NCBI GenBank assembly: GCA_016342345.1
Contig: JAEINO010000023.1
Location: forward strand, 1 to 53,615
From: Pseudodesulfovibrio sp.
GTDB taxonomy: Bacteria > Desulfobacterota > Desulfovibrionia > Desulfovibrionales > Desulfovibrionaceae
Direction: 5' to 3'
DNA length: 53,615 bases
Shown: one piece after another, positions 1-53,615 of the stretch
Position numbering within the stretch: position 1 is the first letter of the stretch
Layout of the letters: every line of letters starts with the position of its first letter
The notes under the pieces: model-generated
Told to the model about the DNA's origin: nothing
The model's input: only the letters and a program-made list of their open reading frames with translations
Databases searched by the model: none
Position numbers and translations under genes: made by a program

Positions 1-2
1 GT

Positions 3-134
3 AGGGCCTTAGCTTGGAAAGCCAACGCTCATGCGGGAATTGAGGGATACCAACGGTTCCTAACCGGACAGCAATGTGCCGAAGTAATACTTTTGAGCAC
101 GGGATGGCATCGTGAGGTCTTTTCTATTAAATGA
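3..134 (+). CDS. Possible 3' end of an unidentified gene, cut by the window start
   Basis: An open frame enters from the left edge and stops at the TGA at 132-134, giving 43 residues with no start codon visible. The fragment contains AWKANAHAGIEGYQRF and ends HREVFSIK; its composition looks protein-like, but it matches no family I recognise. It lies upstream of the repeat array and is convergent with the small minus-strand frame at 156-398. It could be the tail of a real gene, a remnant left by rearrangement next to the repeats, or a chance open frame. Nothing in the visible part indicates function. Confidence 0.25.
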   Translation, partial: RALAWKANAHAGIEGYQRFLTGQQCAEVILLSTGWHREVFSIK

Positions 135-155
135 TAAGCAGTTGATACAGAAGAC

Positions 156-398
156 CTATTTTAATCCTATCCAAGCGAATGTCCCGGCGAGCAACACCCC
201 GACCGTTGTGACGAACAACGGATGCCGAAGAACGGCACAGACATTACGCCAAAATCGATCTCGTCCACCATTATGCCAAGCGAGCCAAGTGTTCATGGTT
301 GCCAGTTGGTGCAATCTCACGAAAGGGCTGATCAGTACGTTGCGGCATGCGTATTTCGCTTCTCGCCAGTACATTTTTAAATCATTTTGTTTGGTCAT
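156..398 (-). CDS. Possible small protein with one C-terminal membrane segment
   Basis: This 80-residue frame starts at an ATG (MTKQNDLKMYW). Residues about 60-78 form a hydrophobic stretch (FVTTVGVLLAGTFAWIGLK), so a tail-anchored or single-pass inner-membrane protein is possible. The middle is basic and Trp/Arg-rich. The frame stays open upstream to 590, but that extension runs through the first copy of the repeat family and is not believed to be coding, so the internal start was chosen. There is no clear ribosome binding site. Its position just beyond the repeat array parallels the AT-rich gene at 37.4 kb, which also lies on the core side of the repeats. No family was recognised; it may be a degraded gene. 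Confidence 0.28.
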   Translation of the reverse strand: MTKQNDLKMYWREAKYACRNVLISPFVRLHQLATMNTWLAWHNGGRDRFWRNVCAVLRHPLFVTTVGVLLAGTFAWIGLK

Positions 399-481
399 GG
401 GAAGCACCATACCGCAAAACGTAATGCAGGGCACGACCTCGACAACGTTTTTAAAATTAGTTGACCTCCACCTAAAATTCA

Positions 482-1990
482 CCCCAGCGTTAAGCCTCCA
501 AAGGCCTAGAAGCTGACAACGTGGAAGAGGCGGCTTTGTGGCCGGGATCAGAAGGGCATTGTTCAAGGGAAACGGTACGAAAAGGCGCAACCTAGACTTT
601 TCATGGGATGGAGCCGACTCGCTTTGATCAGATTCTCAGCCATGGAAGGCAGCGGCCAAGCTAATGCAAGGCCCTTTTTTTCGTCCCTTTTTTTGGGCCA
701 ACAAAAAAACGGACCCCACCGGGAGGGGTGCCTTTAGGCATCTTCTTTTTAATCTTCATTCTTCATCGAAAACAATAAGATAAAGGCTTAATTGAATGCA
801 GCCCCCGGCTGCAATAAAGAATCAACAAAACCTTTCGCACCTCCGGCACGACTTACTTTTGGGCCAAAGCGACAAAAGTAAGCAAAAGTCGCTTTTTTGC
901 GCTGTGATCCTATCCGCGATGGCTAAGAGCCGCTAACACCCTTCACTGTCCTCCAAGATATCCGGGACCCGAACGCTTCCCGGGCTACATTCCGCGTGTC
1001 AACCGGCTCTAAGCCCCTGCTCTCATTGGTCGTCGTTGTAAGAAATGATGAATATGGTGTGCTTGGAATAGATATAAAAACATTGGAACCGCTTGTTTTT
1101 GCTAGCCTTTTAAATTTCGAAATACCAATACAAATTCGTCCCCACCAAGCGTTAGAGCCTCCAAAGGCCTAGAAGCTGACAACGTGGAAGAGGCGGCTTT
1201 GTGGCCGGGATCAGAAGGGCATTGTTCAAGGACAACGGTATGGAAAGGTGCAGCCTAGACCTTTCATGGGATGGAGCCGACCCGCTTTGATCAGATTCTC
1301 AGCCATGGAAGGCAGCGGCAAAGATAGTATAAGGCCCTTTTTTTCGTCCCTTTTTTTGGGCCAACAAAAAAACGGACCCCACCGGGAGGGGTGCCTTTAG
1401 GTATCTTATCTTCTATCTTAATTCTTCATCGAAAACAATAAGATAAAGGCTGAATTGAATGCAGCCCCCGGCTGCAATAAAGAATCAACAAAACCTTTCG
1501 CACCTTCGGCACGACTTACTTTTGGGCCAAAGCGACCAAAAGTAAGCAAAAGTCGCTTTTTTTGCGCTGTGATCCTATCCGCGATGGCTAAGAGCCGCTA
1601 ACACGCTCTGCTGCCCTTCAAGATATTCGAAATTCGAACGCTTTTCGGGCTACATTCCGCGTGTCAACCGGCTCTAAGCCCCTGCTCTCATTGGTCGTCG
1701 TTGTAAGAAATGCTGAATATGGTGTGCTTGGAATAGATATGAAAACATTGGAAGAGCTTTTGTTTTTGCCAGCCTTTTGGATTCCGAAATACCAATGCCA
1801 ATTCGTTTCCCCAAGCGTTAAGCCTTTCAAGACTTAGAAGCTGACAAAGCGGAGGAGGTGGCTCCGGTGGGGTGGCCCGATATGTTTTTTGAATGGGCAT
1901 TGTACGGGGAGGAATAGCCTGGACCTTTCATGGGATGGAGCCGACCCGTTTTGATCAGATTCTAGGCTTGAACGGTCTGCGGCCAAGCTA
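482..1990 (+). repeat. Tandem array of a ~664 bp repeat (copies A, B and partial C)
   Basis: Two full units (about 482-1143 and 1144-1809) and the first ~180 bases of a third (about 1810-1990) lie head to tail. Each begins near AGCGTTAAGCCTCC (486) or its variants (1148, 1814), so the spacing is 662 and 666 bases. The ~180 bp core carries TAGAAGCTGAC, GGCGGCTTTG, CATGGGATGGAGCCGAC and GATCAGATTCT and ends at GCGGC(C)AAG. Units A and B also share a longer tail holding several hairpins, for example CTTACTTTTG...CAAAAGTAAG. Units A and B differ at scattered positions and by small indels, so the duplication is not brand new. The core recurs inverted at 37187-37366 and direct at 38381-38560. Short open frames inside the array are not conserved between units and are not called. 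Confidence 0.9.
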
Positions 1991-2008
1991 GTAAAGGCCG
2001 TTTCTTTG

Positions 2009-2042
2009 GGTACTTTCTTTTCGGCCTCTAAAAGAAAGTACC
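2009..2042. repeat. Perfect 13 bp hairpin at the gene-proximal side of repeat copy C
   Basis: GGTACTTTCTTTT (2009-2021) and AAAAGAAAGTACC (2030-2042) are perfect inverted repeats separated by 8 bases. There is no T-tract directly after either arm, so it is not a standard intrinsic terminator. Comparable T-rich/A-rich hairpins sit at the same relative place beside the other repeat copies, which suggests the hairpin is part of the repeat unit. Confidence 0.7.
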
Positions 2043-2146
2043 TCCGCCGGAAGGGCATTTTCAAACTTGGAGCGAGAACCGCAGGTTCGACCGGCTCTCT
2101 TTTCCCTCTTTTCCTTTTATCCCCTATCCTCAAAAAAACAAAAAAA

Positions 2147-2173
2147 GGCCGGGAGGAAATAATCCTCCCGGCC
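2147..2173 (-). terminator. Intrinsic terminator of the leuS operon
   Basis: GGCCGGGAGGA (2147-2157) pairs with TCCTCCCGGCC (2163-2173) around a 5-base loop. On the minus strand the hairpin is followed by a long U-run (the A-tract at 2132-2146 on the given strand). It lies 25 bases beyond the leuS stop. The TTTT on the other side could make it partly bidirectional. Confidence 0.92.
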
Positions 2174-2198
2174 TTTTCAATTTTTTATTTTTGTAGGC

Positions 2199-4700
2199 TT
2201 AGTTCGCCACGATATTCACCAGCTTGTTGGGAATGACAATAACCTTCCGTATCGTCTTTCCATCAGTGTGGGTGGTCACATTTTCCAACCCGAGGGCGAT
2301 CTTCTCAACCTCGTCCTTGGGTGTGTTGTTCGCCACCACAAACTTGCCGCGCATCTTGCCATTGACCTGAACAACCATGGTTACTTCATCCTTGACCAGA
2401 GCGGACTCGTCAAACGTTGGCCATGCTTGCTTGGTCAGGGTGTTGGTATGTCCCAATGCCTGCCATAATTCCTCGCAGACGTGCGGGGTGATGGGTGACA
2501 GCAGGGTCACGGCCGTTGCAATGGCCGAAGACAGAGCCCTCGGGGCAGCGTCCTTGAGTTCATTCTTGAGCGCGTAAATCTCGTTGACCAGCTCCATGAC
2601 CGCCGCAATGACGGTGTTGAACTGGAACTCGTTCTCGATGTCGCGGGTGGCGCGTCGGACCGTGTCATGTTCCTTGAAACGGAGACGTTTGGCTGCATCG
2701 ACCTGAGGATCATTGAAGGAAGTGGGCTGGACTGGTTCCAGAGTATCTTCCAGTCCTTCGATCAGACGCCAGAGGCGACTCAGGAAGCGGAACGCGCCTT
2801 CGAGTCCCTGATCGGACCATTCCAGCTCCTTGATCGGGGGGGAGGCGAAAAGAATGAACAGTCGGGTCGCGTCTGCGCCGAATTCGTTGATCATGGCGTT
2901 GGGATCGACCACGTTGCCCTTGGACTTGGACATCTTGCCGCCGTCCTTCAGAACCATGCCCTGAGTGAGCAGGTTGGCGAAAGGCTCGTCGGTCTTGATG
3001 AACCCGGTGTCGCGCAGGGCTTTTGTAAAGAAGCGGGAGTAGAGCAGATGCAGGATGGCATGCTCTATGCCTCCGATGTACTGGTCAACGTTCATCCAGT
3101 AGTCAGTGGCTTCCGCGCTGAACGGTTCGGTGTCGTTTCTGGGATCGCAATAGCGCATGTAGTACCAGGAGGACTCGAAGAATGTGTCGAAAGTATCGGT
3201 TTCGCGACGGGCAGCCTTGCCGCACTTGGGACAGGTGCAGTTGACGAATTCTTCCATTGCGGGCAGCGGGGATTTGCCATCGGCGCGAACTTGTGCATTT
3301 TCGGGCAGCAGCAGAGGCAGTTGGTCTTCGGGAACCGGCACTGCGCCGCAATCATCGCAATAGATGATCGGGATGGGTGCGCCCCAGAACCGCTGGCGGG
3401 AGACGTTCCAGTCGCGCAGGCGGTAATTGATGGATATTTTGCCCAGTCCTGATTTGTCCAGGTGTTCGACAATGGCCTTTTTGGCAGGCTCGTTCTGCAT
3501 GTTGTCAAAGTCGCCGGAGTTTACCAAAACTCCCGGCGCGGTATAGGCCTCGCCCATTTCGGACTCGTTCAGGATTTCACCCTTGCCGTGCAGGTCCGGT
3601 GGATTGATGACTGTTTTGATAGGCAGGTCATATTTCTTTGCAAATTCGAAGTCGCGCTGGTCGTGGGCAGGGACGGCCATGACTGCGCCGGTTCCATAGC
3701 CCATGAGTACAAAGTTGGCGATGAAGATGGGGATTTCAGCACCGGAAAGCGGGTTGATGCAGTATTTTCCGGTGAAGATGCCCTGTTTTTCGAGATCATC
3801 GGCACCGCGCTTGATGCGGTCCATGTTCTTGATGTTGGTAACAAAGGCGTCAATTTCAGCCTTGTTGTCAGCATCGGCGGTCAGTGCTTCGACCATGGGA
3901 TGTTCTGCGGCCACGGACATGAAAGTCGCGCCGAACAAGGTGTCCGGGCGGGTGGTGAAGACCGTGATGGTCTCGTCCATGTCCTTGACCTGAAAGGTCA
4001 GTTCCGCACCGTAGCTCTTGCCGATCCAGTTGCGCTGCATGGTCAGCACTCGCTCGGGCCAGCCTCCGTCCATGGTCTTGAGATCGTTCAGGAGTTCGTC
4101 GGCGTAATCGGTGATGCGCAGGAACCACTGCTCCATGTCCTTCTGCTCGACTTCGGATTCGCAACGCCAGCACAGGCCGTCCTCGACCTGTTCGTTGGCA
4201 AGGACCGTGTTGCAGCTCGGGCACCAGTTCTGGGGGGAGTGCTTACGGTAGGCAAGGCCTTTTTCAAGGAATTTCAGGAAGAATTTCTGTTCCCACTTGT
4301 AATATTCCGGGCGGCAGGTGGCCAGTTCGCGACGCCAGTCGTAGGAATAGCCCATGCGCTGGAGCTGCTCGCGCATCTCGGCGATATTCTGATAGGTCCA
4401 TTTGGCCGGATGGGTCTTGTTCTTGATGGCCGCATTTTCGGCGGGCAGGCCAAAGGAATCCCAGCCCATGGGGTGCAGGACGTTGAAGCCCTGCATGGTC
4501 TTGAAGCGGGCAACCACATCGCCGATGGAGTAGTTGCGTATATGCCCCATGTGGATTTTCCCAGATGGGTAGGGAAACATTTCGAGCACATAGTATTTTG
4601 GCTTGGACGGGTCTACTTCGACCTCGAAGCAGCCGGAGTCCTTCCAGACTTTCTGCCACTTTAATTCAACTTCTTCTGGAATATATTTGCCTAAGGCCAT
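2199..4700 (-). CDS. leuS: Leucyl-tRNA synthetase
   Basis: This class I aminoacyl-tRNA synthetase charges tRNA-Leu with leucine in the cytoplasm. The 833-residue product has the usual bacterial length. The HIGH-type signature is HMGH at residues 50-53 within PYPSGKIHMGHIRNYS. The KMSKS loop (GGKMSKSKGN) is near residue 590. The middle third holds the CP1 editing insertion, and zinc-type Cys pairs (NWCPSC, CWRC) are visible. The frame remains open another 49 codons upstream, but that stretch lies within nusB in another frame; the ATG at 4700 (MALGKYIPEE) matches the family start. It is the last gene of the minus-strand unit, 22 bases after nusB, and is followed by a strong terminator. Confidence 0.98.
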   Translation of the reverse strand: MALGKYIPEEVELKWQKVWKDSGCFEVEVDPSKPKYYVLEMFPYPSGKIHMGHIRNYSIGDVVARFKTMQGFNVLHPMGWDSFGLPAENAAIKNKTHPAKWTYQNIAEMREQLQRMGYSYDWRRELATCRPEYYKWEQKFFLKFLEKGLAYRKHSPQNWCPSCNTVLANEQVEDGLCWRCESEVEQKDMEQWFLRITDYADELLNDLKTMDGGWPERVLTMQRNWIGKSYGAELTFQVKDMDETITVFTTRPDTLFGATFMSVAAEHPMVEALTADADNKAEIDAFVTNIKNMDRIKRGADDLEKQGIFTGKYCINPLSGAEIPIFIANFVLMGYGTGAVMAVPAHDQRDFEFAKKYDLPIKTVINPPDLHGKGEILNESEMGEAYTAPGVLVNSGDFDNMQNEPAKKAIVEHLDKSGLGKISINYRLRDWNVSRQRFWGAPIPIIYCDDCGAVPVPEDQLPLLLPENAQVRADGKSPLPAMEEFVNCTCPKCGKAARRETDTFDTFFESSWYYMRYCDPRNDTEPFSAEATDYWMNVDQYIGGIEHAILHLLYSRFFTKALRDTGFIKTDEPFANLLTQGMVLKDGGKMSKSKGNVVDPNAMINEFGADATRLFILFASPPIKELEWSDQGLEGAFRFLSRLWRLIEGLEDTLEPVQPTSFNDPQVDAAKRLRFKEHDTVRRATRDIENEFQFNTVIAAVMELVNEIYALKNELKDAAPRALSSAIATAVTLLSPITPHVCEELWQALGHTNTLTKQAWPTFDESALVKDEVTMVVQVNGKMRGKFVVANNTPKDEVEKIALGLENVTTHTDGKTIRKVIVIPNKLVNIVAN

Positions 4701-4722
4701 GATGCGGTTCCTTGACTGGCTG

Positions 4723-5196
4723 TTAAAAGGGTTTCCTTGCGCCGTATTTTCCGTCAGCCATGCCTTTTGCCACGCTGTCGAGGATTCCATTGATGAAGCC
4801 GCGCGATTTGCTGTCGCCAAAGGTTTTGGACAACTCGATGCCTTCATTGATGGCTGCCTTGAGGGGGATGTCGGTGTGGACTATCTCATACATGGCGAGT
4901 TGCAGTATGGAGAGCTCCACAACGGCTATGCGGCTGATCTTCCAGTGCTGGGAGTGATCCTGGATGATCGTGTTGATTTGATCGAGATTGGCATAGACGC
5001 CCGCAACCAGGTCGTGCGCGAAAGCGACCGCAGTTTCGGATTCCTGCTCTCGGACCATGGGGTTTTGTGCAAAGGCCGTCTCAAAGTCCACAGGTTCGCC
5101 CTTGACGGCAAACTGCATTCCGTAGATCGCCTGAAAGGCCAGTGTGCGTCCAATTCTGCGAATGCCGGGCTTGTTGCCCTTCTTTTTATTTACCAT
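4723..5196 (-). CDS. nusB: Transcription antitermination / rRNA processing factor NusB
   Basis: NusB binds boxA RNA together with ribosomal protein S10 (NusE) and promotes antitermination of rRNA operons. The 157-residue product is all-helical in appearance and has the family hallmarks RTLAFQAIY near the N terminus, IAVVELSILQLAMYEI in the middle, and AINEGIELSKTFGDSKSRGFINGILD near the C terminus. It lies between ribH (3-base gap) and leuS (22-base gap). The ribH-nusB pairing is widespread in bacteria and supports the call. The N terminus is Lys-rich (MVNKKKGNK) and the ribosome binding site is weak, so translation is probably coupled to ribH. Confidence 0.96.
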   Translation of the reverse strand: MVNKKKGNKPGIRRIGRTLAFQAIYGMQFAVKGEPVDFETAFAQNPMVREQESETAVAFAHDLVAGVYANLDQINTIIQDHSQHWKISRIAVVELSILQLAMYEIVHTDIPLKAAINEGIELSKTFGDSKSRGFINGILDSVAKGMADGKYGARKPF

Positions 5197-5199
5197 GGA

Positions 5200-5667
5200 C
5201 TAGAGTTGCTCCAGCACCCTGATGGTTTCAAGCAGGGCAGAAGCGGCTTCAACGCCTTTGTTGCCACCCTTGGAGCCGGCGCGTTCGATGGCCTGATCCA
5301 GAGAGTCGCATGTGAGCAGGCCGAATCCCATGGGAACACCGGATTCCATGCTGGCCTGAGCCACGCCCTTGGCACACTCGTTACAGACGTAATCAAAATG
5401 CGGTGTGGCACCGCGAATGACCGCACCAAGTATGACCACGCCGTCATAGTTGCCGGATTTGGCCAGCTTCTGGGCGGCGATGGGGAGCTCAAAGGCTCCT
5501 GGTAGGCGAATCAGGGTCAGGTTTTCCTTGTTCCCGCCGTGGCGAACGAAATAATCGACTGCCCCGGAAATGAGTCGGTCAACGATGAAATCGTTGAAAC
5601 GAGCTGCTACAATGGCGATTTTCAGCCCTTCTGCGTTCAGTTGGCCTTCAATGGTCTTCAGATGCAT
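5200..5667 (-). CDS. ribH: 6,7-dimethyl-8-ribityllumazine synthase
   Basis: RibH condenses 3,4-dihydroxy-2-butanone 4-phosphate with the ribityl-aminopyrimidine to give lumazine, the penultimate step of riboflavin synthesis. The 155-residue protein has the expected length and motifs: [10 protein letters not shown] near residue 20, LPGAFELP near 55-62, and [14 protein letters not shown] near 81-94, which includes the conserved catalytic-loop His. A strong Shine-Dalgarno sequence (GGGAGG) precedes the ATG. It is 40 bases downstream of ribBA and 3 bases before nusB, so the three are very likely co-transcribed. Confidence 0.97.
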
Positions 5668-5707
5668 GGGATATCCTCCCTTTTGGATATATTAGGAAAG
5701 TAATATG

Positions 5708-6928
5708 TTACTCTTTGCCCGGTCCGTCAACTTTGATCATGTGATTCATCTTGTCGCGCTTGGTTCTGAGGTAGCGGACATTGAGTGCACAGGCATCGAT
5801 TTCAATGGGTACACGTTCGGTGACTTTCAAGCCGTATCCTTCCAGACCGACCATTTTTTTGGGATTGTTGGTCATTAATCTCATCTTGGATACGCCGAGA
5901 GAAACCAGAATCTGGGCACCGGTTCCGTATTCTCGCAGATCCGGCGCGAAGCCGAGCTTTTCGTTGGCTTCGACTGTGTCGAGTCCTTGGTCCTGAAGAT
6001 GGTAGGCCTTGATCTTGTTGCCCAGGCCAATGCCTCGTCCTTCCTGACGCATGTACACGAGAACGCCTTTGCCCTCATTCTGGATCATGCACATGGCATC
6101 CTGTAGCTGGGGGCCGCAGTCGCAACGCATGGAGCCGAATACGTCGCCGGTCAGGCATTCGGAATGAACGCGAACCAGGGTTGGCTCGTCCGGCGTGATG
6201 TCACCCATGTACAGCGCGATGTGGGTTTTGCCATCGGTTTCGGATTCAAAGGCCGCGCTCTTGAAGTTGCCCCAGCGAGTGGGCAGTTCGGCCTCGGCCA
6301 CCTTGGTGACGGAGTATCCGCCGAACGTCATGCGATAGGCGATGATCTCGGCAACAGAACATATCTTGAGGTCGTGCTTCTTTGCGAAGACTTCCAGGTC
6401 GGGCATGCGGGACATGGAGCCGTCTTCGTTCATGATTTCGCAGATGACGGCTGCGGGCTTGAAACCGGCCAGACGGGCAATGTCGGTGCCACCTTCGGTC
6501 TGTCCGGCACGGACCAGTACGCCGCCGCTTTTGGCGCGCAGGGGAAATATGTGTCCCGGAGTGACTATGGACTCGGCATTTGCGCCGTCAGCTACTGCAG
6601 CCAGCACTGTGGTGGCGCGGTCTGCGGCGGAGATGCCGGTGGTTACACCGTCACGGGCTTCGATGGAGACGGTGAAGTTGGTGCCGAACCCGGATTCATT
6701 TTTTTTGGTCATCAATTCGAGACCAAGATTGTCGGCCATTTCATTGTTCATGGGCAGGCAGATCAGTCCGCGACCATGTGTTGCCATGAAATTGATGATT
6801 TCAGGGGTGACTGCCTCGGCAGCGCAGACGAGATCTCCTTCGTTTTCACGATCTTCGTCGTCCACCATGATAACCATTTTGCCTTGGCGGATATCCTCAA
6901 TGGCTTCTTCGATTTTGCACAATGACAT
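5708..6928 (-). CDS. ribBA: Bifunctional DHBP synthase / GTP cyclohydrolase II
   Basis: This fused enzyme supplies both branches of riboflavin synthesis: the RibB half makes 3,4-dihydroxy-2-butanone 4-phosphate from ribulose 5-phosphate, and the RibA half opens GTP. The product is 406 residues. The DHBP synthase half has the acidic metal-binding loop [10 protein letters not shown] at residues 23-32. The GTP cyclohydrolase II half has the zinc cysteines in [15 protein letters not shown] near 256-270 and the active-site segment [12 protein letters not shown]. The start at [10 protein letters not shown] was chosen over an upstream in-frame ATG (7006) because the family begins there; the ribosome binding site (GAGG) is modest. 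No FMN-riboswitch consensus is visible in the 249 bases upstream. Confidence 0.97.
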
Positions 6929-7177
6929 ATTTAAAGTACCTCGTTGATTCATTTTCCCCGTAGATATTGTGGGAGCGGGTTTCCACTCCCATGCGGGGAA
7001 CCTCATTACTTAACGTAAATGGTCACGGTGGGAAAGGGGAAATTTTCCATCATAAACATTCAATATATCAGCCAGATACGCTGTCTTCTCGAAGAGAGGG
7101 CGATACTGACTGCTCCTTCCGATTTTCGGAAGATAATCATTGGAATTCAAAAGGCAACGTTTGGCGGGCTGTCGAAA
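6929..7177. other. Intergenic region between the diguanylate cyclase and ribBA
   Basis: These 249 bases carry no convincing gene. TGGGAG...CTCCCA (6970-6975 / 6986-6991) and CTTCCGA...TCGGAAG (7116-7122 / 7126-7132) form short hairpins. The second may end the cyclase transcript, although no U-run follows it on the minus strand. A promoter for ribBA would be expected here, but I cannot place one with confidence. Confidence 0.5.
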
Positions 7178-8473
7178 TCAGACCAGAGGTAATTGTTTTT
7201 CGCTGCCGACCGTGTAGGTAACCACCTGGTTTCGGCCATTTGCCTTGGCCTGGTAGAGGCTTTTGTCCGCTCCTCTGATCAGGCTGTCCTTGAGGTTGGC
7301 CTGATAGTGTTTCACGCTTTGGAGGTCGGCAACGCCGCAACTGACAGTCACGTTGAGCGGAGGGCCTTCCAGCGCAATGCTGTTGACCTCAATGATCACG
7401 CGTAGCTTTTCTGCGGCAAGACATGCTTCGGCAGCATTCAGGGCCGGGATGAGGACAGCGAACTCCTCGCCGCCGTACCGGGCCACAAGGTCCGACGTAC
7501 GAATGTTGGCGCACAGGAGTCGGGCAACCTCGGCGAGGACGATATCACCGGCCGGGTGGCCGTAAGTGTCGTTGACACGCTTGAAGTGGTCGATGTCGAT
7601 CATGATCAGGGAAAGGTTGTTGCCGTACCGAGTGGCGCGGTCAATTTCCGCATCAAGGCGTTCAAAGAAGTGGCGGCGGTTGGCCAGACCTGTCAGGTCG
7701 TCAGTGACCACCAGTTCGGCTATTTTTCTGTGTGCTTCCTGAAGCTGGCGCATGAGCCGGATGGTGAAGAAGAGAACAATGCAGATCACAATGCAGGTGG
7801 TCCCTATGGTGAGGGCAATAATGATGTTCCTGTCATTTCTGAGGGTGTTTTTCATGGCTGTGATATCAAAGGTCACGCTGATTCCTCCACGCACATCCCC
7901 GACTTTGTAGTCCTGGATGGCATGACAGGTCAGGCATGCCTTGGAGGTTTCAAGTGGAGCCATGTACCGAAAGAAAACCTTTTCGTCGCGGGTTTCCTCG
8001 ATATGGGCTTCAGTTACCCCGTTTTCAAAGCTTTCAAGGGCCATGCGTTCAAACTTGTCCGGGATGTTGTCGGGGTTGAGCGGCTTCAGGCTGGTGATGT
8101 TGTATTGGAAAAAACTATGAGTTTTGGCCAACTCGGAAATTTCGCGGGTCATCATGGCCGGGTTGCGTTTGGTGAATGTCCGTCCATCCACGGTTTTGAT
8201 TTCCGCATTTATCAGATGGGGATTGGTTCTCACTCCCGGTTTTTTTTCAACAAATACTCCGTCATACATTGCATTCCACAATCGGGTCAGGACAATACTT
8301 TTGAAATAAGCTTGCGCGCTTATGAGAATCTGGTCCTGAACGAGCCTGCGGTCTCGCTGGTATATGCCAATGTAGAGACCAACGACAAACAGGGCCACCA
8401 CCAGACTGACCTGAAGCATGTACATCCGCCATGCACCGTGTTGTTGCTGTTTTTCCCCGATCTGAATCGTCAT
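7178..8473 (-). CDS. Membrane diguanylate cyclase with periplasmic haem-c-type sensor domain
   Basis: This 431-residue protein should make c-di-GMP from GTP in response to a periplasmic signal. A membrane segment lies at about residues 18-38. It is followed by an extracytoplasmic region of roughly 180 residues resembling the Tll0287/DUF3365-like sensor fold, with a haem c attachment motif ACLTCH near residue 180. A second membrane segment spans about 218-240. The C-terminal GGDEF domain has an active site GGEEF near residue 333, preceded by an RTSD inhibitory I-site, so it should be catalytically active and product-inhibited. Redox or ligand sensing through haem is an inference from CxxCH. 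It sits inside the riboflavin gene run on the same strand. Confidence 0.9.
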   Translation of the reverse strand: MTIQIGEKQQQHGAWRMYMLQVSLVVALFVVGLYIGIYQRDRRLVQDQILISAQAYFKSIVLTRLWNAMYDGVFVEKKPGVRTNPHLINAEIKTVDGRTFTKRNPAMMTREISELAKTHSFFQYNITSLKPLNPDNIPDKFERMALESFENGVTEAHIEETRDEKVFFRYMAPLETSKACLTCHAIQDYKVGDVRGGISVTFDITAMKNTLRNDRNIIIALTIGTTCIVICIVLFFTIRLMRQLQEAHRKIAELVVTDDLTGLANRRHFFERLDAEIDRATRYGNNLSLIMIDIDHFKRVNDTYGHPAGDIVLAEVARLLCANIRTSDLVARYGGEEFAVLIPALNAAEACLAAEKLRVIIEVNSIALEGPPLNVTVSCGVADLQSVKHYQANLKDSLIRGADKSLYQAKANGRNQVVTYTVGSEKQLPLV

Positions 8474-8586
8474 CAGTCACTTTACTCCCAGATAGTATTT
8501 TTCAGTCTTATACCTTTACCGGATAAAAGCCGGAAAAGGTAGGGGGTTTTTACTTGTAGGCATGAAATTGTATTTGGGAAAAAATT

Positions 8587-8611
8587 GGGGCGTTGGTTTT
8601 GCCAACGCCCC
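8587..8611 (-). terminator. Intrinsic terminator after the glycosyltransferase gene
   Basis: GGGGCGTTGG (8587-8596) pairs with CCAACGCCCC (8602-8611) around a 5-base loop. On the minus strand the hairpin is followed by a run of Us (AAAAAA at about 8579-8584 on the given strand). It lies between the glycosyltransferase stop at 8659 and the diguanylate cyclase start at 8473, so the cyclase probably has its own promoter. Confidence 0.85.
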
Positions 8612-8658
8612 AAGGATGAAATCCGGGTCGAATCGAATTTGTTTTTTTTGAGTTTTTT

Positions 8659-9396
8659 TTAGACAGGCTCGGCGCGCAGTTGTCTTGTTGAAATCATGTC
8701 CGGTAGATACTCGGATTTGCATCGTTGTTCGATCAGATTGTCCAGCAGGTTTGCCTGACGGGGGGACAGGGCAGAAGCATCCAGGCTGCGTCCCGAGTCA
8801 AATACACCGACGACATCTTCCACGATGGTTTCGCTATGGGCGTTGATGTGCCAGTCCAGAATGTTCATGAAGGCAGCGTCATTGCGCTCGCGGTACCGCC
8901 AGCCACCGCACCGGTCCATGACAAGTCGTCTGGATACGCACATGCAGAGCGGGTCCACATTGCCTGGCCGGATAAAGGACTCCGATCCACGTCTGGGCAG
9001 GAAGGGCGTTTCCAGAGCGAGTTGCGTGTCAATGCGGCCAACGACCAACTCTGCGTCAAAATGCTTCAGGTACAGCCTGAGAGCTTGTGGCTTGAGCGTG
9101 TTGTCGTCGTCCAGATAAATGAGCTTTTCCCCTTGGGCTATGTTCGTGAGCATGCTTCTGATTCCGTTGCCGCCATTGCGGTCGGGTGGAAGAGTGATGC
9201 AGCGCACCGGGTAGGCACTGGTGGGAACTTTTCCCTTGAAACCATCAAAACCTATGAGAATTTCTAACTGTTCAGTCCCCAGTCCGGCAAATCTGGCGGC
9301 TTGTTCGACGGAATCGACCGTCTTTTGCAGAGCCTTTGGCCTGTTGCCTGCGGATGGGGTAATCAATGAAAAGAGCATATCGCCGTCCCTGGCCAT
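8659..9396 (-). CDS. Family 2-like (GT-A fold) glycosyltransferase
   Basis: The 245-residue protein begins with a short beta-strand segment (MLFSLITPSAGNRPKAL) typical of GT-A nucleotide-sugar binding folds. Near residue 95 it has LIYLDDDNTL, matching the DxD metal/nucleotide-sugar motif. There is no membrane segment. The start at 9396 is supported by GGAGGAG a few bases upstream; an in-frame ATG 24 codons earlier lacks such a site. The acceptor is unknown. It is not next to other polysaccharide genes, so it may modify a surface glycan encoded elsewhere. It is followed by its own terminator. Confidence 0.72.
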   Translation of the reverse strand: MARDGDMLFSLITPSAGNRPKALQKTVDSVEQAARFAGLGTEQLEILIGFDGFKGKVPTSAYPVRCITLPPDRNGGNGIRSMLTNIAQGEKLIYLDDDNTLKPQALRLYLKHFDAELVVGRIDTQLALETPFLPRRGSESFIRPGNVDPLCMCVSRRLVMDRCGGWRYRERNDAAFMNILDWHINAHSETIVEDVVGVFDSGRSLDASALSPRQANLLDNLIEQRCKSEYLPDMISTRQLRAEPV

Positions 9397-9621
9397 AATA
9401 CTGTCTCCTCCCCCGCATTGTTGCGGGCTTGAAGGGTCTCCCAACCCCTGATTACTGTCACCTGACATGCCGTGTCTATTTTAGCGTGTCAGGAATCGTA
9501 TCGGCTGGATTTAACAAACACTTTATGTCTGTTTGAAAGAAAGACAAAAAACTTCATCTTGAAGTTCGGGACCGGCTCGACAGCTTTGCGGCTGAATTGT
9601 GGTTTTTATTTTGAAAGTCGT
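9397..9621. other. Intergenic region with a small inverted repeat
   Basis: The 225 bases between the DUF5684-like gene and the glycosyltransferase contain no convincing gene. CCTGACA (9461-9467) and TGTCAGG (9487-9493) are inverted repeats 65-95 bases upstream of the glycosyltransferase start, and could be an operator. No promoter hexamers are confidently assigned. Confidence 0.35.
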
Positions 9622-9945
9622 TCAAATGGTTTCATATCGTGCGTTTCCAAAGCCCAGTATGGGGTAGAAAATGAAAGGAAAAAGGAAGAGGCCTATGCCA
9701 TAGAGGACGGGCTGTCCGAATTTTTCGGCAATGGCAAGGGAAAGCAGCAGATAACAGACAACATTGACGAGCGGGATCAGGTACCCGATGAACCACCACC
9801 ATGGTTTGCCTGCGATGCGGTTGAGGACCCACAGGTTGTAGAAGGGAATGAGGGATGCCCATCCGGCTTCGCCTGCCTTTTCAAACATTTTCCACATTCC
9901 GACAACGCACGCAAGAATGATGGCCAGATACAGAATTGTTGCCAT
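9622..9945 (-). CDS. Small DUF5684-like integral membrane protein
   Basis: The 107-residue protein is almost entirely membrane segments. One hydrophobic helix at the N terminus (TILYLAIILACVVGMW) is followed by KAGEAGWASLIPFYNLWVL and KPWWWFIGYLIPLVNVV, and the protein ends in further hydrophobic segments. The pattern of an N-terminal helix, then GxxGWASLIPxYNxW, then PWWW is characteristic of the DUF5684 family, which sometimes accompanies signal peptidase-like proteins. Its biochemical role is unknown. It lies alone between ribE and the glycosyltransferase on the same strand. Confidence 0.75.
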   Translation of the reverse strand: MATILYLAIILACVVGMWKMFEKAGEAGWASLIPFYNLWVLNRIAGKPWWWFIGYLIPLVNVVCYLLLSLAIAEKFGQPVLYGIGLFLFPFIFYPILGFGNARYETI

Positions 9946-10035
9946 GTCAACGGTCCTCCCTGTAGCGTTTGCATAGGTGGTAAGCTGCGTGATTTATATA
10001 GTATTGAGTGGCCAAGGTCAATGAAGGCACTAAAT

Positions 10036-10061
10036 GAGGCACCCCTGTGAAGTGGTGCCTC
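10036..10061 (-). terminator. Weak hairpin downstream of ribE
   Basis: GAGGCACC (10036-10043) pairs with GGTGCCTC (10054-10061) around a 10-base loop. It lies about 60 bases past the ribE stop. The bases that follow on the minus strand are only modestly U-rich, so termination may be partial. Confidence 0.4.
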
Positions 10062-10121
10062 GTGAGTCGTTTTGTCCGGGAAATGTCGATGATTTCGTGA
10101 ACGTGCAGAGGGCCGGTTGTA

Positions 10122-10781
10122 TCAGAAGCCGTGCTTGGCCAGATATTCCATGGTGATTTCCGGTTTTCTTGTTTTCTTGTCATCTTTTGTGGTCCAGGGC
10201 GTGACCATGCGCTCCACGTATTTGCCGATGATGTCGGTTTCCATGTTGACCTTGGTTCCGACAGTCCAGCCTGAGATAGTGGTGCCCTTCTGGGTTTCGG
10301 GAATGATGTTCACTTCAAGCCAGTCCGGGCCGCAGTTGTTGACTGTCAAGCTGATGCCATCCAGGGTGATGGAGCCTTTCGGGATGACATATCTGCCGTG
10401 GGACGAGTCAAAGGCGAGTTTGAATATTCTTGATTCTCCGGCTGGGCGTACTCCGGCCACTTCGGCCATGCAGTCCACGTGGCCGGACACAATGTGCCCT
10501 CCGAAGCGATCGCCCATGACCATGGCCCTTTCCAGGTTGACGGAGGACCCGACCTTGAGATTGCCCAGGCTCGTGACGGACATGGTTTCGCGGCTTGCAT
10601 AGGCCGTGAACCACTTTGCATCAAAGGTTTCCACTGTCAGGCAGACGCCGTTGATCGCTATGGATTCACCAAGTTCGATATCAGGCAGCGTGAAAAGAGC
10701 GCTAATGCGAAAGCGCGTTTCCGCACCCCGGTTTTCTGCGGCCTCAACGCGGCCCATTCCCATGACCAGTCCGGTAAACAT
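10122..10781 (-). CDS. ribE: Riboflavin synthase, alpha chain
   Basis: The enzyme dismutates two lumazine molecules to riboflavin, using the product of RibH. The 219-residue protein begins MFTGLVMGMGRV, close to the conserved MFTGIV start. It has two related lumazine-binding halves: the first includes LGESIAINGVCLTV, and the second includes GSITLDGISLTVN. GHIVSGHVD is the conserved linker motif. The length fits the family. The frame is open 20 codons further upstream, but the internal ATG at 10781 matches the family start. It is separated from ribBA by three unrelated genes and from ribD by two, although all are on the same strand. Confidence 0.96.
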   Translation of the reverse strand: MFTGLVMGMGRVEAAENRGAETRFRISALFTLPDIELGESIAINGVCLTVETFDAKWFTAYASRETMSVTSLGNLKVGSSVNLERAMVMGDRFGGHIVSGHVDCMAEVAGVRPAGESRIFKLAFDSSHGRYVIPKGSITLDGISLTVNNCGPDWLEVNIIPETQKGTTISGWTVGTKVNMETDIIGKYVERMVTPWTTKDDKKTRKPEITMEYLAKHGF

Positions 10782-10858
10782 CAAAAAAATCCTTGCTGAA
10801 GTTGGGGTGAACGCTTTTTGTCTATCAGGCTGGCAGCCCACTGTAAATCCGTTCCCGG

Positions 10859-11626
10859 TTACTTGAGATAATTGTCCAGTACTTTCTGGAATGCAGGAGA
10901 GGTTTTGACGCGGTCCAGGGCATTTTGGAATCTTTGGACGAGATCGTCTCTGGTGTCACGATGAAAGGCGTAATAGATCGGGGTTTCCTGCAAGGTGAAC
11001 ACCGTCTCGTATTCGTCTGCCGGCAAATTGAACCGTGCGGCAATTCGTCGCCATGATTGTTCTTCATAGGCTATCATGTCCAGCCGGTTGTTTATGAGTT
11101 TGTTGATGTTCTGCTCCATGTTTGCCACTGCTTCTATTTGGGCGATCTCCCTGTAGTCATCAAGAATGATGTCCGAGATGTCTTTTCGTATGGTGCCCAC
11201 TCGATAGCCTGCAAGGTCGTCCAGGCAGGAGAGCATGATGTGCTTTTCCTTTTTGGCGATGAGGACAAAGCGAACGGTGGTGATGGGACCGGCCCATTTG
11301 AATAGATTTTTGCGTTCTGTGGTCCGGGCCATGCTGAACAGGACCGTGGATGGCTCATTCTGGATGTGGTCATATGCTCTGGCCCATGGCAGAAACTGTA
11401 TTGAGAGAGGTTGGATGCCGAGTTCCTTCCATGTCATGTGGAGCAGATCGACTCCGATACCTTTTGTGGTTCCGTATTCGGTATAGCTGTAAGGGTAGTA
11501 TTCTTCGGTCAGGTAATCGAGTTTTTCAAGAGACTGGGCATGGACCGAAACAGGTGAGCAGACCCACAGGAACCACAGCGTCAGAACTGAAAGAAAAAAT
11601 CGTTTGTGATGTCTGGCTATGTCCAT
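10859..11626 (-). CDS. Periplasmic solute-binding protein, family 3 type (copy 1)
   Basis: This 255-residue protein begins with a signal peptide (hydrophobic FFLSVLTLWFLWVC, then a likely cleavage after VHA). The mature part resembles polar-amino-acid-type binding proteins: an N-terminal LTEEYYPYSYTE strand, GIGVDLLHMTWKELG, and FLPWARAYDHI. Similar proteins occur either as ABC-transporter receptors or as orphan sensory proteins. No permease or ATPase gene is nearby. The start at 11626 was preferred to 11659 because of a GGAAAG ribosome binding site. It is a tandem paralogue of the gene at 11725-12477; both share the PWARAYD block, a LFKW(A/V)GPITT block and a closing helical tail. Confidence 0.85.
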   Translation of the reverse strand: MDIARHHKRFFLSVLTLWFLWVCSPVSVHAQSLEKLDYLTEEYYPYSYTEYGTTKGIGVDLLHMTWKELGIQPLSIQFLPWARAYDHIQNEPSTVLFSMARTTERKNLFKWAGPITTVRFVLIAKKEKHIMLSCLDDLAGYRVGTIRKDISDIILDDYREIAQIEAVANMEQNINKLINNRLDMIAYEEQSWRRIAARFNLPADEYETVFTLQETPIYYAFHRDTRDDLVQRFQNALDRVKTSPAFQKVLDNYLK

Positions 11627-11724
11627 GTGATTCTTTCCGTCTGCCTTGTTGTATTTCATTATGTCAAATGCCGTATTGCAAAAGACGGTGGAGTGTCCTT
11701 GCCTGACATGGAGTTTTTTCGTGA

Positions 11725-12477
11725 CTATTGCAGGTGTTGATCAAGCCTGCGTTGATATTCGGGGGTTGCCTTGATTGCATCAAGGGCTTTCTGGAACAGG
11801 GCGATCACTTTGTCGGGTGTGTCTTTGCTGAAAGCATAATAGGGTTCAATCCGGTTGATAGTCCAGACTTTTTCAAATTGTTCAGGATTCAGGCCGAGTT
11901 CCTTGATGTTGTGTGCAAAAGTACGCTGTTCAAGTGCAATGGCGTCCAGCCTGTTGGCAATGAGTTTCTTGATGTTCATCTGCACGGAGGGGACTTTTTC
12001 AATATGGGCGATGGATTCGTATTTTTTGAGCAATTCCGAGGAGGCATAGTCTTGAATTCCCCCGATTGACAGGCCTTTCAGGTCTTCGGGTGAGTTGATG
12101 GTGATGTTGCGGCCCTTCATGGTGATGAGCAGGGTTTCGGTTGTTGTGATGGGGCCGACCCATTTGAACAGTTTTTCACGGGAAGGCAGGCGAATGGTGG
12201 AAAAAAGTACTATGCCTGACTTGTTGAGTGTCATGTCGTATGCTCTAGCCCAGGGCAGGAATTGGATGTCCTGTTTCGGCAATTGTGCCTTGCGCCACAT
12301 GAGTCGCAGGATATCCACTGCCAGCCCGGCTGGTTGTCCGTTTTGCTGATAGTTGTAGGGGGCGAATTCTTCGGAAAGGTAGACAAGTGCTTGTGTGGGA
12401 CTTTTGGGTTCCGCAGCAAACCCGGAGGGCGCTGCACAGAGTATGAAGCAAATGAATGTGAGGTAAATTTTTTTCAT
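11725..12477 (-). CDS. Periplasmic solute-binding protein, family 3 type (copy 2)
   Basis: The 250-residue product has a signal peptide (MKKIYLTFICFILC, with likely cleavage near GFAA) and the same layout as its neighbour: YLSEEFAPYNY, GLAVDILRLMW, FLPWARAYD, and EKLFKWVGPITT. The two genes are clearly paralogues from an old tandem duplication, because the protein sequences have diverged substantially outside these blocks. The start is the ATG at 12477; a TTG 12 codons upstream is also in frame, but neither has a good ribosome binding site. Because no transporter is encoded nearby, a sensory or scavenging role is as likely as uptake. Confidence 0.85.
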   Translation of the reverse strand: MKKIYLTFICFILCAAPSGFAAEPKSPTQALVYLSEEFAPYNYQQNGQPAGLAVDILRLMWRKAQLPKQDIQFLPWARAYDMTLNKSGIVLFSTIRLPSREKLFKWVGPITTTETLLITMKGRNITINSPEDLKGLSIGGIQDYASSELLKKYESIAHIEKVPSVQMNIKKLIANRLDAIALEQRTFAHNIKELGLNPEQFEKVWTINRIEPYYAFSKDTPDKVIALFQKALDAIKATPEYQRRLDQHLQ

Positions 12478-12573
12478 TGTCGGTAATATATAACAAATTA
12501 TGAATTGGATCAATAATTCATATGATTATATTGGAAGCTGGTCGATGTCGGGATGATGATCTTCTTGCAAGCG

Positions 12574-13710
12574 TTATTGGGGGCGCAAGGTCAGCATGAT
12601 GTCCGAACCTGTTGTCTCCATGCGAATGATGCGGAAATTCATGGCCTCGGCCATGGGAACATCGCATCGGCCCGAGTAGGCGGCCGGAGCGGAGTTGTCA
12701 CCGAGAATGCGCGGGGAGACGAAGTGGACAAGCTCGTCGGCAAGTCCCTGGGCAATAAGGTTCATGGCGAACAGGCCGCCTCCTTCGCACAGGGTGTAGT
12801 GGCAGCCCAGTTCATATCTGAGCCGCTCGAATCCGGTGGACAGGTTCAGGTGTCCCGGATTGCCAGCCAGAGGCCAGACACTGGTGCCGCGTTTTCGCAG
12901 GTTGTCAGCTTCCTGACTGCGAGCAGATGATTCCGTGGTCATGAAGATGGTTCGTTCCGGGCGTTTTTGGAGGAGGGTGAAGTCTGCTGGGTTGCTCGGC
13001 AACCGCGAGGTGACGACCACGGCGAGAGGCTGAACGAAATTTTTTGGTAGGTCTTTCTTGCGGCAGGTCAGGCTGGGGTTGTCGGCATGGAACGTGCCGC
13101 CTCCTATCACCACGGCTCCCACCTGAGCACGCAGATCGTGAACTCGGGCAAATGATTCCGGGCCGGACACTGGTTCCGGGGTGCGAAAACGCGAGGCTAT
13201 CTTGCCGTCCAGAGTGGCGGCCATTTTGATGATGTTGAAGGTTGAGTGGGAATTCTGCCAGAGCAGGAAATCGCTGATGAGGTCCCTGCACTCTGTTTCA
13301 AGGACGCCGGTTTCGATTTTGATGTCGTGGGCTTTCAGGTTTTCCATGCCACCTGAGGCCACGGGGTTGGGGTCGCGTGTCCCCACCACCACTTTGCCGA
13401 TTTGGGCCTGTATGAGTGCCTCGGTGCAGGGCGGGGTTTTGCCATGGTGGTTGCAGGGTTCAAGGGTGACATACATGGTCATGCCCTCGGGATTGATCCC
13501 CTTATTCAGTGCATCGGCCAGACATTCTCGTTCGGCGTGGAGTTTGCCGTATCTGGTATGCCAGCCTTCGGCCATAATCTGACCATTATGGACGAGCACG
13601 GCTCCCACACAGGGATTGGGCGCAGTCGCACCCCTGCCTAGGTTGGCAAGTTCCACGGCCCGAGCCATGAAATCATTGTCGCTAAATGAAGTCGCCTTCC
13701 ATGAACACAT
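12574..13710 (-). CDS. ribD: Bifunctional riboflavin deaminase/reductase RibD
   Basis: RibD deaminates the pyrimidine intermediate and then reduces the ribosyl side chain. The 378-residue protein has the N-terminal cytidine-deaminase-like domain with zinc ligands HAE (in LHAERECL) and [11 protein letters not shown]. The C-terminal reductase domain begins near residue 155 ([13 protein letters not shown]) and includes [10 protein letters not shown] and [12 protein letters not shown]. The start at 13710 lies 29 bases inside the 3' end of the dCMP deaminase gene and is preceded by GGAG, so translation of the two is probably coupled. No FMN riboswitch is visible upstream of the pair. Confidence 0.96.
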
Positions 13711-14140
13711 AATTCACTCCGGCTTCGTCAAGCATTTGTTCGGACAGTTCGTCTGGATAGTTTTCGGAAAAATAGATGTTCTGTACTTCGCAGTTGATGA
13801 GCATCTTGGTGCACAGGATGCATGGCTTGGTCGTGCAGTAGATGTCGCATCCTTTGAGATCAAGACCGTGGGTGGCGGCCTGGATGATGACGTTCTGCTC
13901 GGCGTGCAGTCCCCGGCATAGTTCGTGACGTTCGCCGGATGGAATGTTGAGTTTGTCGCGGATGCAGCCGACTTCCTCGCAATGGGCGATGTTCGTGGGA
14001 ACGCCGTTGTATCCTGTGGCAAGGATGCGCTTGTTTCTCACGGCAATGGCACCCACGGCCCGACGGGTGCAGGTGGAACGCTGGGCCACGAGATGGGCGA
14101 TGCGCATGAAATATTCGGGCCATGGTAATCTGTTGGACAT
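13682..14140 (-). CDS. Deoxycytidylate (dCMP) deaminase, ComEB type
   Basis: The enzyme converts dCMP to dUMP for thymidylate synthesis. The 152-residue protein has the zinc-dependent deaminase signature: HAEQN near residue 83, then KPCILCTKM about 25 residues later. An extra Cys/His-rich segment ([23 protein letters not shown]) is typical of dCMP deaminases and often binds a second zinc. The ATG at 14140 has AAGGAG upstream; an in-frame ATG at 14173 lies at the edge of the palindromic element and was rejected. This gene heads the minus-strand rib/leuS run, so its upstream region, which contains the MITE-like element, probably supplies the promoter. Confidence 0.93.
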
Positions 14141-14172
14141 TGATACTCCTTCAGTGCTCGGATTGGAATGCA

Positions 14173-14332
14173 CTAGGGAAGCACTGCATAATTGTCCGCT
14201 GGCTTCGTTGTTTTAAAAACCTCAAATTCTAGCGTACAGGAAGTACGCGTCGGCCTTGATGTTTTCTTGCGCCTTGCCAGCGAATAATTCTACAGCACTT
14301 CCTGAAAATTGAATTAATCAGTACTTCCCTAG
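14173..14332. mobile_element. MITE-like palindromic element
   Basis: Ends GGAAGCACTG (14177-14186) and CAGTACTTCC (14319-14328) are inverted repeats with one mismatch. They are flanked on both sides by CTAG (14173-14176 and 14329-14332), which could be a 4-base target duplication or part of a longer terminal repeat. A longer imperfect inversion pairs the left end (through CCGCTGGC) with GCCAGCG...CAGCACTTCC at about 14277-14303. The centre holds a hairpin, GCGTAC (14232-14237) and GTACGC (14243-14248). It has no coding capacity. It sits 33 bases upstream of the dCMP deaminase start, where it could alter expression of the rib/leuS operon. Confidence 0.7.
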
Positions 14333-14412
14333 AGAGCACCACCTATCATTTCTTTAACCGAAAGGGAACGGGGGCAGTGTGTGTCGCGGTTTTGAAGGGG
14401 GGTTGAAAAAAA

Positions 14413-14442
14413 GGCATTCGGTCAGATTTTTAACCGAATGCC
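14413..14442. terminator. Bidirectional terminator after the CGGC-domain gene
   Basis: GGCATTCGGT (14413-14422) pairs with ACCGAATGCC (14433-14442) around a 10-base loop. A-tract and T-tract flank the stem, so it can terminate on either strand. It directly follows the stop of the minus-strand gene at 14450. Confidence 0.9.
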
Positions 14443-14449
14443 TTTTTTC

Positions 14450-14782
14450 CTAATGCGTGTAATCGAATATTTCGATGTCAGGGCCGATTTTTTTGATAAC
14501 GGCCGCTTTTATTTCTGCAAAATGCGGACAGGGAAAGCCGATGGGGTTTCCCCTGGAAATGCAGGAAGCGAAAACAATGATTTCCGCACCCCTGTCAACC
14601 ATGATCTGCGCTCTGGCCACGGCGCGTTTTCCGGGACAGCCACCACAGCTGACAAATCCGATCAGCTGAACCGGCCCTGTTTCTTCAAATGCCAGCTTTC
14701 CTTCGGAAGTGATCCTGAAATCAGTAGTTCCGGGGCAGATGTCTTCGGTCTGCTGACACCTGATAATACCAACTTTTTTCAT
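14450..14782 (-). CDS. CGGC-domain protein, probable metal/redox-binding protein
   Basis: The 110-residue protein starts MKKVGIIRC. It carries the CGGC motif in FVSCGGCPGKRAVARA near the middle, plus further Cys at CQQTEDICPG, ASCISRG and FPCPHF. This arrangement matches the CGGC-domain family, whose Cys/His residues are thought to bind metal; the precise function is unknown. The start at 14782 is supported by AGGAG. It is a single-gene unit ending in its own terminator. CGGC proteins are common in anaerobes, which agrees with the inferred host. Confidence 0.85.
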   Translation of the reverse strand: MKKVGIIRCQQTEDICPGTTDFRITSEGKLAFEETGPVQLIGFVSCGGCPGKRAVARAQIMVDRGAEIIVFASCISRGNPIGFPCPHFAEIKAAVIKKIGPDIEIFDYTH

Positions 14783-14960
14783 GTATTCTCCTGGGAGTAA
14801 GGGTGTACGATATGGCATTCAACTGTCTGTCATACCGATGGAAGCAGGAAAGGAGAACCGCCATGTTCATTGTCGAACTATCATGGCTTGAGATTGGATG
14901 CCATAGTTAAATCTGAGGTGATATTCGTGACTCCGACTGTCTGCCAGATTGATTTTGTGA

Positions 14961-14974
14961 CCCCGAACCGGGGT
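14961..14974 (-). terminator. Short GC-rich hairpin after the FmdB-type gene
   Basis: CCCC (14961-14964) and GGGG (14970-14973), extended by flanking A-T and C-G pairs, form a compact hairpin just past the stop at 14987. On the minus strand it is followed by ACAAAATC, which is only weakly U-rich. Confidence 0.4.
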
Positions 14975-14986
14975 CTTTTAGATGCC

Positions 14987-15205
14987 TCAGCCACCACCGC
15001 CGGTGTTGCAACCACCCATGGGGGACATTGAGCCGAGGCCCGGCATGGCTCCTCCAGTCCCTTCGGTCTGCACTGCACAGGCACTCATGAGTTTTTCGAC
15101 TTTTTTTGATTTGCATTCCGGGCAAGGTGGCAGTTCGTTTTGCGAAAAGACCAGCTCCTCGAATTCCTTGCCGCATTCGCAGCACTTGTATTCATAAATG
15201 GGCAT
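14987..15205 (-). CDS. FmdB-type small zinc-ribbon protein
   Basis: This 72-residue protein begins MPIYEYKCCECGKEFE, the classic FmdB zinc-ribbon opening. CxxC pairs are present at CCECG and CPECK, and the protein ends in a flexible Gly/Met-rich tail (GLGSMSPMGGCNTGGGG). Members are often regulatory proteins near formamide/amide or energy metabolism genes, but for this one no function can be assigned. AGAGGA precedes the ATG at 15205. It is divergent from the ZraP-like operon and shares its upstream region. Confidence 0.9.
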   Translation of the reverse strand: MPIYEYKCCECGKEFEELVFSQNELPPCPECKSKKVEKLMSACAVQTEGTGGAMPGLGSMSPMGGCNTGGGG

Positions 15206-15227
15206 ATGGATTTCCTCTTGGGTTTTG

Positions 15228-15241
15228 TTGATGTAAATCAC
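15228..15241. promoter_or_regulatory. FNR/CRP-family-like site upstream of the FmdB-type gene
   Basis: TTGATGTAAATCAC is one base away from the TTGAT-N4-ATCAA consensus of FNR-type regulators. It lies 23 bases upstream of the FmdB-type start. It could be a repressor or activator site for an anaerobic CRP/FNR-family regulator; this is motif similarity only. Confidence 0.3.
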
Positions 15242-15307
15242 AACAGAAAACAAAGTGTGTCTCCAGCAAGGATTGTCAAGATTATTTTTCTTGCACTCTT
15301 TACACAT

Positions 15308-15341
15308 AATGTGCAAATTTACATGCAGATGCTTGCACATT
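15308..15341. promoter_or_regulatory. 9 bp perfect inverted repeat, candidate activator site of the zra operon
   Basis: AATGTGCAA (15308-15316) and TTGCACATT (15333-15341) are perfect inverted repeats separated by 16 bases. They lie about 60-95 bases upstream of the sigma54 promoter, the usual distance for an NtrC-family enhancer site. The NtrC-type regulator encoded at the end of the operon is the obvious candidate ligand. A CRP-type site is an alternative. Confidence 0.5.
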
Positions 15342-15401
15342 GGGGTCCGCGTCTGGCTTCTTGAATATGAAATGTCCCTGTAATTCGGTGTGTTGCCATT
15401 T

Positions 15402-15416
15402 TGGCACGGCATGTGC
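15402..15416 (+). promoter_or_regulatory. Sigma54 (-24/-12) promoter of the zra-like operon
   Basis: TGGCACGGCATGTGC has the invariant GG (15403-15404) and GC (15415-15416) separated by exactly 10 bases, as required for sigma54. The -24 half is a perfect TGGCAC; the -12 half is GTGC instead of TTGC. Transcription would start near 15428, about 65 bases before the ZraP-like ATG. A sigma54-dependent activator is encoded in the same operon, which strongly supports the call. Confidence 0.8.
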
Positions 15417-15492
15417 TTTTAGTAGAGGTAGAAGAATCACACACTCTCTTCTATCCTGATTGCATAACAAAACCCTTTACGGAGGCAACGAC

Positions 15493-16008
15493 ATGAACAA
15501 GAAGAACATCACCATCACGGCTTTGGCAGCAGCTTTGGTACTGGCCATGGCGGCCTGGTCATTCGCTGGCCCCGGTTACGGACGCGGTTGCGGCGGCCCT
15601 GGTAACGGCGGTCCCGGTAACGGCATGAATAATTATTACAGCCAATTGACGCCTGAAAAGCAGGCGGCCGTTGACAAGATTTACGAAAAGTATTCCCCCA
15701 AGTTTACCGAACTGCGTAACCAGGTCTTGACCAAGCGTTCCACGCTTCAGGCCTTGGTGAATGGTGGCAATGCCGACGAGCAGAAGATTGGCAAGCTGAC
15801 CGCTGACATTAGCAACCTTCGCACCCAGATGTGGGAAATGCGCGGAAGCATGTCCAATGAATTGGTCAAGGAGACCGGCATCACTGCGGGCAAGGGATAT
15901 GGTTCGTGTCCGGCCTTTGGTCAGGCATCCTGTCCCGGTGGCGGACGTGGTCCTGGTGGCGGACGCGGCTCCGGCGGTGGGTACGGCCAGGGTAATGGAC
16001 AGTTCTAG
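15493..16008 (+). CDS. zraP: ZraP-like periplasmic metal-binding chaperone
   Basis: This 171-residue exported protein probably binds metal ions and protects periplasmic proteins during envelope stress. Residues 1-25 are a signal peptide (LAAALVLAMAAWSFA). A Gly-rich stretch follows, then a helical core with LTPEKQAAVDKIYEKYSPKF and repeated QxxxL heptads typical of the LTXXQ/CpxP/ZraP fold. The C-terminal tail is strongly Gly/Arg-rich (GGGRGPGGGRG) with two Cys (YGSCP, ASCPG). GGAGG precedes the ATG at 15493. It is the first gene of a four-gene operon with a membrane protein, a kinase and an NtrC-type regulator, behind a sigma54 promoter. The His-rich metal site of E. coli ZraP is not present in the same form, so the metal is uncertain. 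Confidence 0.82.
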   Translation: MNKKNITITALAAALVLAMAAWSFAGPGYGRGCGGPGNGGPGNGMNNYYSQLTPEKQAAVDKIYEKYSPKFTELRNQVLTKRSTLQALVNGGNADEQKIGKLTADISNLRTQMWEMRGSMSNELVKETGITAGKGYGSCPAFGQASCPGGGRGPGGGRGSGGGYGQGNGQF

Positions 16009-16129
16009 ACAAATGAATTTCCGTTAACCCGGAAAACAGGAATAGTGGCGGGGCGGTTTTCATGGTGGATGCCGTCCCGCTCTTTGATTGTTGAAAAGGC
16101 ACTGACAAAGGTGCTGCAAGGAGATTCCC

Positions 16130-16948
16130 ATGCTGCGCAAGATTACGTCGCTGACGGGTTTTCTTTCTTTTATTATCACACTGATTACCAGTGTGATTTT
16201 GTACATTGTTCCGCAAGGACGTGTTGCCTATTGGGCCGACTGGACGTTTCTGGGCTTGTCCAAGGAGCAGTGGGGCGATATCCATATCACCGTTGGAACG
16301 CTTTTCGTTGTGGCCCTGCTGGTGCACATCTGGCTGAACTGGAGACCTCTGCTGGTCTGCATGAAAAACAGGGCGCGGGAGTTTTCAATTAAGACCGCAC
16401 CTGTGGTCATCAGTCTGGCCATCACTTTGTTCGTGACGGCTGGTACGTTGCTGGGGCTTCCACCCATGCAGCAGATTCTCGAATTTTCAGCATCGATCAA
16501 GGATTCAGCCATGGAAACCTATGGCAATCCTCCCTACGGTCATGCCGAGCAGAGTTCGCTCAGAAAGTTCTGCGGATATCTTGGTTTTGAGGTTGAAGAG
16601 GCGTTGGTTGCATTGCGCAAGGCAGGGTATTCCGTGGATGCCGAGGCCAAGGCCGAGATTCGCGAAATTGCCCGCGCAAAGGGTGTCAGTCCGCAGCAGG
16701 TTTACAATGATCTTCGTGCCGCCCTTGTATCTGATCCGTTTGCGGCCATGCCTTCCAGTCCGCCCGAAGGAACTGGCAAACTGAGGTTGTCCGAATTGTG
16801 TGCAACATATGGCCTGCCGGTTGACGAGGCCGTTGCCAAGCTTGAAAGGCTGGGTATTCATGTTGGTGCGGATACGATTCTCAAGGATGCAGGCAAGAAA
16901 AACAACATGAATCCGCAAGAAATATACAAGGCCTTGCGGTCGGAGTAG
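16130..16948 (+). CDS. DUF4405-like membrane protein with duplicated C-terminal helical domain
   Basis: The 272-residue protein has three predicted membrane segments (about 8-25, 52-70 and 87-108). His residues at HITVG and LLVHIWLNW have the spacing seen in DUF4405/cytochrome-b-like small membrane proteins, so haem binding is possible. The cytoplasmic tail carries two copies of a ~55-residue helical unit: one around LRKFCGYLGFEVEEALVALRKAGY ending SPQQVYNDLRA, the other around RLSELCATYGLPVDEAV ending NPQEIYKALRSE. AAGGAG precedes the start. It lies 121 bases after zraP and 6 bases before the kinase gene, so it is probably a signalling accessory of this system. No enzymatic function is evident. 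Confidence 0.72.
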   Translation: MLRKITSLTGFLSFIITLITSVILYIVPQGRVAYWADWTFLGLSKEQWGDIHITVGTLFVVALLVHIWLNWRPLLVCMKNRAREFSIKTAPVVISLAITLFVTAGTLLGLPPMQQILEFSASIKDSAMETYGNPPYGHAEQSSLRKFCGYLGFEVEEALVALRKAGYSVDAEAKAEIREIARAKGVSPQQVYNDLRAALVSDPFAAMPSSPPEGTGKLRLSELCATYGLPVDEAVAKLERLGIHVGADTILKDAGKKNNMNPQEIYKALRSE

Positions 16949-16954
16949 CCATTA

Positions 16955-18790
16955 ATGGAAGTTCATTCCAGCGGAAAAGAAAAAGGGCCTCTGGTCGCCC
17001 TGGTCCTGGCCCTCATCGTCTTGGGTTTGGGCAGCCTTTATCTGACGTGGCGTTCCATCGCGCACCAGCGTCAGATCGTCGAGGACAACATGATCATGAC
17101 CGGCAGTTCCATCTTGCGCGGTGTGGACACCAATATCTTGCGAATCATGCGTTCCTTGCGCATGAATCCCCAGGCGGCTCCGCTTTTCCCGACCATGGCT
17201 GAAGAGCTTTTCACGGAGCTTGCCCAGTCCGACGATATCGTTTTCATCACTCTGTATGATGCCAGCGGGAAACCGGTGGTGACATCGGAAACCGGTGGGA
17301 AAAAACCTACCATCAAGCTGCCCGAGACCATTACCAGTGACATTGAGCCGGGTCGCGCCTGGCATGTCATGGCGCAAATCGGGAAAAAGGCCGTGCTTGT
17401 ATCCGGTCTCAAGACCCGGCCCGGCATTGCCGAATTGTGTTCTGGACCGGGTGAAACCGGTCGAGATTCGAGGCAGGAGCATGGCATGGGGCAAGGTCGT
17501 GGTCCTGGTAAGGGGCGTGGTCCGGGACAAGGTCGTGGCATGAACCAGGGCGGGCATGATGAATCGGCCATTTTTCTGGTGGTTGGTCTCAATGCCGAAA
17601 AGCATCTTGCCCAGTTTCGGCAATATCGTCGTGCTGCCACCTATCAGACCGGGTATGTATTTTTGGCAGCCATAGTGCTCTGGCTGCTGGTGTTTGCCTA
17701 CCTCAAGCGCAGAGGTGCCAGCCTCAAGTTGGTCCGTCTGGAACGCTTTCAAAGCAAGTTGCTCGATAACATGCCGGACGGTCTGGTCACTCTGGCCGAG
17801 AGCGGCGAGGTCATGGCTGCCAATTATTCGGCCAAGAAGCTGCTTGCTCCGAAAGGAGAGGAAGGTGCTCCTGAAATCATCGGCGCCAATTGGTGTGATT
17901 TCGATTTTGGCCGCAAGACCGGGGACACGTCCTGCAATGCGTCCTATGAATGGGAACAATTCGATTATCAGGGCCGCCAGCTTGAAATTCTTTCCCTGCC
18001 GTTTCAGGAACAGGACGAGGACGCTGCTCCGGAACTTGGGCAGCGACTGGTTCTTATCCGTGACAGGACCCAGATCCGTTCGTTGGAGGAGGATCTGAAT
18101 GAAGCCAACCGGTTGGCCGCTATCGGTTCACTGGCCGCGAGTGTAGCGCACGAGGTCCGCAACCCTCTCAGTTCCCTGCGTGGGTTTGCCCAGCTTTTTG
18201 CCACCAAGCTCAAGGGGCAGAAGCCGCTGGATCAATATGCTACCACCATGGTTCAGGAGGCGGATCGTCTCAACCGTGTGGTCACGGACCTGCTCTATCT
18301 GGCCAAACCGCGTCAGCTTGATCCGGTCGAGACCGATCTCAACCATGTGGGAGAAAGTTTGAAGCAACTCATGCGTTTTGATTTCGAGAACAAGCAGATC
18401 GAGCCGGAATTTGATTTTGGCCCGGAGCCTGCGTTTGCAGATCAGGACGCACTTCGGCAGGTATTGCTCAATTTGATCACCAATAGCCTTGATGCCATAA
18501 CCGCTTGCAAGGATTGCGAAAAGCCAGGGCATATCAGGCTGACATCGGTGCGTACGGATGGTGGTGTGTGGCTTTCAGTGGCTGATGACGGGCCGGGCAT
18601 GGACCCGGAAATTACGGGCGATGTGTTCAAGCCGTTCGTGACCGGCAAGAAGACCGGTACCGGTCTCGGACTTGCTATTGTCCAGAACATCATGCGCGCA
18701 CACAAGGGTAAGGTCGTTATTGATTCTCAGCCTGGTGAGGGCATGGAAATACGACTTTTTTTCCCGGACAGGAACAACGAGGAAGCATAG
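16955..18790 (+). CDS. zraS: ZraS-like membrane sensor histidine kinase
   Basis: This 611-residue kinase should phosphorylate the adjacent NtrC-type regulator. A membrane segment lies at about residues 10-30, a periplasmic sensor at 31-230, and a second membrane segment at about 231-250 (VFLAAIVLWLLVFAYL). A PAS-like domain follows (LLDNMPDGLVTLAESG). The HisKA motif is VAHEVRNPLSSLRGF with its His near residue 398. The ATPase domain has the N box (NLITNSLDAI), DDGPGMDP and TGTGLGLAIV. Unusually, the periplasmic domain near residue 170-190 has repeated GxGRGPG units (GQGRGPGKGRGPGQGRG), echoing the tail of the ZraP-like protein. It is 6 bases downstream of the DUF4405-like gene and abuts the regulator gene. 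Confidence 0.88.
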   Translation: MEVHSSGKEKGPLVALVLALIVLGLGSLYLTWRSIAHQRQIVEDNMIMTGSSILRGVDTNILRIMRSLRMNPQAAPLFPTMAEELFTELAQSDDIVFITLYDASGKPVVTSETGGKKPTIKLPETITSDIEPGRAWHVMAQIGKKAVLVSGLKTRPGIAELCSGPGETGRDSRQEHGMGQGRGPGKGRGPGQGRGMNQGGHDESAIFLVVGLNAEKHLAQFRQYRRAATYQTGYVFLAAIVLWLLVFAYLKRRGASLKLVRLERFQSKLLDNMPDGLVTLAESGEVMAANYSAKKLLAPKGEEGAPEIIGANWCDFDFGRKTGDTSCNASYEWEQFDYQGRQLEILSLPFQEQDEDAAPELGQRLVLIRDRTQIRSLEEDLNEANRLAAIGSLAASVAHEVRNPLSSLRGFAQLFATKLKGQKPLDQYATTMVQEADRLNRVVTDLLYLAKPRQLDPVETDLNHVGESLKQLMRFDFENKQIEPEFDFGPEPAFADQDALRQVLLNLITNSLDAITACKDCEKPGHIRLTSVRTDGGVWLSVADDGPGMDPEITGDVFKPFVTGKKTGTGLGLAIVQNIMRAHKGKVVIDSQPGEGMEIRLFFPDRNNEEA

Positions 18791-20179
18791 ATGACAGAAG
18801 AACGCCTTGTGCTGATAGTTGATGATGAACCGGGACATCGGATGATGGTCCGGGCCGTGCTGGACGATGACGGTTGGATTGTGCTTGAGGCTGATTCCGG
18901 CGAACAGGCACTTTCCGTGCTGTCCGAGTCTGCCGAATCCGACCTGTTTCCCGCTGTGGCCATGGTGGACATGAAGATGCCCGGAATGGACGGAATGCAG
19001 CTTCTCAAGGAGTTGCAGATACGCCGTCCGAACATGCCGGTAGTTTTGTTGACCGCCTTTGGAAGCGTGGGGAGTGCCGTTGACGCCATGAAGAAAGGGG
19101 CCTTTGATTACCTGACCAAGCCCGCAGACAACGACGAGTTGACTGCAGTGCTCGGCAAAGCCTTTGAATATCACAAATTACTCCAGGAAAATACCAGATT
19201 GAAAGCCGAAGTCGGCGGGGCTGTCGATTTTATAGGTGCGAGTCCCGGCATCGAACGGGTGCGCGATCTCATCAGTCAGGTTGGACCGTCCGAGGCGACC
19301 GTGCTGATTCTTGGCCAGTCCGGTACTGGCAAGGAATTGGTGGCTGAAGGGTTGCATCGGGCCAGCCATCGGGCCAGCCGACCGCTTATCAAGGTCAACT
19401 GTGCGGCCTTGCCCGATGATTTGCTGGAAAGCGAACTTTTCGGTTACGAGAAAGGGGCATTCACCGGAGCGGTCAAGGACAAGCCCGGTCGGTTCCAATT
19501 GGCGGATGGTGGTACGCTTTTTCTGGATGAGATAGGAGAAATGCCCGCAGCACTTCAGGCCAAACTCCTGCGTGCATTGCAGGAAAAGACCATCGAGCCG
19601 CTGGGATCGATCAAGACCATCAAGGTGGACACGCGCATTGTCGCGGCCACCAATCGCAATCTCAAGGCCGAGGTCGAGGCCGGGCGTTTTCGTGAAGACC
19701 TCTATTATCGTCTGGCCGTGCTCGAAATTCGTATCCCTCCGTTGTGCGAGCGCAAGGAAGACTTGCCCTTGCTTGTCAGTTTCCTGTTGCGCCGACTGGG
19801 CAACAAGAACAACAAGATCATTCGCACCGTGACACCGGCCTTTCTCAATGCCCTGTCCGATTACGAATGGCCCGGCAATGTTCGTGAACTGGAGAATGTG
19901 CTGGAGCGTGCTCTGATTCTGTCGCGTTCCGATGCACTTGGCCCGGACCTTCTGCCTCCTCAGATTTCGGGGGCACGTGAGGCTGGTGTGGAAATGGAGC
20001 CGTCCGTCGCATTCATGGAATCGACCACTCCTGCGTCTTTAGAAGAGGCCGAAAAACAGGCCGTGATCCAGGCCCTGAAAGAGAATGGCAACCATCGTGA
20101 GCGCACAGCCGATGCCTTGGGTATCAGCCGTCGGACATTACAGTATAAATTGAAGAAGTTTGGGCTGACGCGCCGTTAA
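18791..20179 (+). CDS. zraR: NtrC-family sigma54-dependent response regulator, ZraR-like
   Basis: This 462-residue activator has a receiver domain (residues 1-120) with phospho-acceptor Asp near 59 in [13 protein letters not shown] and the conserved Thr and Lys at LLTAFGS and LTKPAD. The AAA+ domain has Walker A GQSGTGKE near 175, the sigma54-contact loop GAFTGA near 222, and Walker [12 protein letters not shown] Fis-type helix-turn-helix closes the protein ([22 protein letters not shown]). The ATG follows the kinase stop with no gap. Because a -24/-12 promoter and a paired enhancer-like repeat precede the first gene of the operon, it probably activates its own operon. Confidence 0.93.
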
Positions 20180-20207
20180 TCAGGCTGGAACAGTCTTTTT
20201 GGAATGA

Positions 20208-20236
20208 AGAGGGACAAGCAGCATGCTTGTCCCTCT
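20208..20236 (+). terminator. Terminator of the zra-like operon
   Basis: AGAGGGACAAGCA (20208-20220) pairs perfectly with TGCTTGTCCCTCT (20224-20236) around a 3-base loop and is followed by a T-run. It closes the plus-strand operon about 30 bases after the regulator stop. Confidence 0.95.
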
Positions 20237-20269
20237 TTTTGTTAATGGGTCATGATGGATTGAATTAGT

Positions 20270-21448
20270 TTACCCATTCAGAACCATGTGCTTTATTTCG
20301 TCAATACGATGTAGGTAGTCTGCCTGATACAGTGGGCCGTTGGCCGTGAATTGTTTGGCTGTTACCGTGTGGGCATCGCACCACTTGGCAAGAACCGGGT
20401 TTTTCCAGATGCGTGCATATCCCTTGATCATGTGCAGGGTGTTGTGACAGACCGGGGTCAATTTTCCGGTCTGCGCGAGCAGGTCCGTGTAATCCGTATT
20501 GAAGTCAAGAAAGAATGAACCTACGGCTTGAGCGCACAGATAGTTGCCGCCCGAGGCGAGTTTTTCCAGCATGGCGGTTTTGCTGAGTTGAAGGGGCTTC
20601 CAGGGGCGTGTCCATTCTGGAGCTGGTTTTTCATTCTCATTGTATCCGATTGATCCTGATTGCATGAATTCCGTGATTTTTTCAGCCAATCTTGGCCACA
20701 TGGAGCCGACATGCTCCACATCGCGGCTGGCATGAAGCCCGGTGACGACACCGTCTTTTTCTTCCAGTTTGATCTTGAGAAATGGGCAATGGGTCTCGAT
20801 GTGTTTGTCGGATGCGTCCCAGATGCCTCCGAAGACCCTGTCCATATCGATGACGTGGACATTGTCGAGTTCTTTGGTCCAGAGTTCGAAATGCGCCGGG
20901 GCTTCGCGACCGAGTTCGGCCCAACCTTGCAAGTAGGAAAACGGGTCCGGCCCAAAGGCCGGGAAATGGGACAGCCGGGACGTCACGATGATGGGAACCT
21001 TGCTGTGGATTCGACGGACATTCGCCAGCATTTCGCCGTACCTTTTCAGGTAGGTGGCGGGATTGGGCTGGATCATGCCGCACTGGTTCTGCATCCATGC
21101 TTCAAGCTCGGGATTGCTCGCCCAGGCTGCCGGGTCCATGAAGAAAATGTACTTGCTCTCGTTATGAATGAAAAGCGGGCTGTTCTCATGGAACAGGTTC
21201 ATGACGATGAGTTCGGGTTTTTCTTCGTCCGGTCCGATCATCTGGAACTGGTTTTTCACGCTGCGATCATGAAAATAGTTGCCAAGTTCCATGGCTTCCA
21301 CTTTTTCATTGAGATCGGCAGGGATTATTCCCGGGCTGCTGGAATAGGTGAACGGCGAGGCCAGGACCCGGTATGAGCAGTCGAACCCCTGTTCGGTTAT
21401 GGCCCGGCCAAGGAAATCCATTTGACAGTTGCCTAGAAAGTAAAGCAT
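20270..21448 (-). CDS. WcbI-like protein of unknown function
   Basis: The 392-residue cytoplasmic protein starts MLYFLGNCQMDFLGRAI. The GNCQ opening is characteristic of the WcbI polysaccharide-biosynthesis fold (an SGNH-hydrolase-like family). Other conserved-looking blocks are FFMDPAAW, VPIIVTSRLSHFPAFGPDPF and HVIDMDRVFGG, the last two resembling later blocks of an SGNH-type catalytic core. The C-terminal ~120 residues look like a separate helical domain. AAGGA lies upstream of the ATG. It is a single gene divergent from the metallo-beta-lactamase-fold gene and not near other capsule genes. The WcbI assignment is by motif only; a related SGNH hydrolase is equally possible. Confidence 0.5.
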   Translation of the reverse strand: MLYFLGNCQMDFLGRAITEQGFDCSYRVLASPFTYSSSPGIIPADLNEKVEAMELGNYFHDRSVKNQFQMIGPDEEKPELIVMNLFHENSPLFIHNESKYIFFMDPAAWASNPELEAWMQNQCGMIQPNPATYLKRYGEMLANVRRIHSKVPIIVTSRLSHFPAFGPDPFSYLQGWAELGREAPAHFELWTKELDNVHVIDMDRVFGGIWDASDKHIETHCPFLKIKLEEKDGVVTGLHASRDVEHVGSMWPRLAEKITEFMQSGSIGYNENEKPAPEWTRPWKPLQLSKTAMLEKLASGGNYLCAQAVGSFFLDFNTDYTDLLAQTGKLTPVCHNTLHMIKGYARIWKNPVLAKWCDAHTVTAKQFTANGPLYQADYLHRIDEIKHMVLNG

Positions 21449-21529
21449 TCATATTCCTTGATATAGAAACAATATAATGTGTCACCAGTTTCCGATAGTC
21501 GGTGATTTTCGTCAAGGTGCAAACCAATC

Positions 21530-22156
21530 ATGAGCAAATTGACCATTGAAACCTTTGTTCTCGGACCTGATGAAACCAATTGCTATCTGGTTTCCTCGGG
21601 CAAGGATGCTGTTATTTTTGATGCCGGAGTAGAGCCGGCGCGACTCATTGAGCGCGTCGAGGAAAAGAAGTTCAACCTGCAGGGAATCTATCTGACGCAT
21701 TTTCATATCGATCATATCGGCGGGGTTCGCGAAATACTTGACCGGTTTCCTGTTCCTGTTCATGTCAGCCCGCATGATCAGTTCCTCAAGGAAATATCCC
21801 TTGAAGCTGGCGGAATTCGTGAACTGGTCGAATTAATGGATTTCCCCCATGAACCGCTTTCTCCGGGACGGCTGAGAGTGCTTGGTCAGGACATGCTTGT
21901 TCTGGATACTCCGGGCCACACTCCCGGAAGCCTGTCCTTTTTTTTCCCGGCTGCTGGTTGTGTGTTCGTGGGCGATCTGATTTTCATGATAGCGGTCGGG
22001 CGGACCGACCTGCCACGCGGAAGCAGTTCCGTCCTGCTTGGCTCAATTCGATCCCGTATTTTCATCCTGCCCGACAACACTCGCATCTATTCTGGTCATG
22101 GGCCGGCTACCACGGTCATTCACGAGAAAAAGAACAATCCGCATTTCGTATTATAA
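21530..22156 (+). CDS. Metallo-beta-lactamase-fold hydrolase, glyoxalase II-like
   Basis: The 208-residue protein carries the binuclear metal motif THFHIDHIGG near residues 64-73, DTPGHTPGS near 129, the bridging Asp in FVGDLIFM, and the final His in YSGHGPATT. The order and spacing match hydroxyacylglutathione hydrolase-like proteins of about 200-215 residues. These are often general thioester hydrolases in anaerobes, so the true substrate is unknown. It lies 81 bases from the divergent WcbI-like gene. The ribosome binding site is weak (AAGG). Confidence 0.88.
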   Translation: MSKLTIETFVLGPDETNCYLVSSGKDAVIFDAGVEPARLIERVEEKKFNLQGIYLTHFHIDHIGGVREILDRFPVPVHVSPHDQFLKEISLEAGGIRELVELMDFPHEPLSPGRLRVLGQDMLVLDTPGHTPGSLSFFFPAAGCVFVGDLIFMIAVGRTDLPRGSSSVLLGSIRSRIFILPDNTRIYSGHGPATTVIHEKKNNPHFVL

Positions 22157-22451
22157 GCAAACCAAGTCTTTTCAGCATTTACTTTTTTATCCTCATTGCG
22201 TTATTGTTTAGCCTGTTGATATCGTCTTTTCTTTAGTCCCGACGAGGGCCCCCTCTGTTTTGTCAGGGGTACTATGACTATTGAATTTTATGGCAGAGCC
22301 AGAGTGTTCATGATAGTGCAGGTGTGTTTGAGCTTGCGTGAATTTTTGCAAGTGAATCGGCATAAAATTGCTATAAAGCACTTTTTCTCCGTCGTGATTT
22401 CTTTTATGGTTTAAATCTGGTTAACTTCACAAATATCACTAGGAAGAATTA
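22157..22451. other. Intergenic region upstream of the HDOD gene
   Basis: These 295 bases are AT-rich and contain no convincing gene. A GAGGGCCCCCTC block near 22244 is a short palindrome, and TATAAA/TTTAAA hexamers occur near 22372 and 22413. A promoter for the HDOD gene is likely here, but no hexamer pair with good spacing is assigned. Recognisable riboswitch consensus sequences are absent. Confidence 0.4.
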
Positions 22452-23519
22452 ATGGCAGAAGATACCGCCACTTATGTGACAGATATCGATATAACAGCAG
22501 AAACGCTTGAAGCGGCCCAGGAGTTGCTGACAAAGCGGTTTAAGTTCATCACGAATCCGGATGAATCAATGAAGAGTCTCGCCCGGATCGGGGCTGAACA
22601 TGTTGCTCGGGACATGACCCTCAATCCTGATAGATACAAGGCTGTCGAGGTTGCAGCTTCGCTGCCGGATGTCAAATCGCTTGACCCGTTGGACATCCTG
22701 CGTCAGGAACATCAGCTTCCGGCCCTGCCCCAGGTCTTTCTGGAGTTGCAACAGGCCATCAACGCCAAGAATACCTCGGCAGATGATCTGGCTGCCATCA
22801 TCAGTCAGGACCCGAGCCTGACCGCCTTCTTGCTGCGTATGGTCAATTCCGCTTTTTACAGTCTGCCCATGCAGATCGACACCATTTCACGGGCCGTTAC
22901 CGTGGTTGGGGTCAACCAGCTTTCCACTCTGGCTGTTGGAACTTCGGTCATGAATTTGTTCAAGGATATACCCGCCGAAGTGCTGGACATGGAGCAGTTC
23001 TGGAAACATTCCATTGCCTGCGGTCTCATCGCCCGGCGTTTGTGCCGCATTACGGGCAAGGGTGACCCTGAACGAGCCTTTGTTGCCGGATTGCTGCATG
23101 ACATAGGCCAGCTCATTCTACTGCAGGCTGAGCCGGAACGTGCGGCAGCGGTGCTGACTCACGCTCGCAGCAAGGATGTTCTTCTGTTTGTCGAGGAAAA
23201 GGCCCTGCTGGGGTTTGACCATGCCACCTTGGGCGGCATGTTGCTTCGCAAGTGGAATTTCCCCTTTGTCCTTGTCTCCTCCGTGTTGGAGCATCATCAT
23301 CCCAAGGAAAAGCAGAAAGCGCACGAGCCTGCCTTGGTTCATTGCGCGGAAATGATTGCCACCAGTCTCGGGATCGGTTCCAGTGGTGAGTATTTTGTTC
23401 AGCCGCCGGACAGGGCCATATGGGATTCCATGGAACTTACTGCGGAGAGGGTCAGTGAGATGATTGAAGATCTGGATGAAGAACTGGAGGAATCCTTTGG
23501 TATTCTCATTCAGCAATAA
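22452..23519 (+). CDS. HDOD-domain signalling protein
   Basis: The 355-residue protein has an N-terminal ~75-residue leader and then an HDOD domain (about 85-290) with LPALPQVFLELQQAIN, DPSLTAFLLRMVNSAFY and AFVAGLLHDIGQLIL. HDOD proteins are non-hydrolytic relatives of HD phosphohydrolases and usually act in signalling, motility or stress control. This one keeps HD at HDIG, and HHHP follows at VLEHHHPKEK, so some metal binding may persist. GGAAG lies upstream of the ATG. The next gene begins 69 bases downstream. Confidence 0.9.
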   Translation: MAEDTATYVTDIDITAETLEAAQELLTKRFKFITNPDESMKSLARIGAEHVARDMTLNPDRYKAVEVAASLPDVKSLDPLDILRQEHQLPALPQVFLELQQAINAKNTSADDLAAIISQDPSLTAFLLRMVNSAFYSLPMQIDTISRAVTVVGVNQLSTLAVGTSVMNLFKDIPAEVLDMEQFWKHSIACGLIARRLCRITGKGDPERAFVAGLLHDIGQLILLQAEPERAAAVLTHARSKDVLLFVEEKALLGFDHATLGGMLLRKWNFPFVLVSSVLEHHHPKEKQKAHEPALVHCAEMIATSLGIGSSGEYFVQPPDRAIWDSMELTAERVSEMIEDLDEELEESFGILIQQ

Positions 23520-23588
23520 GTTGAATTGACAGCGGAGATTATACGCCGTACTCATTTCTTCCAAACAACCCTTCACGGAGGCATTGGC

Positions 23589-23810
23589 ATGCGCGAAAGA
23601 GTGGAAGAAGTCTTGAATAAGGTCCGTCCCATGCTTCAGGCTGATGGTGGCGATGTTGAACTCGTTGACATTACTGATTCCGGCATCGTTCAGGTTCGCT
23701 TGACGGGTGCCTGCAAGGGATGTCCCATGTCGCAAATGACATTGAGAAATGGCATTGAACGAGTCATTCTCAAAGAGATAGCCGAAGTCAAAGGCGTGGA
23801 AGCCGTCTAG
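23589..23810 (+). CDS. NifU C-terminal-domain (Nfu-type) iron-sulfur scaffold
   Basis: This 73-residue protein corresponds to the NifU C-terminal domain: MRERVEEVLNKVRPML, then ADGGDVELVDI, and the cluster-binding GACKGCPMSQMTLRNGIE with CxxC near residues 41-44. It probably carries or transfers [4Fe-4S] clusters to client proteins. The ATG at 23589 has GGAGG at a good distance; the longer open frame from 23526 lacks support. It is followed by a long perfect hairpin and then gltX. Confidence 0.92.
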   Translation: MRERVEEVLNKVRPMLQADGGDVELVDITDSGIVQVRLTGACKGCPMSQMTLRNGIERVILKEIAEVKGVEAV

Positions 23811-23824
23811 TCGGCTTTTTTTGT

Positions 23825-23881
23825 CCGGGAAAGAGGAGAGGGAAGCTTTTTTTGTAAAAGTTTCCCTCTCCTCTTTCCCGG
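23825..23881. terminator. 20 bp perfect hairpin between the NifU-like gene and gltX
   Basis: CCGGGAAAGAGGAGAGGGAA (23825-23844) and its complement (23862-23881) flank a T-rich loop. The stem is unusually long and perfect. There is no T-tract after the right arm, so it is either an atypical terminator or a transcript-stabilising/processing structure separating the NifU-like gene from gltX. Confidence 0.7.
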
Positions 23882-23994
23882 TAATCAGCCTCCCTTTCTT
23901 GCGGATTATCTTGTAAAAGCATTTGCACAGGCAGATGTGGCGGGATTGGGGCGGGAAAGTGTCATGAAGAATTTTTGTTAAGGAGAATACATAT

Positions 23995-25392
23995 ATGGGT
24001 AAGATTGTTTCTCGGTTTGCGCCGAGTCCCACAGGGTATTTGCATATTGGTGGCGCACGCACGGCTCTTTTTTCTTGGTTGCTTGCCCGGTCCCAAGGCG
24101 GCGAATTCCGGCTTCGTGTCGAGGACACGGACCGGGAAAGATCTACGCAGGAAGCCACTGATGCCATTATTGATTCCATGAAGTGGCTGGGGCTTGTGCA
24201 TGATGACGAGATCGTGTTTCAGTCCACCCGTGTCGATCGGCATAATGAAGTTATCGATCAGCTTGTCGAGGCAGGGCATGCCTATTATTGCGATTGTTCC
24301 AAGGAACAGGTCGATGCCATGCGCGAGAAGGCTCAGAAGGAAGGCCGCAAGCCCAAGTACGATGGGTCCTGTCGAGAGAAGGGGCTGGCAACCGGAGTGG
24401 TTCGGTTCAAGACACCGCTTCAAGGAACCACCGCATTCAAGGATACGGTCAAAGGGTCCATTGCCGTGGAGAATGCCGAAATGGACGACATGATCTTGCG
24501 TCGTTCTGATGGTTCGCCTACCTACAATCTGGCTGTGGTGGTTGATGATCACGACATGGGTATCACTTCCGTCCTGCGTGGCGACGATCATGTCAACAAC
24601 ACTCCTCGTCAGATTCTCATCTACAGAGCCATGGGGTGGGATGTCCCGGAGTTCGGTCATGTTCCCATGATTCTTGGCCCAGACAAGAAGAAGCTTTCAA
24701 AACGGCATGGTGCGCTTTCGGTCATGGAGTACGAGAAGATGGGCTATCTGCCGGAGGCCGTGGTCAATTATCTTGCTCGCCTGGGTTGGTCCCATGGAGA
24801 TCAGGAATTGTTTTCCATGGACGAGATGGTCACCTTCTTTTCCACTGACAATCTTGGCAACTCGCCGTCTGTTTTTGATCTGACCAAGTTCGAGTGGGTC
24901 AACGGGCAGTATATGCAAAAGGCCGATCCTGAGCGGTTGGCTGACATGCTTTGTGATTTCTATGCCCGTGAAGTGGGCGTGGAAGAGGCCAAATCCGTGA
25001 CCAGGGAGGACTTTGCGAGGATTGCACCGCTCTTGCAACCTCGGGCCAAGTCCATTGTTGACATGCTTGAGCAGTCGCAGCCCTTTATCGTGGACGCCGG
25101 TTTTCTGCCGTACGACGAGAATGCCGTGAAGAAATTCCTCACTGACGAGACCAAACCCCTGCTTGAGGAAATAGTTGGACGTATTGAGGCCCTGGATGAA
25201 TTTTCCGAGCAGTCCCTTGAGGACGTGCATCGCCAGTTCCTGGAGGACAAGGATATCAAGTTCAAGGCCATTGCCCAGCCCATTCGTGTGGCCATAGTCG
25301 GCACGACCAAGAGTCCTGGTCTGTTCGAGACCATGATGGTGCTTGGCAAGGAGCAGACCCTTGCACGACTGAAGCGGGCTGTTGAATTATAG
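23995..25392 (+). CDS. gltX: Glutamyl-tRNA synthetase
   Basis: This class I synthetase attaches glutamate to tRNA-Glu. The 465-residue protein has the HIGH-type motif in SPTGYLHIGGART near residue 17 and the KMSKS-type motif KKLSKRHG near 240. It retains CDC and a further Cys (GSCREKG) that form the zinc site of many GluRS enzymes. The length is typical of bacterial GluRS. AAGGAG precedes the ATG. Many organisms of this group use a non-discriminating GluRS with GatCAB, but the sequence alone does not settle this. Two terminators follow. Confidence 0.97.
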   Translation: MGKIVSRFAPSPTGYLHIGGARTALFSWLLARSQGGEFRLRVEDTDRERSTQEATDAIIDSMKWLGLVHDDEIVFQSTRVDRHNEVIDQLVEAGHAYYCDCSKEQVDAMREKAQKEGRKPKYDGSCREKGLATGVVRFKTPLQGTTAFKDTVKGSIAVENAEMDDMILRRSDGSPTYNLAVVVDDHDMGITSVLRGDDHVNNTPRQILIYRAMGWDVPEFGHVPMILGPDKKKLSKRHGALSVMEYEKMGYLPEAVVNYLARLGWSHGDQELFSMDEMVTFFSTDNLGNSPSVFDLTKFEWVNGQYMQKADPERLADMLCDFYAREVGVEEAKSVTREDFARIAPLLQPRAKSIVDMLEQSQPFIVDAGFLPYDENAVKKFLTDETKPLLEEIVGRIEALDEFSEQSLEDVHRQFLEDKDIKFKAIAQPIRVAIVGTTKSPGLFETMMVLGKEQTLARLKRAVEL

Positions 25393-25419
25393 CCTTGTCA
25401 AACTGAATTGAATGATAAG

Positions 25420-25443
25420 CCCCGCCGGATGCATCCGGTGGGG
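25420..25443 (+). terminator. Terminator of gltX
   Basis: CCCCGCCGGAT (25420-25430) pairs with ATCCGGTGGGG (25433-25443) with one G-T pair and is followed by a run of eight Ts. Confidence 0.93.
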
Positions 25444-25465
25444 TTTTTTTTATTCCAAAAACTCA

Positions 25466-25497
25466 AGCCCCTGCCGGGACTGAATCGGCAGGGGCTT
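25466..25497. terminator. Second hairpin between gltX and the SHOCT gene, probably bidirectional
   Basis: AGCCCCTGCCG (25466-25476) pairs with CGGCAGGGGCT (25486-25496) around a 9-base loop and is followed by TTTTT. Upstream CAAAAACT gives a partial U-run for the minus-strand SHOCT gene, which ends at 25540. Confidence 0.85.
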
Positions 25498-25539
25498 TTT
25501 GAGGGGAGGTGTGATGCACTTTTTTGTGCGGAAGAAATT

Positions 25540-25815
25540 CTATTTCAATTCGTCTTTCATGCGGACGAATGTTTCCTTGTCAATTTCCCCTGCGGCGTAT
25601 CTGTTCTTGAGGATGTCATGCGGGGATTGAGCACCGTTTGTCGTGGCCGTGTGGCGAAACATGCGGGCGAAAAAATAGATAATCAGGCCAATAACCATGA
25701 TTTGAAGAATGCCTCCGAAATGGAAGGGCATTCCACCATGCCAGCCGGAAGCCCCACTACCTTGCCAGAATCCGGTTCCGCCGCACCAATTTCCAAATGC
25801 ACTCAATATTTCCAT
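25540..25815 (-). CDS. Small SHOCT-domain membrane protein
   Basis: The 91-residue protein has a Gly/Trp-rich N-terminal third, one membrane segment (ILQIMVIGLIIYFFARMF, about 36-53), and a C-terminal SHOCT motif (DILKNRYAAGEIDKETFVRMKDEL). SHOCT motifs are thought to support oligomerisation; specific function is unknown. The start at 25815 is supported by AAAGGG; an in-frame ATG 12 codons upstream has less support. It follows the histidine kinase gene on the same strand after ~160 bases and may be part of the same regulon. Confidence 0.85.
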   Translation of the reverse strand: MEILSAFGNWCGGTGFWQGSGASGWHGGMPFHFGGILQIMVIGLIIYFFARMFRHTATTNGAQSPHDILKNRYAAGEIDKETFVRMKDELK

Positions 25816-25977
25816 GTCGTTGCCCTTTAATTCTGTTGTTGCAAGAGACAATGCATGGGGTGTGCCAATGTGATTACCTTGTTGTTACGGGTAGATACGA
25901 CCTTGATGTGTGTGGCCTGTTGTGCAGGTGCGCAATAACTTGCACTTTCATGGGGCGCAATGTTGCACAAGGCGGAG

Positions 25978-27897
25978 CTATACTGCCGGAAGTTCGATAA
26001 AAAAGGTGGAGCCGAGCCCTATTTCCGATTCGACCCAAATGGTGCCATGGTAGTGAGCTATGATTTCCCGGCTGATGGCGAGACCGAGGCCGGCTCCTCT
26101 GGGGCGGTCGTCGGCTTTGCCATATTCTCCGGCCTGATGGAATATTTCAAAGATGCGTTCCTGCTCGGAGTACGGGATGCCAGGGCCGGTGTCGGCCACT
26201 TCCAGACGGATCAGATCTGTCTGAGGGGAACTGGCCCGTAGGGTGACTGTTCCGGCCATGGTGAACTTGGCAGCGTTTGTGAGAAGATTGAGCAGCACCT
26301 GGATGAGGCGGTCGTTATCGACCACGATGTCCGGTAATCCTTCGTCGATTTGCGTAAGCAGAGTAAGTTTCGGATTGTCATTGAACTGGCCGCTTACGGC
26401 ATTGACGGCCTTTTGCACCAGTATGGCAGGGTGTGTTTTTTCATCACGCCATTCGGTGTAGCCTTGTTCTATCTTGTTCAGATCGAGAATGTCGTTGATC
26501 AGTCGGGTCAATCGGTCGCCTTCGTGAATCAGGATGTTCAGGTTTTCAATGATTTGGGAGCCCTTGGTAAGGAGGGTGTGGTTCTCTTTAGCCATAGGCC
26601 AGAAATTTTTGGAGAAATTTTTGAGAATGAGTCTGGAGAAACCGAGCAGGGACGTCAGTGGGGTTCGCAGTTCGTGGGAAACCGAAGAGACCAGCGCAGA
26701 CTTGGTTTGGTCCAGTTCCTGTAGGCGCAGACTGGCATTTTCGGCTTTTTCCTTGGCTTTTGTGAGGTTGTCTTCGATTTTTTTGCGGTAGGTTATGTCT
26801 CGGGCAACCCATACGATGGTTCCGTTTTCCCCTGACTCATCGCCGATTCTCGACGTCTTGCATTCAAACCACACATGCTCGGTTAGGGCATCCATTTCAT
26901 ATTCCATTTCCTGGCTTTGCCCGGTCGTTATTGTCCGACGTATGGTATCAAGTGCCCTGTCGGAAAGTGATGTGTCGTACATTTCCTGAATTCTGTTTCC
27001 GAGCAGGTCGGCTTTGCCGAATCGAAGGCTATCGTGGTCGGCTTCGGAGACATCAAGATATCTTCCTTCCCAGTCGAGCAGGACGACTCGGTCGGGCAGG
27101 GCCGAGACCAGAGCCCGGAGACGGCCTTCCCGTTCCTTTGAGGTGGAGTTGGCGTCCTCCAGTTCCTGTATCTTTTGGCAAATGGAGTCTCTCATGTCAG
27201 AGAAACTGCTGGCAAGGCTACCGATTTCGTCTCCCCTGTCGGGTGGTATCAGGACATCCAATTCGCCATTGCTGAGTGCGTCCGCGCTCTGTTTGAGTTT
27301 GTTCAAGGGCTTTGTTACCAGATGGCGCGAATAAATAATGATGACCATGGAGGTGAGCATGATGCAAAATGCCGACCCGAATATGAACAGGGCTGCAATG
27401 TGTTTCTTTCGTATTTGCGAGGCCTTGGTTCCGGCCTTGATAAGGACGAAGAAAAATGGCTTTGCCCCCTCGTAGGCTGTCACCGGTGTGATGGACAGGA
27501 GGATTTCCTTGTTGTTTTCGTTGTTGCGGACCAAGGTCGGGCTGGTGGTTTCTGTTAGGGTATCTGGGTTGATTCCGGAAACCGTGAAGATGTTTTTCCC
27601 AACGTATTCGGGCTGGAAAGAATAATAGATACGGCCGTCTGCGCCAATGACCGAGCCGGTCTCAAATTCTTCTCCGACTAGATCGACCATGACATCTCTG
27701 TCGCTTACGGATTCGTATTTGAGAAGTTGGCGGTTCATGAGTTCGCCGGGAAGACGGATGTTGTCTTCAAGGAATCTGTCCACCTCGTGTGAAAAACGTT
27801 GCGTATAGAAAAGCCCGAGAGACGTGAGAACCAGGAATTCAACGAGAATAACAACGGTTCCGATTCGGAGGATCAGGTTTTTCTTGAAGAAAAGCAT
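25978..27897 (-). CDS. Hybrid-free membrane sensor histidine kinase (periplasmic sensor-HAMP-PAS-HisKA)
   Basis: This 639-residue kinase has TM1 at about residues 10-32, a ~135-residue periplasmic sensor of single-Cache type (VIGADGRIYYSFQPEYVGKN), and TM2 at about 168-190. A HAMP domain (TKPLNKLKQSADALSNGEL) and a PAS domain (LVSALPDRVVLLDWEGRYL) follow. HisKA is SSVSHELRTPLTSLLGF with its His near 410. The ATPase domain includes NLLTNAAKF, DTGPGIP and GAGLGLAIS. It has no receiver domain, and no response regulator gene is adjacent. It lies 14 bases after a solute-binding protein gene, so that protein may be its periplasmic input partner. Confidence 0.93.
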   Translation of the reverse strand: MLFFKKNLILRIGTVVILVEFLVLTSLGLFYTQRFSHEVDRFLEDNIRLPGELMNRQLLKYESVSDRDVMVDLVGEEFETGSVIGADGRIYYSFQPEYVGKNIFTVSGINPDTLTETTSPTLVRNNENNKEILLSITPVTAYEGAKPFFFVLIKAGTKASQIRKKHIAALFIFGSAFCIMLTSMVIIIYSRHLVTKPLNKLKQSADALSNGELDVLIPPDRGDEIGSLASSFSDMRDSICQKIQELEDANSTSKEREGRLRALVSALPDRVVLLDWEGRYLDVSEADHDSLRFGKADLLGNRIQEMYDTSLSDRALDTIRRTITTGQSQEMEYEMDALTEHVWFECKTSRIGDESGENGTIVWVARDITYRKKIEDNLTKAKEKAENASLRLQELDQTKSALVSSVSHELRTPLTSLLGFSRLILKNFSKNFWPMAKENHTLLTKGSQIIENLNILIHEGDRLTRLINDILDLNKIEQGYTEWRDEKTHPAILVQKAVNAVSGQFNDNPKLTLLTQIDEGLPDIVVDNDRLIQVLLNLLTNAAKFTMAGTVTLRASSPQTDLIRLEVADTGPGIPYSEQERIFEIFHQAGEYGKADDRPRGAGLGLAISREIIAHYHGTIWVESEIGLGSTFFIELPAV

Positions 27898-27911
27898 GTT
27901 GCCGAATTCTC

Positions 27912-29186
27912 CTATTCTGTTCTGTTCGTGAAGAATTGGAGGGATTTTTGATCTATGTCGGCAAGAATTCTTCTATAGTTTGCCGGATTGTTGATGAATT
28001 CCTTGAATGCCTCAAGCCCGTGCCCGGCAATTTCCGGTGGTGTAGCTAGATCATAGTTGAATGCCCAGTGAGGTGTGCTGCGGATTATGTGCAGTATTCG
28101 CCGCTGCAGAGGGGCGTAGAAGGAGAGCGGTATGGCCTTGCTGGGTGAGAGAGCACCTGATTTTTGACTCATTTCCATTTGCGGACCAGGGTCTGAAAAA
28201 AAAGCCAGTGCCTTTTTGGCTTCATTTTTTTTGCCTTCGCGCGAGACAACGATGGTATCGATGGGGCCGAGTGCCACCATGGGAATGTCTGGTGACATGA
28301 TCGGGAATTGGAAAAAACCGTAGTCCTTATCCTGAGTCCAGCCGAGTTGACCGTCGAACAGGCCGATGATCCAGGTCCCCATGAGCGTCATGGCGGCCTT
28401 GCCGGACTGGACGAGTCCGGTAGCTTCGGCCCAGTCTAGCTGGTTGGGTGATTCGTTGAAATATCCGGCGTCGAGCAGACTTTTCCAGAGGACAAAGACT
28501 TTTTCCACTTCCGGGTCGGAATAGGAAGCGTGTCCGGTCATGAGTTTTTGCCGATAGTCGGGACCGGCTGTCCTGAGCAGCAGGTAGTCGAACCAGAATT
28601 GAGCGGGCCATTTTTCTCGGGAGCCGAGAGCGACAGGTTTGACCTTGGCGCGTTTGAGTTTGTCGCAGATTGCGATGAATTCTTCCCAGTTGGCCGGAGG
28701 GGAGATGCCCAGGCTTTCGAATGTTTTTTTATTGTAGAAAAAGGCCACGTAATGCTGGGTGAGGGGCAAGGCATACTTATGGGCATCATAGGTACAGGCC
28801 CTGGCTACTGTGGAAGAGAATATCTGATCGAGTTCCGCTTCCTGCCAGACATCATCTATGGGTACAATGTAATCGCTGTCCACCATGGCCTGTGTCTTGA
28901 CTCCAGCCCAGTAGGAGAACATGTCAGGAGGGTTTCCTCCCGCGAGCATGACTTTTATGCCGATTTTGAATGATTCGTGGTCGAAGCCGGTGGCTCGGAC
29001 TTTGGTTTCTCTGTTGGTGCGGTTGAAGGTCTCGGCCATCTCATTGATGCCTCCACTGAGCGGGCCGGTCCAGTAGTGGAGAAAAATGAGCGTGTCGGTA
29101 GCCGCTCCATTTGAGGGCAGAGCTGGAAAAAATGACAGAATAAGGCACAGGGATATGCCCAATATGGTGTGTTTTGACAGAAACAC
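27912..29186 (-). CDS. Extracellular solute-binding protein (sugar ABC type), probably a sensor partner
   Basis: This 424-residue protein has a signal peptide (ILGISLCLILSFFPALPSNGAA). The mature part is a family 1 solute-binding fold: ITLHYW-type opening (LIFLHYWTGPLSGGINEMAETFN), NPPDMFSYWAGV, GISPPANWEEFIAICDKLK and LVQSGKAAMTLMGTWIIG. These resemble sugar or oligosaccharide receptors. The start codon is GTG with GGAGG 6 bases upstream. No permease or ATPase genes accompany it. It sits 14 bases from a histidine kinase on the same strand, so it may deliver ligand information to that kinase; this is inferred from context. Confidence 0.9.
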   Translation of the reverse strand: MFLSKHTILGISLCLILSFFPALPSNGAATDTLIFLHYWTGPLSGGINEMAETFNRTNRETKVRATGFDHESFKIGIKVMLAGGNPPDMFSYWAGVKTQAMVDSDYIVPIDDVWQEAELDQIFSSTVARACTYDAHKYALPLTQHYVAFFYNKKTFESLGISPPANWEEFIAICDKLKRAKVKPVALGSREKWPAQFWFDYLLLRTAGPDYRQKLMTGHASYSDPEVEKVFVLWKSLLDAGYFNESPNQLDWAEATGLVQSGKAAMTLMGTWIIGLFDGQLGWTQDKDYGFFQFPIMSPDIPMVALGPIDTIVVSREGKKNEAKKALAFFSDPGPQMEMSQKSGALSPSKAIPLSFYAPLQRRILHIIRSTPHWAFNYDLATPPEIAGHGLEAFKEFINNPANYRRILADIDQKSLQFFTNRTE

Positions 29187-29640
29187 GATGAACCTCCAGA
29201 CGATGCCATGTAATGAATATCGATATCATACAATATATGGCACAAATAAGGCCTCAAGGAAATAATATTGTAGAATCGGTTCAAACGATGGTTTGCCAGA
29301 AAGGGGAGATCCTTGTGCGAACTGTGGCGGATTGTGTGATTTTCAGTGAGAGATCAGACATTCGTGAGCAACCCTTTGGGCAGTTCAGGAAAACGTCAAG
29401 CGCATGGCGCAAGAAGTACCATGTGAGTTGGATGCTGGATCAATGAGGATATGAATCCCGGTAGCAGGAACAGGACGTGGAGGAATGTACCACAAAAAAT
29501 GTGCCATAGAATTCTTGAGCAAAGGCTGGTATTGTATAAACAGCCTGTCAGAAAGATTCCGGCAAGAGAAAGGACGAAAAAAGCTGCTGCCGACAGTGCG
29601 CCGGCAGCAGCAGTACGTCAAAAGAAAATGTGGTCAGCGT
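29187..29640. other. 454-base region without a convincing gene
   Basis: Several short open frames cross here on both strands, but none has a ribosome binding site or recognisable composition. ATATCGATAT near 29218 is a small palindrome just upstream of the solute-binding protein start and could mark its promoter area. The right end contains the rpmB terminator. No tRNA or other RNA gene was recognised. Confidence 0.5.
29583..29611 (-). terminator. Terminator of rpmB
   Basis: GCTGCTGCCG (29583-29592) pairs perfectly with CGGCAGCAGC (29602-29611). A-tract at 29577-29582 gives a U-run on the minus strand. It lies 30 bases beyond the rpmB stop. Confidence 0.93.
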
Positions 29641-29856
29641 TTAAGCTTCAGGTTTCTTGGAAACAACCGGTTTGGTGATTGCTCCGCTACGGATACAACG
29701 GGTGCATGCCTTGATGGATACAACCTGACCTGATTCGAGCTGATGCCGGACTTTTTGCAGATTCGGCATGAACCGACGTTTTGTTTTGATGTGGGAATGG
29801 CTGACATTATTGCCGGACTGGGGACCCTTTCCACATATATCGCAAACCTGAGACAT
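29641..29856 (-). CDS. rpmB: 50S ribosomal protein L28
   Basis: The 71-residue protein shows the L28 pattern: [25 protein letters not shown] at the N terminus and a closing segment with [13 protein letters not shown]. The Cys pairs at CDIC and CTRC suggest the zinc-binding form of L28. It is a monocistronic minus-strand gene with a strong terminator. It is divergent from the DUF177-rpmF-plsX cluster, sharing a ~200-base promoter region. Confidence 0.97.
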
Positions 29857-29988
29857 TGCGACCTCCTCGCTTATTCTTTCAGAATCGTTTCATTTTTTTG
29901 TTTTGCACAGCCGCTGGAAAGTGCTGTTCCTTCAAGCAGCGGAGTGATTCATTACCGAGTTGGAACCTAAATGGCAAGGGTTTTTTTC

Positions 29989-30016
29989 TTGACAAGGGAA
30001 AAAGTTCCCATATAGG
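29989..30016 (+). promoter_or_regulatory. Sigma70-type promoter of the DUF177-rpmF-plsX-fab cluster, with internal palindrome
   Basis: TTGACA (29989-29994) and TATAGG (30011-30016) are separated by 16 bases, giving a good -35 and a fair -10. A palindrome GGGAA-AAAG-TTCCC (29996-30009) fills the spacer, the ideal place for a repressor. Start of transcription would be near 30023, about 43 bases before the DUF177 ATG. Confidence 0.65.
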
Positions 30017-30065
30017 AAGCTCCGGTTGCCCGCGCCGATTTCACTTATCGCGGACGGAGGAAACA

Positions 30066-30584
30066 ATGTTGGAATTATGGATACCGATTAGCGAGATTCA
30101 CGCCGAAGGGGAGGGTTTGACCTTTGCGGACCAAGTGCTGTGGCACGAGGCCTGGAAAGAGTTTTCCCTACCTGTGGAGCCTGCCAGAGACCTCGAGGCG
30201 GTCGTTACCATCATGCCCCAGGGCGGAGATGGTGCGCTTATTCGTGGTACTCTCAGAGGATCTGTGAAGTTGGTCTGTGACCGCTGCACAGAACTTTTTG
30301 AATTTAATATTGATGTCAATTTCGACATCTTTGAGAAAATTCCGGACGAGGAAATTGGCGAAGAGCCACGCGTTCGAGAGTTGAACGGTGAGCTTCAGCT
30401 GGATATCGGAGCCATTCTCTGGGAGGAATTCCTTCTGGCTCTGCCGGTCAAACCCTTGTGTTCCGAGGGCTGCAAGGGCGTATGCCCAGGTTGCGGCAAG
30501 GATCTCAATTCGCAGAAATGCGAGTGCGACAAGGAAATCGGTGACGAGAGGCTTGCGGTTTTCCGCAATCTGAAGATAAAGTAA
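30066..30584 (+). CDS. DUF177 (YceD-type) protein, 23S rRNA accumulation factor homologue
   Basis: The 172-residue protein has the DUF177 signature: a central VKLVCDRCTELFEF with CxxC, and C-terminal LPVKPLCSEGCKGVCPGCGKDLN with a four-Cys metal knuckle. YceD homologues are linked with rRNA maturation and are nearly always encoded directly before rpmF, as here. The start at 30066 follows GGAGG; the frame is open further upstream, but that part spans the promoter. It is the first gene of the fatty-acid/phospholipid cluster. Confidence 0.92.
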   Translation: MLELWIPISEIHAEGEGLTFADQVLWHEAWKEFSLPVEPARDLEAVVTIMPQGGDGALIRGTLRGSVKLVCDRCTELFEFNIDVNFDIFEKIPDEEIGEEPRVRELNGELQLDIGAILWEEFLLALPVKPLCSEGCKGVCPGCGKDLNSQKCECDKEIGDERLAVFRNLKIK

Positions 30585-30666
30585 CGCGCTTCGCCGGTTG
30601 ATTATACTTGCCACCGGCCAAGCCCTGAATTAATACGATCATAACTAGCTTAAAGAGGTATACATC

Positions 30667-30846
30667 ATGGCAGTTCCCAAGAAAAAGACATCCAAGTCCC
30701 GTAAAGGCATGCGTCGTTCCCACGATCATGTCGCAGTCCCGAACGTTGTCTATTGTGAGTGCGGTGAGCCGACTCTCCCTCATTGTGTCTGCGCGGTTTG
30801 CGGCACATACAAGGGACGTCAGGTCATCAGCAGTCCAGATGCCTAG
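30667..30846 (+). CDS. rpmF: 50S ribosomal protein L32
   Basis: This 59-residue protein starts MAVPKKKTSKSRKGMRRSHD, the classic L32 N terminus. Cys residues at YCECGE and CVCAVCG form the zinc ribbon found in the Cys-containing version of L32. An AGAGG ribosome binding site is 9 bases upstream. Its stop codon overlaps the plsX start (shared 8 bases ATGCCTAG), so translation of plsX is probably coupled. The DUF177-rpmF-plsX order is widely conserved. Confidence 0.97.
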   Translation: MAVPKKKTSKSRKGMRRSHDHVAVPNVVYCECGEPTLPHCVCAVCGTYKGRQVISSPDA

Positions 30847-31897
30847 CATTGAATCTTCCGGCACTGCGCGCATTGCCGTGGATGCAATGGGGGGCGATTA
30901 CGGTCCTCGCATTATGGTACCTGCGGCAGTCAAGGCTGCTCGAGAGGGCGTTGGCATAGCTCTTGTCGGAGATGAGAGCATCATTAACGATGAGCTTGCC
31001 AAGCTTGACGTAACTGGTTTGGATGTCACGGTTATTCCGGCCAGTCAGATTGTCGAGATGAACGACAAGCCGGCAGATGCGCTCCGGCGCAAGAAGGATT
31101 CATCCATTCAGGTGGCTTGTCGGTATGTTAAATCCGGCGAGGCCGACGGCGTTGTCAGCGCGGGAAATTCCGGGGCCACGGTGGCTTGCGGAATGTTCGT
31201 GCTTGGCAGGATCAAGGGCGTCATGCGTCCTGCTCTTGCCGGGATAATGCCCACTGAAAAGGACCCGGTCGTTCTTATTGACGTCGGGGCCAATGTGGAT
31301 TCCAAGCCGCTGCATCTGTTCCAGTTCGGTCTGATGGCAGATGTGTTTGCCCGCTGTGTTCTCGGGATGAAAAGGCCTGGTGTGGGCCTTTTGTCCATTG
31401 GAGAGGAAGAGGGCAAGGGCAATGCCATGGTACGTGAAGCTTATGACCTGCTGCGTGATTCGCAGCTTCGGTTCATAGGCAATGTTGAAGGCCGCGACAT
31501 CTTCACCGGTGATGTGGACGTGGTCGTTTGTGACGGCTTTGTCGGCAATGTGGCACTCAAATTGTCCGAAGGGCTTGCCCAGTCCATGGGAAGAATTCTC
31601 AAGGAAGAACTCAAGTCCAGTTGGCTGTCCAAGCTGGGAACTCTGTTGTCCTTGCGGGCCTTCAAGCGTTTCAAGAAGGTCGTGGACTACGCCGAATATG
31701 GTGGTGCTCCGTTGCTCGGACTCAAGGGAATTGTTGTGGTTTGCCATGGCAAGTCCAATGAGCTGGCAATTATCAATGCCATACGCATGGCTTCCACCAG
31801 CGTCAGAAACAAGATGCATGAGCATCTGGCTGAAGGGCTTGCGGCTCACAAGGGCCGGACCGGCACGACCGAGTCGACGTCCCAGACTGCCGCATAA
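30839..31897 (+). CDS. plsX: Phosphate acyltransferase PlsX
   Basis: PlsX converts acyl-ACP to acyl-phosphate, the first step of glycerophospholipid synthesis in the PlsX/PlsY pathway. The 352-residue protein carries IAVDAMGGDYGPRIMVPAAV near the N terminus, SAGNSGATVACGMF, LIDVGANVDSKPLHL, and NVEGRDIFTGDVDVVVCDGFVGN, all PlsX hallmarks. The start at 30839 overlaps the rpmF stop; longer in-frame starts lie inside rpmF and are rejected. A 169-base gap separates it from fabH. Confidence 0.97.
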   Translation: MPSIESSGTARIAVDAMGGDYGPRIMVPAAVKAAREGVGIALVGDESIINDELAKLDVTGLDVTVIPASQIVEMNDKPADALRRKKDSSIQVACRYVKSGEADGVVSAGNSGATVACGMFVLGRIKGVMRPALAGIMPTEKDPVVLIDVGANVDSKPLHLFQFGLMADVFARCVLGMKRPGVGLLSIGEEEGKGNAMVREAYDLLRDSQLRFIGNVEGRDIFTGDVDVVVCDGFVGNVALKLSEGLAQSMGRILKEELKSSWLSKLGTLLSLRAFKRFKKVVDYAEYGGAPLLGLKGIVVVCHGKSNELAIINAIRMASTSVRNKMHEHLAEGLAAHKGRTGTTESTSQTAA

Positions 31898-32066
31898 CTT
31901 TTCATATCAAGCATTGCAGATGGATGAGAGTGCAGAGAGTCTCAAAAAAAGCTGCAGTGCCTAACCGTTTTAAAAGACGTGTGTTTCCGGGTATTCTTCA
32001 GTGACATTGAAGCCGGGCATTTACCAGATGCTTGACCCGATTGAACCATTCGCATACACCCCCTTC

Positions 32067-33053
32067 ATGAACGAATTCACCATACGCGGTTTTGGCCGCT
32101 ACGCCCCCGAACGAATTGTGACAAATTTCGACCTTGAAAAGATGGTCGATACTTCTGATGAGTGGATCACCTCACGGACCGGCATCAAACAGCGACATGT
32201 TGTAGCCGAAGGTGAGACTGCATCCGACATGGCAACCAAGGCTGCCATGCAGGCTCTGGCCGATGCCGGAATGGAAGCTGACGAGCTGACCCACATTGTT
32301 CTCGGTACTTTCACTCCAGATGCCATGATCCCCTCCACAGCCTGCCGTGTGCAGCAGAAGCTCGGTATCAAGGGGCAGATGTGCATGGATGTGGGTGCGG
32401 CCTGTTCCGGTTTTCTTTATGGATTGGAAACTGCTCGCGGTTATTTGGCTGTCAAACCGGATAGCAAGATTCTGGTTGTTGCCACGGAAGCCATCAGCCA
32501 TAGACTGAACATGGAAGATCGTACCACATGCGTACTTTTTGGTGATGCTGCCGGAGCGGTCATTATTACGGGTGGCGACCCTGACGGGAAACCGCAACTT
32601 CTGGATGTGATGCTTGGCGCGGATGGAAGTTTGGGGGACCTGCTGACGGTCAATGGCGGCGGAGCCGCTGCTCCCTACAAGAAGGGCGACATTGTTGGCG
32701 ATGAATATTTTGTCCAGATGCAGGGGCGTGAGACCTTCAAGCACGCCGTGCGCAATATGGTCGGCATCAGCGAGAAACTTATCAAGAAGTGTGGTGTCGA
32801 GAAGAAGGATATTGACGTCCTGATTCCGCATCAGGCCAATTGGCGTATTATTGATGCTGTTGGCCGCAAGTTCGATCTCCCTGCTGAAAAGGTGTTTGTC
32901 AACATCGATCGGTATGCCAATACATCGGCTGCTTCCATTCCACTGGCGTTGTCCGAGGCCCGTGATACCGGTTTTATCAAGCCTGGCAATCTCGTGCTTC
33001 TTACTGCCTTTGGCGGTGGTTTTACCTGGGGCTCGGCATTGGTCCAGTTCTAG
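32067..33053 (+). CDS. fabH: 3-oxoacyl-ACP synthase III
   Basis: FabH starts fatty acid synthesis by condensing acetyl-CoA with malonyl-ACP. The 328-residue protein has the catalytic Cys in VGAACSGFLYGLE near residue 112, His in LIPHQANWRII and Asn in RYANTSAASIPLAL. FDLEKMVDTSDEWI near the N terminus is also typical. The ATG at 32067 (MNEFTIRGFG) matches the family start but lacks a visible ribosome binding site. GTG at 32001 and ATG at 32028 are in frame upstream, so the true start is somewhat uncertain. Confidence 0.96.
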   Translation: MNEFTIRGFGRYAPERIVTNFDLEKMVDTSDEWITSRTGIKQRHVVAEGETASDMATKAAMQALADAGMEADELTHIVLGTFTPDAMIPSTACRVQQKLGIKGQMCMDVGAACSGFLYGLETARGYLAVKPDSKILVVATEAISHRLNMEDRTTCVLFGDAAGAVIITGGDPDGKPQLLDVMLGADGSLGDLLTVNGGGAAAPYKKGDIVGDEYFVQMQGRETFKHAVRNMVGISEKLIKKCGVEKKDIDVLIPHQANWRIIDAVGRKFDLPAEKVFVNIDRYANTSAASIPLALSEARDTGFIKPGNLVLLTAFGGGFTWGSALVQF

Positions 33054-33170
33054 TTTGAATTTTGCCTGAAATGAACTTGGTGCTTTGCTTTTTCATGATA
33101 GAGAAATTTGCAGTTGTGCACGGTTTTGTATATAGGGTGCTGACCAACGAGCAAATCACGAGGTAAGTTG

Positions 33171-33914
33171 ATGAGTGATCTTCCCAAAGTTGCACTGGTT
33201 ACGGGGGGCTCCCGTGGCATAGGTCGTACGGTTGCCGAAAGGTTGGCCGCCGATGGATTTGAAGTCTACCTGACCTACGTTAGCCGTCCCGAGGAGGCCG
33301 ACAAGGTTGTGGCCGCTATTGAGAGCAACGGAGGCAAGGCCAGGGCTTTCAAGCTGGATTCAGGCGACCGTGGCTCTGTGGTTGAGTTTTTCAAGAATGA
33401 AATCAAGGGCAAGGTTTTTCTTGGTGCATTGGTCAACAACGCGGGTATAACTCGCGATGGATTGATGATGCGCATGAAAGACGACGATTGGGACAAGGTC
33501 ATTCAGATAAATCTTACCGGCTGTTTCGTCTTCCTCAGAGAAGCGTCCAAGATCATGGGCAAGCAGCGATCCGGTCGTATTGTCAATATTTCGAGCATCG
33601 TTGGTCAGATGGGCAACGCTGGTCAGGCAAACTATTGTTCCGCAAAGGCAGGCCTGATCGGTCTGACCAAGTCCGCTGCCCGCGAGTTGGCCGGACGCGG
33701 GATAACAGTTAATGCTGTGGCTCCCGGTTTCATCGCAACCGACATGACTGCAGAACTTCCCGAAAAGGTCGTTGAAGGCATGTTGGCACAAATTCCGTTA
33801 AAAGCCCTCGGACAGTCCGAGGATATCGCCGCCGCCGTATCTTTTTTGGCGGGCCCCGGTGCCGGTTACATTACCGGTCAGGTTCTTGGGGTTAATGGCG
33901 GCATGTATATGTAA
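33171..33914 (+). CDS. fabG: 3-oxoacyl-ACP reductase
   Basis: This short-chain dehydrogenase reduces 3-oxoacyl-ACP with NADPH in the elongation cycle. The 247-residue protein has the nucleotide motif VTGGSRGIGRTVAERL, the NNAG motif (LVNNAGITRDG), and the catalytic Ser-Tyr-Lys in NISSIVGQMG and ANYCSAKAG. The ATG at 33171 is preceded by AGG; a TTG codon immediately before it is in frame. It lies between fabH and acpP as expected for this cluster. Confidence 0.97.
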   Translation: MSDLPKVALVTGGSRGIGRTVAERLAADGFEVYLTYVSRPEEADKVVAAIESNGGKARAFKLDSGDRGSVVEFFKNEIKGKVFLGALVNNAGITRDGLMMRMKDDDWDKVIQINLTGCFVFLREASKIMGKQRSGRIVNISSIVGQMGNAGQANYCSAKAGLIGLTKSAARELAGRGITVNAVAPGFIATDMTAELPEKVVEGMLAQIPLKALGQSEDIAAAVSFLAGPGAGYITGQVLGVNGGMYM

Positions 33915-33947
33915 TTTAGAAACAAAAAATTGGTATTGGAGGAAATT

Positions 33948-34184
33948 ATGTCCGACGTAGCAGACAAAGTTAAAGAAATCATTGTGGACCAGCTGGGCGT
34001 GAGCGCAGACGAAGTTGTTGAAGGTGCAGCCTTTGTTGAAGATCTTGGTGCTGATTCCTTGGACCTCACAGAGCTGATAATGGCCATGGAAGAGGAATTT
34101 GACATGGAGATCGACGACGAGGAAGCTCAGAAAATCCTTAAGGTCCAGGACGCCATTTCTCACGTTGAGAAGGCGCAGGGCTAA
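33948..34184 (+). CDS. acpP: Acyl carrier protein
   Basis: The 78-residue, strongly acidic protein carries the phosphopantetheine attachment Ser in [19 protein letters not shown] near residue 38. [18 protein letters not shown] is the usual opening. It is 33 bases downstream of fabG and has a very good ribosome binding site (GGAGG), consistent with its need for high expression. It carries acyl chains for FabH, FabG, FabF and PlsX. Confidence 0.98.
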
Positions 34185-34287
34185 CCCGGTCTTTCCGATT
34201 ACGACAGATTAGTGAGCGTCTACTGCACCATCCAGTGTAAGACGCTCCTTTTTCTTTTCTAACACGTAGAAAATACGGATAGGTATT

Positions 34288-35526
34288 ATGAACAGGGTTG
34301 TCGTCACCAGTGTCGCGGCCGTTACACCGCTTGGCAACGACGTTGAGACCAGTTGGCAGAACCTTCTGGCCGGAAAATCAGGAATTGGCGAAATCACCAA
34401 GTTTGATACAACGGATTTTGCCACCCGGATTGCCGGTGAAGTCAAGGATTTTGATCCTACTGTTTTCATCAACAAGAAAGAAGCACGTCGTATGGAGTCG
34501 TTTACTCAGTATGCGGTTTCTGCCACAAAAATGTTGTTCGAGGATGCTGGCTGGTCCATTCCGGATTCGGAAAAGCATCGGGCAGGTTCCATAGTGGGTG
34601 TCGGTCTTGGCGGTTTGCAGATCATTGAGGACATGCATACCAAGCTCATGGCAAAAGGACCGGGACGCATTTCTCCGTTTTTCATCCCTGTCATGATTGC
34701 CAACATGGCCGCAGGACAGGTGTCCATTGCCGCTGGTGCAATGGGGCCGAATCTCTGTACGACCACGGCATGTGCCTCAGGTACGCACGCTGTGGGGCTG
34801 GCCTATACCGATATCGTCATGGACCGTGCGGATATCATGATCTGCGGCGGCGCAGAATCCACTATCTGCAAGCTTGGCGTAGCCGGTTTCAATGCCATGA
34901 AAGCCCTTTCCGTTCGCAACGACGAGCCTGAAAAGGCCTCTCGTCCCTTTGACGCGGATCGTACCGGCTTTATCATGGGAGAAGGAAGTGGCCTGTTGCT
35001 TCTGGAATCCCTGGAGCACGCCACTGCCCGTGGAGCGAAAATTCTGGCCGAGGTGGTCGGTTTTGGTGCATCCGGTGATGCCTACCACATGACTGCACCC
35101 CCAGAAGATGGTTCGGGCATGTCCCTGGCCATGGCTGCTGCTGTCCGTGAGGCAAAGGTTGATCCTTCCGAGATCGATCATATCAACGCGCACGGCACAT
35201 CGACCAAGCTCAACGATCTGTGTGAAACTCGCGCCATCAAGACGGTCTTCGGCGATCACGCCTACGATATCAGTATTACCGCCAACAAGTCGCAGCTCGG
35301 GCATTTGCTTGGTGCTGCCGGTGGGGTTGAGGCAGCTTTCGCAGTCAAGACCATTGCCGAGGGCATTATTCCCGGCACAGTTAACCGGGATACCCCGGAC
35401 CCGGATTGCGATCTGGATATCTGTGTGGACGGACCTCGCAAGACACAGGTCAATTACGCATTGAGCAACTCGTTCGGCTTCGGCGGAACCAACGCCTGCG
35501 TCCTGTTCAAGCGATTTGAAGGATAG
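34288..35526 (+). CDS. fabF: 3-oxoacyl-ACP synthase II
   Basis: FabF condenses malonyl-ACP with growing acyl chains. The 412-residue protein has the catalytic triad typical of KAS II: Cys in CTTACASGTHAVG near 164, His in INAHGTSTKLND near 305, and His in KSQLGHLLGAAGG near 340. FGFGGTNACVLF closes the protein. It is 103 bases downstream of acpP and is followed by a terminator, which separates it from glyA. Confidence 0.98.
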   Translation: MNRVVVTSVAAVTPLGNDVETSWQNLLAGKSGIGEITKFDTTDFATRIAGEVKDFDPTVFINKKEARRMESFTQYAVSATKMLFEDAGWSIPDSEKHRAGSIVGVGLGGLQIIEDMHTKLMAKGPGRISPFFIPVMIANMAAGQVSIAAGAMGPNLCTTTACASGTHAVGLAYTDIVMDRADIMICGGAESTICKLGVAGFNAMKALSVRNDEPEKASRPFDADRTGFIMGEGSGLLLLESLEHATARGAKILAEVVGFGASGDAYHMTAPPEDGSGMSLAMAAAVREAKVDPSEIDHINAHGTSTKLNDLCETRAIKTVFGDHAYDISITANKSQLGHLLGAAGGVEAAFAVKTIAEGIIPGTVNRDTPDPDCDLDICVDGPRKTQVNYALSNSFGFGGTNACVLFKRFEG

Positions 35527-35532
35527 CAACAA

Positions 35533-35552
35533 GGGGGGCCGAACGGTCTCCC
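35533..35552 (+). terminator. Terminator between fabF and glyA
   Basis: GGGGGGCC (35533-35540) pairs with GGTCTCCC (35545-35552), including two G-T pairs, around a GAAC loop and is followed by six Ts. It implies glyA is at least partly independently expressed. Confidence 0.72.
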
Positions 35553-35558
35553 TTTTTT

Positions 35559-35710
35559 GATATAAAGCGGATCTCCACCCTGCAAGGGGCAATGGTTGCA
35601 CCAGCCCGGAGCGATATATGTCGCTTTGTCAGCTCGGTGCCGGAATGCCATTCGCACTCCTGTGATGGTGGGAAGCCATTCGTATTCACAACCAACACGA
35701 GGGTAACACC
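35559..35710 (+). promoter_or_regulatory. Leader region of glyA with paired inverted repeats
   Basis: This ~150-base stretch contains TGCAA...TTGCA (35581-35585 / 35596-35600), AGCGA...TCGCT (35610-35614 / 35621-35625) and two copies of GCCATTCG. It could be a structured leader or hold an operator. I do not recognise any known riboswitch class. GAGG before the ATG is the ribosome binding site. Confidence 0.4.
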
Positions 35711-36949
35711 ATGGAAGAGTTGTTGATTCAGGATCCTGCGGTTGGCGCTGCCATCTCCCAGGAAGTCAATCGTCAGGTCAGCAAGCTGGAACTCATTGCC
35801 AGTGAAAATTTCGTATCCACCGCTGTTCGTCAGGCTCAGGGCAGTGTTCTGACCCACAAGTACGCCGAGGGATATCCGGGCAAACGCTGGTATGGCGGTT
35901 GCGAATTTGTGGATCAGGTGGAAGACCTGGCCCGTGATCGTGCCAAGGAGCTGTTTGGTGCGGCCTATGCCAACGTGCAGCCCCATTCCGGTTCCCAGGC
36001 CAACATGGCTGTCTATTTCGCCTGTTGCAAGCCCGGTGATACTGTGCTTGGCATGGATCTTTCCCATGGCGGCCATCTGACTCACGGCAGCCCTGTGAAC
36101 TTTTCCGGCAAACTCTTCAACATCGTCCATTATGGTGTTTCCAAGGAAACCCAGACCATAGATTACGATCAGGTCGAGGCTCTTGCCAAAGAGCACAGGC
36201 CCACCATGATCATTGCTGGTGCATCCGCCTACCCGCGCGTTATCGACTTTGCCTGCTTCCGCCAGATTGCGGATGAGGTTGGCGCAAAGCTGATGGTTGA
36301 TATGGCTCACATCGCAGGTTTGATCGCAGCCGGAGAGCATCCGAGCTGCATCGAGCACGCTCATTACACCACCACCACGACCCACAAAACCCTTCGCGGT
36401 CCACGCGGCGGCATGATCCTGGGCGCGGAAGATTTGGAACAGTCCTTGAATTCCAATATCTTCCCTGGCATACAGGGCGGCCCGCTCATGCATGTCATTG
36501 CATCCAAGGCTGTTGCCTTTGGTGAAGCTTTGGCTCCCGGTTTTGTCGAATACCAGCAGCAGGTCGTCAAGAATGCCAAGGTGCTGGCAACGAGCTTGCA
36601 GGAAGCCGGTTACAAGCTGGTTTCCGGCGGCACGGACAACCACATGATGCTGCTTGATCTGTCCGAGAAGGATTATACGGGCAAGGATGCCCAGATCGCT
36701 CTGGACAAGGCAGGCATCACGGTCAACAAGAACACCATCCCGTTCGAGACCAAGTCGCCGTTCCAGACTTCCGGTATCCGTCTGGGTACTCCGGCTTTGA
36801 CCACTCGCGGCATGATTGAGGAAGACATGATTGTGGTTGCAGAGGCTATTACCGCTGCCCTTGACCATATCAATGATGACAAGATTCTGACTGAGATCAG
36901 TGATGAAGTTGAGATGTTCGCACGGGAATTCCCGTTGTTTGCATGGTAG
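35711..36949 (+). CDS. glyA: Serine hydroxymethyltransferase
   Basis: GlyA interconverts serine and glycine with transfer of a one-carbon unit to tetrahydrofolate. The 412-residue PLP enzyme has [12 protein letters not shown] near residue 25, [18 protein letters not shown] near 55, and the PLP Lys in [15 protein letters not shown] near 225. The length is standard. A strong terminator follows. Beyond it lies the left arm of the inverted repeat. In Desulfovibrio vulgaris, as I remember it, glyA is followed by the dCMP deaminase and rib genes; here it is followed by repeats and an AT-rich gene. Confidence 0.98.
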
Positions 36950-36983
36950 ACAAGTAGCTTAATAGAATAGAATAGAATTGAAG

Positions 36984-37009
36984 AGGGGCGGTCCGCAAGG
37001 GCTGCCCCT
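36984..37009 (+). terminator. Terminator of glyA
   Basis: AGGGGCGGTCC (36984-36994) pairs with GGGCTGCCCCT (36999-37009), including two G-T pairs, around a stable GCAA tetraloop and is followed by six Ts. Just before it is a short run of AATAG repeats (36961-36976). Confidence 0.93.
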
Positions 37010-37071
37010 TTTTTGTTGGGAGATGGGAGGGAAGAAGGGAGTTTGTAGTCGGGATTGTTGAAGGGAAGAGT

Positions 37072-37366
37072 GTAGCGCATTCGCGGTGGATGTTCTGTCG
37101 GGCGCGTTTTGCAGTGTCTCGCTTTTACAGCGACTTGCTTTTTGTCCGAAGCCACAAAAAGGAAGCAAAAAGGGCTTTCAGGAACGAGCTTGGCCGCTGC
37201 CTCCATGACCAAGAATCTGATCTAAGCGGGTCGGCTCCATCCCATGAAAAGTCTGGATCGCACCTCCCCAAATATTCATCCATTAACAACGCGCTTCTGT
37301 CCCCCGCACCAAAGCCGCCTCCTCCGCTTAGTCAGCTTCTAGGCCATCGGAGGCTTAACGCTGGGG
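37072..37366 (-). repeat. Left arm of a ~300 bp inverted repeat (copy D of the repeat family)
   Basis: Read on the minus strand, this block starts CCCCAGCGTTAAGCCTCC (37366 downward) and ends ACCGCGAATGCGCTAC (37072). The ~180 bp core (37187-37366) is the same family as 482-1990. The ~75 bases next to it, including TGGCTTCGGACAAAAAGC and CGCTGTAAAAGCG, are nearly identical to the right arm. The last 16 bases are identical in both arms, with a divergent patch of ~35 bases before them. By eye the core differs from the right arm at roughly 25 of 180 positions. Confidence 0.92.
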
Positions 37367-37430
37367 AGGATATAATTATTGTTTCAATTATATAAGGTGA
37401 CTTAAAAATTATTAAAGAGGAGGAGATCAT

Positions 37431-38297
37431 ATGTATATGAAAAGATATTTCCCCCCTGTCTTTTTATCCTTTGGTTTTGTGCTTATCGCTGTTTTAATAA
37501 AAATAAATACATCTAATCTTGCCGAAGCAGTTAAGTTGGCTGATTATGTGGGAGGCGTTGTTGGGGCGATCGCCTTAATATGGCTTGTATTCGGTTATTT
37601 ACAGCAAAATAAATCCCTTGATGCTCAACTTATAGGGCTAGAGCAACAACAAGAAAATTTAAAGCTACAAAAAGATGAATTGGAATTATATAAAGATGAG
37701 TTGCGTTTGCAAACTGAAGAACTACGTAAGATTGGTTCCTTTTCCGCGTTAGGGCAAATAAGACTGATTGCAGATAATTTGCTAAATGAAATTAAGGTGT
37801 ATTATGGCGGTAATGACCCACTAAACCCAGTTTTTTTGGCGAATCATGACTTGGAAATTATCTGTAACTCAGTTGAGCCAAAAGAAGTCTCTGAGTCAGC
37901 TCAAAGATGGCTGATTGATTATGGTTTAGCTGAACAAGTACTTAGTACATTAAAGATGTGTTCAGAAATGTATTTTGATGTGTCCGGGATAGAATATGAG
38001 CGTTGTTCTGGGACTGATGGCCATTTTATGGAGTTGAACAAAGAGAAAATATCTAAAATTCCACATTTGAAGGGTCTGTATTCAAAGGCTTATGCAGTTA
38101 AAGATACCGTTGACCGTTTTGAACCGGCATACCATGTTGCGATGTTAGCGTGGTTAACTAGTGGAAGAATGAAAACAAGAAATAGTTTATTTGTTCAAGG
38201 GGCGGAGAATGAGCATTTGAAGGCCCTTGAAGGAAGGGAAGAAGCTATACCAAAAATATACCATCACTATATAAAAAATAATAAAGATAAGAATTAG
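37431..38297 (+). CDS. AT-rich gene for a two-TM, coiled-coil protein of unknown function
   Basis: This 288-residue protein has two membrane segments at the N terminus (about 9-25 and 40-58), then a coiled coil of Gln/Glu/Leu/Lys heptads (about 60-98, EQQQENLKLQKDELELYKDE). A cytoplasmic helical domain of ~190 residues follows. The layout recalls DUF4760-type and phage-abortive-infection-type membrane proteins, but I recognise no diagnostic motif, so function is open. A strong site (AGGAGG) precedes the ATG. The gene is strikingly AT-rich with rare codons compared with its neighbours, which indicates recent transfer. It lies alone between two inverted ~300 bp repeats and two convergent operons. 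A weak hairpin overlaps its stop codon (38292-38315). Confidence 0.85.
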   Translation: MYMKRYFPPVFLSFGFVLIAVLIKINTSNLAEAVKLADYVGGVVGAIALIWLVFGYLQQNKSLDAQLIGLEQQQENLKLQKDELELYKDELRLQTEELRKIGSFSALGQIRLIADNLLNEIKVYYGGNDPLNPVFLANHDLEIICNSVEPKEVSESAQRWLIDYGLAEQVLSTLKMCSEMYFDVSGIEYERCSGTDGHFMELNKEKISKIPHLKGLYSKAYAVKDTVDRFEPAYHVAMLAWLTSGRMKTRNSLFVQGAENEHLKALEGREEAIPKIYHHYIKNNKDKN

Positions 38298-38380
38298 GGA
38301 ATACCATACCTAATTATTTAACGAGTGCCTATCTTGCATTTGAAACCTGCAAATTTGTATATTTTTTTATTAACCCTTAA

Positions 38381-38675
38381 CCCCAGCATCAAGCCTCCTA
38401 AGTCTTAGAAGCTGACCAAGCGGGGGAGGCGGCTTTGGTGTGGGGATTGGAAGCGCGTTGTCAATGGATGAATGTTTGGAGAGGTGAGAACTAGACTTTT
38501 CATGGGATGGAGCCGATCCGGTTGGATCAGATTCTTAGTCGTGGAGGAAGCGGCCAAGCTCGTTCCTGAAAGCCTTTTTTGCTTCCTTTTTGTGGCTTCG
38601 GACAAAAAGCAAGTCGCTGTAAAAGCGAAACACGTACAATGGGTTACGACTGCATCATCACCGCGAATGCGCTAC
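38381..38675 (+). repeat. Right arm of a ~300 bp inverted repeat (copy E of the repeat family)
   Basis: The block starts CCCCAGCATCAAGCCTCC and ends ACCGCGAATGCGCTAC, mirroring the left arm at 37072-37366. The core is 38381-38560. The outer end overlaps the last codon positions of the convergent radical SAM gene: its TAG stop (38672-38674) lies inside the shared GCGCTAC. No clear target-site duplication flanks the two arms. Confidence 0.92.
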
Positions 38676-40336
38676 GATTCTTTCTCTCCCTTTTCCTCTC
38701 CATATTCCATCTCCTCCATTCCGCACATCCTGCATTTCTCACATTCCAAAGATGGACACTTGGGTGAAGTCTGCGCGGCTTTGGCTCTTTTCCACTCTTT
38801 CAACAAATATTCTCGCTTGACGCCAACATCAATGACTTCCCATGGGAAAATTTCATTCTCGCCTCTTTCCCTGTCAATAATGTCCGCCATGTTGCCATCC
38901 CATCGTTTCAGGGCCTTTTTCCACCCGCCATGTTTGGCAGCCAGAAGAATGAAATCGGCAAGCTCTTCTCCGCCACGTGCGAGCATTCCCTGAAGACGGG
39001 CCTGGAATGGGGCGTCGTGATGCAGGGTTACGCCCTTGAACGGCTTGACCATCAGGGTCAGTTGCTTCATCCGGGCTTCCAATTCCTTTTCTCCGGCCAT
39101 GGGTGCCCATTGGAACGGTGTGAATGGTTTGGGTACCAGCGAACTGACACCTATGGTGATGCGCATGAAATGTTTTTTGCTTCCGCCGAGTTCCTCGGAG
39201 CGGATGCTCAGGATTTCATTGAGAAAATCCTTGAGCTCATCGTAGTCGGTGTCGGTTTCTCCGGGCCAGCCCGCAATGAGATAGAGCTTGAGGTGGTTGA
39301 CGCCATACCGGGCGCAAAGGCGGACTGCGTTCAGGAAATCTTCGGACTTGAGTTTCTTGCTCATCATGCGCCGTAGGCGTTCGCTGGCACCTTCAAGGGC
39401 AAGGGTCACGGTCCGTATGCCTCGTTCGCGAAGATAGACGAGCAGTTCTTCGTTGATGCCGTCGGCTCGCATTGACGACAGGGAAAATTTCTTTTTCTTT
39501 CCGTGCAACCATTTAAGGAACGGGAGCAGGTCGGGCCAGTCTGTGAGTGCGGTTCCCACCAATCCCACCTTGGGCGGATCGGTCAGTTCCACGATGCGTT
39601 TGAGTTCATCCATGTCCGCAAGACGTGGCGGGCGATAGATGAACCCGGCTGCACAGAATCGGCAGCCGTACGGACAGCCCCGGTTGACTTCGAGCAACAG
39701 GGTGTCACGAAAGGCTGCATGACCACTGATAAAACAGGAAAATGCCGCATCAGTCAGGCAGCCGGTCGGGCCGGAAACCACACGTTTGACCGGGGTTTTT
39801 GAACGGCCCGGTACGTAGATGCCCGGATAGTCCTTGATGGCTTCGAGGATTGCGTCTTTGTCATCGCCATCAAAGACGAGTTGCTTGATCATGTTGAAAA
39901 ACGGGATGAAATTCTCGTCGGCTTCCCCTGTCCAGAAAATGTCCACAAAGGGTGCGATGGGGGCCGGATTGAGAAAGGCTGGAGGCCCTCCAACCATGAC
40001 CAGGGGAAGAGAGGGGCGTTCCGCCGCAAGAGGCGGAACGCCCGCTGCCTGAAGCGTTCGAGGAAGGCTGAGGAAGTCCTCCTCGAACGTAATGCTCCAA
40101 GCGATTACAGGGAATGAGGATAGTGGGCTATTTGATTCACGCGTTTTCGGAGCACCGCCGTCGGTCAGCCCCAGCTTGTCCGGGAAGATACGTTCCACGG
40201 CCAGTCCGGGTTCCTCTGCCAGCATCCGATAAACGGCTTGCCAGCCAAGGGTCGAGACAGCGGCTTTTTCGCCACCGGGCACAGCTATCGCAACGGGCAG
40301 TCGACCTCCTGGGTCTGGTGCCAATGGTTCCGACAT
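38672..40336 (-). CDS. B12-binding-domain radical SAM protein
   Basis: This 554-residue protein has an N-terminal B12-binding-like region (LVMVGGPPAFLNPAPIAPFVDIFWTGEADE near 115-145) and a radical SAM core with the [4Fe-4S] ligands CPYGCRFC in VNRGCPYGCRFCAAGF near residue 227. A C-terminal Cys cluster (CPSLECEKCRMCGM) may bind another cluster. Related proteins are of the TIGR03960/YgiQ-like type; the substrate is unknown. The annotated ATG at 40336 has no ribosome binding site. A strong AAAGGAG at 40372-40378 is followed by in-frame ATC codons, so the real start may be non-AUG near 40361-40366. The gene is 60 bases after ftsZ and closes the dcw run. Confidence 0.88.
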   Translation of the reverse strand: MSEPLAPDPGGRLPVAIAVPGGEKAAVSTLGWQAVYRMLAEEPGLAVERIFPDKLGLTDGGAPKTRESNSPLSSFPVIAWSITFEEDFLSLPRTLQAAGVPPLAAERPSLPLVMVGGPPAFLNPAPIAPFVDIFWTGEADENFIPFFNMIKQLVFDGDDKDAILEAIKDYPGIYVPGRSKTPVKRVVSGPTGCLTDAAFSCFISGHAAFRDTLLLEVNRGCPYGCRFCAAGFIYRPPRLADMDELKRIVELTDPPKVGLVGTALTDWPDLLPFLKWLHGKKKKFSLSSMRADGINEELLVYLRERGIRTVTLALEGASERLRRMMSKKLKSEDFLNAVRLCARYGVNHLKLYLIAGWPGETDTDYDELKDFLNEILSIRSEELGGSKKHFMRITIGVSSLVPKPFTPFQWAPMAGEKELEARMKQLTLMVKPFKGVTLHHDAPFQARLQGMLARGGEELADFILLAAKHGGWKKALKRWDGNMADIIDRERGENEIFPWEVIDVGVKREYLLKEWKRAKAAQTSPKCPSLECEKCRMCGMEEMEYGEEKGEKES

Positions 40337-40396
40337 GCCATGGTACAGGGTTCGTTTGCCGATGATGAAAACTCCTTTACGCGTGCTTATTGGTCC

Positions 40397-41650
40397 CTAG
40401 TCCACATTCTTGCGAATGAAGGCCGGGACTTCGAGATTGTCTTCTTCGAAGATGAAATCTTCTTCACCTGGACCTGCCACAGCTCTCTGGCTTACCTGCT
40501 GCCGGGGCACATCCTGTGTGTATATGTCGTTGCCTGGTTTGCGCAGGTATGCCGGAATGTTCCTGTCCTGCGCGATGACTTTCTGGTGGCCGGGGCGTCG
40601 GCTCTGGGCCTGGGCCTTATTTGAGCCACGGGGGCCAAGCAGCAGCAGTTTCTGCTGGTCAGCCTTGCTTATTGCCGGTTCCGGTTCCTCGTTGGCGTTT
40701 TCGATGCCGGTGGCGATGACCGTGATGCGCATTTCGTCGCCTGCATCGGGGTCGAAGACCGTACCAAAGAATATTTCCGCGTCTTCGTGCGCTTCGTTGT
40801 AAATGATGTCGGCAGCTTCGGAGACCTCGTCAATAAGCATGTCCGGGCCGCAGGTGATGTTGATCAGCACGCCTTTGGCTCCTTCGATGGAGACATCTTC
40901 AAGCAGCGGACTGGTGATGGCTTTCATGGCTGCTTCCTTGGCCCGGCCTTCCCCTGAGGCTATTCCCGTGCCCATCAGGGCCATTCCGGAATTGGACATG
41001 GCAGCTTTGACATCCGCGAAATCAAGGTTGATCAGACCATGTACGGTGATCAGGTCGGCAATACCCTTGACTGCATAGTACAGGACTTCATCGGCCTTTT
41101 TTAGCATGTCGGCAAAGGATGCCTTCTTGGCAGCCAACTGGAGCAGACGGTCGTTCGGAATGGTGATGATGGAATCCACCACAGCAGCCAGTGCCCGCGT
41201 TCCTTCGTCGGCCTGTTCCAGACGGCGTTTGCCTTCAAAGTAGAAAGGTTTGGTCACGACGCCGACGGTCAGTGCGCCAAGTTCCTTGGCGATTTCGGCC
41301 ACGACCGGTGCGGAGCCTGTGCCAGTGCCGCCGCCCATGCCAGCGGTGATGAAGACCATGTCTGCGCCTTCCAGAGCCTCGCGGATCTGGTCAGATGATT
41401 CCATGGCTGCATTGCGACCGATTTCTGGGTTGGCACCTGCGCCAAGTCCTTTGGTCAGTTTTTCGCCGATCTGAATCTTGTGTTCGGCCAGTGATTTGTG
41501 AATGTCCTGATTGTCGGTATTCGCGACAATGAATTTGACGCCCTTGAGCGCAGACTGGATCATGTTGTTAACGGCATTGCCACCGCCGCCACCGCAACCG
41601 ACGACCTTGATCTTGGCGTTGCTGTCGTGTTCGATTTCAAAGTATTCCAT
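40397..41650 (-). CDS. ftsZ: Cell division protein FtsZ
   Basis: FtsZ is the tubulin-like GTPase that forms the division ring. The 417-residue protein has the GTP-binding signature [14 protein letters not shown] near residue 108, the N-terminal [13 protein letters not shown], and [11 protein letters not shown] with the catalytic T7 loop. A flexible linker follows from about 320 and the C-terminal peptide [10 protein letters not shown], which binds FtsA. GAGGAGG precedes the ATG. It is directly downstream of ftsA in the usual order. Confidence 0.99.
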
Positions 41651-41709
41651 GTGTCCTCCTCAGCTATTCCCTGTTAGAAAGTTTCCCTGTATCCTCATGT
41701 AATCATTCC

Positions 41710-42945
41710 TTATGCGATGTCCGTGAACCACTTCTTCATGCGCGACAGGATTCGGTCGAAACCGGAATCGTCGCGAATTTTGAAGGGGCGGACCTTGTGG
41801 TGACCTTCCTCTTCTGCTCCATGGAGCAGCAGGCCAACCGCAGTGGCATATTTGGGGCTGCGAACCTCGTTCGCCAGACCACCAATGCCTTCGCCTGGCA
41901 CGCCGATACGGACAGGCAGATCGAAAATCTGCTCAGCCAGTTCCTGCATGCCGTCAATCAGGACGGTGCCGCCCGTGAGGACAACGCCGGCTGCGATCAT
42001 GTTCTTGAAACCGGATTTGATGATTTCCTGATCCACCAGGGCCAGAATCTCTTCACAGCGAGGCTCGCAAATTTCTGCCAGCACGCGTTTGCTCATCTTC
42101 CGCGATTCGCGTCCGCCCACGCTCGGGACCTCGATGATTTCGTCCGAGGTAACAAGGTCGGCCATGGCACAGCCAAAGTCCATTTTGATGTTCTCGGCAG
42201 ACATCATGGGCGTGCGCAGTCCGTAGGCGATGTCGTTGGTCAGGTTGTGACCGCCCAATGCCAGGACCGAGGTGTGCTTGATTGAGTCCTTGGAGAAAAT
42301 CGCGATATCCGTGGTCCCGCCGCCTATGTCAACCAGTGCCACTCCGATTTCTCTTTCCTCAGGAGAAAGGACGGCCTGACTGGAGGCGAGGGATTCAAGA
42401 ACAATGTTTGAAACATCAAGGCCAGAGCGGTTGCAGGAGCGGATGATGTTCTGGGCCGAGGTCACTGCGCCCGTAACGATGTGGACCTTGACCTCCAGAC
42501 GGACACCGGCCATGCCCAATGGATCGGCAATGCCGCGCTGGTCGTCCACAATGAATTCCTGAGGCAGCGTGTGCAGCACCTCGCGATCCATGGGGATGGC
42601 AATGGCCTTGGCCGCCTCGATAACGCGGTCCACGTCGCGCTGTGTGACTTCGCCTCCCTTGACGGCAATTACGCCGTGGGAATTGAAACCCTGGATGTGG
42701 CTGCCCGCAATACCTGCGTAGACGGTGCGAATGTCACAGCCTGCCATCAGTTCAGCGTCCTCAAGTGATTTCTTGATACACTGGACTGTCTTTTCGATGT
42801 TGACGACCACACCACGACGCAGTCCTGTAGAGGGAGTGGTGCCGATGCCGATGATATCCACACCGTTCTCGGTTGCCTCTCCCACCACGGTACAGATTTT
42901 AGTGGTGCCGACGTCCAGGCCCACGATTAGATCGTTTCTGGCCAT
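41710..42945 (-). CDS. ftsA: Cell division protein FtsA
   Basis: FtsA is the actin-like ATPase that tethers FtsZ filaments to the membrane. The 411-residue protein has the phosphate-1 motif VGLDVGTTKICTVVGE at the N terminus, ALVDIGGGTTDIAIF (phosphate 2) near 205, and AAGVVLTGGTVLIDG (adenosine motif) near 335. The C-terminal helix (DRILSRMKKWFTDIA) is the amphipathic membrane anchor. A good GAGGAG precedes the ATG. It lies between ftsQ and ftsZ. Confidence 0.98.
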   Translation of the reverse strand: MARNDLIVGLDVGTTKICTVVGEATENGVDIIGIGTTPSTGLRRGVVVNIEKTVQCIKKSLEDAELMAGCDIRTVYAGIAGSHIQGFNSHGVIAVKGGEVTQRDVDRVIEAAKAIAIPMDREVLHTLPQEFIVDDQRGIADPLGMAGVRLEVKVHIVTGAVTSAQNIIRSCNRSGLDVSNIVLESLASSQAVLSPEEREIGVALVDIGGGTTDIAIFSKDSIKHTSVLALGGHNLTNDIAYGLRTPMMSAENIKMDFGCAMADLVTSDEIIEVPSVGGRESRKMSKRVLAEICEPRCEEILALVDQEIIKSGFKNMIAAGVVLTGGTVLIDGMQELAEQIFDLPVRIGVPGEGIGGLANEVRSPKYATAVGLLLHGAEEEGHHKVRPFKIRDDSGFDRILSRMKKWFTDIA

Positions 42946-42984
42946 AATATTCTCCTCTGTTCCTCTAAGTTTCCCTGCAATATT

Positions 42985-43836
42985 CTACGCGCCCAGGCCC
43001 TTGGCCGGACGTTTCTTGACCCATATCTTTTCGCCGCTGGCTGCGATGATGGCAGCATCCTTGAATTCGTTGCGCCGCATCAGGTCACGCCAGACAATTT
43101 CCAACCGTTCGAGTTGGATTTCCCAATGGTCCATGGAGAGCCGTACAGTCAGGTCCTGGCCGTCCAGGTAGAATTCTATTTCGCGGGCAGAAGTCAACTT
43201 GATCCAGGCGGTCTCTGCCTGGGTAAACGGCGCCTGTCGTTTGCCGACTCTCTTCAGAAAACCCGTGAGCACAGCCTGTCCGTCTTCAACATTGTCAGCT
43301 ATGCTCAGGATCGGCAGGGAGGTCATTTCGCCTGGATGCATGGGGGCGATGACCTTGCCTTTTGCATCTGCGAAATAGAGTCCATCGCCTTGGCGAATCC
43401 AGAACACGGGGGTTTTCTCTGTCACGCCGATGCGAAGTTTGTTGGGAAATTCGCGGCGTACGTTCACGGATTGAATCCATGGATTGGCGGAGAGCTTTTC
43501 TTTCACTTCGCTCAAGTTCATTTCCAGACAGTTGAGACCAAGGTTGACGTCTCCGGTCTTCAGAATGTTGCCATATGTCAATCGGTCATTGCCTGTGACG
43601 TGAATTTCCTTGAGTTCGAAATAGGGGTGCGAGGTGACAAGACGGTAGCCATAGAGCAGTCCCACACCGAGCACTGCAACAAAGGACAAGGTGAGCAGGA
43701 CCATGATGGTTCGCACCACGATTTGTCCGGCACCTGTCAGCGAACGGCCCGACTTGTTTTTCTTCCGACGCAGTGTGTTGCCGTGTTTGCTGCCGAGTTT
43801 GAAACGGCTTTGTTTGTCCATGGTCAGGGTACTCAT
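42985..43836 (-). CDS. ftsQ: Cell division protein FtsQ
   Basis: FtsQ is the bitopic divisome protein linking early and late division proteins. The 283-residue protein has a basic N-terminal tail (RRKKNKSGRS), one membrane segment (about 45-67, IMVLLTLSFVAVLGVGLLYGY), and a periplasmic POTRA domain beginning at FELKEIHVTGNDRLTYGNIL. The rest is the FtsQ beta domain with IRVTEKTPVFWI-type strands. Its start overlaps the murB stop by 4 bases (ATGA), so the two are translationally coupled. Confidence 0.95.
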   Translation of the reverse strand: MSTLTMDKQSRFKLGSKHGNTLRRKKNKSGRSLTGAGQIVVRTIMVLLTLSFVAVLGVGLLYGYRLVTSHPYFELKEIHVTGNDRLTYGNILKTGDVNLGLNCLEMNLSEVKEKLSANPWIQSVNVRREFPNKLRIGVTEKTPVFWIRQGDGLYFADAKGKVIAPMHPGEMTSLPILSIADNVEDGQAVLTGFLKRVGKRQAPFTQAETAWIKLTSAREIEFYLDGQDLTVRLSMDHWEIQLERLEIVWRDLMRRNEFKDAAIIAASGEKIWVKKRPAKGLGA

Positions 43837-44714
43837 AATATGATGACCTCCGTTTCGAGGTTGATGCCGAATTTTTCCTTTACTGTAATGCGGCCATGCT
43901 CAATGAGTTCAAGGGCGTTCCGGCTGTTGCCGTTGCCGGTGTTGATGAGAAAATTTGCGTGAAGGTCGGAAAAGGCCATGCCACCGAGTCTGACCCCTTT
44001 CATGCCTGCCTGATCAAGGAGTTTGCCTGCGCTTTCGCCTTCGGGATTCTTGAACACGCACCCTGCGCTTTTGGTCGTGACCGGTTGAGTGGCTTTCTTC
44101 TTTTCGTAGAATTCCTGCATGTTCTTGCGCACGGATTTGGGAGTGGCTTCGGTGAGCACCAGTTCCACTTTCCAGATCAGGCACTTGCCGCCATGGATGC
44201 CGGGGGAAAAATGGCGATAGGAAAAGATGCACTGGTCCGCATTGAGCCAGAAAAGTCCGTGAGCCGGGGACCACAACTGGATTCTTGTGACCAGATCACC
44301 AAATTCGAGACCGTAGGAGCCAGCGTTCATGGCGATTGCACCGCCCACTGATCCCGGGATGCCGGTCAGGGCTTCCAGCCCGGACAGTCCGGCCATTTGA
44401 GCCCAGCCAAGAAGGCCGGGGAGCCTTTGTCCCGCACCGCAGCGGACTACGAGTTTGTCTTTCACTTTTTCCACGCGTTCAGGACCAGAGGTCGTGTTGA
44501 CGCGAATCAGGGCCATGTCGAGATGTCCGTCCGGGGCAATCAGGTTGCTGCCTTCGCCAATGACGAACGGCCTGAGTGTTTCTCGTGTGAGGAAGGTCCC
44601 CAGTTCATCGAGATCGTGCTTGTCGTGCACCACTGCCTCGACCTCGGCGGTGCCGCCAAGTTCCAGTGTGGTACGCTCGGTCAGCGATGGATTGGGGATG
44701 AGTACAAGTGCCAC
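43833..44714 (-). CDS. murB: UDP-N-acetylenolpyruvoylglucosamine reductase
   Basis: MurB makes UDP-MurNAc, the second committed step of peptidoglycan synthesis, using FAD and NADPH. The 293-residue protein has FAD-binding blocks RPFVIGEGSNLIAPDG and LTGIPGSVGGAIAMNAGSYG, and the catalytic Ser in TKSAGCVFKNPEGESAGKLLDQAG. The start is GTG at 44714 with an upstream AGGAA. It is 11 bases after murC and overlaps ftsQ by 4 bases. Confidence 0.97.
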   Translation of the reverse strand: MALVLIPNPSLTERTTLELGGTAEVEAVVHDKHDLDELGTFLTRETLRPFVIGEGSNLIAPDGHLDMALIRVNTTSGPERVEKVKDKLVVRCGAGQRLPGLLGWAQMAGLSGLEALTGIPGSVGGAIAMNAGSYGLEFGDLVTRIQLWSPAHGLFWLNADQCIFSYRHFSPGIHGGKCLIWKVELVLTEATPKSVRKNMQEFYEKKKATQPVTTKSAGCVFKNPEGESAGKLLDQAGMKGVRLGGMAFSDLHANFLINTGNGNSRNALELIEHGRITVKEKFGINLETEVIIL

Positions 44715-44725
44715 TTTCCTGTCCT

Positions 44726-46195
44726 TTATTTTTCGGTTCCGTCTGTTGATTCGTCTGTAAATTCTTGTTCAGGCTCATCTGGTTGGTTGAGCCAGTTTTC
44801 GCCGATCCGCCATACGGACCCGGCACCCTGGGTTATGAAAAGGTCGCCCGGTTGCAGTGTGGTTTTCAATTGATTTTCCAGAGCTTCGAAATCCGAGAAG
44901 AATTCCACATTTGTTTCCGAGACCTGCTTGATGCCCTGGGCCAGGGACAATCCGCTCACTCCGGGAATGGGCGATTCACTGGCCGGGTATATTTCCGTAA
45001 GCATCAGAAGATCGGCATCGGTAAAGGCCTTGCAGAATTCTCCGAACAAGGCTTTGGTCCGGGTGAAACGATGGGGCTGGAACGCGACGACAATCCGTCG
45101 ATTCGGGTAACATGCCCGTGCTGTCTTGAGGTTTGCGACAATCTCTGCGGGATGGTGGCCGTAGTCATCCACCACCATGACTCCCTTGAGTTCACCCTTG
45201 CGTTCGAAACGACGACCCACGCCGCCGAAATTGGCCAGACCGTTGATGATGTCTTCTTTGCTCAGTCCTGCTTCCAATGCCACGCCAATGCAGGCCAGGG
45301 CGTTGAGGACGTTGTGGATTCCGGGTTGGGCCACGGTCACTTCGCCCCATTCCTCGTCATTGAGAAAGACCTTGAAAAGGCTTCTCAGGTGCGCACTGAT
45401 GATCTCGCCACGCAGTTTGTTTTTCGGTCCGAGGCCATAGGTCAGGTACGGGCGTTTGATGTTGGGCAGAAGTCGTTGCACACCTTCGTCGTCGCCGCAG
45501 ACCACGTTCATTCCGTAAAAGGGAATGGAGTTCATGAATTTAGTGAAAGATGTGTCGATGGCATCCTGGTCAGGATAGAAATCCATGTGATCCTTGTCCA
45601 CGTTGGTGACCACGGAGATGATCGGGGACAGGAGCAGAAAAGATCCATCGGATTCGTCGGCCTCGGCAATGAGGTGGTCGCCTTCGCCAAGGCGGGCGTT
45701 GGCACCGTAAGTATTCAGCTTGCCACCGATGATGACGGTGGGGTCAAGGTCAGCTTCGGTGAATATGGTTGCCAGCAGGGACGTGGTGGTCGTCTTGCCG
45801 TGGGTTCCGGCAATGGCAATGCCGGTGCGAAGGCGCATGAGTTCGGCCAGCATCTCGGCACGAGGGATGATGGGAATGCCACGCTCGCGGGCTTCCACAA
45901 GCTCGGGATTGTTGTCCGGGATGGCCGTGGACTTGATGAGCACGTCGGCCTTGCCCACGTTATCCGCGCCGTGTCCGATGAAGACATTGGCTCCGAGTTT
46001 TTCGAGGCGTCTGACCGGGGCCGATGCGGACAGGTCCGAGCCGGTGACGTAGAAACCCATGTTTATGAGCACCTCGGCGATGCCGTTCATGCCGGAGCCG
46101 CCGATGCCGACCATGTGGATATCGTTTACGCGTGCCCGCATGGCGGGACATGCTTCGCCGCCGACTGTAAGGTATGGTCCTTGTGCTGCTGCCAT
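44726..46195 (-). CDS. murC: UDP-N-acetylmuramate-L-alanine ligase
   Basis: MurC adds L-alanine to UDP-MurNAc. The 489-residue Mur ligase has the Rossmann opening [19 protein letters not shown], the ATP motif [20 protein letters not shown], and [13 protein letters not shown] and [12 protein letters not shown] further on. The ATG at 46195 has a strong GAGGAG, so an N-terminal extension of 18 residues before MRARVNDIH is likely real. A highly acidic C-terminal tail ([14 protein letters not shown]) is present. It is 17 bases after murG. Confidence 0.97.
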
Positions 46196-46212
46196 ATCAA
46201 TTCTCCTCTGCC

Positions 46213-47292
46213 TTAGGCGGCAATGGCTTCAAGCCCTGCCGCTATATCCGTGGCTGCATATATCCTGGCGAAAGTGCAGGCCGCATTTTCCATGTCTTTC
46301 AATTGTCCGGTGTTTTCGAGTAGTCCGAGGGCTGTGGTTGCCAGAGTATCTCCTGTCAGGTCTGCCTGGGGGAGAATTTGTGCTGCACCAATGTCAGACA
46401 GGGCCTTTGCATTCATTGTCTGATGGTCATGGGTGGCCTGGGGAAAGGGCACGAAGATTGCCGGAACCCCTGCCGCCGCTATTTCAAAAATCGTTGTTGC
46501 CCCTGCCCGGCAGATTGCCAGGTCGCAGTGGGCATACTCGGTTGCCATGTCCTCGATAAACTCCCGAACCTGTGATGGGTCTGCTCCGGCTGTTTCGTAG
46601 GAGGCCCGTACCCGTTGAAAGTCGGATTTGCCTGTCTGATGAACCAGTTCCACTCCAGCCGCCATGAGCGTGGGAAGTGCCTGGATGACGGCTTCGTTGA
46701 TGGGTCGTGCGCCCTGGCTGCCGCCAAGCACGAGGATGCGTTTGCTTGAATCGTGATTCGTGCGTTTCCCGGCTGTGGCGATTATTTCGGCTCGCACCGG
46801 ATTGCCCGTGAGGATGGTCTTGGACGTCGGAAAAACACCGAGGGTGTCCGGGAAACTCAGGAAAATTCGTCGGACCATCTTGCTCAGAACCTTGTTGCTG
46901 ACGCCGGGCACTGAATTCTGTTCGTGTATGGCGGTGGGGATGCCGAGCAGGCGGGCTGCCACGATAGGGCAGAACCCTGCGTAGCCGCCAAACCCCAGGG
47001 CGGCATCAGGTGCGAATCTTTTTACTGCGGAGAGGGCTTTGGGTACGCCTGTGCCGACCCAGCCTACGCCGGACACGAGACCGGACAGACCGCGTCCCAT
47101 GATCCCCTTGGCCGGGAGTCTCAGGAATTCGAGTCCGTGCTTGCGGGCCATGTCACCTTCGGGACCGGAACCACCCATGAACAGGATTTCCACGCCGGGA
47201 TTGCGTTTTGCGAGTTCATCGGCCACGGCCAGGGCCGGGAAGATATGGCCGCCAGTGCCGCCGGTGGTGAGAATTACACGATGCAATGTCAT
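46213..47292 (-). CDS. murG: UDP-GlcNAc:undecaprenyl-PP-MurNAc-pentapeptide GlcNAc transferase
   Basis: MurG makes lipid II from lipid I at the cytoplasmic face of the membrane. The 359-residue GT28 protein starts [22 protein letters not shown], with the GGTGGHI loop, and continues with [25 protein letters not shown] and [13 protein letters not shown] Gly-rich DAGE-type region lies in [25 protein letters not shown]. The frame is open far upstream, but that part is the ftsW gene in another frame. The ATG overlaps the ftsW stop by 4 bases. Confidence 0.97.
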
Positions 47293-48413
47293 GCCTTCCC
47301 CCCTCGCGACAGGTTGAGCAGGATACCTGCACAGACGAAGGAAGCGGTCAGGCTGGAGCCTCCGTAGCTGATGAAGGGCATGGCCACGCCCTTGGGAGGG
47401 ACTGTGCCGAGCACCACGGCCAGGTTGAGGACCATGCCGAGTGCGATAATGCACGTGACTCCGAATGCGGTGAACTTGTCCTGAAGGTCTTCCTGTTTCA
47501 TTGCAATGCGGAAGGCTCTCCACAGGAAGAATCCGATGGCAAAGAAAAAGAGGGACATGCCGAAAAAGCCGAGTTCCTCGCCCACAACGGCCATGATGAA
47601 ATCGTTGTGTGCTTCGGGAAGGAAAAAGAGCTTGCGCGTACCGGCTCCTATGCCGGTGCCGAACACCTGTCCGGAACCGAAGGCGTAGAGGGACTGCACC
47701 AGTTGATAGCCTTCGTTCTGAGCTGAGGCGAACGGGTCGAGAAATGCGGTCCATCGCTTGAGGCGGTAGGGGGAGGACGTGATGAGCAGCCAGCCCGCGC
47801 CTGTTGCGAATATGAGTGATATAAAGAGATAACTGAATCGGGTGCCGCCCACCATACACATGAAGAACAGCAGTCCGGCAAGGACCACGGCGCCACCAAA
47901 GTCCGGTTGTAGGAGCAGCAGTCCGCACAGGAATCCGGTGACGATGAACGGGGGAAGGAAGCCCACGGAAAAGGTCTTTACCAGATCCTGCTTTCTGGCG
48001 AAAAAGTATGCGAGATAGAAGACCAACGCGATTTTGGCGAATTCCAGTGGCTGGAGACTGATCGGCCCCAGCTTGATCCAGCGACTGGCTCCATTGACAC
48101 TGATGCCCATAGGCGTCAGGCACAGGACGAGCAGGATGATGGCTGCGGCTACCCATACGTATGTCAGGCCGTAGAGCAGCCTTTTGGGTACTTGCATGCA
48201 TGTCAGCATGCAGGCCAGCCCGACACCGGTGAAGATGAGCTGCCGCTTGAAGAAAAAGTATTTGTCCGCGTACATCCTCTCGGCCATGATGCCCGAAGAG
48301 GACAGCACCATGAGCAGACCGAACCCGCCCAGGAACAGGGTGGTGGTCAGGAGCCACGGGTCAATGCTCCCGAGGGCTGCGGAACTTTTTCTGTTGCTGA
48401 GTCGTTTATTCAT
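47289..48413 (-). CDS. ftsW: Peptidoglycan glycosyltransferase FtsW
   Basis: FtsW is the SEDS-family polymerase of the divisome. The 374-residue protein has about ten membrane segments. Typical blocks are GSIDPWLLTTTLFLGGFGLLMVLSSSG near the N terminus, LQPLEFAKIALVFYLAYFF, LLQPDFGGAVVLAGLLFFM, and VLGTVPPKGVAMPFISYGGSSL near the C terminus. The ATG at 48413 overlaps the 3' end of murD by 8 bases; a longer open frame lies within murD and was rejected. Confidence 0.97.
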   Translation of the reverse strand: MNKRLSNRKSSAALGSIDPWLLTTTLFLGGFGLLMVLSSSGIMAERMYADKYFFFKRQLIFTGVGLACMLTCMQVPKRLLYGLTYVWVAAAIILLVLCLTPMGISVNGASRWIKLGPISLQPLEFAKIALVFYLAYFFARKQDLVKTFSVGFLPPFIVTGFLCGLLLLQPDFGGAVVLAGLLFFMCMVGGTRFSYLFISLIFATGAGWLLITSSPYRLKRWTAFLDPFASAQNEGYQLVQSLYAFGSGQVFGTGIGAGTRKLFFLPEAHNDFIMAVVGEELGFFGMSLFFFAIGFFLWRAFRIAMKQEDLQDKFTAFGVTCIIALGMVLNLAVVLGTVPPKGVAMPFISYGGSSLTASFVCAGILLNLSRGGKA

Positions 48414-49710
48414 CAAGGGACTCCACAACACGTTTGAAGTCGTCGCCGCGTTGGCCATAGCTTGTGTACTGATCAAAGCTTGACGTGGCAGGGGAAAGAA
48501 GGATTGCTTCACCGCTGGATGCCTTTGAGGCTTGTCTCTTTACGGCAGCTTCCAGAGTCTCATCCCAGGTCACGGAAAAAGTTTTTTTGAGCGATTTTTC
48601 AAGAATCTTCCGACTGCCACCGAACAGGCCGACGTGAACCACCTTGTCCTTGACGGTCTGGGCAAATGCTTCCACGTCGCCGCCTTTCCAGACTCCGCCC
48701 ATGAGCAGGCGGATTGGGCGATCAACTGATCGTATGGCCGCAATGACCGCATCCAGGGTCGTTGCCTTGGAATCGTCCACGTACAGGACGCCGTGAATCT
48801 CGGCCACAGGTTCTATGCGATGGGAGAGGGGTTTGAATTCGCGGATTGCCTCGGCTGCCTGAGCCTCGGTAATGCCGAAATGTTTTACGGCTTGCCATGC
48901 AGCCTCGATATTTGAGCGGTTGTGCTCGCCTGGAAGATGGGGAGCCTCGAACCGGTCGGTGGGGCCGAACCATTCCACCCGGGCATTGGTGAAAGCCCTG
49001 TCGCCGATGACGTGGCGCAGGCTTTCGTGCAGGAGTGCTGTATCTTCACCGGTCATGCGGTTGAACATGATCAGTTTGGCGTCGAGGTACTCGTCCATAT
49101 CCTCGTGGTAGTCGAGATGGTTGGCTGCGAAGTTGAGGAATACGGCCACATGCGGTTTGAACAGTCGGCAGCTTTGGAGCTGGAAGCTGGACACTTCGAG
49201 CACGATGACTTCGGCTGGTTCCATGTCCAGCAGGTATTCGCACAGGGGGGTTCCGATGTTGCCGCCTGTGAACGCTTTTTTGCCTGATTTTTCAAAAATT
49301 TCACTGACGAGCGTGGTGGTTGTGGTCTTGCCGTTGGTGCCGGTGATGGCAAGGACCGGTGCCTCTATGAACCAAGAGGCCAATTCCAGTTCGGATACGA
49401 TCTTCTGGGAAGAGATGCCTTTCAGGGCATGGGCCATCTTTTTGATCGGAACTCCGGGAGACAGGACAATGATATCTGCGTCCGCAAAGTGTTCCTGCTT
49501 GTGCTGGCCGGTGATGAGTTCCACTTTGTTTCCGAGTTCGCCCAGCGTTTCTTTGGTCACGTCCTTGCTTTGGTCGACAACGCATACGTTCGCACCAAGC
49601 ACGTTGAGCAGTCTGGCTGCCGCGATGCCGGAACGTCCAATACCCACCACTACGGCTTTTTTGCCTGAGAGGATGCGTTGATCAATGAAGCTTTGAACGA
49701 TGCGATTCAT
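48406..49710 (-). CDS. murD: UDP-N-acetylmuramoylalanine-D-glutamate ligase
   Basis: MurD adds D-glutamate to UDP-MurNAc-L-Ala. The 434-residue protein has an N-terminal dinucleotide-like region (GKKAVVVGIGRSGIAAARLL), ATP motif APVLAITGTNGKTTTTTLVSEIF near 120, FLNFAANHLDYHEDMDEY, and YVDDSKATTLDAVIAAI. AAGGA lies before the ATG. It is 4 bases after mraY and overlaps ftsW by 8. Confidence 0.97.
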   Translation of the reverse strand: MNRIVQSFIDQRILSGKKAVVVGIGRSGIAAARLLNVLGANVCVVDQSKDVTKETLGELGNKVELITGQHKQEHFADADIIVLSPGVPIKKMAHALKGISSQKIVSELELASWFIEAPVLAITGTNGKTTTTTLVSEIFEKSGKKAFTGGNIGTPLCEYLLDMEPAEVIVLEVSSFQLQSCRLFKPHVAVFLNFAANHLDYHEDMDEYLDAKLIMFNRMTGEDTALLHESLRHVIGDRAFTNARVEWFGPTDRFEAPHLPGEHNRSNIEAAWQAVKHFGITEAQAAEAIREFKPLSHRIEPVAEIHGVLYVDDSKATTLDAVIAAIRSVDRPIRLLMGGVWKGGDVEAFAQTVKDKVVHVGLFGGSRKILEKSLKKTFSVTWDETLEAAVKRQASKASSGEAILLSPATSSFDQYTSYGQRGDDFKRVVESLDE

Positions 49711-49714
49711 TTCC

Positions 49715-50791
49715 TTACCTCAACTTGAGTGTTGAAAGGGCCATGAGGGCCATGAGTATGGATAGAATCCAGAACCTGACGATGATCTTGGATTCCGGGA
49801 TGCCCTTGAGTTCGAAATGGTGATGGAGCGGTGCCATCTTGAAAATTCGTTTGCCGCCCGAGAGTTTGAAGTATCCGACCTGAAGGATGACCGAGAGGGT
49901 CTCGAATACGAACACGCCCCCCACGATGGCGAGCAGGAGTTCCTGTTTGGCGAGTACGGCCACGAAGCCGAGTGCGCCGCCGAGGCCGAGTGAACCGACG
50001 TCACCCATGAAGACCTGAGCCGGATGGGCGTTGAACCAGAGGAATCCCAGTCCTGCGCCAACCATGGCCCCGCAAAAAACCGTTACTTCTCCGATGCCCT
50101 GGATGTTCTGTACAGCCAGATATTCGGCCATGCGCGCGTGGCCGGACACGTAGATGAAGATGGCAAAGCAGGCCATGGCAACGACCATGGGGCCGATGGC
50201 CAGTCCGTCCAGTCCGTCCGTGAGATTGACGGCATTGGATGCGCCGACCATGACGACCATGGCAAAGGGAAGATAGAACCATCCCAGGTCAGGGTTGAAA
50301 TTTTTGAAGAACGGTACGGATAATTGGGTGGAGTAGGCCGGTTCCTGAATGAGCAGGGCGATGGCCGCTGCTGCCACGGCACATTGGAAGAAGAACTTGG
50401 CCTTGGTTGACAGGCCCTGATTCTGTTTTTTGACCACCTTGATGTAATCGTCCGCAAAACCGACTGCGCTGAATCCGGTGAATACGAGCAGTGTCAGCCA
50501 GACGTATACGTTGGTCAGATCAGCCCAGAGCAGGGTGGATATGGCCACGCTGAGGAGAATCATGATGCCGCCCATGGTGGGGGTACCCTGCTTGGCCTGG
50601 TGCTGAGGGCCATTTTCGCGGATGTACTGGCCGCACTTGATGCGCTTGAGCCAGCGGATCATGGCCGGTCCGAACAGGATCGAGATGATGAGTGCGGTGA
50701 GCAACGCCCACACCGATCGGAAGGTAATGTAGCGAAAGACGTTGAGAACGCCGACATCCGTACTGAGCGGTACGAGCAAATTGTAAATCAA
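49715..50791 (-). CDS. mraY: Phospho-MurNAc-pentapeptide transferase
   Basis: MraY transfers phospho-MurNAc-pentapeptide to undecaprenyl phosphate to form lipid I. The 358-residue polytopic protein carries [51 protein letters not shown] (catalytic Asp pair region) and [12 protein letters not shown]. The start is TTG at 50791, six bases after a strong GGAGG, overlapping the murF stop (TTGA). An ATG further upstream lies within murF and was rejected. Confidence 0.97.
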
Positions 50792-52188
50792 GCTGTGCCT
50801 CCTTGTGCTCCCGCTGTGTTGCCGAGTTCCCTGCGAAGGGCATTGGCGAAATCTTCCATTTTGCATGAACGCGAGCCCTTGACCAGGACAACTGCCCGTT
50901 CAAGTTCCAGTTCGCGCCAAGCTTCGATAAATTCTTCTGACTTGTTCACTTTGGTGATATTCCTGTTGTTGCCTTCGAGTCCGGAAAGGACATCGTTGAA
51001 ATGGTCACCCTTGAAAAAGACGGCTTTTGGAGCGAGTTCCCCGATGAGTTGTCCCAATTCCACATGATGCATTTTGGCTTCCGTGCCGAGTTCGCGCATG
51101 TCGCCGAGTATGAGTACCAGAGGTCGGTCCTTGGCCATGTCCACGGCAGTTTTGATGGATCGGGCCATGGAAAGCGGGTTGGCGTTGTATGTGTCGTCAA
51201 TGATCAGCGTGTCACGGGTGGTCGCGCAGCAGAACCGCTGGCTGTCAGCCTGTATTGATTGCACTCCCCTGATCACGTCGTCGCGGGTCAGTCCCAGTTG
51301 GTGGGCGGTGGCTGAAACGCAGGCCAGATTCTCGGCGTAATGTTCACCGCAGAAGGGGGCCTTGAATTCACCCTCGCCCTCGGGGGTCCGAAGCCTAAAG
51401 AGTCCCCATCCATCAGCTTCGGCCCCGAGGAACGAGGCAACATGGGGGATGTTGTTCTCCTTGGTGGAAAATCCGATGGGTTGGTCCACTATTTCGCAGG
51501 CTGCATCCCAGAGCAGGGGATAGTCCTTGCAAACGATGGCCGAACCATTCTGACGCAGATATTTGAGCAGGGTGGTCTTGGCCTGGGCCACTCCTGCCTC
51601 GTTGCCGAGACCTTCCAGATGACCAGGGCCGATGTTGGTGATCACGGCGAGGTTCGGGCTGGCAATGGGCGCGAGATCTTCCATGTCGCCCTGCATCGAG
51701 ATGCCGAGTTCCATGATCCATAACTGCTGATCCGCGGTGGCCTTGAGCATGGACATGGGCAGGCCGATCTGGTTGTTGAAGTTGCGGTAATTCTTGGCAA
51801 CACTGAATTTTTGGGAAACCACCGCGTACAGCATTTCCTTGACCGTGGTTTTCCCTGCCGTGCCGGTGACGGCTATCAGCTTTGCTCCGCACATGTCGCG
51901 CCAGCAGGCAGCAACCCGGCCAAGGGCCTCGGTCGTGTCGCGGACCATTATCACTGGCACGTCAATATTCTCAAGCATGCGGGAGGCAACAATGCCCGCT
52001 GCGCCGGTCTTGGAAGCTTGTTGCGCAAACTCGTGACCGTCGAAATTATCGCCTTCGATACAGAAGAACAGGTCGCCTTTTTCCACAGTGCGACTGTCTG
52101 TCTGCACGGTGCGGATGGATATGTGCTGGTGGCCCTCTTCGGCCATGCTGCTCAGGCAGCGTTCTACATCAGCCAGAGTCAGGTTCAC
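50788..52188 (-). CDS. murF: UDP-MurNAc-tripeptide-D-Ala-D-Ala ligase
   Basis: MurF adds D-Ala-D-Ala to complete the UDP-MurNAc-pentapeptide. The 466-residue protein has the ATP motif [20 protein letters not shown] near 105, [39 protein letters not shown] and [16 protein letters not shown]. The start is GTG, overlapping the murE stop by 4 bases (GTGA), which signals translational coupling. It also overlaps mraY by 4 bases. Confidence 0.97.
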
Positions 52189-53615
52189 TTTGTTTCCTCT
52201 ATGGCCTTAACGACAGCTTCCTTGTCGGAAAAATGGATGGTTTCACCGTTGATTTGCTGATAATCCTCGTGACCCTTGCCCGCGATGAGCAGGACGTCAC
52301 CGGGTTGCATTTCGTTGACAGCCATGGTGATGGCGGTCTGGCGGTCCGGGTGCTCCAGAATTTCGTGAGCCTTGGCAAGGCCTGGGCGGGCATCGTTCAT
52401 AATGTCTTCAGGGCCTTCACTTCGCGGATTGTCCGATGTGAGCACGGCCACGTCCGCATAGCGGGCCACGGCCTTGGCCATGAGAGGACGTTTGGCCCGG
52501 TCACGATCTCCTCCGCAGCCAAACACGGTGATCAGCCGTTTAAAATCCAGTTCCTTGAGGGTGTGCTGCACGTTTTCCAGAGCATCCGGGGTGTGGGCGT
52601 AGTCCACGAAAATATCGAGATTGCAGTCATTCACGACGCGTTCAAGACGTCCTGGTACGCCGGGAAAATTCTTGAGATTGCGCATATCCTTGCAGTTGAG
52701 GCCCATTTGCAGCCCGACGGCCTGTGCGGCCAGCAGGTTCATGGCGTTGAAGGCTCCGATCAGGGGGGAGTGGATAACCCAATTTTTACCTTTGAATGTG
52801 GTTTCGATTTCCATGCCCTGTCCGGTCATGGAAAGGATGCGTCCCTGAACCATGGGCTTGTCACCCACCTCGTGACGCACGATGGATGTATCGCCGATGC
52901 CATAGCCGATACCATCTTCGCAATCGGTCAGGATGCGTCGTCCGTAAGGGTCGTTGTAGTTGACTATGTTGGCTTTTCTTGGACGTGGATAATCCTTGAA
53001 AAGCATGGATTTGGCTTTGTAATAGGTCTCCATGTCGCCGTGGTAGTCCAGGTGGTCCTGCGTAACGTTGGTCAGGACTCCCGCATCGAAATCGAGACCG
53101 GCTACGCGGTACTGGTCCAGGGCGTGGGACGAGACCTCCATGATTGCCACATCCACGTCTGCCTTCTTCATGTTGTAGAGCAGTTCGTGGATCATCCAGC
53201 AGTCTGGTGTGGTCAGGGGGGCGGCCATCTCAAAGCCGGGCCAGCGGTAATTGACCGTGCCAAGGACACCGACCTTGATGCCGGCCGAGGCCAGCAGATG
53301 TTCTATGATATAGGAAGTGGTTGTCTTGCCGTTGGTGCCCGTGATGCCAACCAGTTTGAGGTCGTGATCCGTGACCTCGAAATGCGCCCGAGCAAGTTCG
53401 CCCAGGGCAATGGCCGGGTTTGCATGATATATGACCAGGGCGCGTTTTTCCGCCACAGGGGCAACCAGGTCGCGTGCCGATTCCGGTGCGACCACATATT
53501 TTGCTCCGTTGTCCAATGCACCCGGAATGAAATCAAGCCCCCTGACAGCCGTGCCGGGCATGGCCACGAAACAGTCGCCGGGTTGGACCATGCGTGAGTC
53601 GGTATGAACCACGAG
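52185..53615 (-). CDS. murE: UDP-MurNAc-L-Ala-D-Glu meso-diaminopimelate ligase, 5' end missing
   Basis: MurE adds the third peptide residue. About 475 residues are visible; the 5' end lies beyond the right edge. The ATP motif LVGITGTNGKTTTSYIIEHLL and VTQDHLDYHGDMETYY are typical. DNPRSEGP (TSDNPRSE near the C terminus) is the motif associated with meso-diaminopimelate specificity, so the organism should have Gram-negative type A1gamma peptidoglycan. It ends in an overlap with murF. The visible N-terminal part keeps the HTDSRMVQPGDCFVA nucleotide-binding block, so only about 20-30 residues are missing. Confidence 0.97.
   Translation of the reverse strand, partial: LVVHTDSRMVQPGDCFVAMPGTAVRGLDFIPGALDNGAKYVVAPESARDLVAPVAEKRALVIYHANPAIALGELARAHFEVTDHDLKLVGITGTNGKTTTSYIIEHLLASAGIKVGVLGTVNYRWPGFEMAAPLTTPDCWMIHELLYNMKKADVDVAIMEVSSHALDQYRVAGLDFDAGVLTNVTQDHLDYHGDMETYYKAKSMLFKDYPRPRKANIVNYNDPYGRRILTDCEDGIGYGIGDTSIVRHEVGDKPMVQGRILSMTGQGMEIETTFKGKNWVIHSPLIGAFNAMNLLAAQAVGLQMGLNCKDMRNLKNFPGVPGRLERVVNDCNLDIFVDYAHTPDALENVQHTLKELDFKRLITVFGCGGDRDRAKRPLMAKAVARYADVAVLTSDNPRSEGPEDIMNDARPGLAKAHEILEHPDRQTAITMAVNEMQPGDVLLIAGKGHEDYQQINGETIHFSDKEAVVKAIEETK

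Follow-up and report, generated by a model that had tools for sequence, protein, structure and literature searches.

A probable cassette site downstream of glyA in Pseudodesulfovibrio, with resident inverted repeats and exchanged cargo

How does a single foreign-looking gene come to stand between two long inverted repeats in a gap between housekeeping genes, and what is it that moves, the whole block or only the gene? The question is raised by positions 37072-38675 of a Pseudodesulfovibrio sp. contig, of which 53,615 nt were analysed (hereafter the window). On its left lies a gene that we take to be glyA, and on its right a convergent gene, presumably of radical-SAM type, followed by what we take to be ftsZ, ftsA and ftsQ. 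We consider it probable that the window contains a loaded cassette site, in which the arms are resident and the cargo is exchanged. The block is made up as follows.

37072-37088, minus strand: left outer end, 17 nt, GTAGCGC..., perfect inverted match to 38659-38675
37089-37179, minus strand: left outer D module, a poly-A/T palindrome, like a module in the arms of genome G029
37180-37366, minus strand: left core, a palindromic element of ~190 nt; inner edge 37366; R1 match 167.5 bits
37367-38380, no strand: loop, i.e., the cargo space; 1014 nt, G+C 0.349
37431-38297, plus strand: cargo gene, 288 aa; predicted hydrophobic N-terminal helices, coiled coil, helical remainder
38381-38567, plus strand: right core; inner edge 38381; R1 match 173.1 bits
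38568-38658, plus strand: right outer D module
38659-38675, plus strand: right outer end, 17 nt; its CTA is the stop codon of the convergent radical-SAM-type gene

Read from the gene outwards, each arm thus consists of a core of ~190 nt, a D module (our name for the poly-A/T palindrome outside the core) and a perfect 17-nt outer end. The outer ends (37072-37088 and 38659-38675) are 100% complementary over 17 nt, so that the initial annotation was right about their identity and one base short in giving 16. The segments 37114-37366 and 38381-38633 are 89% complementary over 253 nt, and the full arms of 295 nt are 87% identical with an E-value of 8.5e-96, because of which their likeness cannot be ascribed to chance. 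The stop codon supplied by the right outer end lies at 38672-38674; the OLD cargo ORF of locus L317 likewise terminates within a core. The 288-aa ORF at 37431-38297 is by far the longest in the block and the only one of at least 60 aa lying entirely between the cores, and the G+C content of the loop is 0.349 versus 0.557 in the flanks, as expected from the earlier description of a lone AT-rich gene between long inverted repeats. No recombinase-like ORF was seen in the ORF list of the block, in agreement with the reported absence of a transposase or integrase.

The gene looks foreign, as had been proposed, and is sporadic: among the 36 genomes of the genus its product was found in one, its own. 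A sample of 395 genomes of the phylum yielded two matches, its own genome and a weak one (E 4.7e-4), and no homologues were found among plasmids, phages and viral contigs. None of the Pfam, PADLOC, NCBIfam and PDB families gave a match reaching the cut-off; in Pfam no domain stood above it (inspected to E 1), and DUF4760, for which a search had been recommended, was not found. The best NCBIfam matches, SLATT_5 (E 0.04) and NapC (E 0.008), were both far below the cut-off, and a match to phrog_9267 (E 1.1e-5) covered residues 24-91 only. The weak PHROG and SLATT matches fall into the N-terminal part, about the first 97 residues, and only there does the single-sequence structure prediction (pLDDT 46) exceed a pLDDT of 50. 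This low-confidence model suggests a protein that begins with hydrophobic helices, continues in a coiled coil and is helical in the rest. We regard the protein as a rather likely, still putative, membrane-anchored defence effector, a role that is suggested by its company and not by the protein itself.

The repeats that bracket the gene are real, but they are not private to the block. A covariance model built from 39 cores detected the palindromic core of ~190 nt in 27 of the 36 Pseudodesulfovibrio genomes; G019 contributes 69 matches, G001 59 and the window's own draft genome (G000) 43. Three of the latter lie at 482-1996 of the window itself:

482-669, plus strand: core, first of the tandem array
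1144-1332, plus strand: core, second of the tandem array
1810-1996, plus strand: core, third of the tandem array

At 482-2030 these tandem cores are spaced 654-666 nt apart, with AT-rich spacers and, by eye, a divergent inverted partner element; the array probably represents empty forms of the same element. The right arm used as a query found 38 matches in its own genome, many of them arranged in tandem at intervals of about 660 nt. Beyond the genus the core is all but absent: under stricter filters 24 of 247 genomes sampled across the class were positive, all Pseudodesulfovibrio (one of 50 genera), and a DNA pattern for the long core retrieved 60 stretches from a collection of 84,980 species, 59 from Pseudodesulfovibrio and one from Desulfovibrionaceae bacterium MIC098Bin4. 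The arms were not found in viral, phage and plasmid collections, one of these searches being an exact pattern for the long core form, and a phage or plasmid vehicle was rejected on these grounds. In literature listings and the opening parts of abstracts, a scope outside which preprints and most subscription papers fall, no description of the core element was found. Draft contigs of L089 and L090 (G021) and of L044/L385 (G000 C69) start in core or D-module arrays; such repeats may break short-read assemblies and thereby hide cassettes.

The core appears to be folded. In the predicted stem CTGACCAA pairs with TTGG-A-TCAG, the A being bulged, and one stem pair is C-G in 22, A-U in 16 and U-A in one of the 39 cores. 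Over 12 stem pairs, 96.8% of the cells are paired and 22 cells have changed on both sides, versus at most 4 in slid controls and a mean of 7.4 in shuffled ones. This suggests that the folded core, as DNA or RNA, is or was selected, with the reservation that kinship of the copies can inflate counts of paired changes.

Cores occur preferentially as inverted pairs. Among adjacent cores less than 4 kb apart in G019 (64 of the 69 matches entered), 18 of 20 were oriented '-+', none '+-' and two '++', a bias with a probability of 1.6e-9 if the four orientations were equally likely. Empty inverted pairs were found 23 times in G001 (spacers 95-111 nt), five times in G018 (65-67 nt) and once in G005 (155 nt). 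Loaded pairs numbered 35 in 12 genomes, with loops of 427-2355 nt that in most cases carry one to three ORFs (L205a only a 60-aa ORF). Wherever the flank was long enough for comparison, i.e., in 34 loaded pairs, the G+C content of the loop was below that of the flank (34/34; medians 0.372 vs 0.548). Not included in the 35 are L319, L323, L324 and L325, whose cores lie 3-5 kb apart around DNA of G+C 0.57-0.63, near that of the flanks, and were read as unrelated neighbours; L207, with housekeeping genes between cores 8.8 kb apart; the empty pairs L206 and L223; and L081 and L222, AT-rich with a weak or missing partner core. Weak but retained are L080, whose right core (42 bits) stands at a contig end; L083, with an interrupted right core; L217, whose left core is truncated by a contig end; L127, with a left core of 34 bits; L367, where no left core was detected and the left boundary was set by hand; and L205a. 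Among the ORFs listed for the 35 loops no transposase or recombinase was seen. In G004, three copies of one gene, which we take to be of the IS110 family, stand near arms (L320:544-1611, L127:769-1737, L127:5677-6741), in a sample biased towards loci chosen for arms or glyA; in the two copies whose edges were inspected the element lies inside a D module, as if the palindrome were its target.

Besides being AT-rich, the loops often contain genes from families of phage defence. PADLOC was applied to 28 of the 35 cassettes (all except L086, L186, L189, L190, L191, L205a and L205b), and 12 of the 28 gave a match at E<=1e-5, so that the cargo of the arm family is indeed rich in defence matches, as the initial annotation had guessed for its gene; 16, including the window gene, gave none. 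Among ten flanking genes used as a control one matched, by a model of the sigma-54 activator type. Some PADLOC models are general (AAA ATPases, kinases), and single matches can mislead. The matches by PADLOC are:

L076 and L317: OLD/GajA-like
L078: TIR PDC-S35
L082: PDC-S31/DUF2971
L083: protein kinase near PD-T4-6, plus a PP2C gene
L127: TcmP/PDC-M30A
L187: PDC-S06
L194: anti-phage dCTP deaminase, frame-split
L320: AbiU/AIPR
L322: M78 peptidase near capP/RmrA
L366: dGTPase
L367: NsnA/PD-T4-2_A, plus a HEPN gene

The dCTP deaminase cargo, at L194:2842-4429 of the metagenome bin G019, is broken across two frames. Six further cassettes (L185, L217, L080, L188, L193 and L192) encode HEPN, Mrr or DUF5677 domains above the Pfam cut-off, and the remaining 10 of the 28, the window gene among them, have neither a PADLOC match nor one of these domains. 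DUF3800 (L321) and DUF805 (L186, outside the PADLOC scan) were not counted as defence. For about 15 of the 35 loops no domain scored above the cut-off, in scans that differed between loops in the libraries covered; examples are the window protein, L075, L077, L189, L190, L195, L316 and L318.

The position downstream of glyA had been proposed to be an insertion hot spot, and the comparison of genomes agrees with this. glyA was identified at E<=1e-100 in 35 of the 36 genomes, and 34 sites were read besides the window. The distance from glyA to the radical-SAM-type gene ranges between 105 and 3,895 nt among the gaps listed, that is, at the 22 of 34 sites where the latter gene is within reach. At three of the 34 sites, as in the window, cores were found, and each of these four places has its own cargo: G000 the window gene, G019 a TIR gene, G029 a 490-aa gene, and G004 a TcmP gene plus a gene matching rSAM_mob_pairA (in G019 and G004 the radical-SAM gene is outside the stretch read; G019, G029 and G035 are metagenome bins). 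On the left, the homology between G000 and G029 (70% over 471 nt) begins at the end of glyA, crosses the left outer end and reaches into the first left core; on the right (75% over 1,244 nt) it leads from the right core past the right outer end and enters the radical-SAM gene. The outermost arms of the two genomes thus correspond in position, as far as the alignments tell, and their cargo differs. Two extra left-hand cores and ~1.6 kb precede the cargo in G029, and the match to the window therefore concerns the outermost arms only. Many of the gaps listed hold accessory genes without detected cores, and the glyA gap is therefore open to other traffic as well. Such a case is a pair in G017 labelled by eye as TcmP/DUF5131-like, near which cores were not detected. 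Downstream of glyA, L132 (G015) and L147 (G026) contain genes that we take to be HipA-like, without detected cores nearby; the one in G015 lies inside the glyA/radical-SAM gap.

A second site allows close relatives to be compared. Its conserved flank is present in 36 of 36 genomes, and 23 regions were read. In six genomes AT-rich cargo lies beside this flank with a core between them: a 590-aa gene without family match in G034, OLD in G024, a dGTPase in G035, an NsnA-like gene plus HEPN in G025, a 410-aa gene in G028, and a kinase plus phosphatase in G019. Three cargos point one way and three the other. Both flanks were confirmed in G034, G024 and G035; for G025, G028 and G019 the shared flank is the right one, and the right core was the only one detected in G025. 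Over 1,099 nt of right flank, identity is 98.9% between G024 and G035 and 94.9% between G034 and G024, the latter two also sharing 93% over 517 nt on the left; no similarity among the six loops was found by blastn, tblastx or tblastn. Homology begins at the inner edge (CAGC) of the right core. Within this core, differences are denser in the innermost 38 nt than in the next 190 nt: 6 vs 5 for G024/G035 (p 0.004), 4 vs 2 for G034/G024 (p 0.008) and 4 vs 7 for G034/G035 (p 0.09). The left cores match to ~10 nt from the inner edge. The simplest reading of these alignments is that site and arms would have been passed on together and that recombination, at the inner core edges or just inside them, would have replaced the loop. 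Near the second site in G012, L373 contains an ORF (2071-4398, 775 aa, G+C 0.37) whose N-terminus we take to be SIR2-like; cores were not detected there.

Arms that apparently stay while cargo is swapped modify the earlier idea that 37072-38675 comes and goes as a unit, which fits neither the matching outermost arms of G000 and G029 nor the constant arms and changing loops of the second site. A non-autonomous transposon, i.e., a mobile insertion cassette or MITE moved in one piece by a transposase encoded elsewhere that recognises the 17-nt ends, is therefore unlikely in our view. The perfection of the outer inverted repeats and the numerous copies, dispersed and in tandem, would be expected of such an element; moreover, in G000 the outer arm part (query 216-295) has no other match and is found in the window block alone, which would suit arrival of the whole block. 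Against it stand, besides the arms that correspond around different cargo at both sites, the D modules, which vary among cassettes while the cores agree, the absence of a target duplication visible by eye at the ends of the window block or of G029, and the 35 loops with no transposase among their listed ORFs. Similarity of arms between genomes could also stem from gene conversion between copies. That imported DNA simply recombined at any conserved flank, such as glyA or the radical-SAM gene, as at other defence hot spots, with the repeats as bystanders, is quite improbable: the variable glyA gaps, many with accessory genes and no detected cores among those listed, speak for it, but the loops of core pairs are AT-rich in 34 of 34 cases, and at the second site the homology between close relatives ends at the inner core edges and not in genes. 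Least probable of all, to the point of being barely credible, are cores that act as structured RNAs of a multi-gene defence or regulatory system, with the bracketed gene as partner and no mobility. Paired changes in the stem would be consistent with this, but a single core family brackets unrelated genes as well as short empty spacers, close relatives differ in cargo, and the arms matched no Rfam family at gathering score and gave no credible weak match.

In the preferred reading, that of resident arms with exchanged cargo, a palindromic repeat of two inverted ~190-nt cores plus outer D modules would occupy the gap from glyA to the radical-SAM-type gene, the loop enclosed by the cores would receive the acquired gene, and recombination within the paired cores or at their edge might exchange the cargo. 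We estimate that a recombinase acting in trans and reading the folded core has an even chance of being responsible; it is favoured because the core stem is conserved by paired changes. Ordinary homologous recombination with imported DNA could likewise make use of the homology common to the cores, and to it we give somewhat less than an even chance. Taken as a general system, and tentatively, at odds only slightly below even, Pseudodesulfovibrio might possess its own form of cassette exchange, in which inverted pairs of folded cores, empty in intergenic gaps, are the landing sites and a putative recombinase swaps single-gene defence modules in either orientation, integron-like in effect but with unrelated sites.

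Integron cassettes are single-gene units with folded sites that carry a bulged base, with exchange of contents and with tandem arrays, and the elements described here are alike in all these respects. They differ in that core sites are paired and inverted around the cargo, whereas integron sites are in direct orientation, one per gene; 18 of the 20 adjacent core pairs of G019 are inverted. The attC boxes are R' GTTRRRY and R'' RYYYAAC; in the core alignment, inspected by eye, a GTTAAGC-like motif was present in some cores only and a matching outer box was not found. The GTAG of the outer end is the REP tetranucleotide. Intergenic palindromes in alternating orientation are likewise shared with REP/BIME elements and their RAYT transposases (cf. 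PMC2817692), compared with which the core is much longer. A Y1 transposase was matched in 17 of the 36 genomes, 13 of them core-bearing, and 14 of the 27 core-bearing genomes had no match, among them G019 with 69 core matches and G001 with 59; RAYT/IS200 was rejected as the mover for genomes without a Y1 transposase. Mobile insertion cassettes and MITEs with passenger genes (cf. PMC3913671; PMC10969869) resemble the block in having a passenger gene between inverted repeats without a transposase inside, and differ in that the arms here are long palindromic cores that apparently stay while the cargo changes. Terminal inverted repeats are present in the window block; a target-site duplication was not seen by eye at the two sites inspected, the window and G029, and no partner IS or autonomous element with the same ends was noticed in the loci read. 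With Tn7-like transposon cargo and chromosomal defence hot spots (cf. PMC8649781) the sites share diverse defence genes at fixed places, and different defence-family genes indeed occupy one conserved place both downstream of glyA and at the second site; the difference is that the boundary here is a core pair, and no Tns-type gene was noticed among the listed loop ORFs.

Should the exchange be real, it would show how single defence genes are replaced at fixed positions with neither a transposon nor a phage involved, a question that many 'solitary' defence genes still pose. Core pairs are, moreover, a simple handle, since a gene between two cores is a candidate defence gene, and the ~15 loops without a domain match constitute a ready list of such candidates in Pseudodesulfovibrio.
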